The notes beneath the pieces are model-generated. The model was not told the DNA's origin, did not search any database, and worked only from the letters and a program-made list of their open reading frames with translations. From a virus, in the IMG/VR virus record IMGVR_UViG_3300036760_000399, positions 1 through 39,532 of that record: a stretch of DNA of 39,532 nucleotides; one strand, 5' to 3'. Positions 1 to 39,532 of the stretch are shown here, piece by piece. Both the position numbers and the translations under genes were made by a program. The stretch's first letter is position 1. Each line of letters starts with the position of its first letter.

Positions 1-290
1 GCCTTGGCCCGAGAGAACTTGCGTCGAGTGGCGTTCGCACGGTACACGTCGATCACTCCGGGCCACTGCTCGACGATGTTCGAGAGCAGTTGCGCCCGGC
101 CGCCGCCGCTGGTCATCTCGACGCACATCAGCCGATCTTTCCACCAGCCAGCCATCGCGGCGTGAACGTACTCAGACCGACCACCGGCTGAAATCAGCCG
201 CGTGTACCAGTTCCTTGAGCGGAATAAAAGAAGATCGCCGTCGCGGATTTGCGAACGAACCTTAGCGTAGTTGGCGACAATCGGATTCAT
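1..290 (-). CDS. Permuted papain-like (YiiX/NlpC-P60-type) amidase, C-terminus beyond window
   Basis: The first 96 residues are visible; the gene runs off the left edge. They carry the IRDGDLLLFR...W.TRLIS block followed by a His at residue 43 in the context EYVHAAM. This is the pattern of permuted NlpC/P60 or YiiX-like cysteine peptidases, in which the catalytic His precedes the Cys; the Cys region is not visible. In phages such proteins act on peptidoglycan or amide bonds, so a lysis or cell-wall role is an inference. The start ATG (288-290) overlaps the TGA of the upstream gene as ATGA, indicating translational coupling. The family call is fairly good; the exact role is open. Confidence 0.6.
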   Translation of the reverse strand, partial: MNPIVANYAKVRSQIRDGDLLLFRSRNWYTRLISAGGRSEYVHAAMAGWWKDRLMCVEMTSGGGRAQLLSNIVEQWPGVIDVYRANATRRKFSRAK

Positions 291-541
291 GGTTGCAAAA
301 GGTTCACAGTTTCCGCGTGGTCCAATATCGAGTCCGATCCTACCACGGTCTTGGGGATGTCAAGACATATTTCAATCTGGGCAAGATTTTTTCTCTTGGT
401 CCTGCGCATCGAGTGGGTGCCATAGCTCGACGCCACGGCGATCAGCCGCGTGTACCAGCAACGGGGCCGGTAGAGCAGCAGGTCACCGTCGCGGATTTGA
501 CGCCGGGCCGCGGCGTAGGCGGCATAGCCCTTGATTCCCAT
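287..541 (-). CDS. Truncated paralogue of the adjacent amidase-like protein
   Basis: This 84-aa protein repeats the N-terminal part of the next gene: RRQIRDGDLLLYR..WYTRLI aligns with RSQIRDGDLLLFR..WYTRLI, and a His at residue 43 (GTHSM) aligns with the His of the neighbour. After about residue 46 the similarity stops and a basic, unrelated tail follows. The DNA is also alike: an 18-bp stretch around 193-210 is exact at about 437-454. It looks like a tandem duplication that lost its catalytic C-terminal half. The stop overlaps the next start (ATGA), so it may still be translated and could serve as a coupled leader. No clear ribosome-binding site is visible upstream. Confidence 0.55.
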   Translation of the reverse strand: MGIKGYAAYAAARRQIRDGDLLLYRPRCWYTRLIAVASSYGTHSMRRTKRKNLAQIEICLDIPKTVVGSDSILDHAETVNLLQP

Positions 542-609
542 GCGCCACTAGTTTGGGATTTTCTGGACTCGCCGCAACCCTAATCTGGGGAAAATCACGG
601 CCGTAAAGA

Positions 610-969
610 CTACTGATGAAATCGGGGGCCTGGGCTGGCGTTTTCCCTGGCCTTTCCCGCTGGTGTTGGAGATACCCTTTGCATTTTGGTCCATGCAGTC
701 CGCATGGCCTTGGCGAGTGCCTCGCGTTCGTCAGGTAGCGGGCAATCCTCCCTTTTGCAGGCCCGGACTTCCGACGGGCCTGCTTTCCAAGCCTCTTTCA
801 GGTCAAGTATCTCCTTTCGCGCGGAAGCCACTTCCACGAACGTACATCGCAGGATCGTGGCGACGGCCGCCGGGTCCGTGCCACGGAGCAGCAAGGCGAC
901 AATCGTCGCCCGGTGGATGTCTGGTACTATCGTTGTGATGAGGGTCCTCAGATCAGGCGTGTCAACCAT
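610..969 (-). CDS. Hypothetical small protein, possibly HTH-like
   Basis: The start at 967-969 was chosen over one 45 bases upstream because GGAGG lies 6 bases before it. The 119-aa product begins MVDTPDLRTL and contains an alpha-helical segment (HRATIVALLLRGTDP, then an AAVATIL...VASARKEI stretch) that resembles a helix-turn-helix of the kind that senses repeated DNA. The C-terminal third is basic and Pro-rich. It overlaps the upstream HTH gene by 22 bases, so the two are probably co-translated. I do not recognise a family. Confidence 0.55.
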   Translation of the reverse strand: MVDTPDLRTLITTIVPDIHRATIVALLLRGTDPAAVATILRCTFVEVASARKEILDLKEAWKAGPSEVRACKREDCPLPDEREALAKAMRTAWTKMQRVSPTPAGKARENASPGPRFHQ

Positions 970-1214
970 CCGTGCCTCCGTGTTAGTTGGGCAATCCGTG
1001 TTCTCCGCCGCCACCGCCTGGCGCGTTCCGCCACGTCGCCTATCGGCTCGGCTACCTTCTTTGGCTTGTCCCCCATTTTGTCAGGTTGGGCCAGGCACCG
1101 GCGAATACGCCGCGCGGTTGTCCTGCTTATGCCCGTCCACTTAGCCACATACTTCGCAGACCGGCCTTCGGCGAGCATGGCGGCTGCCTCGGCTTTCTTC
1201 CGGGCCGTTATCAT
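948..1214 (-). CDS. Small helix-turn-helix DNA-binding protein
   Basis: The 88-aa basic protein contains AEGRSAKYVAKWTGISRTTA followed by RRIRRCL. This is a canonical HTH of the resolvase/Hin or homeodomain-like type at about residues 15-40, with a very basic C-terminus (RARRWRRRTR). It probably binds DNA; the target is unknown. The start is preceded by GGAGCGG and overlaps the stop of the ASCH gene as ATGA. Its place in the early operon fits a small phage regulator. Confidence 0.6.
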   Translation of the reverse strand: MITARKKAEAAAMLAEGRSAKYVAKWTGISRTTARRIRRCLAQPDKMGDKPKKVAEPIGDVAERARRWRRRTRIAQLTRRHGWLTRLI

Positions 1215-1846
1215 CCCTGCCGCTCCGTGGGCGTGGATAACCTTTTAAACGTCAGCACCCACACCCACGGGTCACTGGCCCATGAGTGCTTCGCGCCGTT
1301 GATCGACTCCCACAACTCGCAATATGCCTGTTGGGCCGGGGAGATTGTAGGCAAGTCCGGCCGTAATTCATCGAACTCCCGCGCACATTGTACATGCGAT
1401 TTTGTCACGATCACGCCTTCCGCCTGAGCATCCGCCTCACTTATTTCCCGCAATCGCTCCACCCGCACATCGGTAATCTCAAGCGTGATACGCGATGCAC
1501 AGCGGGGCATGAAGATGGAAGGTCGCCATCGCAGTCCCCTCCCTCTATCTTCGGCTTCGATTTCCTGGTGGTAATCAGCGCGATATTCGACTTTGCTACT
1601 GGTAATGAGGTGAGTTTCACGCACCCATAACTTGTCTCCGGGTTTACCGTGGGGGCAGGAACATCGGTGCCAGTCGCCTGCCTCATCAGCATCGTACAGC
1701 CACTGGATGCCATCTTCACTATCATCCACGATGCTGTAGGTCCAGCCTTTATCGTGCGGCTTCACAACTCGCCGCGTCTGGGTCTTTCGACCATTAAGAA
1801 TGGCACGAACCATTGGGGCAGAAAACAAAATCGGGTGTTCTTTCAT
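1211..1846 (-). CDS. ASCH/PUA-like phage protein
   Basis: This 211-aa protein starts MKEHPILFSAPMVRAIL, followed by NGRKTQTRRV. That is the hallmark opening of the widespread phage ASCH-fold (PUA-like) proteins, often annotated as morphogenetic or nonstructural. Later GDKLWVRET and the C-terminal WASDPWVWVLTFKR fit the same family. ASCH domains are RNA- or nucleotide-binding; the role in phages is not settled. The start at 1844-1846 has GGAGA 6 bases upstream and overlaps the stop of the 50-aa gene before it (ATGA). An upstream in-frame ATG at 1912 would add 22 residues but has no ribosome-binding site. Confidence 0.75.
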   Translation of the reverse strand: MKEHPILFSAPMVRAILNGRKTQTRRVVKPHDKGWTYSIVDDSEDGIQWLYDADEAGDWHRCSCPHGKPGDKLWVRETHLITSSKVEYRADYHQEIEAEDRGRGLRWRPSIFMPRCASRITLEITDVRVERLREISEADAQAEGVIVTKSHVQCAREFDELRPDLPTISPAQQAYCELWESINGAKHSWASDPWVWVLTFKRLSTPTERQG

Positions 1847-1995
1847 GTTCTCTCCGTGGGCATCGCGTTGTGTCGTTTGAGGTGTGCCGTCGCTTGCCAA
1901 CAGGTTGACCATTTTACCCAGCCAGCATGATACCGCCGACTATCACGACTGAAGTTGCATCTGTACGTCCCGATCCACACGTCTGACTGTTTCAC
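1843..1995 (-). CDS. Hidden 50-aa basic protein between csrA and the ASCH gene
   Basis: A GTG-initiated frame (start 1993-1995) runs exactly from the csrA stop to the ASCH start. Its GTG overlaps the csrA TGA as GTGA and its own TGA overlaps the next ATG as ATGA. AAAGGAAG sits 7 bases before the GTG, inside the end of csrA. The product begins MKQSDVWIGTYRC, is rich in Arg, Trp and Cys, and ends TERT. No family is recognised. Overlaps at both ends plus a good ribosome-binding site make coding likely despite the size. Confidence 0.6.
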   Translation of the reverse strand: MKQSDVWIGTYRCNFSRDSRRYHAGWVKWSTCWQATAHLKRHNAMPTERT

Positions 1996-2237
1996 GATGG
2001 TTCTTCCTTTCTTTCGATGTTTTCCTGAAAATCCAGCCGATCCTCGATCACGTGGAGCGGCGTGCCGGCCGCGAGATCGCGGGCGATGGCGTCGGCCACC
2101 TCCTGACGGTCCACGCGAACCTCGCGCGGGGCCTCGATGCCCAGCCGCACCTTGTCGCCTCGAATCTCCACTACCGAGACCGATACGTCCTTTCCGATCA
2201 CAATCCGTTCGTTCTTCTTCCTCGATAACACCAACAT
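1992..2237 (-). CDS. csrA: CsrA/RsmA carbon storage regulator
   Basis: The protein opens MLVLSRKKNERIVIGKD and continues with VSVVEIRGDKVRLGIEAP and REVRVDRQEV. These are the conserved beta-strands and the RNA-binding VDR/EV face of CsrA. CsrA is a homodimeric RNA-binding protein that recognises GGA in hairpin loops and represses or stabilises target mRNAs. At 81 aa it is slightly longer than the usual 61-70 aa because of an acidic-basic tail. The start at 2235-2237 is fixed by AAAGGA upstream and by homology; the longer reading frame upstream is not supported. The leader carries two GGA motifs, so autorepression is possible. A phage-borne csrA could redirect host translation. Confidence 0.93.
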   Translation of the reverse strand: MLVLSRKKNERIVIGKDVSVSVVEIRGDKVRLGIEAPREVRVDRQEVADAIARDLAAGTPLHVIEDRLDFQENIERKEEPS

Positions 2238-2281
2238 GGGTCGATTCCTTTCAGGTGAATCCGTTCTGAATGTTGAAAACA

Positions 2282-2320
2282 GGCCGCTTGCGGCGCGTGC
2301 GGGCGTTGCCGCAAGCGGCC
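2282..2320 (-). terminator. Strong intergenic hairpin between the DUF2303-like gene and csrA
   Basis: Perfect 13-bp inverted repeat GGCCGCTTGCGGC / GCCGCAAGCGGCC with a 13-base loop. Read leftward it is followed by TGTTTTC, and it is preceded by GTTTTCTTC, so it could act as a factor-independent terminator or attenuator between the upstream genes and csrA. Only about 44 bases separate it from the csrA start. Confidence 0.6.
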
Positions 2321-2332
2321 GAAGAAAACGCA

Positions 2333-3112
2333 TCACGGCGTACCGTAGTACACAGGAACATTCGCGTCCGTCGCCGCGTCGGAGTTCAACGCCACGTTGA
2401 GCCGCTCGTGGATGCCGGCCTGGGCCAGATCGACGACACGCTCCAACTCGTCGGCTTTCGGGATCAACTGGAATCGCTGGTTGAGCGTGTCGATCTCGAT
2501 CAGGCATTGAACGATATACGCCTGCCGCTCGCCGGTCTGCTGATACACCGGCACCTCGACCGGCAATTCATCGGGCAGGGCGTCGATGCCCTGTACTTTC
2601 GCGGCGATCGACTTACCCAGCTTCGCCGAGCCGTGTTGGATGTCGCCGTTGGCCTCGGCGCCGTTGCTCCAATCCAGCTTTCGGAATTTCGCGACGACGG
2701 CCGTGTTGTCGAGGCCCAAATCGACGCGCAGTAGGCGAATGAACTCCACCTGCGTGAGCGCCGGTTTTTCCTCTGCCAGCATTTGGAGCGTTTTGAACCG
2801 CTCCGACAGCGTCAGCGGGAGCGTAACGCTGTCGCGGCGATCGGCGTCGTTCGTTACAAGCACAACGCACTCGACGCCGTGCCAGACAATCGGCGATTTG
2901 TTGTCCTCTCGCTGGGCGAACAGGATCAGATCGGCGAGCGATCCGACGCGATGGTCGCGAGGTTTTGCCGGCAGGGGGAATTGTTTGATCTCGCCGCCCT
3001 GCTGAACGTAGGCCGTTCGGCCGTCCGTATTGAGCGACTCGACAACCACCGGCGCTTGCGCCTGCTTGGCTGTCTGCTGGATCAGTTCCAAGGTTTCCAC
3101 GGGGCAGTTCAT
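2333..3112 (-). CDS. DUF2303 (YfdQ)-like phage protein
   Basis: The 259-aa protein has the general layout of the DUF2303/YfdQ family found in phage early regions: a short N-terminal helix, a beta-rich middle (LADLILFAQREDNKSP..WHGVECVVLV), LTLSERFKTL and the helical VEFIRLLR block. The biochemical role of the family is not known to me. The ATG at 3110-3112 was preferred because AAGGAAA lies 8 bases upstream; a GTG two codons earlier abuts that site. It is followed by a strong hairpin. Confidence 0.6.
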   Translation of the reverse strand: MNCPVETLELIQQTAKQAQAPVVVESLNTDGRTAYVQQGGEIKQFPLPAKPRDHRVGSLADLILFAQREDNKSPIVWHGVECVVLVTNDADRRDSVTLPLTLSERFKTLQMLAEEKPALTQVEFIRLLRVDLGLDNTAVVAKFRKLDWSNGAEANGDIQHGSAKLGKSIAAKVQGIDALPDELPVEVPVYQQTGERQAYIVQCLIEIDTLNQRFQLIPKADELERVVDLAQAGIHERLNVALNSDAATDANVPVYYGTP

Positions 3113-3181
3113 AAACACTTTCCTTCGAGGTAAAGAGAAAAAAGGGTTGTAAAAGAAAAAACATTACCTATTCGGTAAAGG

Positions 3182-3538
3182 TTATTCCTCGCCGTCGGCC
3201 GGCAGCAATGTCGTTTGCCGATGGTCGCGCGGACTATCGGGGTTGAAGATCAGGTCGCCGGAATTCTGGACGCCGAAATCGATCTCGGCCGACACGCGGT
3301 CCGGCATTTTGGCGCGGCACTGAAAAACGCCTTTCGCGCCTTCGCAGTCGATCGTGTTTCCGTTGGTGACGGCGACCGGCGTGATGTTCATTTGCATCGT
3401 CACCTTTCGAGCGCGCTTGTCGCCCGGCCGGTCGATGCAGTCTTTGACCGCATGGTGCAGGGCGTCTTGGAACATTTCCAAAGCGACGCCGCCCTGCACT
3501 TCCTTGATGCTCTCCAAACTCAATCGCATGAGTCCCAT
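3182..3538 (-). CDS. Hypothetical phage early protein
   Basis: This 118-aa protein begins MGLMRLSLESIKEVQGG and contains CIDRPGDKRARKVTMQM and VSAEIDFGVQNSGDLIF, a pattern of alternating helix and beta strands seen in small phage proteins placed next to DUF2303-type genes. The start at 3536-3538 has AAAGGA upstream; the open frame extends further upstream but that part is low-complexity and basic. Function unknown. It probably shares the leftward early transcript. Confidence 0.65.
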   Translation of the reverse strand: MGLMRLSLESIKEVQGGVALEMFQDALHHAVKDCIDRPGDKRARKVTMQMNITPVAVTNGNTIDCEGAKGVFQCRAKMPDRVSAEIDFGVQNSGDLIFNPDSPRDHRQTTLLPADGEE

Positions 3539-3591
3539 CTGAACAATCCTTTCTTTGCGCCTTAGCGCCTTTGTGTGATGAAAACTGAAAA

Positions 3592-3885
3592 CTACTTGAC
3601 GATTGCATCGCGCTCGCAGTGCCGCATGGCGGCTTGTTTCGTTCGGTGGCGGCCGGCGGAGCCGTCCAGGTTGTCCCAGCGGGCCGTGTGCGGGTCGAAA
3701 CGCTGGGCGTAGTAAACGTCGGGCAACGAGCCCTCGCCGTAGAGGATGTGCGAGTGGATGACGCGGTAGCGTTTGCATTTGCTTGTCCACACGCGCCGAC
3801 GAGCGACCAGCGTGTCGTCGCGCTTCGGACGGGTGGGCCACTGCACACGCTCGCTTTTCAACCTCGTTTTCTCCTTTACAGCCAT
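3592..3885 (-). CDS. Hypothetical basic protein
   Basis: A 97-aa, strongly basic protein (MAVKEKTRLKSERVQW...) with a central aromatic block, HILYGEGSLPDVYYAQRFD, and a C-terminal KQAAMRHCERDA. AAAGGAG precedes the start at 3883-3885 by 8 bases. The upstream 42-aa gene ends inside its first codons, a 10-base overlap. No family recognised; the charge would suit nucleic-acid binding. Confidence 0.6.
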   Translation of the reverse strand: MAVKEKTRLKSERVQWPTRPKRDDTLVARRRVWTSKCKRYRVIHSHILYGEGSLPDVYYAQRFDPHTARWDNLDGSAGRHRTKQAAMRHCERDAIVK

Positions 3886-4004
3886 GTCCCTCGCTCCTTT
3901 CTGTCCAGCGATCGCAAATGCCGCCGTTTCTCAAGCGCCTTCCGCGATCGGTTGTTTTTCTTGCCGGCCCGCCTCGAATGCTTTCGATGCCGACGGGTTC
4001 TCAT
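3876..4004 (-). CDS. 42-aa arginine-rich peptide
   Basis: MRTRRHRKHSRRAGKKNNRS, then about twenty more mostly basic residues. The ATG (4002-4004) overlaps the stop of the preceding 37-codon frame as ATGA, and its stop lies 10 bases inside the next gene. Such linkage suggests coupled translation. An Arg/Lys content near one half would suit a nucleic-acid-binding or antitermination-like peptide, but that is inference; it could also be non-functional. Confidence 0.4.
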   Translation of the reverse strand: MRTRRHRKHSRRAGKKNNRSRKALEKRRHLRSLDRKERGTWL

Positions 4005-4114
4005 TCGTCGTCCTCTTCGCGGATTGGGCAACCTCGTTTCCGACACGAATAGGCTTCGTCCGGCAAGGCTCGTAGGACGTCGATCGCATCGCCGTTCAAC
4101 ACGCGAACCGTCAT
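4001..4114 (-). pseudogene. Probable remnant of a DNA (N4/N6) methyltransferase N-terminus
   Basis: The 37-aa frame starts MTVRVLNGDAIDVLRALPDE, which closely matches the opening of phage-type DNA methylases, where this is normally followed by the catalytic (D/S)PP(Y/W) motif. Here the sequence turns into AYSCRKRGCP and stops after 37 codons, so the catalytic part is missing. The ATG overlaps the upstream stop (ATGA). It may be a deletion derivative kept as a coupled short frame. Confidence 0.45.
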
Positions 4115-5301
4115 GCTTCGGCCCCCGCTTTCTGCTGATGTGCTTTGAGCAAGCCACGCATTCCTCCGACCGAGGCATGTTCTCGCGCAATCGCTTCGCG
4201 TTCAGCCTCGCTCAGTTCAAACCAGCCTTTTTCCGATGGTTCCTTCGGTTTGTGCTTGCTCTGCTCGGCGCGCTCCCGTGCGACGACTGCGTCTGGTCGC
4301 CAGTTGTGTTTGCTGACCCAACGCGACACGACGGTCCGAACGCGGCCGATCAGCCGCTCACACGATTCGGGATCGCCACCGGGGATGTGGGACGCCATGC
4401 CGGTCTGCAAGCATGTGTGAAGATAGGCGCCGGGGTCATTGGCCTTGAAGTCTTGGACAGCTTCGACTGCGTCGGATACCCATTCAGCGTTCACGACTTC
4501 GCCAAACAGGGCGACCGACGCCAAGAACACACGGCTGCGCCGGCTGAGCGACGGACAAGATGGGCAATGGGCGTATAGGTCGATGACTAGTTGGTCCGCC
4601 GTTTGTTCGAGGCGGTCCCAAACCGGGTCGGTTGAGTTGATTTTGATGATGATGGAATTTTCATCATCATCAAGAATCAAATCAAAGCGCGCCCGCGCGC
4701 CCGCGCACGCAGGCGTGGGAGTATGGGCATCTCCGGGGCTTTCGCAGTCCACCGCGTGGACTGGCTTGTCCACCGTATGGACTGACGAGTCCACGGCATG
4801 GACTTGGCTGTCCACCGCGTGGACTGGTTCCACGTCGGGGACGCATTGAAGGGCGATTGCGATGTCCGCCAAATAGCGGGGAAGCGGCTTGCCGCAAATG
4901 TCGTACACGACACCCCAGGCGATGGCATAGGCACTTCGTCTGGAATCGCCTTGAAATGGCACGACGCCCAGGATTCCCGCGTCCCGGAGGTCAGCAATGA
5001 TCTCGAATAGTTTGGATCGGCTGCATGATGGACCGCCGGGCCAGCCGAGGATTGACTTCTCGGCCTTCTCCGGCCACCAGGGTGGCCCGAAACCGTCGTT
5101 GGTCCGCTCGAACACTTGGTTGAGAAAGGCGAAAAGCGAATCGCGGACAGGCCCGGAGTAGCCGAGCGTGTGTGCGGCAGCGCGGAGCGTGTTGACCATT
5201 TCGAGGCGATGCTCGGCGTGCAGGATTGCCTTGGCCCTCGCCGCCGCCTCGGCCTCTTGCCACAGCCCCGCCATTGTCGTTTGCTGCATCTGTCGGTCCA
5301 T
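4111..5301 (-). CDS. Replication-initiator-like (lambda O-type) DNA-binding protein
   Basis: The 396-aa protein has an N-terminal winged-helix-like region (about residues 30-130, including CSRSKLFEIIADLRDAGIL) typical of phage replication initiators, a low-complexity linker, and a C-terminal helical domain ending in KGWFELSEAEREAIAREH. The linker (about residues 160-186) is four copies of a seven-residue unit VHAVDSx. In the DNA these are four palindromic iterons, followed by an AT-rich dyad. This recalls lambda O, whose gene holds the origin. AAGGAAGG precedes the start. It sits between a C5 methyltransferase gene and a methylase remnant. The role is inferred from architecture; no helicase-loader gene is visible. 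Confidence 0.6.
   Translation of the reverse strand: MDRQMQQTTMAGLWQEAEAAARAKAILHAEHRLEMVNTLRAAAHTLGYSGPVRDSLFAFLNQVFERTNDGFGPPWWPEKAEKSILGWPGGPSCSRSKLFEIIADLRDAGILGVVPFQGDSRRSAYAIAWGVVYDICGKPLPRYLADIAIALQCVPDVEPVHAVDSQVHAVDSSVHTVDKPVHAVDCESPGDAHTPTPACAGARARFDLILDDDENSIIIKINSTDPVWDRLEQTADQLVIDLYAHCPSCPSLSRRSRVFLASVALFGEVVNAEWVSDAVEAVQDFKANDPGAYLHTCLQTGMASHIPGGDPESCERLIGRVRTVVSRWVSKHNWRPDAVVARERAEQSKHKPKEPSEKGWFELSEAEREAIAREHASVGGMRGLLKAHQQKAGAEA
4637..4680. repeat. AT-rich imperfect dyad inside the initiator gene
   Basis: TTGATT TT GATGATGATG, a GAATTTT loop, then CATCATCATC AAGAATCAA. The inner arms (4645-4654 and 4662-4671) are perfect. It is one of the few AT-rich tracts in a GC-rich gene and lies about 65 bp from the iterons, as expected of a DNA-unwinding element. 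Confidence 0.55.
4747..4824. repeat. Four 21-bp palindromic iterons (candidate replication origin)
   Basis: Four copies with exact 21-bp spacing at 4747, 4768, 4789 and 4810. Each has a 15-bp core GTCCAC-S-GYR-TGGAC; the first and last are identical (GTCCACCGCGTGGAC). A degenerate fifth unit may lie at 4827-4842. Phasing at two helical turns places all sites on one face of the DNA, as for initiator or dimeric repressor binding. Confidence 0.65.
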
Positions 5302-5320
5302 CGGTTAGCCTTCCTTGGTG

Positions 5321-6649
5321 CTACGTCACTGCTTCGAGTTCCATGATCCTCTGCCCGATCCACCGCATGACCGGCACGGCCATCGAGTTGCCCAGGGCCT
5401 TGTAGCGCGGTCCGTCCTTCGCCGGCTTTCCACGGAAGTCGATCAGCGTGTAGTCGTCGGGAAAGCCTTGCAGCCGCTCGCATTCGCGCGGCGTGAGTCG
5501 GCGGACGATGAACGGCACGCCGCCGGTCTCGTTGCCGTTGCCCGCCCGCAGATGCCCGGCCGGCCCCACGTTGCTCCCTTGGCACTGGAAGGCGATGATT
5601 TGCTGCGTCGGGTCCGTGTTGCAGTTCAACGCGGCCGTGCGGTCGCCTTGCTCCATGACGCCGCAGTTGCCGCTTGTGCGATAGGCAATCGCTGGCGGGT
5701 GCTGCTGGCCGGCCAACGGATGGCATGGATCGCCAGATCGCGGCTGAGAGTAGTTTCCGCGGCTTGTGATCTGTGTCGTGTCGAACGGCACCGGAACAAG
5801 CGGCGTCCCTCGGCCGGTGCCATCCTCACTTGCGTCGAAGCCATCGGCGCGGAGGGCGTGGGCGACAAGCAGCGACTCCCTCGCTTCGTTGTCGGCGTAT
5901 TGATTCTGCGTCAGAGGACAGGTGATGTAGTCCTCTCCGTTGGGGTCGTATCTTCCGTGGCTGCCGCAAGAGCCTCTCGCAAGGCTGTGGGCAACTCCCG
6001 ACCCCGTCTGTCGGCTCGGCACAGGATGCCCGCACAGGCTTTGGCGCTCAAGAAGTACCGCTGCGGCACGTCGCCAGTCTCCAAGATAGCCGACAACGAA
6101 CACGCGCTCGCGTCGCTGGGCCAAGTCGAAGTATTGAGCGTCAAGACTTCGGTAGACCCACCCATACCCGAGTTGCCCCAGGGCTTCCAAGAAGCATCCA
6201 AAATCACTTGCTTCTGTAGATTCCCATCGCTGTCCCGGCTCCAAATCACTCGGCGGCTCTGGGCCGGTCCACGAGGAACGGACGCCAGGGACGTTTTCCC
6301 AAAGCACCCAACGGGGCCGAATTGCGCCAACAAGCTGAAGAAATCGGAGGGCCAAGTTGCCGCGCGGATCATCCAGTCCCTTTCGGAGTCCCGCGACGCT
6401 GAAGGATTGACAGGGGGTTCCGCCGACAAGAAGGTCAATTGCTCCGAGCGTGCCAAGGTCGGCCTCCGTGATTTTCGTCATGTCTCCTACGTTTCGCAGC
6501 CCGAAGCGACGCTCGACAACCGCGATCGGAAACGGCTCTATTTCGGAGACCCACCGGCACGTCCAGCCCAGCGGCGCCCACGCCACGTGAACGGCCCCGA
6601 TGCCGTCACAAACGCTGGCGTATGCTATCCTCCGTGCTGTGGCCGTCAT
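5321..6649 (-). CDS. C5 cytosine-specific DNA methyltransferase
   Basis: A full set of C5-methylase motifs is present in order: SAM-binding ASVCDGIGAVHVAW (about residues 11-24), the catalytic PCQSF loop with Cys80 in GGTPCQSFSVAG, ENVPGV (118-123), QRRERVFVVG (178-187), then a long variable target-recognition region, RRLTPRECERLQGFPDDY (about 380-397) and YKALGNSMAV near the C-terminus. It transfers a methyl group from SAM to cytosine. No partner endonuclease lies beside it, so it is probably an orphan phage enzyme that protects against host restriction. The 442-aa length is typical. AAGGAA precedes the start. Confidence 0.93.
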   Translation of the reverse strand: MTATARRIAYASVCDGIGAVHVAWAPLGWTCRWVSEIEPFPIAVVERRFGLRNVGDMTKITEADLGTLGAIDLLVGGTPCQSFSVAGLRKGLDDPRGNLALRFLQLVGAIRPRWVLWENVPGVRSSWTGPEPPSDLEPGQRWESTEASDFGCFLEALGQLGYGWVYRSLDAQYFDLAQRRERVFVVGYLGDWRRAAAVLLERQSLCGHPVPSRQTGSGVAHSLARGSCGSHGRYDPNGEDYITCPLTQNQYADNEARESLLVAHALRADGFDASEDGTGRGTPLVPVPFDTTQITSRGNYSQPRSGDPCHPLAGQQHPPAIAYRTSGNCGVMEQGDRTAALNCNTDPTQQIIAFQCQGSNVGPAGHLRAGNGNETGGVPFIVRRLTPRECERLQGFPDDYTLIDFRGKPAKDGPRYKALGNSMAVPVMRWIGQRIMELEAVT

Positions 6650-6658
6650 GGCGTTCCT

Positions 6659-6868
6659 TCAATCCTGATTAGTGGATAGTGGCCGGTGCTTTCCGCCGCA
6701 GAAGTCCTCAAGGAACGTAAGGGAAGTCTCTCTGCGATCCGTGCGTTCTTTCGCGGCTCGTTGGCGAATCGCAAACCGCCCTCCGCAACGAAAGCAGACC
6801 GCTATGCCCGGCGCGAGTAGGAGTCCGAAGGGAGGCATGTGACGGCAAGTAGGGCACGTATCAGCCAT
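6659..6868 (-). CDS. Small zinc-ribbon protein
   Basis: The 69-aa protein starts MADTCPTCRHMPPFG and has a second pair of cysteines in VCFRCGGRF, giving CxxC-x(18)-CxxC, a zinc ribbon. The basic C-terminal half follows. GGGAAG lies upstream of the chosen ATG (6866-6868); a start six codons earlier lacks a site. It overlaps the preceding 60-aa gene by 8 bases and ends 9 bases before the methyltransferase start. Function unknown; such ribbons often bind nucleic acid. Confidence 0.6.
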   Translation of the reverse strand: MADTCPTCRHMPPFGLLLAPGIAVCFRCGGRFAIRQRAAKERTDRRETSLTFLEDFCGGKHRPLSTNQD

Positions 6869-7043
6869 TGCGAACTTCCCGTACAACGTTGGCGCGGTTC
6901 AGTTCCACAACGATCTCTTCGACTAGGCTCTTCAGCTCGGAAAACGCATCGCACAGGTCGATGCACTCTTTCCGGCAGTCGAAGGCCAGGTCGTTGGCCT
7001 CCATCGTCATCAAGCGATCACGAATCTCGGATATGTCCTTCAT
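6861..7043 (-). CDS. Hypothetical 60-aa acidic helical protein
   Basis: MKDISEIRDRLMTMEANDLA and a following helix-rich segment with three Cys residues (CRKECIDLC) and a predicted coiled-coil (FSELKSLVEEIVVELN). GCAGGAG lies 8 bases before the start. It sits in the leftward early operon, 13 bases after the recombinase-like gene. No family recognised. Confidence 0.6.
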   Translation of the reverse strand: MKDISEIRDRLMTMEANDLAFDCRKECIDLCDAFSELKSLVEEIVVELNRANVVREVRNG

Positions 7044-7056
7044 GCCCTTGCTCCTG

Positions 7057-7347
7057 CTAGTAGGGGATGTCGTCCTCGGCGATCTCCGAAACGGGCATAA
7101 GGCCCGCCTCGATCTTGGTGAAGAGGATGTCGATCCGATCGGCGGCTAGCCACCTCATCCAGTCGGCTACCAGATTCGCAGAGAGGTTCCAAATCGGCGT
7201 CGGCGATGGTTGCCCGGTCTCGGTCGCCCAGCGATCCAGCAATCGCACGGAAATGTCCATCTGTTGATGGGTCTTTGGGTCCAGCCACCGTCCGCGAACG
7301 TACTCGGTCTGTAGGAAATGGTCCAACGTCTCCGGCAGTGCAATCAT
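7057..7347 (-). CDS. Recombinase-type SAM-like (core-binding) domain protein, truncated
   Basis: The 96-aa product (MIALPETLDHFLQTEYVRGR...) resembles the N-terminal SAM-like core-binding domain of tyrosine recombinases: a short helix, then DPKTHQQMDISVRLLDRWA, then LSANLVADWMRWLAADR. The catalytic domain with its R..HxxR..Y residues is absent and no in-frame continuation exists; the protein ends EIAEDDIPY. It may be a decayed integrase or a stand-alone adaptor. AAGGAG 8 bases upstream fixes the start. It is the first clear gene of the leftward early operon. Confidence 0.45.
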   Translation of the reverse strand: MIALPETLDHFLQTEYVRGRWLDPKTHQQMDISVRLLDRWATETGQPSPTPIWNLSANLVADWMRWLAADRIDILFTKIEAGLMPVSEIAEDDIPY

Positions 7348-7498
7348 GTTGCGGCTCCTTGTAGTGAATGATGGGTACAAAGAGCGGATTCACGTCCTCC
7401 GTGCGGGTCTTCCTTGAGACAGGCCCGCTCTCGATCGCCCCCGCGATTTCCGCTACATCGGAAACCGTAGGTTGTGGGGGTGTTATCGTTGCTAAGTA

Positions 7499-7520
7499 GA
7501 GTGACAACAACCTGTCACTC
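7499..7520. promoter_or_regulatory. Operator-like palindrome upstream of the early operon
   Basis: GAGTGACA-ACAACC-TGTCACTC is a perfect 8-bp inverted repeat, 150 bases upstream of the first early gene. A weak leftward promoter (TTGTTG, 17 bases, GATAAC) would overlap its left half. It could bind a phage repressor. A T-rich stretch follows on the plus strand, so a rightward terminator is an alternative. Confidence 0.4.
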
Positions 7521-7666
7521 TTGTTGGGATTTTTCGATGCGCCGGCACGGATTTTGCGCTGCTGCTGCTGCTGCTGAGTATGCCGGTCGTATCGAAGATT
7601 CTCGTAAGTCACAGCCGCCCTCCGCCTATACGGCCGATACCGAGCAAGGTCGGTGATTCGGCCCAA

Positions 7667-7838
7667 GGGAGGGTTTTTCGGATGGGAGGATCGAGAGGAC
7701 GCAGGTGGGCCGCGGCGGCTAAAGGCTTTAGCGGCGGCTGTACGGCGCTCAAGCAGTCAGCGGCTTCGGACTTCTTGGGAAAGGCCGATACCCCCTACTG
7801 CGTCCTCTCGATCCTCCACGGGTGAAAGAATCCCTCCC
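7667..7838. repeat. 172-bp nested inverted-repeat structure
   Basis: Perfect 20-bp arms at 7685-7704 and 7798-7817 (GGAGGATCGAGAGGACGCAG and complement) are flanked by a second pair, GGGAGGG at 7667-7673 and CCCTCCC at 7832-7838. They enclose 93 bases containing a smaller hairpin (GCTAAAG-G-CTTTAGC). No coding explanation. It could be a structured RNA, an antitermination-type leader or a miniature inverted-repeat element. Confidence 0.6.
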
Positions 7839-7878
7839 AGCGGCCCTTTTTCGCGGGAAGGAAGCCCGGAAAAGAAAC

Positions 7879-7911
7879 AGCCGCTACGACCCGTCAGGGA
7901 TCGTATCGGCT
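7879..7911 (-). terminator. Factor-independent terminator, leftward
   Basis: Read leftward: AGCCG-AT-ACGA-T-CCC-TGAC-GGG-TCGT-AG-CGGCT, then GTTTCTTTTCC. A long stem with a U-rich tail. Before the insertion element arrived it would have lain just downstream of the XRE repressor gene, so it is probably that gene's terminator. Confidence 0.55.
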
Positions 7912-7960
7912 GATTATGGAGTATTCTCTATTACTGTCAAGCCCAGTCTGAAAAGAATTA

Positions 7961-7984
7961 CGGAATTATGCCTTTGACAAAGCA
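7961..7984 (+). repeat. Left terminal inverted repeat of the insertion element
   Basis: 24 bp, the exact reverse complement of 11951-11974. Preceded by the left target-duplication copy AAGAATTA. Confidence 0.85.
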
Positions 7985-8000
7985 GTAGCCAATAGGGGGA

Positions 8001-8042
8001 TATTGCGGTGTTATTGACAACCGCAATAGTTTATGGTACGAT
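8001..8042 (+). promoter_or_regulatory. Promoter and operator of the HTH gene
   Basis: TTGACA (8014-8019), 17 bases, TACGAT (8037-8042) is a good sigma-70-type promoter. The predicted start of transcription coincides with the ATG at 8049, and no ribosome-binding site is present, so a leaderless mRNA is expected. An inverted repeat TATTGCGGT (8001-8009) / ACCGCAATA (8020-8028) spans the -35 box, and TATTG-7-CAATA (8012-8028) repeats at the transposase promoter. Confidence 0.65.
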
Positions 8043-8048
8043 TCGTGC

Positions 8049-8255
8049 ATGGCCCACAAACCGCCCCCAGTGTACATGACGCTGACCGACGCTGCCACGC
8101 GCCTTGGCGTCAAGCGGCAGCGCGTTTCCGTTCTGGTCAAGGAAGGCAGGATCAAGGCGAAGAGAGTTGCGGGCCAGCCGTTCATTTCCGACCGCGAGTT
8201 GGACCGTTTTGCCGCAATCCCACGGAAGGGCGGTCGGCCATCATCGAAACAGTAA
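8049..8255 (+). CDS. Excisionase/MerR-type helix-turn-helix protein of the insertion element
   Basis: The 68-aa protein contains MTLTDAATRLGVKRQRVSVL, then VKEGRIKAKRVAGQPFI, then ISDRELDRFA. This is the HTH_17 winged-helix pattern of excisionases and small MerR-like regulators. It probably binds the inverted repeats overlapping its own promoter and that of the transposase, acting as a controller of transposition and of the coupled R-M gene. The mRNA is probably leaderless. Controller genes ahead of R-M genes are common; here it stands ahead of a transposase-R-M pair. The fold is clear; the role is inference. Confidence 0.75.
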   Translation: MAHKPPPVYMTLTDAATRLGVKRQRVSVLVKEGRIKAKRVAGQPFISDRELDRFAAIPRKGGRPSSKQ

Positions 8256-8305
8256 TACCCCTCTTCGGAAGCATTTTGGCAAACTCCCGATTCGATGCCT
8301 CGAAA

Positions 8306-8337
8306 CTATTGACAGACGCAATAGAAAAGAGTAGAAT
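8306..8337 (+). promoter_or_regulatory. Promoter and operator of the transposase/R-M operon
   Basis: TTGACA (8309-8314), 17 bases, TAGAAT (8332-8337), a near-consensus sigma-70-type promoter. CTATTG (8306-8311) and CAATAG (8319-8324), 7 bases apart, overlap the -35 box with the same geometry as in the HTH promoter. Confidence 0.65.
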
Positions 8338-8365
8338 AGAGGCAGACAAAGGAAAGGGAATCACG

Positions 8366-9337
8366 ATGAAGTACACGCCTCCGAAGTTTACAAAACTCTC
8401 CGATATGGCCGCGATCGACGTGGGCCGCTTGACAGAAAACGAAGCCCGCGCCATCCTGGAGGCCATCCGCTGGCCCAATGGTCCGGTATGCCCGCATTGC
8501 GGAGGATCAGCAGTGACCCGGATTCAAGCCAAGTCAAAGAATGTACGCGACGGCGTTATCCAGTGCAACGGCTGCCGGGGGCAATTCACCGTCACCGTCG
8601 GCACCGTTATGGAGCGTTCCCACATTACCTTGCGGCAGTGGGTTCAAGCCTTCCATTCAATATGCTCGCACAAGAAAGGCGTGTCGGCCCTCCAATTGCA
8701 GCGCAACCTTGGCCTTCACACATACCGGGCCGCGTGGTTTCTCGCTCACCGTATCCGTCTTGCTATGAAACAAGACCCGCTGGCCAGCAAACTGGGCGGA
8801 ATAGTGGAAGTTGACGAAACCTACGTCGGCGGCAAGCCACGCAAGGGAAAGAAGGACGCTGATGGCAATCCAATCGTCAACAAGCGGGGGCGGGGCACTA
8901 AGAAGACGCCAGTGGTTGCCCTAGTCGAGCGTGACGGCAGAATCCGAACGCGGGTTGTGGAACACGTCAACGCCGACAACCTCAAGACGGCCATCCGGGA
9001 TAATGTCAACCAGCAGGCCGCAATTCAGACCGACGAATTGAATCTCTACAAGGGCATTGGCCAAGAGTTTGCGGGTGGCCACCAAACTGTCAATCACAGT
9101 CAGGGCGAGTACGCCCGTGGTAATGTCAACACCAATACGGCGGAGTCTTTTTTCGCCTTGCTGAAAAGGGGCGTTCACGGTACGTTCCATCATATTTCCA
9201 AGACGCACCTTCCCCGCTACTGCGACGAGTTCTCTTTCCGGTGGGATGAGCGGAAGGTGACGGATGGCACGCGAACCGTGGAAGCTATCCGTGGCGCGGC
9301 AGGGAAGCGGCTCATCTACAAGGAGGCGGTGGCATAA
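8366..9337 (+). CDS. IS1595-family (ISXO2-like) DDE transposase
   Basis: 323 aa. N-terminal zinc ribbon CPHCGG..CNGCRGQF (Cys 42, 45, 67, 70), then the ISXO2-like DDE domain: VEVDETYVGG (Asp150), QTDELNLYKGIG (Asp223) and NTAESFFALLKRGVHGTFHH (Glu260), the usual catalytic triad and C-terminal signature of the family. It catalyses cut-and-paste or copy-type movement of the element via its terminal repeats. AAGGAAAGGGA precedes the ATG at 8366. The stop overlaps the next start as TAATG, so the R-M protein is translationally coupled to the transposase. All catalytic residues are present, so it may be active. Confidence 0.93.
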   Translation: MKYTPPKFTKLSDMAAIDVGRLTENEARAILEAIRWPNGPVCPHCGGSAVTRIQAKSKNVRDGVIQCNGCRGQFTVTVGTVMERSHITLRQWVQAFHSICSHKKGVSALQLQRNLGLHTYRAAWFLAHRIRLAMKQDPLASKLGGIVEVDETYVGGKPRKGKKDADGNPIVNKRGRGTKKTPVVALVERDGRIRTRVVEHVNADNLKTAIRDNVNQQAAIQTDELNLYKGIGQEFAGGHQTVNHSQGEYARGNVNTNTAESFFALLKRGVHGTFHHISKTHLPRYCDEFSFRWDERKVTDGTRTVEAIRGAAGKRLIYKEAVA

Positions 9338-11784
9338 TGGCAAAGAAAACTGTTGCAACATCCACCGTGCCAGAAACCGAAGTGGAAGCCTACGGTTTTA
9401 TCCGTCAGCAACTTCACGATCTTGGATGGTCGGTCAAGAATCCAAACCTCAACTCAGGCGGACAAGTCTGGACCCAAAATCAGTGTCTCGGGTATTTGCC
9501 AATCAAGGAAGCGTTTGTGGCAATGCGCCCAGAGAATGTTGTTAAGGTCCGTGAAAATTGCTTATGGATCATCGAAGCAAAGGCATCCCGTAAACATTTA
9601 GCAAAAGCAGTGGAGGAAGCGCAAGAGGATTACGCCAAGAAGATAAATGACAAGCCCGGCACGACAAAGGCTCTGTTGGCAACCGGAGTGGCCGGAACAG
9701 AAGAGTTAGGCTACCTGATTCGCACAACCATCCGTATTGATGGTATATGGCACGAGGTAACGATCAATGGGCAGGTAGCAACCGGCTTGCTTTCACCGCA
9801 GCAAGCCATGACACTGACGGACCAAGGTATATCCGATGTTCACGAGTACGCCCCTCCTCAGCGTCTCTTCCTGAATGCGGCCGAAAGAATCAACGAGACG
9901 TTACACATCGGAGGGATAAATAAAAACGATCGGGCCAAGACGATGGCAGCGCTTTTGCTTTCCGTCATAGACGAACCCCCCAATTTGGACACTAAACTAT
10001 CGGTTCTCATTGCGGAGATTAACGCCAGAAGCGAGGCGGTACTCAGACAACACGGCAAGCCCGACTTTGCCCCGTTTGTTAAAATCCTTCCTCCGACGAA
10101 CACAACGAATCATGTCAAGTTTAAGGCAGCCCTTGTGCGGACAATTCAGGAACTTCACAATCTGAATATACGCTCCGCAATGAACTCAAGTACGGATGTC
10201 CTTGGGCAGTTTTACGAGGTATTTCTAAAGTATGGGAATGGAGCAAAGGAAATTGGAATCGTTCTTACCCCCCGCCACATTACCCGATTTGGCGTGGAGG
10301 CCATTGGTGTATCAAGCGATGATATTGTTCTCGACCCTGCCTGCGGCACGGGCGGATTCTTAGTTGCCGCATTTGACCACGTACAGCGTAACAGCACTCC
10401 GCAACAACGCGAGCGATTCAAGAAGTACAACATTTTTGGAATCGAGCAGGAATCAGCGGTCGCTGCGCTGGCCATTGTCAACATGATCTTTCGAGGCGAC
10501 GGAAAGAACAACATTGTCGAAGGAAATGCCTTTAGTACCTATCTAACAAAGCGTTCAGTAAACGGCCACGCTACGGCTGCCTACGTCGCAACACCTCCTG
10601 AGTCAGGCAACGAGCCGGTCACGCGGGTCCTAATGAATCCACCTTTTGCCCTGAAGGGCAGTACAGACAAGGAATACCGCTTTGTCTCACAGGCCCTCTC
10701 TACGATGGCCGACGGTAAGATTTTCTTCTGTCTGCTACCCCTGAACACGCTTTTTGGATCGCATGATGAAAAGGTGTGGCGACGTGACGAATTGCTCGCC
10801 AAACACACCTTGCTCGCCGTTATCACGCTTCCTGAGAAGTTATTCTATCCTGCGGCCCTGAAACAAGTAGCGGCTGTGATTATCAAGAAGGGAGTGCCTC
10901 ACCCGCCAACGCAATCTGTGTTTTGGGCAATGATTGCAAAAGACGGACACATACTTTCTAAGTCCAAACGTCTCTTGGCGTCTGAATTCTCGCCTCCCCG
11001 TAACGAGCCAGATCAATTGCCAGAGGTGCTTCCGTACCTGCAAAACTTCATTGCGCACCCGAAAACAACATCCGCTAACCAGCCTAAGTTCTTTAAGACT
11101 GCCCCGATTGACTTTGCTGATCCACTGCTAGAGTTACTGCCTGAAGCATATCTTGACGCCGACCCTTTATCCACAGTTGCCCTTAGACAGGCTGTAGAAG
11201 AGACGACGCGGGAGACGGTCGTAACGCTGGTGCGATTTGCTGAAAACGCGGAATCGCCATCTAATAGTACAACCACGATGCCGAAGTTTAGCCGCTTTAT
11301 GTTGAGCGATATTTTTGACTTGGAAGCGGGTGCCTTTCATTCTACCGGTAGCATGGTCGCCGGACAGACTCCGATCATCTCTTGCGGCGAACTTAATAAC
11401 GGCGTATGCGGATTCTTTGATGTTTCTGACAAAAAGGTCTACAGCCACAAGCTCACGATTGCCTGCGATGGTAGCACTTTGTCAGCAAAGTATCATCCGT
11501 ACCAATTCTCTGCATACGACAATGTTGCTGTGTGTTTCCCTAAGAAGAAAATGAGGATCACTACCCTGCTATTTATCCAGATTATGCTGGGCCGAGAAAA
11601 ATGGCGGTTTTCATACTACCGAAAGTGCTACCTTGACAAATTAAGCCGGGTCATGGTTCCACTTCCCGCCAAAGGAGGCAAGATTGATGAGGATGCTATA
11701 GAAACGATAATGTCTGCGTCCTCTCAATGGGAATATCTTTCTAGTCAGCTTCACCGCGCAAGTTATGCGGATGATCTAAAGTGA
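9337..11784 (+). CDS. Single-chain restriction-modification protein (type IIG-like R-M-S fusion, N6-adenine)
   Basis: 815 aa with three parts. An N-terminal nuclease-like domain has MRPENVVKV...LWIIEAKAS, a PD-(D/E)xK core (Glu80, Lys82) with Glu66 in place of the usual Asp. The middle is an HsdM-like N6-adenine methyltransferase with VLDPACGTGGF (about 331-341) and NPPF (434-437). The C-terminal 150 residues resemble a specificity-subunit target-recognition domain (ACDGSTLSAKYHPY, then AYDNVAVCFP). One chain could thus cut, methylate and recognise DNA. It is fused by start/stop overlap to the transposase gene. Its base composition is less GC-rich than the phage genes. If the Asp-to-Glu change kills cleavage, it would be a methylase only. 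Confidence 0.8.
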   Translation: MAKKTVATSTVPETEVEAYGFIRQQLHDLGWSVKNPNLNSGGQVWTQNQCLGYLPIKEAFVAMRPENVVKVRENCLWIIEAKASRKHLAKAVEEAQEDYAKKINDKPGTTKALLATGVAGTEELGYLIRTTIRIDGIWHEVTINGQVATGLLSPQQAMTLTDQGISDVHEYAPPQRLFLNAAERINETLHIGGINKNDRAKTMAALLLSVIDEPPNLDTKLSVLIAEINARSEAVLRQHGKPDFAPFVKILPPTNTTNHVKFKAALVRTIQELHNLNIRSAMNSSTDVLGQFYEVFLKYGNGAKEIGIVLTPRHITRFGVEAIGVSSDDIVLDPACGTGGFLVAAFDHVQRNSTPQQRERFKKYNIFGIEQESAVAALAIVNMIFRGDGKNNIVEGNAFSTYLTKRSVNGHATAAYVATPPESGNEPVTRVLMNPPFALKGSTDKEYRFVSQALSTMADGKIFFCLLPLNTLFGSHDEKVWRRDELLAKHTLLAVITLPEKLFYPAALKQVAAVIIKKGVPHPPTQSVFWAMIAKDGHILSKSKRLLASEFSPPRNEPDQLPEVLPYLQNFIAHPKTTSANQPKFFKTAPIDFADPLLELLPEAYLDADPLSTVALRQAVEETTRETVVTLVRFAENAESPSNSTTTMPKFSRFMLSDIFDLEAGAFHSTGSMVAGQTPIISCGELNNGVCGFFDVSDKKVYSHKLTIACDGSTLSAKYHPYQFSAYDNVAVCFPKKKMRITTLLFIQIMLGREKWRFSYYRKCYLDKLSRVMVPLPAKGGKIDEDAIETIMSASSQWEYLSSQLHRASYADDLK

Positions 11785-11796
11785 GAAGAATACGTG

Positions 11797-11943
11797 ATGA
11801 GTAATATCGCGCCTCACAAACACAAAACTCCCCGCCTTTCCCTTTACCCACTCAAGGCCGAAGAGGCCCTTGCCGCGTTCATGCGGGCCGATCCGAAAAA
11901 GGTGGAGGCGGGAATGCAAAAGCTACGCCGAAAGAAGGGTTAG
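11797..11943 (+). CDS. 48-aa passenger protein at the end of the insertion element
   Basis: MSNIAPHKHKTPRLSLYPLK, then AEEALAAFMRADPKKVEAG and a basic end QKLRRKKG. Small proteins with an RLSLYPL-(8-10 helix)-EEAL pattern are familiar to me beside mobile and toxin-antitoxin genes, but I cannot name the family. It ends 8 bases before the right terminal repeat. The ribosome-binding site is weak (AGAAGAA). It lies 12 bases after the R-M gene, so it probably shares its transcript and might modulate the nuclease. Confidence 0.55.
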   Translation: MSNIAPHKHKTPRLSLYPLKAEEALAAFMRADPKKVEAGMQKLRRKKG

Positions 11944-11950
11944 GCGGCCT

Positions 11951-11974
11951 TGCTTTGTCAAAGGCATAATTCCG
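11951..11974 (-). repeat. Right terminal inverted repeat of the insertion element
   Basis: 24 bp, exact reverse complement of 7961-7984, followed by AAGAATTT, the second copy of the target duplication. Confidence 0.85.
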
Positions 11975-11983
11975 AAGAATTTT

Positions 11984-12223
11984 TCAAGGAACCAAGACGG
12001 CCGATGGGGAAATCAGGAGAGAAGGCGTTGTATCTAACGCCTCTGCCAGGGCGGCGAGGGTGGTGACATTCGGAGAGATTCGACCGCGTTCCAGGTCAGA
12101 AACGTAACTTTGCGGGACGTGGAGAGCGTCTGCGAGCCTCGTTTGACTGATTCCGAGGGCGTTGCGGCGAGTGCGCATATTGGCACGAAACACGTTGGCG
12201 AGTTCTTGGGCTTGCATTTCCAT
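11984..12223 (-). CDS. XRE-family (Cro/CI-type) transcriptional repressor
   Basis: The 79-aa protein is essentially one HTH_XRE domain: RTRRNALGISQTRLADALHV, then PQSYVSDLERGRISPNVTTL and AALAEALDTTPSLL. Such small repressors bind operator dyads and control lysogeny or R-M genes. The insertion element begins one base after its target duplication, 9 bases beyond the stop codon, so the gene is intact. It is transcribed away from the accessory genes on its right. Two starts are possible: ATG at 12221-12223, which coincides with the predicted transcript start (leaderless), or ATG at 12215-12217, which has GGAGGG at ideal distance if a longer mRNA exists. Confidence 0.85.
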   Translation of the reverse strand: MEMQAQELANVFRANMRTRRNALGISQTRLADALHVPQSYVSDLERGRISPNVTTLAALAEALDTTPSLLISPSAVLVP

Positions 12224-12230
12224 CCCTCCG

Positions 12231-12259
12231 ATTATATGCTTTTACCGATTGACGGTCAA
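12231..12259 (-). promoter_or_regulatory. Promoter and operator of the XRE gene
   Basis: Leftward TTGACC (12254-12259), 17 bases, perfect TATAAT (12231-12236). The -35 box is part of an 11-bp perfect palindrome TTGACCGTCAA (12249-12259), a likely operator for autorepression. Transcription is predicted to begin at or next to the ATG at 12223. Confidence 0.7.
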
Positions 12260-12270
12260 CCTTGCACTTG

Positions 12271-12672
12271 CTACTCTGGTGTCTTGAACCCAGATGTTGA
12301 TCGGCCTTCGGGCGTGATTTGAACGCTTACCGGCCCATCGGTCTGCCGCGACCATTCCAGCGGTTTCAAGAAACCCCTTTGAATCAGACCTGAAACAACA
12401 TGGTCCCTACAGTCGAGTTCGATGGTGTTTCGTCCGGCGGCGTCGAACTTCCGAAGCACGGCCAACTCTGGAAGATCAAGTTTGTAGTCCTTCTGTGGAT
12501 GCTGATCCCGTTGGCGATAGTCGGCGAGTTGCTTGAGCAGGTCGGCGCATTGCTCCTTGCAGCGGCCAAGTTCATCGACCGTTTCTGTATGTTTCTTCTC
12601 GGCATCCGCTATCCTCTCCCGAAGGAGAGCGTTAAGGGGAAGCCCGGCAAGAATATCAGTGAGAAATCCCAT
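12271..12672 (-). CDS. Coiled-coil and winged-helix-like protein
   Basis: The 133-aa protein has an N-terminal amphipathic segment MGFLTDILAGLPLNALLRER, a coiled-coil (about residues 20-55) with Cys residues, and a C-terminal domain (LAVLRKFDAAGRNTIELDCR...GLIQRGFLKPLEW) with the shape of a winged helix, as in small wHTH proteins common next to prophage regulators. GGAGG precedes the start. It lies 20 bases after the neighbouring 107-aa gene and is probably co-transcribed. Function unknown. Confidence 0.6.
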   Translation of the reverse strand: MGFLTDILAGLPLNALLRERIADAEKKHTETVDELGRCKEQCADLLKQLADYRQRDQHPQKDYKLDLPELAVLRKFDAAGRNTIELDCRDHVVSGLIQRGFLKPLEWSRQTDGPVSVQITPEGRSTSGFKTPE

Positions 12673-12692
12673 TTTTCCAGCCCTCCAGTCCC

Positions 12693-13016
12693 TTAATCTC
12701 TAACTGCCAGCAACAATTCACCCGCCACATGGTTTGCAAAATCAGCGCGTGCGCTACTGTCGGCATGGACGTGACCGTTCGCGGCACACCAAGCCAAGAA
12801 ACTCTCTGGGTGGAGTTCCGCACGGATGACGCGGAGCCCGCGGTTTTGTGCGTCCCTCTCGGCCCGCTCGGCAATTGCGAGCCATTCCTCGAAAGTCTCC
12901 GGCAGTTCGTCCGCGTCGTCGAAGATTTTCAGGCATCGCGGATACGCATCCCGGCTATACCAGACAATGCCAGTGGCGGAGATCGGGATGGCGGAATTCA
13001 AGCGGCCATGTGACAT
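12693..13016 (-). CDS. Conserved hypothetical protein
   Basis: 107 aa; the pattern IVWYSRDAYPRCLKIFDDAD, ELPETFEEWLAIAERAER, LRVIRAELHPESFLAWC is that of a widespread small protein of unknown function seen in proteobacteria and their prophages. AAGGTG precedes the start. It is divergent from the next plus-strand gene with only 27 bases between the two ATGs. Confidence 0.65.
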   Translation of the reverse strand: MSHGRLNSAIPISATGIVWYSRDAYPRCLKIFDDADELPETFEEWLAIAERAERDAQNRGLRVIRAELHPESFLAWCAANGHVHADSSARADFANHVAGELLLAVRD

Positions 13017-13043
13017 TTTTCACCTTTTCCTGAGGTATTTCAG

Positions 13044-13325
13044 ATGCACGACTTTTCCATTCTCAGCGAGGCTCTCCAAAAGGCCGTCGAATTGCACCGG
13101 GCCGTTCCGCCCGAAAGTCTCAGCGATCTTATGGAGACGGCAAAGGGGTTTGCCGACTTCCTTGATCCGGCCAACGCCCCGACGTCTTCCGGGAAACCGC
13201 CTGTTTCCCGCAGTGCGACTTCAAGCCGCCCGGCTCCTTCTCGGCGAGTTCGAGCAAAACGCCGTGCAACGTCCGCAGGTACTCGGGTTTCAGCCAAGTC
13301 GGCGGCATCGAGGCGGCGAGATTGA
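13044..13325 (+). CDS. Hypothetical protein, convergent with an overlapping minus-strand gene
   Basis: The 93-aa product starts MHDFSILSEALQKAVELHRA and continues with a believable helical segment (LSDLMETAKGFADFLDPAN); the last 45 residues are an Arg/Ser-rich tail that reads like the antisense of the opposite gene. GAGGT lies 8 bases upstream. The 3' part overlaps the minus-strand gene at 13129-13401 by 197 bases. The N-terminal half is the better supported part. Confidence 0.4.
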   Translation: MHDFSILSEALQKAVELHRAVPPESLSDLMETAKGFADFLDPANAPTSSGKPPVSRSATSSRPAPSRRVRAKRRATSAGTRVSAKSAASRRRD

Positions 13326-13401
13326 CCAGGGAGTCGAGGACTGGGTTTCCGGTATCCTGGCAACCCAAGAACTTGCATTTACATTCGCGTGTTTCGGCCA
13401 T
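13129..13401 (-). CDS. Small Cys-containing hypothetical protein
   Basis: The 90-aa product begins MAETRECKCKFLGCQDTGN and is followed by helical VLDSLVNLAASMPPTWLKPE, YLRTLHGVLLELAEKE. GGGGA precedes the start by 9 bases. The C-terminal third overlaps the convergent plus-strand gene. The Cys cluster at the N-terminus (CKCKFLGC) could bind metal. No family recognised. Confidence 0.45.
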   Translation of the reverse strand: MAETRECKCKFLGCQDTGNPVLDSLVNLAASMPPTWLKPEYLRTLHGVLLELAEKEPGGLKSHCGKQAVSRKTSGRWPDQGSRQTPLPSP

Positions 13402-13423
13402 TTCACGTTCCCCTGGAGTTACA

Positions 13424-13768
13424 ATGACCACGCTCTACAAATTGACGGACGATGAAAAGCAAGCGGTCGACGCAATCCGCGAGACGGCCGCGGTTGCTGA
13501 GACTGGTCGTTCTTTGAAGACACCTCTTCCATCGGAGCCCGGCTTCTATCCCTGTTTTCTCCGTTACGTCAAATGCACTCCGTCGAATCCGAACCCGCCG
13601 GCGCCCCCGGCGGTCCTCGAAGTTTTCGGAATAACCCCTTATTTAAGTGCTTTTATCTATGCAGGCGGCGAGTCCAGGGAGGTTGATCCCAACAGTTCAT
13701 CCGAACTCCTATGGATCGGCGATCGCCTGGCATTTCCCCCTCGATCAGGTGCCGAAGACAGGACTTGA
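13424..13768 (+). CDS. Protein with a tape-measure-like N-terminus
   Basis: The first 18 residues (MTTLYKLTDDEKQAVDAI..) match the start of the tape-measure protein in this window (YKLTAEEKQAIDAIR), and the DNA match is close (26 of 29 bases over the core). After residue 25 the two differ; the rest (114 aa in total) is Pro-rich and unrecognised, and its last 19 bases overlap the tRNA-Leu gene on the other strand. GGAG precedes the start. It is probably a duplicated fragment that gained a new tail. Confidence 0.5.
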   Translation: MTTLYKLTDDEKQAVDAIRETAAVAETGRSLKTPLPSEPGFYPCFLRYVKCTPSNPNPPAPPAVLEVFGITPYLSAFIYAGGESREVDPNSSSELLWIGDRLAFPPRSGAEDRT

Positions 13769-13834
13769 ACCTGCACTCCCTTGACGGGAACCAGGTCCTG
13801 AACCTGGCGCGTCTGCCAATTCCGCCACTTCGGC
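13750..13834 (-). tRNA. tRNA-Leu (anticodon CAG)
   Basis: Acceptor GCCGAAG / CTTCGGC, D-arm GCGGAATTGGCAGACGC, anticodon arm CCAGG-TTCAGGA-CCTGG (anticodon CAG), long class II variable arm (CCC..GGG), T-arm GCAGG-TTCAAGT-CCTGT, discriminator A. The 3' CCA is not fully encoded (ACC then T). It may be a phage tRNA or a host-derived attachment site. Confidence 0.93.
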
Positions 13835-13879
13835 AATTACTTACTTTCCGCCTATTCATCCTCTCTTGCCTTGTTTACG

Positions 13880-13960
13880 ACTCACAGAGTCCTGAACCTA
13901 GTTTGCCTAATTTACCACCATTGTGGCCTATTTTGGCTCACTAGGTTTAGAACCTAGCGT
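13880..13960 (-). other. Decayed tRNA-Leu-like copies
   Basis: Two stretches next to tRNA-Leu resemble its 5' half. At 13889-13928 the leftward strand shares AGGTTCAGGAC and a D-arm-like TGGTGGTAAATTAGGCA. At 13941-13957 it forms a perfect 5-bp/7-base arm CTAGG-TTCTAAA-CCTAG. Neither folds into a full cloverleaf by eye. If the latter is an anticodon arm its anticodon would be CTA (reads UAG). Confidence 0.35.
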
Positions 13961-14040
13961 GCGTCACCCCCAAGGCATTTTCTGGGAAATGTCACATTGG
14001 GGGACTTGCTTTTCAGGAGGCGGCGCGGGAGGGTAAAAGG

Positions 14041-14418
14041 ATGGAAGGTTTCATTGCTCTACTCTGGCTCGGGTCCATCGTCGCGGGGGCCGTCGCAGGC
14101 AGCGGCAGGGGCGCTGTCGTGCCCGGAGGGCTCCTCGGGCTATTCCTCGGGCCTCTTGGCGTCATTGCCGCCTTGGGCCTCGACGAGAGGCCCCAGTGCC
14201 CTCGCTGCGTCGGACGCTTGGATGGGCACGGTAGCGTCTGTCAGCACTGCGGTGCCAAATTGAAATGGGGCAAGGGGCAGTTGTCCTCATTTGTCGATAA
14301 CCAGGTCGTGACATTGGACGAGGACGCCGCCCTGCCCGCGAGCGAAGCACCCAAGCCGCCACCGGAGAAACAGGCAGCCGTTCCATCAAAGGCGAAGGTG
14401 ACTGGTGGCTGGGGCTAG
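14041..14418 (+). CDS. Membrane-anchored zinc-ribbon protein
   Basis: The 125-aa protein has two hydrophobic segments (about residues 4-20 and 25-47, Gly-rich) followed by a zinc ribbon CPRC-x(10)-CQHC (Cys 53, 56, 67, 70) and a Pro/Ala-rich tail. This is the layout of small bacterial zinc-ribbon membrane proteins of unknown function. GGGAGGG precedes the start by 7 bases. It converges with the leftward structural module; the 274 bases between (14419-14692) hold only a short GC hairpin (14581-14602) and no gene I can support. Confidence 0.6.
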   Translation: MEGFIALLWLGSIVAGAVAGSGRGAVVPGGLLGLFLGPLGVIAALGLDERPQCPRCVGRLDGHGSVCQHCGAKLKWGKGQLSSFVDNQVVTLDEDAALPASEAPKPPPEKQAAVPSKAKVTGGWG

Positions 14419-14692
14419 TGAACCGCTCGGCCGGGCACGCTGAATCTGACGATGGCCGCGGCTAACGCCGTTTTCGGCGAGGGAGGCCCGTACCGCTGAA
14501 GTTGGCGTGAGAATCCGCGATCGTGCATCGTCAAGCATGGCGAGGTTGCCGGCGGCATCGCCAGATCATGCGAGCGTAGACCACCGCCAGAACCGGCGGG
14601 CGGTGATGGCCACCATCGACGCTGCCGGCGGTACAAGCAGCTTTAGCGGTAGCACCCGGGCGGCTCACTGCTCGTCGGGACAGGCCCAACTC

Positions 14693-15115
14693 CTAATCCC
14701 TCGTCCCGGCCGGCCAATAGCCGCATTCAAGACGAACATCTGCCAGTCTGACGGCGAACAGATGCGGCGTCGAGCCACAGCAACCGCACCACTGGCGACA
14801 ACCGTAGGATTCCCAATTGCCGCAACGGTTGGACCGGCAAATCGCCAACACCCGCTCTATCTCGACAGCCGGTCTGGTCGCCTTGCCATTGAGGATCAGA
14901 GTCTCCAGCTTGACGAGATAGGGCGGATCGGAAAAAGCAGGGGCACGTGGAGAGTGGAAGGTGGGGAGCGGCACAGACCGTGAGCCGGCGACTTCTCTTG
15001 GTTCACCGCACTCGCGTGCGGGTGGAATGGGGAATCTGACCGCGCTGTAACTGGCCGTGCAATCGACGTTCTGACACTTCCACCGATCGCCGTCACGTTG
15101 GAAATTGCAGCGCAT
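14693..15115 (-). CDS. Cysteine-rich hypothetical protein, last gene of the structural module
   Basis: 140 aa with two Cys-rich blocks. The N-terminal one is CNFQRDGDRWKCQNVDC, then PPARECG; the C-terminal one is AICRSNRCGNWESYGCRQWC, then GCCG. They look like paired metal-binding or disulphide-knotted modules. The start overlaps the stop of the upstream 675-aa gene as TGATG, so it is coupled to it and probably belongs to the tail tip. No family recognised. Confidence 0.55.
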   Translation of the reverse strand: MRCNFQRDGDRWKCQNVDCTASYSAVRFPIPPARECGEPREVAGSRSVPLPTFHSPRAPAFSDPPYLVKLETLILNGKATRPAVEIERVLAICRSNRCGNWESYGCRQWCGCCGSTPHLFAVRLADVRLECGYWPAGTRD

Positions 15116-17142
15116 CAGTCGTCTTCCACCAGCGAAATGTGGCAGGTGCTGCCGGATTGGTCCGGGTCCATAGGATAGGAATTGTAAAACGGCGGGATAG
15201 TCTGCGCCGAAAAACAGTAGGGGATGTCATCGTCCGGCGGCGGAAACGGGCCATCGTAGCCCTTGTAGAAAATCAGAGTGTAGGGATCGTATGTGCCGCT
15301 CATAGTGCCACCTGGGGATTGCTTCCAGAGGTAGACGGTCGCCTGCCAGTTGAACAGGTACATCCACACCGTTAGGCTTGTGCCGCCGCCCAAGTCCTCG
15401 GAGTAGGACCACAATGAGCCGGCGGCGCTAAGGCGTTGTAGCCGCCGGACGATGAAATCACCGTTAAGGTTCGTGTCGGCCGTGAAGCCGCGAACCGACA
15501 CCAGGTACTCTTCCGGCTCGGCGTCCTCAAAGGTGAGCGCTCCGCAGAATTGGTCGATCGGCGGGGGCTTGGCGTCATCGAACTCGGCCGAGACCGCGGC
15601 GGTCATCTCGTGGGTGTGGCTGCCAAATTGAGGATCGGGCGTCAGGGTAAGATCGGTCAGGTCGCGCAGGTCCGCCTTGTCGAGCCCCAGATCGGTGACC
15701 CAGCGTCCGTTGATTCCGGCGGCTGCCGACGTGTAAAGTTCCAGCAGCAGTTGGCAGCGGCTGCTGGTGTAGTTAAGCCAGACCCCGTACTGCGCACTGA
15801 CAAACGCCGGCGCGTCAACGCCCGTCGCATTCGCAGGGCCGGACTCTTGGAGTCCCCACGAGCATCCGCTGTCATGCAGTAGCAGATGTTCGCGGTTGAT
15901 GAGTTGCTGCAACTCGGCCGAACCGCTGTAACCACCCAAGGTGAGACGAAGGTATCGCGGCATGTCGTCGCGCAAGACGGAACTGTAAAGCCGGGTGGCG
16001 GCGGTGCAGTCGTCCTGTTCGATTCGGGTCACGGAGAAGGCGCCGAAGCAGAGGTCCTCGCCCGCACAGTCTCCGCTTAGGGCGATTTCGCCCTCGACGA
16101 GGTCGTTGGCATCAAGAACGGCGAGCCGTTTGGCGACCGCTATCGTGCTGACGTGGCTGGGATAACCGACGGTCACGTTGATCGGGTCGCCGTCGGTTTC
16201 GTACCATACCGACACGTTCAGCGATACGCTCGGCCGGCCGGATGAAAAATCGAAATTGAGCGACCAGGCGATGTCCTCGGCGATCGTGCCATCCGGGCCG
16301 GTGAACCGCACACGCCCCAATTCTTCCTCGTTGACCGTGCCGAAGACGAACTCCACGGCGTAATCCTTGGAAAAGTGGATTCTATATGTCTGACCGTGCA
16401 GCGGGCGGACGCTTATCAAAATCTGCTGACTTGGCGGCAGCAACGTCGGGCCGAGCGTAATTTTCGGGTCATCGCCCGATCCCCATAGCCAGAAGGCCGG
16501 TGCCGCGGAATTCTCGTCGCGTCGAATCTGCCAGTCGCCAGAGGTGAGCAACCAAGGCTCTCCGGGGTCCGCCTCGTTCGGATAGACCGAGATCGAAGGC
16601 ATGGGCAGGATCGTCGCCGTGACATCGTCGTCCACGTCCGGCAGCGGATCGCCTTCGCCGCCCACGATCCGCAAGGCGTGGCCATAGTAGAGTTCGCTGG
16701 AAATCTGGCTTCGCCGAACACCCAACCGCATCTGTTGCCGCGATCCCCCGGACCACTGGAGCATTACTCTCCGCCCCGCCTGGCCGAGGAAGTACCTCAT
16801 AGTCGTATTACCGCCGAGGAGAAAGCGACCATCGGCGTCGGATGCCCTTGCCGTCATCGTCCCGGTATCGAAAAACTGGCCCGACAACGGGTCTCCGGCG
16901 CCGCCTTGCAGGACGACTGTCTCGCCATCCACCGATGCGACGGTAACGTTCTTCCGGTATCTCGCATAACCATCCTGGTCGCCGGTGAACTGAAGGGAGA
17001 CGATGTCGCCGGCGGCGAGTTGGTGGACGCCTAAGACGGTGACCGTTCCACCGTTTGGCGAATCGGCCAACAGGACTCCTTGAACCGGACGACCGAAGGA
17101 ATCGGAGAAGAACGCACAGGGGCAACAAGGTGGACGAGACAT
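15115..17142 (-). CDS. Large tail-tip or receptor-binding-type protein
   Basis: 675 aa. It begins MSRPPCCPCAFFSDSFGRPV and is then almost entirely beta-rich with Gly, Asp and aromatic residues and many isolated Cys. Segments such as IRVGG/LTLGGYSGSAELQ and repeated short W/Y-rich strands suggest a multi-domain adhesin. The position at the distal end of the tail genes fits a tip or receptor-binding role, which is inference. The Met at 17140-17142 was chosen because the open frame upstream overlaps the previous gene; the ribosome-binding site (GAGGG) is rather far. Confidence 0.5.
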   Translation of the reverse strand: MSRPPCCPCAFFSDSFGRPVQGVLLADSPNGGTVTVLGVHQLAAGDIVSLQFTGDQDGYARYRKNVTVASVDGETVVLQGGAGDPLSGQFFDTGTMTARASDADGRFLLGGNTTMRYFLGQAGRRVMLQWSGGSRQQMRLGVRRSQISSELYYGHALRIVGGEGDPLPDVDDDVTATILPMPSISVYPNEADPGEPWLLTSGDWQIRRDENSAAPAFWLWGSGDDPKITLGPTLLPPSQQILISVRPLHGQTYRIHFSKDYAVEFVFGTVNEEELGRVRFTGPDGTIAEDIAWSLNFDFSSGRPSVSLNVSVWYETDGDPINVTVGYPSHVSTIAVAKRLAVLDANDLVEGEIALSGDCAGEDLCFGAFSVTRIEQDDCTAATRLYSSVLRDDMPRYLRLTLGGYSGSAELQQLINREHLLLHDSGCSWGLQESGPANATGVDAPAFVSAQYGVWLNYTSSRCQLLLELYTSAAAGINGRWVTDLGLDKADLRDLTDLTLTPDPQFGSHTHEMTAAVSAEFDDAKPPPIDQFCGALTFEDAEPEEYLVSVRGFTADTNLNGDFIVRRLQRLSAAGSLWSYSEDLGGGTSLTVWMYLFNWQATVYLWKQSPGGTMSGTYDPYTLIFYKGYDGPFPPPDDDIPYCFSAQTIPPFYNSYPMDPDQSGSTCHISLVEDD

Positions 17143-17155
17143 CGTTGGACGGCCC

Positions 17156-17467
17156 TCACGTGCCGCATTTCCAGTTGGTGACCCACCACTTATTGCTCGG
17201 AGTGTGCCAGTTGATTTCGACAGTGGCACCGTAAGCGAGGGATTGGCCAAATGGCAGCATGTAGACGTAAACATCGACGACCGTGTCGGTCGCCTGCATC
17301 TGGCCGTTCGAGTCCGGCCGCATGATAACCGCCGGCGCACGTCCGCCGGGACGGAGGGTATCCTGGAGCTGCGCGTACTCCCACGGCGACGTCGGCGGCG
17401 AGGGCATCCTCACCAGCTGTTGGCCGGCGGTGGTTGGAACCGACGGGGAATCCCAGTAGTACGACAT
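17156..17467 (-). CDS. Small tail-module protein
   Basis: 103 aa (MSYYWDSPSVPTTAGQQLVR...), beta-rich with a C-terminal W-x-x-x-x-W motif (NKWWVTNWKCGT). GAGGGA precedes the start, 3 bases after the upstream stop. It lies between the hub-like protein and the receptor-binding-type protein. No family recognised. Confidence 0.6.
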   Translation of the reverse strand: MSYYWDSPSVPTTAGQQLVRMPSPPTSPWEYAQLQDTLRPGGRAPAVIMRPDSNGQMQATDTVVDVYVYMLPFGQSLAYGATVEINWHTPSNKWWVTNWKCGT

Positions 17468-17470
17468 GAC

Positions 17471-19564
17471 CTATTCCCTCGCAAATCCCGTGCTGATGAC
17501 GGTTGTCGGATTGTCGCCGCCCATCCACCGGATGTCGGTGATCGGGGCCTCGATCGTCTGGGAATCGCCCCCCTCGTCGATCACCGTGAGAATCTGCCCG
17601 AGCAAGCCGCCCCACGGCAAAAGACCTCGGACCACGATCTGCGCCCTCGCCCGTTCCTGATAATGGCGGGCCAACGCGCCGGCCATTTTCGCCGAAAGCC
17701 GCGCCCAGTCGTTGCGGACGATCATCCCGTCGGTTCCTCCGGTGCCCACCGTCGGCGAGAGAACGGCCTGGCCGTTCTTGTCGATGTCCAAGAACGTGTC
17801 CGGGGCCAGCCACCAACATTGGCAGTCGGAAGCGTCGACCTCCAAAACGCCATCGGTCGGCGCGGCGTCTTGAATCTTCTGTTCGCAGTAGACGCGCTGG
17901 TCGGTGAAGTAGGCCAGCGTGACGATCATCTGCCAGTAACTCCACTCTGGCGTGTAATCGCTCGGGCCGCTGAAGTTGCCCTTGGCCACAAGATGATTCG
18001 GGTGGGCGTGCAAGAACACGCCGAGGGCGTCGGGAAGGGCTGAAAGCCCGATCTGGTTGGCGTCGGCCGGCGCCCACTTATCGTTGTCGGAGTCGTACAG
18101 CCATGCTTGCGGCAGCCGCAGCGTCGGCGTCAGGGTGGCCGGGTTGTTGTCGACGCAGGGTTTCTGCGAGTAATCGACCCCGGTTTCCAAGGGAATCCAC
18201 GGCAGCGTCGAGCGGGCGCGCTGTTGCAAAGGGCCATTGTCCGCCAGCGGTTGGCCTTGGCCGTTCCATTGCGGCGAATGCCAGATGTCGTTGCTCTTGA
18301 ACCAGTTCGGCGCGGCTCCGAACTTTCGATAGACGTCGCGGAACTTTTCCTGCTGCCGCGCCTCGTCATGGAGAAACGGAGCATCCGACGGCGTGCCGGT
18401 CCCGCCGTTGTATTCGTTCTGGTCTTTCGGAATCCACAGCGTGGCGATGCTTTGCAACTTGGGGTTGCCAGGCATCGGCTTGCCGTTGGGCAAGCCCGTG
18501 TTGCCGTGCAGCGAGCAACAGACGACGATGCGGCCGCCGAGCAGCCGGATCGTGCCGTAGCGTTGGACCGCGGTCTTTTCGACGCAGGTCTTGATCGAGT
18601 CCTTGGTCCGCGCGGCGTAGATTTTCACGGTGTCTGGGTTGCCAGGCAAGGATTGACCGCCCCAGCCGCAACTCTGCCGGGTCAAAACAAACACCCGGAC
18701 CTCGAAGCCATCGCCGGTCGAGACGATTTTGTAGTCGAGCCCGTATTCCGGCCGGATCAAGCTGCGGAGGATGTGCTCGACGTTCTGCGTCACGCCGAAT
18801 TGGATCGGGTCGGTGAAGTTGCTCAACACGTCGCACTGCCCGCCCATCTTCCAGGATGGCCCGCCCCGATAACTTTCGTCGACGAACTTCGCCAAGATGT
18901 ACTTGGCGTATTGAAGGTAATCCCAGAGTTCGAAGTCGCCGTGGACGTACACACCGTCGTCGTCAGTCGATTGCGACCGGTTGCCGCTGCGGCTGCCGAG
19001 GGCTTTTGCGCCCGGCCCCGTACCCAGGGCCTTCCCCTTGGTTCCCGTCGGCTTGTCGTTGCGGCCATACTTTTCATTCAAGGGAGCGACCCAATCCAGC
19101 CTGACTGTCTGATTGCCGATCCGCCAGCAGGATCGGCCGACATCGATCCTTCGCAGGATGGCCAACGGCCCGAGGGCCTCGAAGCACTGCGCACCGGCCG
19201 GGATCAGGCCGTAGTCGGATTGCCTCGGTCCGAACACGGTGCGGACCTCGCCGACGATTCTGCCTATCCAGGCTTCCTGCATCCCCTGCTGGCCTGCCAG
19301 CATGACTCGCGCCCAGCAGCCGGCCAGCGACACCGGCGTCTTGCGGCCGTCCGTAGGCTCCCACGGGTGCTTGAGGACGCCGTAGCGATGCAGCAAGGCG
19401 CACGAGCCGGCGTCATGCGCCGCGGTGGAGGCACTCGCGCCCAAGAACTCCAGTTCGGGGACGAAGGTCCAATCGTCGGACCAATTCCGCTTCAACTGGA
19501 CGACTGCCGGGATCGCCCGCGAAGGGAAAGCCTGCGATGTCGGTCCGATAACGGTTGTGCCCAT
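17471..19564 (-). CDS. Putative tail hub / baseplate-type protein
   Basis: 697 aa. It follows the fibre-like genes. Its N-terminus has the beta-barrel-like look of hub proteins (VVQLKRNWSDDWTFVPELEF, GRKTPVSLAGCWARVMLAG). The C-terminal 100 residues (AKMAGALARHYQERARAQIVV, LLGQILTVIDEGGDSQTIEA, ISTGFARE) resemble the end of phage hub or late-control D type proteins. Gly/Lys-rich linker near residues 170-200. Assignment is by layout and position, not by a clear signature. Confidence 0.45.
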   Translation of the reverse strand: MGTTVIGPTSQAFPSRAIPAVVQLKRNWSDDWTFVPELEFLGASASTAAHDAGSCALLHRYGVLKHPWEPTDGRKTPVSLAGCWARVMLAGQQGMQEAWIGRIVGEVRTVFGPRQSDYGLIPAGAQCFEALGPLAILRRIDVGRSCWRIGNQTVRLDWVAPLNEKYGRNDKPTGTKGKALGTGPGAKALGSRSGNRSQSTDDDGVYVHGDFELWDYLQYAKYILAKFVDESYRGGPSWKMGGQCDVLSNFTDPIQFGVTQNVEHILRSLIRPEYGLDYKIVSTGDGFEVRVFVLTRQSCGWGGQSLPGNPDTVKIYAARTKDSIKTCVEKTAVQRYGTIRLLGGRIVVCCSLHGNTGLPNGKPMPGNPKLQSIATLWIPKDQNEYNGGTGTPSDAPFLHDEARQQEKFRDVYRKFGAAPNWFKSNDIWHSPQWNGQGQPLADNGPLQQRARSTLPWIPLETGVDYSQKPCVDNNPATLTPTLRLPQAWLYDSDNDKWAPADANQIGLSALPDALGVFLHAHPNHLVAKGNFSGPSDYTPEWSYWQMIVTLAYFTDQRVYCEQKIQDAAPTDGVLEVDASDCQCWWLAPDTFLDIDKNGQAVLSPTVGTGGTDGMIVRNDWARLSAKMAGALARHYQERARAQIVVRGLLPWGGLLGQILTVIDEGGDSQTIEAPITDIRWMGGDNPTTVISTGFARE

Positions 19565-19569
19565 AGTGT

Positions 19570-20949
19570 CTATCCCTCCTCGACGGGCAAGGGTCCGGCC
19601 CAGCGATCCGCCACGAGCGGCGCGGAGGGACTGCTGGCATCGACGAGGAACGACTGCACCGTGGACCCGCCCGAGTAGACCCAGTTGGGTTCCCCCTCCG
19701 TCCCGTCGTTGCGGCGGGTTTGCAGGCGGACCTTCACCGTCGCCCCGTCGGCGGCCGCCGGCAACTGGTAGGTCAAGATGGCCAGTCCCGACGCCGACAA
19801 CTCCGCAGTAAAGTCAGGATCGTCAACGGACGGATCAGAGCCATCGATGGTGTAGGCGATGGCCCATTCGCCGGCGCGGTTGCCGCCATCTTCGTAATAG
19901 ACGGCCGTTATCTGGACCACGCCTCCGCCGATGGCCGCCAACCGGCAGTTGAGCGGCGCCGCCGGCGGAGAGCCGACAACGCCGCCAGCGGCGACATCGA
20001 GCCGGACGTAGGTCTCGCCGGCCGGCCCCAACGGCAGGAACCCTGAATCCAAGACACCGTTGAAGTAGGACATCGACAGATACCAGGAGCCATCGGCAAA
20101 CGTGTCGGTGGGGACCGCCGGTAGGCTGGGGCTTGTGGCGAAGGGCGTCAGGCCCTCGGACGGCGCGCCCAGCCGAGATCGGTAGAAGCGATACTCGGCC
20201 GGATTGAATATCCGATAGAGGCCGCGGGCGTCGAGGTAGTAGCGGGTCAGAGGTGGAACCGTCTGGATTCCCGAACTGCCCTCGGCGGCACTGACGACGA
20301 TCGTGCGGGCCAATAGGAGCGACACGAGGACGTCCGGATCGGCCGTGACCGTCGAGCGGAGTTGACCCAATGGCCTGGCCGTGGAGCGATCCGTGGACGC
20401 CCCCTCGGCCTCGCTGACGATCGGCGTGCAGACGAGGCCCCACGGCCTCGTGGCCCGGCTGCCGGCCAGGCCCTCCTCGGTGCTGACGGCGACCGTGCGA
20501 GACATTGCGGACCCCGTAGCGCCCTCGGCGGTCGTGATGGCGGCCGCGTGTGGCGTGCCCCAGGCCCGCAGGATCGCGGCGGTCGTGGCCCCCTCGGCCG
20601 AAGTAATGACCACCGTCCGGGAGAAGGCTCGACCCGCTGCGCCCTCCGCCGCGCTCGTGCCGGCGGCGTGCAACTGGCCCCAAACCCTATTACTGGCCGA
20701 GGCCGCCGCCCCCTCGGCCGTGCTGACGGCCGCCAGGTGTGGCGTGCCCCAGGCCCGCAGGATGCTCGACGTGACCGCGGCCTCGATCGCCGCCATGATC
20801 GGCGTTCGCAATTGGCCCCAGGGGTTAGCGCTCAGCGCACCGACCGAGGCCTCGGCGCCGACGACGCCGCCCACGCGGACCTCGATCCAGGGCTTTGCGC
20901 CAGCAGCGCCTCCCATTCCCTCGGCCATCGTGGTGGCGTACGTGGTCAC
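19570..20949 (-). CDS. Repeat-containing tail appendage protein
   Basis: 459 aa from a GTG start with GAGGTG six bases upstream. The first 210 residues are about eight degenerate 22-25-residue units built on a STAEGA(A/T)xxAxxR(x)WGxx pattern, alternating WGTPHAAA and WGQLHAAG types. The rest is beta-rich (YYLDARGLYRIF, a YEDGGNRAGEWAIAYTIDGS fibronectin-like stretch). Such modular repeats occur in phage fibres and appendages. The repeats are well conserved as DNA (AGGCCCGC and GCCCC blocks), suggesting ongoing exchange. Confidence 0.5.
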   Translation of the reverse strand: MTTYATTMAEGMGGAAGAKPWIEVRVGGVVGAEASVGALSANPWGQLRTPIMAAIEAAVTSSILRAWGTPHLAAVSTAEGAAASASNRVWGQLHAAGTSAAEGAAGRAFSRTVVITSAEGATTAAILRAWGTPHAAAITTAEGATGSAMSRTVAVSTEEGLAGSRATRPWGLVCTPIVSEAEGASTDRSTARPLGQLRSTVTADPDVLVSLLLARTIVVSAAEGSSGIQTVPPLTRYYLDARGLYRIFNPAEYRFYRSRLGAPSEGLTPFATSPSLPAVPTDTFADGSWYLSMSYFNGVLDSGFLPLGPAGETYVRLDVAAGGVVGSPPAAPLNCRLAAIGGGVVQITAVYYEDGGNRAGEWAIAYTIDGSDPSVDDPDFTAELSASGLAILTYQLPAAADGATVKVRLQTRRNDGTEGEPNWVYSGGSTVQSFLVDASSPSAPLVADRWAGPLPVEEG

Positions 20950-20976
20950 GCGAGCACCTCAAGTTTTCCAAGAACC

Positions 20977-21834
20977 CTATTCGTACCGCATGGCCAGCGC
21001 CATACCCGTGCCGCAGGGCGTGAAGGTGCCGAGGGCGAGGTAGGTATGGTTGACGCCGTAGCGTTCGACGACGAACGTGGCGTAGGCCGAGATATCGGGC
21101 GCCCCCGAGAAATAGGCAATGCCGCCGAGGATCGAGGGGAAATGGACCTGCGCGAAGGGATGCAGGGTGTAGACGCCGACGGTCGTGCCGACCAGCGAGG
21201 TCGTCAGTCCCGAGGGCGGCGTCATCATCGGCCAGAACGGGCTAATCGTCGTGGTGTTGAGCGCAAGGATCGACCCGGTCAACGGCACGACCTGGTGGTA
21301 ATGGGCAGCGCTCGAAGAGCCGAACACGACCACTCCCGTGTCGGCCTCGTCGCCGGCGGTGTCGCGGATCCGACCGATCATCAACGTTACGGTCTGGTTG
21401 GCGCTCTGGTCGTACCACAGCGACATGCCGAACCAGCTCGTGCCGCCGGCGAAGGCGCAGGATCCGGGCGTGGTGGCGCTCTGCGCGGCCGCCGCCAACT
21501 GGAAGCGGGCGGAGAGCTGGCCGGTCAGCGTGCCGCCGCCATTGCTGCCCGTGCCGACCGTGATCCAGATCGCGGGATACGTGACCGTGCCGCCGCTGCC
21601 GTATTCGATCTTGAGATACCAGAGCGTCAGCCCATCGGCCATTTTCCAGATTTCGTAGCCGGCGGCCGTGTTGGTGGCCACGGGGGCGGTGACCGTCGCC
21701 CAGTTGATTTGTCCCGTGTCCGCCGTCTGCGTCCATCCGGCCGCGGTGAGGGCGGCCTTGATGGCCGCGCCCCAGAGGCGAAAGAGGGCGTCGGTCGAGT
21801 TGCTTGGGGTCAGGGACGTGTTGGAAGCTGCCAT
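20977..21834 (-). CDS. Tail-associated structural protein
   Basis: 285 aa. MAASNTSLTPSNSTDALFRL leads into the phage-type WGAAIKAALTAAGWTQTADTG segment found in many tail proteins, then a Gly/Thr/Ser beta-rich body. AAGGAG precedes the start. Long beta-rich, low-charge composition suits a distal tail or appendage protein. Function inferred from place. Confidence 0.5.
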   Translation of the reverse strand: MAASNTSLTPSNSTDALFRLWGAAIKAALTAAGWTQTADTGQINWATVTAPVATNTAAGYEIWKMADGLTLWYLKIEYGSGGTVTYPAIWITVGTGSNGGGTLTGQLSARFQLAAAAQSATTPGSCAFAGGTSWFGMSLWYDQSANQTVTLMIGRIRDTAGDEADTGVVVFGSSSAAHYHQVVPLTGSILALNTTTISPFWPMMTPPSGLTTSLVGTTVGVYTLHPFAQVHFPSILGGIAYFSGAPDISAYATFVVERYGVNHTYLALGTFTPCGTGMALAMRYE

Positions 21835-21847
21835 GGGAAAAACTCCT

Positions 21848-22516
21848 TCAGTGTGGATTGCTGAGGCCATCGAAAGCCAGGTGAAAAAATACCGCTTGTT
21901 TAGCGCTGACTGCCTGCCCGGCGGGAATCGTCCGCCGCATCCAGATCGGGACCGACGCGGCGGCGGCCAGCGTGGCGATTGCCAGTCCCGTTTCCTCGCT
22001 TTGCGGCTGCGACCAGGTCTCGCCGTCCAGGCTGATCTCGACGTGCGGATCGCCGGCAGCGTCGAGCCAGACGGCCAATTCGCTGAAATCCGACGAAGCC
22101 GCGTTCCGCAACGTCAAGCTGGAGGTCAGGACATCGCCGGCAGCGGCTTCGGCTGCGCTAACGTCGGGGCCGCCGACGCCGTTGTTATAGACATCGGCCA
22201 ACAGCACGGCAGCCTGGCTGCCGGCAACCAGATATTCGCCGTGGACCTCGACGCGGACACATTTGTCCGTATCCTCGCCGTCGCAAAGGACATATTGGCC
22301 GTCCGTCGAACAATCGACCGGCTCGCCGAAGTTTTCCGAACCAGGAGCCCGCCAACTCAACAGCGTGCCGTCGTCGCTGCTGAGGAGTTGCCCGATCCCC
22401 GGTCCATTCGTGGCGGCGACCAAGAGCGGCACCACGCCGGGAATGCTCCCGACGGCCGTCAACTGGCGGACGTCGATGGAATCGACCTCGATTCGTAGCG
22501 TGTCGGCGGTGGGCAT
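21848..22516 (-). CDS. Hypothetical structural protein
   Basis: 222 aa, beginning MPTADTLRIEVDSIDVRQL, beta-rich and acidic, with a DVSAAEAAAGDVLTSSLTLR segment and a C-terminal KQAVFFHLAFDGLSN. The start lies one base after the stop of the fibronectin-like gene (TAACATG), which suggests coupling; no separate ribosome-binding site is visible. Confidence 0.5.
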   Translation of the reverse strand: MPTADTLRIEVDSIDVRQLTAVGSIPGVVPLLVAATNGPGIGQLLSSDDGTLLSWRAPGSENFGEPVDCSTDGQYVLCDGEDTDKCVRVEVHGEYLVAGSQAAVLLADVYNNGVGGPDVSAAEAAAGDVLTSSLTLRNAASSDFSELAVWLDAAGDPHVEISLDGETWSQPQSEETGLAIATLAAAASVPIWMRRTIPAGQAVSAKQAVFFHLAFDGLSNPH

Positions 22517-22517
22517 G

Positions 22518-23153
22518 TTAGGCGGTGGCGTCTGCAAATTCGATGGTTTGGGTTTCTGCCTCAAACTCAGCGGTGAAGTTGGTGGCGTCCGGCGTGCGGA
22601 CGATCGTTTCGGGGCCGATCACCAGCGGGTCGGCCTCGTTGCCGGCGGCGTCCAGGGCCACAATTCGCCACGTATACTCGGTCAGATCTTCCAGCCGATC
22701 GGTGATGACGGAATAGTCCCATTTTCCCGCCTCTTGCGGCACAAGAGCGATCGTGGTCCAGTCGCCCGCGCCCTCCCTCTGATCGATGCGGTAGTTGGCC
22801 GCGTCGATCGACAGGCTGCGGACCCACCACAGCGTGCGGCGCGAAGGGTAGCCAGCCGGTGCGTTGGCGATCGGGTCGAAGTCGGCCTGATCGGCTGGAA
22901 CGACCTCCAGACGAAATTGCTCGCCCGCAGGCACTTGGAACGACTTGGTCGGCCCGGAAGTCTTGCCCACATAGGCCCCGTCGACGTACCAACAATACCA
23001 GACAACGTTTGGCAGCAGCGCCGTTACCGTGACTTGGGTTGTCTCTCCGATTCGGATGATCTGGTAGGACACTGACGCGGAATCGACGAGCCGCCCGGAA
23101 ATAGCCCAAAACGTGCGGCACCCGAAGGTTTTGGCTCCAAACGTGTTGAGCAT
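22518..23153 (-). CDS. Fibronectin type III-like tail protein
   Basis: 211 aa with a Cys-aromatic N-terminus (MLNTFGAKTFGCRTFW) and a C-terminal half that reads as one FN3 domain: YRIDQREGAGDWTTIALVPQ, then YSVITDRLEDLTEYTWRIVA, then LDAAGNEADP. FN3 modules on phage tails help carbohydrate contact; that is known for the family, not shown here. AAAGGA precedes the start. Confidence 0.6.
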   Translation of the reverse strand: MLNTFGAKTFGCRTFWAISGRLVDSASVSYQIIRIGETTQVTVTALLPNVVWYCWYVDGAYVGKTSGPTKSFQVPAGEQFRLEVVPADQADFDPIANAPAGYPSRRTLWWVRSLSIDAANYRIDQREGAGDWTTIALVPQEAGKWDYSVITDRLEDLTEYTWRIVALDAAGNEADPLVIGPETIVRTPDATNFTAEFEAETQTIEFADATA

Positions 23154-23180
23154 GGTTCATGGTCCTTTCGTCGCGTCGAC

Positions 23181-23540
23181 TTACGTCACAACGCCTTCGA
23201 CGACGATCTCCCCTCGCTGAGTGATGCCGCCATGCGCCAAGGCCGCAATGCTTCGCATGAGCGACACCTTCGTAATCAAACAACGGCTGAACGTAGTGCC
23301 CAGATCGTTGGTGATCGACACGATCGTACCTTGCAGGCCCTCCAACGCCGCTTTCCACGCCTCGATCCCCAGGGCATTGCTGTAGAGGACCGCGACAACC
23401 TCGAACGGCGAATCGTTGTAGCCGACGGCCTGGGCGCCGATGCCATCCACGCCCGGCACGGTCCAGAGCATCAGACGCATCTTTGGCTGCGGGCAATGCC
23501 CCCGGACGAACGTACACAGGACTCCGCCGATCTGCGCCAT
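23181..23540 (-). CDS. Small tail protein downstream of the tape measure
   Basis: 119 aa (MAQIGGVLCTFVRGHCPQPK, then MRLMLWTVPGVDGIGAQAVG, then LEGLQGTIVSITNDLGTTF). Gly-rich beta pattern as in small distal tail or tail-peg proteins. It starts 11 bases upstream of the end of the tape-measure gene's flank and lies just before the FN3 protein. Family not recognised. Confidence 0.5.
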   Translation of the reverse strand: MAQIGGVLCTFVRGHCPQPKMRLMLWTVPGVDGIGAQAVGYNDSPFEVVAVLYSNALGIEAWKAALEGLQGTIVSITNDLGTTFSRCLITKVSLMRSIAALAHGGITQRGEIVVEGVVT

Positions 23541-23551
23541 GATTCACCATC

Positions 23552-25645
23552 TCAATGTCTATCGCCCGGATCACCACGGCGAGAGCCCAAAGTCGATCGA
23601 TTATTAGACTCCCCCTTGGACGCGGAATGTTTGTCGGCCGCTTTGTTCATGTTTTCAGCCGCTTTGTTCATGTTTTCAGCCGCTTTGCTCATCTCCTCAG
23701 CCGCTTTTTGCCATTTTTCGATGCTTGCAGCACTGTATTCCAGGGCCTCCGCTTTTTTGACCTCGCCAGGCGTCGGCGTCCATTCCTTGCCGTGCATCGG
23801 ATCGTGGCCCCGCAATAATTCCGCTCGCCTTCGGTATTGTTGTTTGGCGAAGTCCAATTGCTGCTCAGGGATGATGGCGTTGAACAACTTCTCACCGAGG
23901 CCCGCCGAAAACGCGCCTTCGCCGCTTTGAACGAGATTCGTGAAAAAGTGTTCGCGGACCTTTGCGATCGCGGCATCCCTGGAGTCGGCTGTGTCCAATT
24001 CTTCCTTGCCGACCTCCTGGCCGCGTGCCAATGCACCGATCCCTTGCAGAGGCGTCGCGCCCCATAACTTCAGGCTCTGTTGGAGTTGGGGGGCGGCTTC
24101 TTGAAGGCTTGGATACCTCTTCTGGAATTCGCGGTAATCCTGCCCGCCCTGTCCTTTGCCAGAGAGGATTTCGCCGATGACAGCCCGTGCGGCGGCGTAG
24201 AATTTCGTCCCTTGTTCCGATTGGTCTCCCTGATCCCCAAATTGGAACTTGCCCCAGAACTGCGCCCGTGCCTCGGGTTGGCTTTGCAAATAGGCGATGC
24301 GATCTTCCTGTGTGTGGAAACCGGTGGAAATGACCTTCGTGCTGGCCGTGCGTCTGGCGGTCAATTCCTTCTCCATGACTGCGTATTTCGCCTCCATATC
24401 ACGAAACTGCGGAGAGTCACCCACGCGGGTCTGCGCCTCTTCGAGAGCCTTGCGCTCACGATCGGCCGTATGTTTCAGACGGGGAAGCGAAGCCTTTTCC
24501 GTCTTGATCTCTTGGATTTGACGCAGGTATTCTGGATCGTGGATTGCTGCGCGCTGAAGCCTTTGCTCATCCGCCTTCTTCTGGCGTTCCAGCGATTGCT
24601 TGTCTTTCTGGTACTGCAGTTCCGAATAGACTTCCCCGCCAGCCGGAAGCGCCTCTTCCAACGCGGCGGAAAGCTGAATGGCGGCGGTCTTTGATCTGCG
24701 GCCGGTTGGATCGACCGCGCCTTGGGTAATCGACGACCAGAGTGCGGCGGCGCCCTTGAGACTCGCGCCGGTCTGCATGGCGCTGCTGATCGCCGGGGCC
24801 GCATTTTTGGCGATTTCTCCAGGATCGACAACCCGCGACGTTTCCGTGAGCTTTAGGAGAAATCCTTGGACCTCCTCGGCCGTTCCGCCAGCGACCTTTT
24901 GGATGTCGAGAATTCCGCCTGCAATCGCTTTCTGTGCCTCCGGGCTGTCCGGCGTTACAAGGGCCGCGACGCGCGTCGCGTCGAAGGCCGCTTTTACAGG
25001 CAGACTTCCCCTTGCAGAGACCGCCTCAGAGGCCGTAGCGTAGACATCCTCTTGCCGGACGCTCGTCTCTCTGGAAATCTCTTCAATCTGCTTGATCCCC
25101 TCGTCGCGTTCTGCCGCCGTCTTGGGGCCGTAGTTCCGAAGAAACGCGCGCTGCTGCGCCGCCAGTGGCAACGAAGTTTGCAACGCCTCCTGCTGTGCAT
25201 TATGGACTGCCCTGTATTGCTCTACCACCAGTTGCAACGCCCCAGCAATTCCGCCTCCGAGTCCCAATGCGCCTGCAAACGTCCTCACCATGCCGAGAGC
25301 TTTTTGCCCGAATGCTTCTACTCCGGCATTCCCCGTCGCCGCCATCGCATCGTGGGCCTTATTTGCAGCGTCCTTATAGGCGCCCAGGCTGATTTTCCCA
25401 TCCTTGTAAAGTTGTTCGAGCTTGGCCATCTGCTCGGCGTATTTTTCCGCGGGCGTCTTGGCATCCTCCATGATCCGTTTGGCCAGCCGGCCGAGTTCGG
25501 CCTGTTCTTGTTGGGCCTTCCGCGTCTCTTCGGAGACCTTCTTGATGCCGCCCTCGACGCCGCTGAACGCCTCGGCGACCTTGCGGATCGCGTCGATCGC
25601 TTGCTTTTCCTCGGCGGTAAGTTTGTAGGCGATTTCACCGGCCAT
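23552..25645 (-). CDS. Tail tape-measure protein
   Basis: 697 aa, mostly helical with long coiled-coil stretches, a Gly/Ala-rich hydrophobic segment near residues 115-135 (AGALGLGGGIAGALQLVVE) and a C-terminal ladder MSKAAENMNKAAENMNKAAD. Position between the major tail and distal tail genes and length fit a tape measure, whose length sets the tail length. The N-terminus MAGEIAYKLTAEEKQAIDAI is shared with the small protein at 13424. No peptidase motif is obvious. No clean ribosome-binding site is visible before the ATG at 25643-25645. Confidence 0.75.
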   Translation of the reverse strand: MAGEIAYKLTAEEKQAIDAIRKVAEAFSGVEGGIKKVSEETRKAQQEQAELGRLAKRIMEDAKTPAEKYAEQMAKLEQLYKDGKISLGAYKDAANKAHDAMAATGNAGVEAFGQKALGMVRTFAGALGLGGGIAGALQLVVEQYRAVHNAQQEALQTSLPLAAQQRAFLRNYGPKTAAERDEGIKQIEEISRETSVRQEDVYATASEAVSARGSLPVKAAFDATRVAALVTPDSPEAQKAIAGGILDIQKVAGGTAEEVQGFLLKLTETSRVVDPGEIAKNAAPAISSAMQTGASLKGAAALWSSITQGAVDPTGRRSKTAAIQLSAALEEALPAGGEVYSELQYQKDKQSLERQKKADEQRLQRAAIHDPEYLRQIQEIKTEKASLPRLKHTADRERKALEEAQTRVGDSPQFRDMEAKYAVMEKELTARRTASTKVISTGFHTQEDRIAYLQSQPEARAQFWGKFQFGDQGDQSEQGTKFYAAARAVIGEILSGKGQGGQDYREFQKRYPSLQEAAPQLQQSLKLWGATPLQGIGALARGQEVGKEELDTADSRDAAIAKVREHFFTNLVQSGEGAFSAGLGEKLFNAIIPEQQLDFAKQQYRRRAELLRGHDPMHGKEWTPTPGEVKKAEALEYSAASIEKWQKAAEEMSKAAENMNKAAENMNKAADKHSASKGESNNRSTLGSRRGDPGDRH

Positions 25646-25729
25646 AGTCTGTCATCTTGTCAAACATGTACAAATCCGCCATCGTGGGGCGATAACGCGG
25701 GGACTTCCCCGCGTACCAAAGCCGAAACA

Positions 25730-26482
25730 TCAACCAGCGTGCGCTAGGGACTCCGTTTTTTTTTCCAGTTCCTCCGTCAGAGCGATCAATGCGGGCATGT
25801 CGATCAGGGCGTCCAGAATGGCGCGGGCGGAACCTGAATCGAACAGTCCGAGCACGGAGATTTCATCGGGTCCAAGACGATAGTTGGTGGCCAGACACTC
25901 GACGGCGGATTCATGCAGGCCGTCGAAGTCAAACCTGATCGTGTCGCCCAGTTCGGCCGTTTGTGCGGTAACGGCCGACGCGGCGCGCACATCCCACCAT
26001 GCCTGGCATATCTCCCACAGGCGACGGTAGCGTGGCACCACGGTCCCCGGTTTCCACTTGCGATTCGTGCCCATCGACACGCTACGGGGAAGAGAATGAT
26101 ACCAGCAGACCGCGCCGGCCTCGGTCCCATGTGTTCGGGCTACGGGGCAAAGCCACTTCTTGCCGTCGGCCAGTTCGACGAAATGCCCATTGAGGGGCTT
26201 GTCACGGATAAGATCGGCGGGGCCGATGGCGTCGGACTTCCATCGGCCGAGCGAGCCAAAGGGGGTTTCCACCCAGTCCTGCTCGGCCGGCACGTACCGA
26301 ACACGCGCCGGGTCGCAATGCTGGCCATCGGCGAGTACCACACCACCATTTCCGCCGGGGCCGGCCGAGACGGTTTGCTGATGCACCGACCCGTCGAGCG
26401 CATGACCCAGCCCGATGGCGCGGAGTTCCTCGGCGGAAAGCCCGGTTTGGCGGTTTGGGACAAAGTAAAGAAGACTCGCCAT
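25730..26482 (-). CDS. Protein between major tail and tape measure (tail assembly type)
   Basis: 250 aa. In phages this slot usually holds the tail assembly chaperones. The protein opens MASLLYFVPNRQTGLSAEEL and its C-terminal half has the helical DTIRFDFDGLHESAVECLAT, YRLGPDEISVLGLFD. I see no slippery frameshift site or second frame, so the chaperone role is a guess from position. AAAGGAA precedes the start. Confidence 0.4.
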   Translation of the reverse strand: MASLLYFVPNRQTGLSAEELRAIGLGHALDGSVHQQTVSAGPGGNGGVVLADGQHCDPARVRYVPAEQDWVETPFGSLGRWKSDAIGPADLIRDKPLNGHFVELADGKKWLCPVARTHGTEAGAVCWYHSLPRSVSMGTNRKWKPGTVVPRYRRLWEICQAWWDVRAASAVTAQTAELGDTIRFDFDGLHESAVECLATNYRLGPDEISVLGLFDSGSARAILDALIDMPALIALTEELEKKTESLAHAG

Positions 26483-26496
26483 TGAATCTATTCCTT

Positions 26497-27075
26497 TCAA
26501 GTCGCGTGCTGGAGGCCGGTCAGCTTCAAGTTGGCCGGATTGGCCGCGCTGCCGTTGCTGGCAAGCACGGCCGCCACGGCGTTGCCGGAGAGCGGATTGG
26601 CCGCGATTCCAAAGGCCCAACCCCAAGCGCCGCCGGCCAGCAACAAGGACTTGCCCGAACCGATCACGGCTCCGTTGGAATCCACGAACCGGACGTGGGT
26701 CTGCTCGCTCGACGAGACGCCGACCAGCACGGCGTTATCGCCGTCGAAGGTCACGTCCAAGGATACGGCGGCCGTCACCACCACGGGTCCGTCGGCCAGG
26801 GCGTCGCCGGCCCCGCCAGTGACCGCCCCATTGTCTCCCGTGAAGTCGATCGCGCAACCGTAGCGGCACCAGCCAACCCCGTGGACGTCGAACGTGCCGT
26901 CGAGCAGGCCGTGGCCTGCGACCATTGCAATCGTGGCCGTGGCGAGCGTGCCGGCATGGCCGGCCGGCAGCGTCCTATCGACAGGCTCGATGCCGGAGGT
27001 CGCGCTAAGAGCGACGTCGCCCTCGACGGTCACGCCGCAGGCGGTGATCTGCAATTTGTACTTACCGGGCAGCAT
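26497..27075 (-). CDS. Hypothetical beta-rich structural protein
   Basis: 192 aa, Gly/Ala/Val-rich (MLPGKYKLQITACGVTVEGD..., GCAIDFTGDNGAVTGGAGDA). Gly-rich beta composition fits an extended surface or fibre-like protein. GAAGGAG precedes the start by about 7 bases. Located just downstream of the major tail protein gene. Confidence 0.5.
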   Translation of the reverse strand: MLPGKYKLQITACGVTVEGDVALSATSGIEPVDRTLPAGHAGTLATATIAMVAGHGLLDGTFDVHGVGWCRYGCAIDFTGDNGAVTGGAGDALADGPVVVTAAVSLDVTFDGDNAVLVGVSSSEQTHVRFVDSNGAVIGSGKSLLLAGGAWGWAFGIAANPLSGNAVAAVLASNGSAANPANLKLTGLQHAT

Positions 27076-27123
27076 GATGAAACTCCTTCTAGTTCGATTT
27101 GTTGGATAAACTACGCCGCCGGC

Positions 27124-28002
27124 TTACGTTCCGGCGTTGTAGGTGAACGTAAGCGGATCGTTCGTGCCATCCCAGGCGATGTGGCCGCTGATGCTGATCT
27201 CGCCTGGGCGGTGGCCGGAGGCTTGGAACGGCGTGTCCTGCATCGCCAGGCCGCTGGTGGCGGCGATGGTGATCGTCGCCGTGCCAAAACTGCCTCCCGG
27301 CAAGCGGTCGCGGAGAACGATTGAGAAGGCCCCGCTGGCGCCCAGCAGGTCGAGGATTTTGCCGTTTTTGGAACTGCTGACGGTGATCGGCGGCTCGATC
27401 GACTGGATGGCGACGATCTGGTCGCGGATGTTGGAGTCCGCCCCTTCGCCGAAACAGCGGACGCCGAAGTCGATGTTGATGTTCATCTGCTGCGTCACGG
27501 AAACGCCGCCCATCGTGCAGGAGCCTAGCGCCCATCGCTTGAAGTTGGCGATCGTCGGCAGCGTGGCCGCCGTCGTGAGCGTGAACGGATCGGCGGAGTC
27601 TGTGGCGTTGTAAAGCATCGCCTCGTAACTGATCTGCGCGTCGCCCTGGTGGGCTACGGACAGGATTTTGGGATACAACAGGCCCAAGGCGCAGGCCACC
27701 GAGACGTGGCCGGTGGTGTCGATGCCGCCGCCGGCCTTGATCTTCGATCCGTATAGCGTCAGGGCCTTGTCGGCCAGCGACACGCCCTTCGGTCCGCAGG
27801 CGGTCAAAACCCCCTGGATGTCCTCGGCGGTGAAGCTGACCACCGGCTTCTGGCCGTAGAGGGCCACCAGCCGGGCGAAAATCTCGCCGCTGCTGGGCTC
27901 GCCCTTGATCTGGCTGCCCAGCGTCGAGCCGAGATTGCGAATGCCGCCGATCACGGCCGTGTCGATCTTCACCGGGCCGCTGGTGTGAAGGATGAATGTC
28001 AT
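27124..28002 (-). CDS. Putative major tail protein
   Basis: 292 aa. It starts MTFILHTSGPVKIDTAVIGG, and contains GKILDLLGASGAFSIVLRDR and the C-terminal ISISGHIAWDGTNDPLTFTY, a beta-rich pattern of tail-tube-like proteins. It lies after the head-tail joining genes and before the tape measure, the usual place for the tail-tube gene. CAGGAG precedes the chosen start at 28000-28002; the open frame upstream has no site. A sheath protein is not visible, so the phage is more likely siphovirus-like. Confidence 0.6.
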   Translation of the reverse strand: MTFILHTSGPVKIDTAVIGGIRNLGSTLGSQIKGEPSSGEIFARLVALYGQKPVVSFTAEDIQGVLTACGPKGVSLADKALTLYGSKIKAGGGIDTTGHVSVACALGLLYPKILSVAHQGDAQISYEAMLYNATDSADPFTLTTAATLPTIANFKRWALGSCTMGGVSVTQQMNINIDFGVRCFGEGADSNIRDQIVAIQSIEPPITVSSSKNGKILDLLGASGAFSIVLRDRLPGGSFGTATITIAATSGLAMQDTPFQASGHRPGEISISGHIAWDGTNDPLTFTYNAGT

Positions 28003-28049
28003 GGGAGGCTCCTGTTCTTGAAAGCATGTCCACGGCGATTCGCCGGGGG

Positions 28050-28631
28050 TTAAATACGAACGATGTAATTGTCGAGCCACTTTTGACCGAACCGTTCGAC
28101 CAAGAGCCGCTCGTGCATGGCACGCATTTCCTCTCTCTCACGGCGGCTAATGGCCAGGATGTCGCCGCGCAGGTCCAACGATGGCTCGCCGGCGTGAGGA
28201 CCGTATTTCTTCACCGGCGGTTTGTACCGGTTCAAATTCACCACGCCCGGAAGCGCGATACGGACGCCGTTCGAGGTCGCGGAAATGGTCGCTCGCTTGG
28301 CCCCTTTCTTAGTGTCTCCGCTGAAGACCATCGCAAGCTGTTTCCCGGTGTTCTTTTGCTTCCGCCCGTTGTAGCTCTTCCAAAAAGCCCTGCCGCTTTC
28401 ACCCTCGCCGCTGCGGGCTTGGTAAACCGGACCGTCGCCGGCGACGTTCTCCGATCGGTATTCTTCGGCCCCCGCCTTGGTGAAGTGCTTCTCGACGAAT
28501 CGGTCGGCCAAGTAAAACCCGATTTTACTCCACGTCTCCTTCAATGCGCGGCGCCACGCCGATCGCGTGACCTCGACGGAACCGCACACCATGCCCGAGT
28601 ATTTCACCTCGCAGGAAATGACGGCCGGCAT
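28050..28631 (-). CDS. HK97 gp10-type head-tail joining protein
   Basis: 193 aa. MPAVISCEVKYSGMVCGSVE and SAWRRALKETWSKIGFYLAD with a basic helical middle and AGEPSLDLRGDILAISRRER near the end resemble the gp10/minor tail family that joins head and tail. The start has CGGAG upstream, inside the end of the previous gene. Family assignment is from order and general pattern. Confidence 0.5.
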   Translation of the reverse strand: MPAVISCEVKYSGMVCGSVEVTRSAWRRALKETWSKIGFYLADRFVEKHFTKAGAEEYRSENVAGDGPVYQARSGEGESGRAFWKSYNGRKQKNTGKQLAMVFSGDTKKGAKRATISATSNGVRIALPGVVNLNRYKPPVKKYGPHAGEPSLDLRGDILAISRREREEMRAMHERLLVERFGQKWLDNYIVRI

Positions 28632-28635
28632 CGTG

Positions 28636-29202
28636 TTACTCCGTCGCTCCCCAGGTGACTTCCAACAGCGTCGCGTAATAGTTTCCCTGCGTCGCCGACT
28701 CGTCGGCGTCTTCCCTGCACGGCCCCATCCGCACGTCGATGGCGGACACGTCCAGGCAACCCGGAGTCGCGCTGCATCCCAAATCAAAGAACTCACTGAC
28801 GATCTGCCCGATCTGGTTGTTGATCCAGCGATCGCCCAATTCCAAATCGGCCGTCAAGTCCACGGCGGCGACCTCTGGATCGGGCTGATAGTTCGTCGGG
28901 ACGGCGATTTCCAGCCAAATGAACAGCCGCCCGTTTTCAACGCCGCCGCCCGTGGCTGTTCGCCTCTTGCCGTAGCCGTTGGAGGCGGCTGCGGAAATGA
29001 CGGCAAACGGCCGGAGCGTCACGTTGAATTCGTCGCGGGTGTATTCCTGCCCGTCTGCGGGCGGCGGGAGGGCGGCAAGATAGGTCTTGGCCACAGCCGC
29101 CGGAACGGTCGATACCCCCAGGAAGGCGCGATAAGTGGGACAAGCCGCCAAGTGGTTGCGGGCCGTCTCCAAATTGGCGGATATTGGTCCAAGCGGGTTC
29201 AT
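28636..29202 (-). CDS. Head-tail connector-type protein
   Basis: 188 aa. It begins MNPLGPISANLETARNHLAA and carries mixed helix-strand content with a C-terminal YYATLLEVTWGATE. The ATG (29200-29202) has GGAGGCG upstream and overlaps the stop of the upstream gene as TAATG. It sits where connector or completion proteins are encoded. Confidence 0.5.
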   Translation of the reverse strand: MNPLGPISANLETARNHLAACPTYRAFLGVSTVPAAVAKTYLAALPPPADGQEYTRDEFNVTLRPFAVISAAASNGYGKRRTATGGGVENGRLFIWLEIAVPTNYQPDPEVAAVDLTADLELGDRWINNQIGQIVSEFFDLGCSATPGCLDVSAIDVRMGPCREDADESATQGNYYATLLEVTWGATE

Positions 29203-29585
29203 TATCTTCGCCTCCGAAGGCCCTCTTTGGTTTCTTCGTGCGCCGTCACCCGCAGGAGACGCAAAACGGTCTCCGTGTCGGTTTGCGATTCGATCGCATC
29301 GACCGAATACACCACCCCGTCGACGCTCCATACGTCCCGAATGCCAGGACTGGCCAGGAACGGCCCGCCGTTGGCCGCGACGGCGGTGCGCGGCACGCTC
29401 AAACGCCGCACGTGCTTGCGCTTGATTCCGCGCGCGGTTTGTTCCTCCGTAACCTCCTCTGGCCAGATGATCGTCGTGACGGTCCGCTGGGCGAGCCCCG
29501 CCGGAGTGCATAGCGCCTCTCCGGCAAACTGCTCCGTCAACAACGGAGCAGCGACCTCGGCCCAGAGATCGCTGAATCCCGACAT
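29202..29585 (-). CDS. Small head-tail adaptor-type protein
   Basis: 127 aa (MSGFSDLWAEVAAPLLTEQF...). A beta-rich middle with VTTIIWPEEVTEEQTARGIK and the basic tail EGLRRRR. AAGGGAG precedes the start. It is coupled to the next gene by TAATG and lies directly downstream of the decoration protein. Family not recognised. Confidence 0.5.
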   Translation of the reverse strand: MSGFSDLWAEVAAPLLTEQFAGEALCTPAGLAQRTVTTIIWPEEVTEEQTARGIKRKHVRRLSVPRTAVAANGGPFLASPGIRDVWSVDGVVYSVDAIESQTDTETVLRLLRVTAHEETKEGLRRRR

Positions 29586-29658
29586 TCGGCTCCCTTTCTC
29601 CGACGCCGGCGACCGGTGGCCCGTGGCAACCACCGGCCGCCATGCGCAACGGAAACTA

Positions 29659-30618
29659 TCAGGCGGCCAAGTCGGTTGCCCGAATCGCCAGGTGGCTGAT
29701 GCGAATCTCGCCCGGCGTATCGTTCGCGCCCTTTTCGATGTGGGCGAGCAGCTTCAGCGGGCCGGTGGCGACGTTCAGCTTGAACACCGACGCCGGCAGC
29801 ACGTTGACGCCGTTGATGTAAATCTGGATGTCGCTCAAATCGCGGCAATCCATGCGGAAGTCGAACCACGTATCGTCCACGGCGTCGACCGTCGTATCCG
29901 TGGCGGCCACTTCGGTGGTGCCGTCGTCGGACTCCGCCTTGATGTCCAGGGCGGTCCCGTCGAGGTGCAGGAAGCACGATTCGGCGATGGAATCGCAATC
30001 GCTGGCGTGGGTGGCGTTGGCCAGTCCGACGTTGATGTCGATCGAGCCTTCGTCTCCGATGTCGTAGACGGCAATGCGGCCTTCCACGATGAACGGAACG
30101 TCCACGGGGATCGATTGCTTGGACAGGATGTCGACCTTCTGGGCCTCCGCCGTCGCCGAAAAGGCCAGCTTGGCGTAGCCCGGCCCCATCGTAAGCGCGG
30201 GAGTCCCGGCGGTGAGAACCAGAACCGTGTCGGTCGGATCGCGCAGGGCGTCGATCGTGTACGACGGCTGCTTGTTGAGGTCCACCACAACGGTCGTGTC
30301 GGCGGATGCGGCGTCGAGAACGGCGACGCCGACGGCGAAATCGGCCCCGGCCACGGCGCGCAGCGGAGTGGCGGTGCCGGCCGACCGGTCCCAAAAGACC
30401 TTGTCGCCGGCGAGGATGACCACGCTGGCCGTCTTCGCCAACGTGACCTGCCCGGAGGTCTTCAGGGCGGCGGGGTCGCCAGCGACGCGAGCCGCAAGGC
30501 CCTGGACCACGGCGGCCCGGCCGTCGGCCAGTTGGATCACTTCGCCGGAGGCGTAGCCGGCGGCGGGAGTCACGACGTCGATCGTGTCGGCGTCTTTGTA
30601 AAGGGTTGCTTCGGACAT
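29659..30618 (-). CDS. Capsid decoration/cement protein (DUF2190-like) with a C-terminal extension
   Basis: 319 aa. The first 110 residues (MSEATLYKDADTIDVVTPAA, GYASGEVIQLADGRAAVVQG, FAVGVAVLDAAS) are the DUF2190 pattern of small phage capsid cement proteins. The remaining 200 residues form a separate beta-rich domain (FIVEGRIAVYDIGDEGSIDI, FRMDCRDLSDIQIYINGVNV) resembling a lectin or laminin-G-like fold, which would sit on the capsid surface. DUF2190 proteins are usually about 110 aa, so this is a fusion. GAGGAG precedes the start. Confidence 0.6.
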   Translation of the reverse strand: MSEATLYKDADTIDVVTPAAGYASGEVIQLADGRAAVVQGLAARVAGDPAALKTSGQVTLAKTASVVILAGDKVFWDRSAGTATPLRAVAGADFAVGVAVLDAASADTTVVVDLNKQPSYTIDALRDPTDTVLVLTAGTPALTMGPGYAKLAFSATAEAQKVDILSKQSIPVDVPFIVEGRIAVYDIGDEGSIDINVGLANATHASDCDSIAESCFLHLDGTALDIKAESDDGTTEVAATDTTVDAVDDTWFDFRMDCRDLSDIQIYINGVNVLPASVFKLNVATGPLKLLAHIEKGANDTPGEIRISHLAIRATDLAA

Positions 30619-30678
30619 TGCTCTTAAACTCCTCGGTCAAAATTGGTTTGGTTGGTTTGGCAATAAGCGAATCGGAAG

Positions 30679-30713
30679 CGGACCTGTCCCGGAAACCGTC
30701 CGGGACAGGTCCG
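30679..30713. terminator. Strong hairpin between capsid and decoration genes
   Basis: Perfect 15-bp inverted repeat CGGACCTGTCCCGGA / TCCGGGACAGGTCCG with a five-base loop. No T-tract follows leftward, so it is more likely a processing or attenuating structure that lets capsid mRNA levels differ from the genes downstream. Confidence 0.55.
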
Positions 30714-30728
30714 GTAAAAGACTCAAAA

Positions 30729-32348
30729 TCACCCGGTTCCAGCCGACTTGTGCAGCCCGCGATAGTCGAGGGCCTTGGCGCCGATGTCCAGGTTGATGTC
30801 CCAGCCCACGCCCCACTGGCCCTTGTCCAGAACGAAGGAGCGCATGACCGGCTGGCGGTTGGTGCCGCGGCGATAGGCGACGCGGACGGTCCGCGAACCT
30901 CCGGCGGACAGGAACCAGTTGGTATCCAACCCGGTTCTGGCCTTGTTGGTCGTCGGGTCCACGACGCCCGCCGCCCCGATCCGATCGTCGACGCGCAACG
31001 AGAGGTTCTCGCCGGCGATGATGTTGATCGGGTAGTAGAGCGACGGAGTCGCCGCTGCGGCCGCGGCCGTGTACGCCTGCGCCGTGCTGGTCAACAACTC
31101 CTTGGACGTCCACTGCAGCGCGGACGGAACGATCAGGAACTTGGGCCGGATGTTCAACGTCGTGCCGTCGGGCATCCGGTACTTGCCCATCGCCTCGATG
31201 GCGGCCTTGATGCCGATCGCTCCCAGGGCGGCGGTCGTCAAGTTCGCATGGCCACCAGCGGTAGCGACGGCCGTGTTGTTGAACAACGCGCCGTTGTCCG
31301 CCAGTTTGGCGTTGGCCAGCAAGAGGGCGTAAACGAGGTCGGGACGCAACCGACGGGCGGCCATGCCCATTTCGTAGGGCATCCGCATGATGGCCCCCAG
31401 CCGATCGTCGATGATGTCCTCCTCGGTCGCCACGAACTTGCGGGCGTATCGCGCGATGCGGTACGATTCCTTCTCGTCGGCGATCGTCGCGTCCTTGGCG
31501 GTGTCGCCGCGGGGCAACGCGCGGAGGCGGGCATCGGCGGAGAGACTGATGTCGTCCTGGGTGAGGAAGTTGGGTACGTCCTCGACATCGCACCAATCGG
31601 TGGTGTCGGGGACTTCTTCCCAGCCCGCCACCAGCCGAGCGTACATGCTGGTGGTGAAGACTTGGGCCAGCGTGCCGCCCGACGGGGCGGATCGTGCCAT
31701 TTCGAGGGCTTCGCCTGGGTCCCAGCACATCCGGCCAGTATCCAAGCGAACGCACTCGCGCACGATGTCGATGGCCGACATACGCGCATAGCGGTGACCT
31801 TGCTCCGCATCCTGGGCGGTCAAGCGATCGGCCGGAGTGGGTTCTCGGCGGCCGGTGTGCATCGACCGCGTGGTGGGATCGGCCGTGCCCGTGGCCAACA
31901 TCAGGCCGCAGGCCAAGGCACGCGCGTTCGAGTTGCCCACCGGGCCGGTGTAGGCGCTCGGCGTGTAGGGAACCGCGGCGGCGGACGCCTGCCGGCCTTC
32001 GCGGACGGCCGTGAGGAACTCGCGGCTTGCCCGGTTGACATCCCACCCCTCGTCGATGGCACAGGTTGCCATCGCGGCTGGAACGTCGGCGCCGGCCAAT
32101 TCGCGGATTTGCCGGACTCGCTCGCGTTCGGCGGTAACGGCCTGGCGGGCGGCGTCGGCCGGATCGGCGGCATCCGTCCGAGCGGCGGACTGAACGACAG
32201 CCGGAGTGACGGCGGTTGCCTTGGCGGCAGCGTCGGCGCGGGCCTTGTCGTCGCCGCTCAAGGTTTCGTAGAACGACTTGGCGTCGCTTTCGCTGGCCTC
32301 CTTGCGGAGCCCCAGCGTTTCGAGAAACGCACGCAGTTGCGGATTCAC
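30729..32348 (-). CDS. Nested capsid/scaffold product from an internal start
   Basis: In frame within the protease-capsid gene, GTG (32346-32348) is preceded by AAAGGAGGG (32356-32364) at a spacing of 7 bases, the best ribosome-binding site in the structural module. The 539-aa product begins MNPQLRAFLETLGLRKEASE, a scaffold-like helical segment before the capsid fold. This would make many capsid subunits per protease, as lambda C/Nu3 does with a nested start. Confidence 0.6.
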   Translation of the reverse strand: MNPQLRAFLETLGLRKEASESDAKSFYETLSGDDKARADAAAKATAVTPAVVQSAARTDAADPADAARQAVTAERERVRQIRELAGADVPAAMATCAIDEGWDVNRASREFLTAVREGRQASAAAVPYTPSAYTGPVGNSNARALACGLMLATGTADPTTRSMHTGRREPTPADRLTAQDAEQGHRYARMSAIDIVRECVRLDTGRMCWDPGEALEMARSAPSGGTLAQVFTTSMYARLVAGWEEVPDTTDWCDVEDVPNFLTQDDISLSADARLRALPRGDTAKDATIADEKESYRIARYARKFVATEEDIIDDRLGAIMRMPYEMGMAARRLRPDLVYALLLANAKLADNGALFNNTAVATAGGHANLTTAALGAIGIKAAIEAMGKYRMPDGTTLNIRPKFLIVPSALQWTSKELLTSTAQAYTAAAAAATPSLYYPINIIAGENLSLRVDDRIGAAGVVDPTTNKARTGLDTNWFLSAGGSRTVRVAYRRGTNRQPVMRSFVLDKGQWGVGWDINLDIGAKALDYRGLHKSAGTG

Positions 32349-33086
32349 AGTGGAACCCTCCTTTCGGGTATTGTTGGCAAAAACGTCCTCCCGAATCTTG
32401 GCCGCTTGATCGGCCCCGATCGGAACTAATGAACCTTCCTTCGGCGTCCAATCCGTGGCAACGCGGAGAGCACGCTTTCCGGCCGTGAATTGACGACCGT
32501 TGACCACGGCCGTCTGGCCGGGCTGAATCTCGACGGCATCGTTGACGCGATAGCCGACCGACACGTCGACGATGTGCGACTGCCGGACCTTGTTCCATGC
32601 CTTGTCGGCCTCCGCGTCGTCGCGGGCGAAGTACAGCCGGCCGACGATCGAGCCGCCGTCGGCCCGCAATTCGCGGATGGAGCCGAGCACGCTGTCCAAC
32701 GACCATCGATCGTGGTTGGCCAGCATCGGCATTTGCGAGGGCAGCCGCGTCCCTTCGGCCAGCAGAACCTCGTCGATGACCGACCCGCTCCGCCAATCCC
32801 AGACCTCGACCGGCGCGTCGGTCGAAATCACGGCGTCGACCGATCGTTGCTCCTCGTTGATGGTCGCGGCGCGGACCTGAAAATTGCGCGTGGTGATGTC
32901 CCGCCGCTGGCCCTCACGAACCAAGAGCGGCTCGTCGACGCCGCGATCGATCGGTTGCCCGAGTTCGACGCCGAGACGGCCTTTCTCTTCGAGACTGAGC
33001 CTCGCAAAGAAGTCTTGGGCCTCGAATTCGCTGGCGGTGGCCGGCAATCCACGGGCTTCGAGCAGTTGTCGCAATCGATCAAGCAT
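30729..33086 (-). CDS. Prohead protease - major capsid protein fusion
   Basis: 785 aa. Residues about 55-225 resemble the U35/HK97-type prohead protease, with the expected His in MLANHDRW and Ser in HIVDVSVGYRV. The C-terminal part (about residues 380-785) is the Mu gpT-like or HK97-like major capsid protein (ARKFVATEEDIIDDRL, GAIMRMPYEMGMAARRLRPD, ADNGALFNNTAVAT). Protease-capsid fusions are known in phages. AAGGAAC precedes the start at 33084-33086. A second strong start inside (GTG 32346-32348) would give the capsid part alone. The protease matures the shell; the capsid part forms it. Confidence 0.85.
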   Translation of the reverse strand: MLDRLRQLLEARGLPATASEFEAQDFFARLSLEEKGRLGVELGQPIDRGVDEPLLVREGQRRDITTRNFQVRAATINEEQRSVDAVISTDAPVEVWDWRSGSVIDEVLLAEGTRLPSQMPMLANHDRWSLDSVLGSIRELRADGGSIVGRLYFARDDAEADKAWNKVRQSHIVDVSVGYRVNDAVEIQPGQTAVVNGRQFTAGKRALRVATDWTPKEGSLVPIGADQAAKIREDVFANNTRKEGSTVNPQLRAFLETLGLRKEASESDAKSFYETLSGDDKARADAAAKATAVTPAVVQSAARTDAADPADAARQAVTAERERVRQIRELAGADVPAAMATCAIDEGWDVNRASREFLTAVREGRQASAAAVPYTPSAYTGPVGNSNARALACGLMLATGTADPTTRSMHTGRREPTPADRLTAQDAEQGHRYARMSAIDIVRECVRLDTGRMCWDPGEALEMARSAPSGGTLAQVFTTSMYARLVAGWEEVPDTTDWCDVEDVPNFLTQDDISLSADARLRALPRGDTAKDATIADEKESYRIARYARKFVATEEDIIDDRLGAIMRMPYEMGMAARRLRPDLVYALLLANAKLADNGALFNNTAVATAGGHANLTTAALGAIGIKAAIEAMGKYRMPDGTTLNIRPKFLIVPSALQWTSKELLTSTAQAYTAAAAAATPSLYYPINIIAGENLSLRVDDRIGAAGVVDPTTNKARTGLDTNWFLSAGGSRTVRVAYRRGTNRQPVMRSFVLDKGQWGVGWDINLDIGAKALDYRGLHKSAGTG

Positions 33087-33115
33087 TTTTGAGTTCCTTC
33101 CATCGAGGCAATGGT

Positions 33116-34675
33116 TCACGCCTCTACCGGCTCCTTATCGGTCGAATTGCTGGCGGCTTGGGCCGCCGCGTCCTCCGCGTCAACCACGTCCCGCAGTTTC
33201 TTGCCGGCGCCGCCCGGCTGGTCGGTCATATAGACCGGCAGTGGAAGTTCAGCCTCTTCAAACAATTGCCGCTCGCGGACCAGCGTTGCGATGTGCGACT
33301 CGATGCTCTTGCCGCGAGCCGCAACCGCGTCCGTCAGGGTGAGCGCGCGGGTTTCCAGGCTGGTCTCCTCGGCGAGGGCTTCTTTCGCCGGATCGACGTG
33401 CGGACGTGCCGGCCACGTCCATTTGTAGGTCACCAGAGCCGGCCGACGGCGCAGGGCGGGGATGGAGAAGCGGCCCTCGGCCGCGACCGTGTCGACCAAC
33501 CGGTTCAGCGTGCCGTAACTCTGCTCGGTTCCGCTGATCCAGTATTGCAGGCCGTTGCACGCCCGGCCGTAGGTCTGCGTATCCAGCCGCGCCGAGGAAT
33601 AGTTGTGCCTCGCTGAATCCAAGCGGATCATCAGCAAGGGCATTCCCATCGGCCGGCCGATCGGGCGCTCACCTTCGGAGACGTACTCGACGAACTGGAC
33701 GGGCGGCTGGTTTGGCGGTGCAAATTGCGGCGTCCAGCCCGGCGGAGCCATCGGGATCGTACCGTCCTGCAATCTCGTTTCCTCGGGGCTTAGCCACGGC
33801 TGGACATCGACATGAGTAGTGCAGAGCATTCCGTCGATAGCCGCCGAACGTCGCGCCGCGTGGTGAACCGTCTGCTTGTAATCGCGCAGGTCGGCTGATG
33901 GCTGCAACGCTGTGTTGAGCCAGGGGACGCCGCGGGCCTGGTCTTCTTCCTCGGCGATGAACTCGTGAATCATCAGGTCCGGCGGGATCGGCACGAAGTT
34001 GGCGAGGTTGAAGGTCTGCATTCCGACCGGAGTGGCCGAAGAAATGTAATACTGGGCAGGACGCCCCAGACCGTCGAAGCGGATTCCCATGAACACGTTC
34101 GGATCGCCGGTCAAATCGACAGGCGTGCAGAGCCGGCGAGGATGGATGGGCCGCAATCGCAACTTGATCGGACCTTCTGCCTGGGGATCGGTGATGAGTT
34201 GGTCAATAAACTCGCCGTTTTTCCAGAGGGAGCGAATCCGCAACTTGAGCCATTGGGCGCCGCTGATGTTCGGCCGGTAGGTGGGGGAGGCAAACCACTT
34301 TTTCCACGCCTGCTCCAGGGCCTGGTTGTAGGCCGGGTCGTCGCTGATTACCTGAAGCGTCGGCCCGTCAGGGCCAACGATGTCGTCCGCGTGGGTGTTG
34401 ATGACGCCCAAAACCGTGCCGTTCTGGCGGGCCTCGTAGTTGGCACGCGCCCGAACGATCGACAACTGGTTGGCCAGCCAGGTATTGACGCTCTGGTCGT
34501 CGGCAAACTCCCAGTGTGCCTGGTTTAGTCGATGGGTATCGGCCGATTCAAACCGGCGTGCGCCCCAGGCTGGCATCGAGCGGAAAGGGGGGGGTTGTAG
34601 CACGTCCAATGATGCCTGGGATGCTCGAATTGTCTCGGGCATGGCGATTTCGCTATGACAAAGAACTTCGGACAT
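33116..34675 (-). CDS. Portal protein (lambda B-type)
   Basis: 519 aa. The pattern WLANQLSIVRARANYEARQN, GVINTHADDIVGPDGPTLQV, WKKWF, LRIRSLWKNGEFIDQLITDP, RLRPIHPRRL, VPWLNTALQPSADLRDYKQT is that of lambda-family portals, which form the dodecameric DNA gate at one capsid vertex. GAGGTG precedes the ATG at 34673-34675 by 7 bases; the start overlaps the stop of the upstream gene as TGATG. C-terminal part is acidic and Ala-rich. Its place before the protease-capsid gene is canonical. Confidence 0.88.
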   Translation of the reverse strand: MSEVLCHSEIAMPETIRASQASLDVLQPPPFRSMPAWGARRFESADTHRLNQAHWEFADDQSVNTWLANQLSIVRARANYEARQNGTVLGVINTHADDIVGPDGPTLQVISDDPAYNQALEQAWKKWFASPTYRPNISGAQWLKLRIRSLWKNGEFIDQLITDPQAEGPIKLRLRPIHPRRLCTPVDLTGDPNVFMGIRFDGLGRPAQYYISSATPVGMQTFNLANFVPIPPDLMIHEFIAEEEDQARGVPWLNTALQPSADLRDYKQTVHHAARRSAAIDGMLCTTHVDVQPWLSPEETRLQDGTIPMAPPGWTPQFAPPNQPPVQFVEYVSEGERPIGRPMGMPLLMIRLDSARHNYSSARLDTQTYGRACNGLQYWISGTEQSYGTLNRLVDTVAAEGRFSIPALRRRPALVTYKWTWPARPHVDPAKEALAEETSLETRALTLTDAVAARGKSIESHIATLVRERQLFEEAELPLPVYMTDQPGGAGKKLRDVVDAEDAAAQAASNSTDKEPVEA

Positions 34676-34953
34676 CAGTACACCTCAGCGGCATCTGGAC
34701 GCTGGTAAATGATCCTGGTTTGCCGAATCGGCCCCCCGCGCTCCGCCGCAGCCGCCGCCTTCATTTGCTTGCACTGCTTGATGAGCGAATCGATCCTGTC
34801 GAACTGAATGCCCTTTGTCGCCCCGCCGGTCGTTCCCTCGTTCATGCTGGTCGGCCGGCAGAGTTGCAGGGCCATCAGCTTGACGATGGCCGTGTCCCAG
34901 TCGCCGGCGTCCATTGCGGCGATCGCCGCATTCTGAAGTTCTGTCGGGCTCAT
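34675..34953 (-). CDS. gpW-position head-joining-type protein
   Basis: 92 aa (MSPTELQNAAIAAMDAGDWD...IRQTRIIYQRP). It lies between the terminase and portal genes, the slot of lambda gpW, but I see no gpW signature; the helical, Met- and Ala-rich middle (IDSLIKQCKQMKAAAAA) differs. Coupled to the portal by TGATG. The start sits just inside a hairpin (34957-34999), so its translation may be regulated. Function by position only. Confidence 0.5.
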   Translation of the reverse strand: MSPTELQNAAIAAMDAGDWDTAIVKLMALQLCRPTSMNEGTTGGATKGIQFDRIDSLIKQCKQMKAAAAAERGGPIRQTRIIYQRPDAAEVY

Positions 34954-34956
34954 TTC

Positions 34957-34999
34957 GTAGGCTCAAAGGGCGTCGTTTCCGCGTAAGGACGCAGCCTAC
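34957..34999 (-). promoter_or_regulatory. Leader hairpin abutting the start of the gpW-position gene
   Basis: Leftward GTAGGCTGCGTC pairs with GACGC-x6-AGCCTAC, a 12-bp stem with a bulge, ending three bases before the ATG. It can cover the only candidate ribosome-binding site (TTTGAGCC) and so may block translation unless melted. Confidence 0.45.
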
Positions 35000-35027
35000 C
35001 ACACCGAAAAGGGAAAAAATGTACCAA

Positions 35028-35046
35028 TGTTACAGACGCTGTAACA
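35028..35046. promoter_or_regulatory. Perfect palindrome in the gap between terminase-linked and portal-linked genes
   Basis: TGTTACAG-ACG-CTGTAACA, 8-bp arms. It is the centre of the 190-base gap 34954-35143 that has no other gene. It could bind a regulator of the portal-tail transcript, or be a weak rightward terminator (followed by CTTTTCTTT on the plus strand). Confidence 0.45.
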
Positions 35047-35143
35047 CTTTTCTTTCACCTAAGACGAGCGAGAAATTGCTCGATTTTGCAAGAACCTCAA
35101 GTTCCTTCGTTCGGATAGACAAACCGTACCAGCCGGATTTCCG

Positions 35144-35290
35144 TTATTTTCCGTCCAGTTTTCGCGTCAATTCCCGTCGGATGATATTGGCGCTGGTGGA
35201 GTCGGGGCCAGTGCAGCGTTCGGTTGCCTGGAGCGTTTTTTGAAGATCGTCAATCGAAAGATCGGAAAGTTTCGGTGCTCTGGATCGCAT
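35144..35290 (-). CDS. 48-aa hypothetical protein
   Basis: MRSRAPKLSDLSIDDLQKTL, then QATERCTGPDSTSANIIRRE and LTRKLDGK. GAGGTG lies 6 bases before the ATG (35288-35290), immediately after the zinc-finger gene. Helical, mildly basic; no family recognised. Confidence 0.55.
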   Translation of the reverse strand: MRSRAPKLSDLSIDDLQKTLQATERCTGPDSTSANIIRRELTRKLDGK

Positions 35291-35293
35291 GAT

Positions 35294-35770
35294 TCACCTC
35301 GGGGTCTTTTTGGTCCTTCCACATTGGGGACACTTGTGCCAGCGGACAGTCTTCCGCGTGCTGCTGACTTTCATCGGAACGCCGCAATCGGGGCATACGG
35401 GAACGGGCGGCGCTTTCGGTTGGGCGCTGTTGCCGCGATCGAGCGGAGCCGGGTCCAGTAGGTCGTCTGTGACGTCGGCCTCGCCATCGTCGGGGATGCT
35501 TTGCGTCACGAACGCCTCGAAGCTGAATGTCCGCCGGCAATTCCCACAACGCGCCCTGCCGCTGTACCACGGCGCTGCCTGGTCGTTTGCCTTGCCGTCG
35601 CCCCGTCGATTGCCGCCGCCAAACCACCGTGAACCGGAGACTGCATTGGCGGCGTCTTCCCCGCGCATGACTGCGCGAGGACGAACGCCGCTGGGCTCCT
35701 GAAGAATCTCCGCCTGGCCGCAACCGCAGTAGGGACAGAACGGTCCGTTGCAGTAATTGAGGACGCTCAT
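35294..35770 (-). CDS. Multi-zinc-ribbon protein next to terminase
   Basis: 158 aa with several Cys pairs: CNGPFCPYCGCG near the N-terminus, RCGNCRRTF in the middle, and CPDCGVPM...KCPQCGRTKK at the C-terminus. These are treble-clef or zinc-ribbon-like metal sites. Small Cys-rich proteins beside terminases may bind DNA or mRNA (compare the Com protein of Mu), but the role here is not shown. The start overlaps the terminase stop as ATGA. Confidence 0.6.
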   Translation of the reverse strand: MSVLNYCNGPFCPYCGCGQAEILQEPSGVRPRAVMRGEDAANAVSGSRWFGGGNRRGDGKANDQAAPWYSGRARCGNCRRTFSFEAFVTQSIPDDGEADVTDDLLDPAPLDRGNSAQPKAPPVPVCPDCGVPMKVSSTRKTVRWHKCPQCGRTKKTPR

Positions 35771-37878
35771 GCCCGCCTCCCGGATTGCTGCCGAGCGAAC
35801 CAGCCTCCGCCCGCCGGCGATGACGCCGCCGACCTCGCCGACCCCGATTTCAACAACCGAATCCCCTTCATATAGGCCGCCACGTCCGCCATGTAGCTCG
35901 CGTCCATGTAATGGTTGGTGTCGCTCTTCGCCTTCCAATGCCGCCGCAGCACGCCCTTGATGGGCTCCTCGACTTCGACCTCCGCGGTCAAATGCTTCGC
36001 GTAGCTGAAGTGGCCTCGTTCGTCGAAACTCATCTTGTCGCCGACGCCGGCCTCCCCGAAAACCATCATCGTGCCGGGCTTGTCGGTGGGCGTCATCCAA
36101 CGATCGTGCTCAAACGCCTTCCAACGGTCGGTGTCCATGCACACGAGCCAAACGCCGTTGGGACGCCGCGACATGAACCAGCCGTCGCCCGGCTTTCGAT
36201 CCATGCTGGTGTGGGCGGGCGCATTGAAGGACGTCTGCACGCAGCCGCCGGAACGGCCGAACCCCATTGCCGGCGCCCAGCCCAGTCCCAATTCCTTGCA
36301 GGCGTGATAGATGGCGTCCGTTCGCCAGCCGGCATCGACCAGCGTCAAGGCGACCGGAACCGCCTCGCCTTCGACCGTGCGATAGGGGCCTTCGCGGAGG
36401 AAATCGGCGACCGCGCGCAGCGCCCGGACAAGAGCCACGTCGACACCCTCGTCGGAACCCACCACGGTGCCGATTACTTCCTGCACGCCATAGTCGATCG
36501 TGAAGCCCGTTCCATCCGGCCGCCAGGCTCGAACAACGCGATGGAGGGCCACTTTGCGGCAGTCGATCCCTTGAGTAACGACGGTGCATCCTGGCGGCAC
36601 GATCTTTCGCGCATAGCCGCTCACCTGGCGTTGGACTCGATAAGCGGTGATCCCAGATTCGACCGGCCCGGCTTCCTTCGGCGGATCGTTGTCCCATTCG
36701 GTCGAAACGGCGTCCTGTCCCCGCCGAGCCACCTCGTTGTAGTAGCACTGGAGCGCCGAGAGTTCGATCTGACTTCCATCGGGCAATATGGTTTCGTCGA
36801 ATCGGTTGGGGTTGGATACCTCGGCGCCGGCGTCCATCGCTTTTCTTCGCTTGACGTAGAACGCATGAGCCTTGCGGGCGTGAGGATCGTTGCTTTGGAG
36901 GTCAACCTGCCATTGTGTAACGTATTCGTCCCACAGGTCCGGTCGATCGGGCTTTCGTATGAGAAAACGGAACCGCCGGCCTTGCCAGGACGGCTTCTGG
37001 GTCGGATCGGTGAACTTGGCCGACACGCAATCCGGCTTCTGGAGCGTGGTCAGCATGATCCGGGCAACGCGACGCTTTTGACCGCCGAGGCCGGCGATGC
37101 TCCGGTCGATGCGCAGTTCCAATTTCTTCGCCTGGTCGCCGCTGTTGACGGTCTCCTCGGTGTCGGGGTCGTCGATGCCGGCGACATCGACGCGCTTGTC
37201 ACGCTTGTTCAAACCTCGGACCTCGGCGTCGAGGCCGCGCGTGGCAATGATCGCGCCGGCCGCCGGAGAGCCGGGCACGTTGGGAAGGATGATTTCTCGG
37301 CCGCACCACTTGAACTTGCTGGGATGCAGCTTGAACGGCTTCCCATTGTCGTGCCGCTTGCCCGTCACCAACTGGTAGTGCGCTCGGTTGGGCGTGCTTC
37401 CGATCGCTCGGATCGGCACGCAGACTTCCGGGTAGTCGTCGCAGAGCCGCTCGTTCTTCTCAAGGGCGTCCTTGATCGAATCGAGGCTGTCCTCCGCCTT
37501 CGTCCCGGTTGCGGCAAACAGGACGGGGAAGGAAATGACGCCCTGGAGAACGTACTTCAGCAGGACACGTTCAAAGATTTTGGTTTTGCCCTCGCCGCGA
37601 CTCGCTGCCATCGACTGATCGCCTCCGTAGTGGATGGCGCGAGCGATGGCCTCGATCATTTCCGTTTGTTGGCACGTGAAATCGTACCAAAATCGCGATT
37701 CCAACGGAGACTCTGGATCGTCGAAGTACCACCGCAACCACGCCTTGTCGTTCTTTTCCAACCGCTTCCGTCTACGCTTGTCCGCACATGGAGGGATGAC
37801 AACCTCCTGGTCGGCCTGCCGCTCTCGCCGTTTCCGCTCGACGTCGTGTTGCTTTCGCTTGGACCATCGAAAATCCAC
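35767..37878 (-). CDS. Terminase large subunit (packaging ATPase-nuclease)
   Basis: 703 aa from a GTG start with GGGAGC upstream. Walker A-type SRGEGKT (residues 93-99) follows the adenine-binding TEMIEAIARAIH region; Walker B VDVAGIDDPD (230-239) with an acidic pair; the nuclease half has TQGIDCRK (Asp439), LVDAGWRTD (Asp515) and a late acidic MDASYMADVAAYM. This is the GpA-like layout: it cuts the DNA concatemer and drives it through the portal. No small-subunit gene is obvious in this window; it may lie elsewhere. Confidence 0.88.
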   Translation of the reverse strand: MDFRWSKRKQHDVERKRRERQADQEVVIPPCADKRRRKRLEKNDKAWLRWYFDDPESPLESRFWYDFTCQQTEMIEAIARAIHYGGDQSMAASRGEGKTKIFERVLLKYVLQGVISFPVLFAATGTKAEDSLDSIKDALEKNERLCDDYPEVCVPIRAIGSTPNRAHYQLVTGKRHDNGKPFKLHPSKFKWCGREIILPNVPGSPAAGAIIATRGLDAEVRGLNKRDKRVDVAGIDDPDTEETVNSGDQAKKLELRIDRSIAGLGGQKRRVARIMLTTLQKPDCVSAKFTDPTQKPSWQGRRFRFLIRKPDRPDLWDEYVTQWQVDLQSNDPHARKAHAFYVKRRKAMDAGAEVSNPNRFDETILPDGSQIELSALQCYYNEVARRGQDAVSTEWDNDPPKEAGPVESGITAYRVQRQVSGYARKIVPPGCTVVTQGIDCRKVALHRVVRAWRPDGTGFTIDYGVQEVIGTVVGSDEGVDVALVRALRAVADFLREGPYRTVEGEAVPVALTLVDAGWRTDAIYHACKELGLGWAPAMGFGRSGGCVQTSFNAPAHTSMDRKPGDGWFMSRRPNGVWLVCMDTDRWKAFEHDRWMTPTDKPGTMMVFGEAGVGDKMSFDERGHFSYAKHLTAEVEVEEPIKGVLRRHWKAKSDTNHYMDASYMADVAAYMKGIRLLKSGSARSAASSPAGGGWFARQQSGRRA

Positions 37879-37928
37879 ACTGTTATTGCTCCCTACGCCG
37901 TAAAAAACTGGTCAAATGGATGGATGGA

Positions 37929-38066
37929 CTATAGGTTACACGCGAACGATAGCCGTGGGACACCTCGCGCCTCGCCCCGGCCTGGGAGTACCTTGGGAGG
38001 GGCACCCATAGGGAGGGCACGGGGGCGGAGACTGGGCGTCCCGGAGGTCATTTCTTTCTTGTTCAT
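37929..38066 (-). CDS. Short Pro-rich reading frame upstream of terminase
   Basis: 45 aa (MNKKEMTSGTPSLRPRALPM...). There is no strong ribosome-binding site and the composition is odd (Pro, Arg, Gly). It fills most of the gap before the terminase gene (37879-38132), which otherwise holds only the hairpin at 38102-38121. May be non-coding. Confidence 0.25.
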   Translation of the reverse strand: MNKKEMTSGTPSLRPRALPMGAPPKVLPGRGEARGVPRLSFACNL

Positions 38067-38101
38067 CTTGCCATCGTTGCAAATTCATTTACTTCCCAGC
38101 T

Positions 38102-38121
38102 TGCGCCGCCCATGCGGCGCA
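38102..38121. terminator. Hairpin after the upstream fibre-like gene
   Basis: TGCGCCGC-CCAT-GCGGCGCA, an 8-bp GC-rich stem 12 bases after the stop of the gene at the right edge. No T-run follows leftward, so it is an attenuator or a weak terminator ahead of the terminase gene. Confidence 0.4.
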
Positions 38122-38132
38122 GTTCTGTCGAA

Positions 38133-39532
38133 TCATTCTGTGTTGTAGTTGACGTTGGTACGATTCCCCGAGGCATCAGTGGTGACTTCAACCCGCAGGG
38201 TCGATCCGTCTAAGCCGGTAAATTGCTCCGTTCCGCTGCCTGCGCCACTGACCTTGCCGGCCAGCACGGCGGCCATGATCCGCAACGCCTCTTGCGGCGT
38301 CTTGCCGTCAATCGCGTTTGCACGGGCAAGCAAGGCGTCGGCCACGGCGTTGCGCTCGTCCGGGGTCAAAGTGCCCAGGGCCGACAGCGTTGTGGCGATC
38401 CCGTCGATTACGGTCTTGGCGGCGTCCTGCTTGGCTTCCGTCGCCACTCCGGAGGGCAGCGTAACGGCGACGCCCCGTTGCTGGTAGTCGGCCGGCAGGT
38501 CCGCTTTCGCCGCGATCACGGTGGCCGGCAGACGCGAATCGCCGGTCAATAGCGGATCGGTTGGAATGTCCGCCACGTCCAATAGCAGTTGGGCGACGTT
38601 CGCCCCAATCGCCGAAACCGCAGCGGCAACCTCGTCCTCCGTCAACACGGCTGTGCCAGCGGTTGCGTTGGCGGCGTCGTAATACGCCCCCACGGCGACC
38701 AAAACCGCGTTGCCGGTCGCCCAGTGGGCTTCGTCCTCGGGACCGTTGTTCGGCAGCCGCAAGTCGCCCACAACGTCATCGACCGTCACGTCATATCGCA
38801 AGTCTCCGACAACCAGGTTGTCTGTTCCCGCCAGCGTTCCGATGTTGCTGGCCCGAAGCGTGCCGTCATCCTGCCCAAGAATGTCGGCGTTCGGGTAGAT
38901 GTACGCTTTCTTGGCGCTCACCTCGGCCTGGTCGGTCACAAGTTGAGCGGCTGCCGCCGCTGTCTCGTTTGCCCCAGTGCCGGTAAGCGTGTCGATCTCC
39001 CAGCCATCCGGCAGCATGGCGGCCGTCACATCGTGGCTGCTTCCGGCGGCGGTCCCGATGTTGGCGACCGTCAACGTGCCTGTTTCCCCGTCGCCTCGGT
39101 CGATGCCGTGAAAGACCTTCGATGCCGTCGGTAAAACCGCGATGGCGACGTAATCCGTGGTGTGTGTGAACGTGCCCGGACCAACGTCATCGACCGTCAC
39201 GCCGCTTCTGAGGTTTCCCACCGTGAGATTTGTGATCGAGGAGCCAACTTTGGAGGGTGTTTTAGCCGTGCCACCAACGCCATACGTGCCTGTATCATGC
39301 CAAACATCGGCTTCCAGCGGGGCGGTGGCCGTTCCAACAAGTGTGCTATTGGCAATCTTGTAGTTAGTCGGGCCACCGCTGGCTGGCGCCAACACCTTCG
39401 TGATTCCCGGATCGACGTTGCGAGCAGCCTCATCAAAGGTTCCACCTGCCGCAACGAGAACTGAAGCATCCGCCAGCGTTCCATAAGTGGTGTCGTGAAT
39501 CTTGCTCGCCGCCAGAGTGCCGGACGTGCCGC
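38133..39532 (-). CDS. Repetitive tail-fibre or surface protein, N-terminus beyond window
   Basis: The frame is open to the right edge, giving at least 465 residues. It is Gly/Ala/Thr/Val-rich with two kinds of repeats: VGNLRSGVTVDDVGPG against VGDLRYDVTVDDVVGD, and ANIGTAAGSS against SNIGTLAGTD. The C-terminal 150 residues are helical, with LTPDERNAVADALLARANAI and a closing LRVEVTTDASGNRTNVNYNT. This looks like a fibre or surface protein with hexapeptide-like strands. It lies upstream of the terminase gene, an unusual place for a fibre. Confidence 0.5.
   Translation of the reverse strand, partial: GTSGTLAASKIHDTTYGTLADASVLVAAGGTFDEAARNVDPGITKVLAPASGGPTNYKIANSTLVGTATAPLEADVWHDTGTYGVGGTAKTPSKVGSSITNLTVGNLRSGVTVDDVGPGTFTHTTDYVAIAVLPTASKVFHGIDRGDGETGTLTVANIGTAAGSSHDVTAAMLPDGWEIDTLTGTGANETAAAAAQLVTDQAEVSAKKAYIYPNADILGQDDGTLRASNIGTLAGTDNLVVGDLRYDVTVDDVVGDLRLPNNGPEDEAHWATGNAVLVAVGAYYDAANATAGTAVLTEDEVAAAVSAIGANVAQLLLDVADIPTDPLLTGDSRLPATVIAAKADLPADYQQRGVAVTLPSGVATEAKQDAAKTVIDGIATTLSALGTLTPDERNAVADALLARANAIDGKTPQEALRIMAAVLAGKVSGAGSGTEQFTGLDGSTLRVEVTTDASGNRTNVNYNTE

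Follow-up and report, generated by a model that had tools for sequence, protein, structure and literature searches.

Within a 39,532-bp virus contig of IMG/VR, analysed here at its full length and referred to as the window, a restriction-modification (R-M) gene lies directly behind a transposase gene, and the question raised by this locus is whether the two move as parts of one element and, if so, whether the R-M gene is a regular or an accidental passenger. We consider it highly probable that the 4,014-bp segment at 7961–11974 is a complete IS1595-family unit transposon, or transporter IS (tIS), and one of a group whose members retain ends, transposase and a small protein but differ in R-M cargo. 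The boundaries, family, types of cargo, recurrence, insertion as a unit and constancy of the small protein were read from the sequences themselves; the working of the element is inferred.

The phage origin of the contig is supported by head-protease and portal genes, and the element is present in it as one copy. An earlier, sequence-only reading had placed an HTH gene, a transposase gene, an R-M gene and a 48-aa gene in 7961–11974, and all four are present there on the + strand. It had also claimed perfect 24-bp terminal repeats and a near-perfect 8-bp target duplication, both of which were recovered. The left terminal inverted repeat (CGGAATTATGCCTTTGACAAAGCA, 7961–7984, + strand) and the right one (11951–11974, – strand) form an exact inverted pair, by far the longest around the transposase (the runner-up being 12 bp), and repeats of the same end type were found in the relatives described below. 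They are flanked by AAGAATTA on the left (7953–7960) and AAGAATTT on the right (11975–11982), which match at seven of eight positions, with a random chance of such a match of about 4e-4; the corresponding duplications in relatives are exact 8-bp AT-rich sequences. The right duplication stops one base short of the stop codon of a phage repressor-like gene (11984–12223, – strand), which is undisrupted. An empty site with a single AAGAATTW, as predicted by the earlier reading, was searched for and not found: the exact joined site of the window insertion had no match in viral contigs, a relative of the window phage sought via a neighbouring phage gene was not found, and a comparison of 12,300–20,200 with annotated phages covered, among the matches listed, only a tRNA-Leu stretch. 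A C5 methylase gene is also present, separately, in this phage.

The transposase (8366–9337, + strand, 323 aa) was assigned to the IS1595 family by Pfam, NCBIfam and its position in a tree. It comprises an N-terminal Zn ribbon (PF12760, 2e-14) and an ISXO2-like DDE domain (DDE_Tnp_IS1595, PF12762, 1e-41), and it matched NF033547 above the cutoff (4e-61). Residues D150, D223 and E260 were invariant in an alignment of three transposases (window, L006 and L007), and we take them to be the DDE catalytic residues. The short inverted repeats and 8-bp duplication of IS1595 elements were likewise found, with the 24-bp pair in the window and a duplication that matches at 7/8 positions in the window and is exact over 8 bp in most relatives; a target duplication of 8 bp has been reported for the IS1016 group of this family (PMC10045372). 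As in a tIS, an R-M passenger lies between the inverted repeats, and sister elements that lack R-M have ends of this type and duplications of 8 bp. An IS1595-type unit transposon with its own R-M gene is well supported.

Relatives of the transposase were found in viral contigs (64–70% identity) and in bacterial MAGs (58–68%), the latter titled planctomycete/Phycisphaerales, Zixiibacteriota, FCPU426, Armatimonadota, Acidobacteria, Nitrospirae and Syntrophaceae, and they share the end type GGAATTATGC(A/C).TTG.CAAA.C(A). In a maximum-likelihood tree, 21 transposases including that of the window formed one clade (support 99/96) apart from distant IS1595 transposases; with L032, which was left out of the tree because of a frame break in its transposase, the group comprised 22 members. 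A search for the same ends around a transposase–R-M pair, which the earlier reading had proposed as a check, gave JAKPNC010000118.1 (L017, with L132 as its other end), which has the same end type, a related transposase, the same kind of R-M and matching 8-bp duplications (AAATGGTA). That reading had also considered the location of such an element in a phage genome unusual, a view that was dropped, as the phage-type contigs L005, L006 and L007 contain group members too. In broad genome surveys the transposase (E ≤ 1e-120) was found in 1 of 392, 2 of 297 and 2 of 198 genomes, with the query genome counted among the matches.

Most complete elements have exact 8-bp duplications, among them ATAATCGT (L007), ATAATTTA (L018), AAAAATAT (L020), AATAATTA (L025) and AAAAGTAT (L030), and across the 19 duplications compared the A+T content was 84%; a clean duplication was absent in L006 and L027. 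In silico excision of the L020 element together with one copy of its duplication restored a 401-aa HsdS frame belonging to a resident type I system, with hsdM and hsdR on either side, and excision likewise restored frames in L007 (160 aa) and L022 (237 aa, HNH-type). Insertion thus involves the entire segment, from transposase through cargo to small protein, as a unit. Among the other candidates, L013 and L014 were pattern matches only, with no element there, and L012, L034 and L038 were IS1595 elements further removed from the group, with contents other than R-M.

R-M genes lay directly behind the transposase in 11 of the 22 members and were of seven kinds: BsaXI/BcgI-like (window and L017), HSDR_N with N6_Mtase (L023, L025 and L027), Eco57I type (L020, with TaqI_C, and L030), N6_N4_Mtase with Mrr (L006), EcoRI-type methylase with GmrSD/HNH (L007 and its copies L008 and L011), HindVP nuclease (L028) and type ISP (L032). 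Contig ends truncate the R-M carriers L017, L023, L028 and L032, and no right end is available for L028 and L032. When the R-M proteins were compared all against all, only those of L023 and L027 were closely alike (61% identity); the identities of other pairs were 31% (window/L017) and 26% (L020/L030 and L025/L027), and the R-M proteins of L006, L007, L028 and L032 matched none of the others. By contrast, the window transposase and those of L006 and L007 share about 65–71% identity. The overlap of the R-M start with the transposase stop noticed in the window was borne out, the stop codon at 9335–9337 and the R-M start at 9337 sharing one base (TAATG, 9335–9339); the overlap is 4 nt in L006, L020, L025 and L030, and in L007, L017 and L023 the R-M start lies about 7–12 nt behind the stop. 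Seven members (L016, L019, L021, L024, L029, L031 and L033) are simple ISs with neither R-M nor small protein, five of which belong to a single Phycisphaerales subclade; R-M carriage is thus common in the group but not obligatory. Non-R-M cargo at the same spot is rarer in the clade and consists of membrane-type proteins (L022 and L018) and a 136-aa ORF (L026).

The last gene of the window element (11797–11943, + strand) encodes a basic protein of 48 aa with the core P-L-K-x-E-E-A-L-x-x-F-M. Each of the nine R-M carriers with an available right end has a homologue, counting L017 with L132 and L023 with L131, which are separate contigs paired only by their matching 8-bp duplications (AAATGGTA and TTCAAATG, respectively). 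In these nine the gene is the last before the right end or lies near it. Across the group the protein has about 40–57 aa, is basic and has the core K-P-[LI]-S-L-x-P-[LI]-K-x-E-x-A-L-x-x-F-M. It was also found in four members without R-M, namely L015, where it directly follows the transposase, L018, L022 and L026. A search of 2.9 million viral contigs with a degenerate codon-level DNA pattern for the core gave five contigs, each carrying an element of this group, and weaker homologues were found near distant IS1595 transposases, either after PIN-like or SEC-C-like genes (L035 and L119) or alone (L009 and L034). AlphaFold predicted two helices (pLDDT 79). The 48-aa protein had no match in Pfam, NCBIfam, PADLOC, PHROGs or plasmids, and the small protein was found in 0 of 392 genomes, a weak result since the genome at the centre of that survey carries only members without the gene.

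Because it occurs with unrelated R-M enzymes and with non-R-M cargo, the small protein is more likely a transposon accessory, with a role in transposition, end binding or regulation, than the partner of one R-M system. If it served the R-M enzyme instead, as a control protein, an inhibitor or an antitoxin of the nuclease, its position just after the R-M gene in the carriers, with a 4-nt overlap in L020, L025 and L030, and its absence from the simple ISs of the clade would be readily explained; we nevertheless regard such a role as unlikely, given that the protein accompanies R-M enzymes of unrelated folds, is present without any R-M in L015, L018, L022 and L026, and in its distant versions follows the PIN-like or SEC-C-like cargo of L035 and L119.

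The R-M protein of the window (9337–11784, + strand, 815 aa) is a single chain, in which an N6 methylase domain was identified at aa 285–535 (Pfam N6_Mtase, 1e-30) and a single target-recognition domain at aa ~650–794, the latter from a PADLOC specificity match (Specificity_II, 9e-11) and a Methylase_S match slightly under the Pfam cutoff (2e-4, aa 654–779). In PADLOC, type IIG enzymes ranked top (4.5e-42). At the N-terminus, aa ~12–170 were assigned to a nuclease domain of the PD-(D/E)xK type by structural matches to HsdR and BsaXI. The AlphaFold model, with pLDDT of about 60–93 for most of residues 12–170, is usable to residue 170, and the methylase and recognition domains were assigned from sequence only. 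At the sequence level, a nuclease-domain profile detected no PDB relative, and a plain Foldseek search with the model gave nothing significant, the nuclease match being obtained solely in a second look with VIA-align, in which an HsdR fragment (3h1t) had a Z score of 12.3 (rmsd 4.0 over 124 aligned residues) and BsaXI (8w2p), a type IIB enzyme, was the second-best structural match (Z 7.8). Residues P65-E66, E80 and K82 were invariant among three R-M homologues, down to 32% identity. Judging by the domain matches, the nuclease fold and these invariant residues, the protein is predicted to unite nuclease and methylase with a single recognition domain on one polypeptide, in the layout of type IIG enzymes. 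BsaXI/BcgI-like type IIB and type IIG enzymes similarly have an N-terminal nuclease fused to an N6 methylase, whereas in the window protein a recognition domain is fused as well, and there is only one. Phage matches with the annotation bcgIA/bcgIB were also obtained.

The closest homologue found, L004 (71% identity over the methylase), is interrupted by a frame break towards the N-terminus and has two recognition-domain matches, located on a separate ORF, against one in the window protein; two recognition domains, with cleavage to either side of the site, characterise BcgI/BsaXI-like type IIB enzymes. It adjoins a baseplate-hub gene, and the transposase and ends are absent. Uninterrupted homologues of 7900–12000 that contain the R-M gene without the repeats had been named as a finding that would speak against the element. 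L004 has an R-M homologue without the repeats, but in an unrelated setting; it shows that the R-M cargo also leads an independent life and leaves the element unrefuted.

A further reading is that the nuclease has decayed and the protein serves the phage only as a methylase, in anti-restriction or regulation. The motif PE...EAK in place of the usual PD...(D/E)xK, the one recognition domain compared with two in L004 and the C5 methylase encoded separately by the same phage could all be taken in this sense. Decay is nonetheless quite improbable, as the E...E-x-K residues have remained invariant in three homologues as divergent as 32% identity, the domain is intact with a fold like that of the HsdR and BsaXI nucleases, and other group members possess nuclease domains too. 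It is, lastly, quite improbable that the R-M gene is incidental cargo, a nearby gene captured in this phage by an ordinary IS1595 element, with the other cases as independent accidents: passenger capture by IS1595 elements is known (tISCpe8 and MTnSag1; PMC5704250) and R-M homologues do occur outside the element (L004), but in a single clade 11 of the 22 members have R-M genes, of seven kinds, in the same slot after the transposase and ahead of the small protein, and non-R-M cargo is rarer at that slot (L022, L018 and L026).

The element group has the appearance of a vehicle dedicated to carrying restriction systems, because its members keep their ends, transposase and last gene while the R-M enzymes differ. 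With rather less than even confidence, we suggest that the group has become specialised as a carrier of exchangeable R-M systems, in which the transposase and ends on one side and the small protein on the other form a fixed frame, and the small protein acts in transposition or in cassette exchange.

The HTH gene (8049–8255, + strand) encodes a 68-aa HTH_17/excisionase-like DNA-binding protein (Pfam HTH_17, 8e-7; TIGR01764, 6.5e-6, below its cutoff; PHROG excisionase/regulator, 1.4e-5). Upstream sigma-70-like promoters were identified for the HTH gene (TTGACA-17-TACGAT, 8014–8042) and for the transposase gene (TTGACA-17-TAGAAT, 11/12, 8309–8337). An 18-bp site, TATTGACA(AC/GA)CGCAATAG, occurs in the window as two near-identical copies only, at 8012 and 8307, where 0.02 would be expected. 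These putative operators, TATTGACAACCGCAATAG (8012–8029, + strand) and TATTGACAGACGCAATAG (8307–8324, + strand), lie on the –35 boxes of the HTH and transposase promoters, respectively, and since they cover both boxes the HTH protein probably represses its own promoter as well as that of the transposase and R-M genes. The claim that the HTH gene is part of the unit stands for the window element, but the gene is no core part of the group: neither the HTH gene nor its 18-bp sites were observed in any element but that of the window, and such regulation is therefore not a group feature.

A possible mode of action can be outlined. Once the element is established, the HTH protein would bind the two 18-bp sites and repress both promoters. 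On entry into a new cell this repression would be absent, so that the co-translated transposase and R-M protein would be produced together, and the new host could be methylated, because the R-M protein is predicted to hold both activities in a single chain or, in L007, because the methylase gene comes first. The R-M system may then act against unmodified DNA, so protecting the genome of the host or the phage, and penalise loss of the element, and the transposase would carry the unit to AT-rich sites in phage genomes and chromosomes. Both the joint production of transposase and R-M and the retention of the element by addiction are suggested by gene order and general R-M biology. The element may also be active at present, and cassette exchange may be the route by which its cargo has changed.

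The suspicion that R-M systems move as selfish units is an old one, and the usual evidence for it has been indirect, from IS-flanked loci and long target duplications. Known tISs of the IS1595 family, such as MTnSag1/tISSag10 and tISCpe8 (PMC5704250) and ISNha5 with a transcription regulator (PMC11891212), resemble the window element in having an IS1595 transposase and passengers inside terminal repeats; their passengers are resistance or regulator genes, in contrast to the varying R-M cassette and conserved small right-end protein described here. IS220 has a methyltransferase passenger (PMC11891212) and is thus also an IS with a methyltransferase gene, but it belongs to another transposase family (IS1380) and no cassette exchange is reported there. 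The PaeR7I system, whose R-M genes are flanked or moved by copies of IS1 and IS5 (PMC3031569), is similar in its IS-driven mobility; there, however, separate IS copies or co-integration mobilise the R-M genes, whereas in the window R-M lies inside a single element, behind the element's own transposase. Siguier 2009 and Furuta 2010 aside, the literature searched gave no description of an IS1595 group that combines differing R-M cassettes with a constant right-end protein.

A compact element with interchangeable R-M genes behind its own transposase offers a clean and testable case of a restriction system that transposes itself, and it links phages and the chromosomes of distant phyla as routes for defence genes. 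The insertion of L020 inside a resident hsdS gene represents a direct clash between an incoming and a resident R-M system.

In one R-M-carrying relative of the window element (L020 4611-14896, PLPI01000105.1), the insertion interrupts hsdS of a type I R-M system already resident there, and a 401-aa HsdS frame was regained once the sequences flanking the element were joined. The cargo-free form, comprising simple ISs of the transposase clade that possess neither the R-M gene nor the small protein, was represented by several copies in one Phycisphaerales MAG (G005 contigs C2, C6, C50 and C83; loci L019, L021, L024 and L029), which suggests recent transposition of this form in that genome.

In two more distant IS1595 elements (L035 7022-9560 and L119 1408-3300) the cargo differed, consisting of PIN-like and SEC-C-like proteins, and behind it came a divergent form of the small basic protein that is the constant right-end gene of the element group. 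As this form follows non-R-M cargo, the small protein may predate the carriage of R-M genes by the elements.

The closest homologue found for the window R-M protein belongs to a BcgI-like R-M gene pair (L004 2746-5676) that adjoins a baseplate-hub gene on a phage contig, and neither a transposase nor element ends were found at this gene pair. The R-M subunit contained a frame break within its N-terminal part.

The window phage itself encodes a C5-cytosine DNA methylase (5321-6649, minus strand) approximately 1.3 kb to the left of the element. Close to the right end of the element lies a gene for a 133-aa protein (12271-12672, minus strand), whose match to SieB (superinfection exclusion) was weak (E 1e-4, under the Pfam cutoff). 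On the phage-type contig L005, five phage genes (2282, 3711, 4812, 5742 and 6216) encode S-S-S-G no more than 7 residues from the stop codon; the codons used differ among the five, a pattern that would fit selection for a C-terminal peptide tag.
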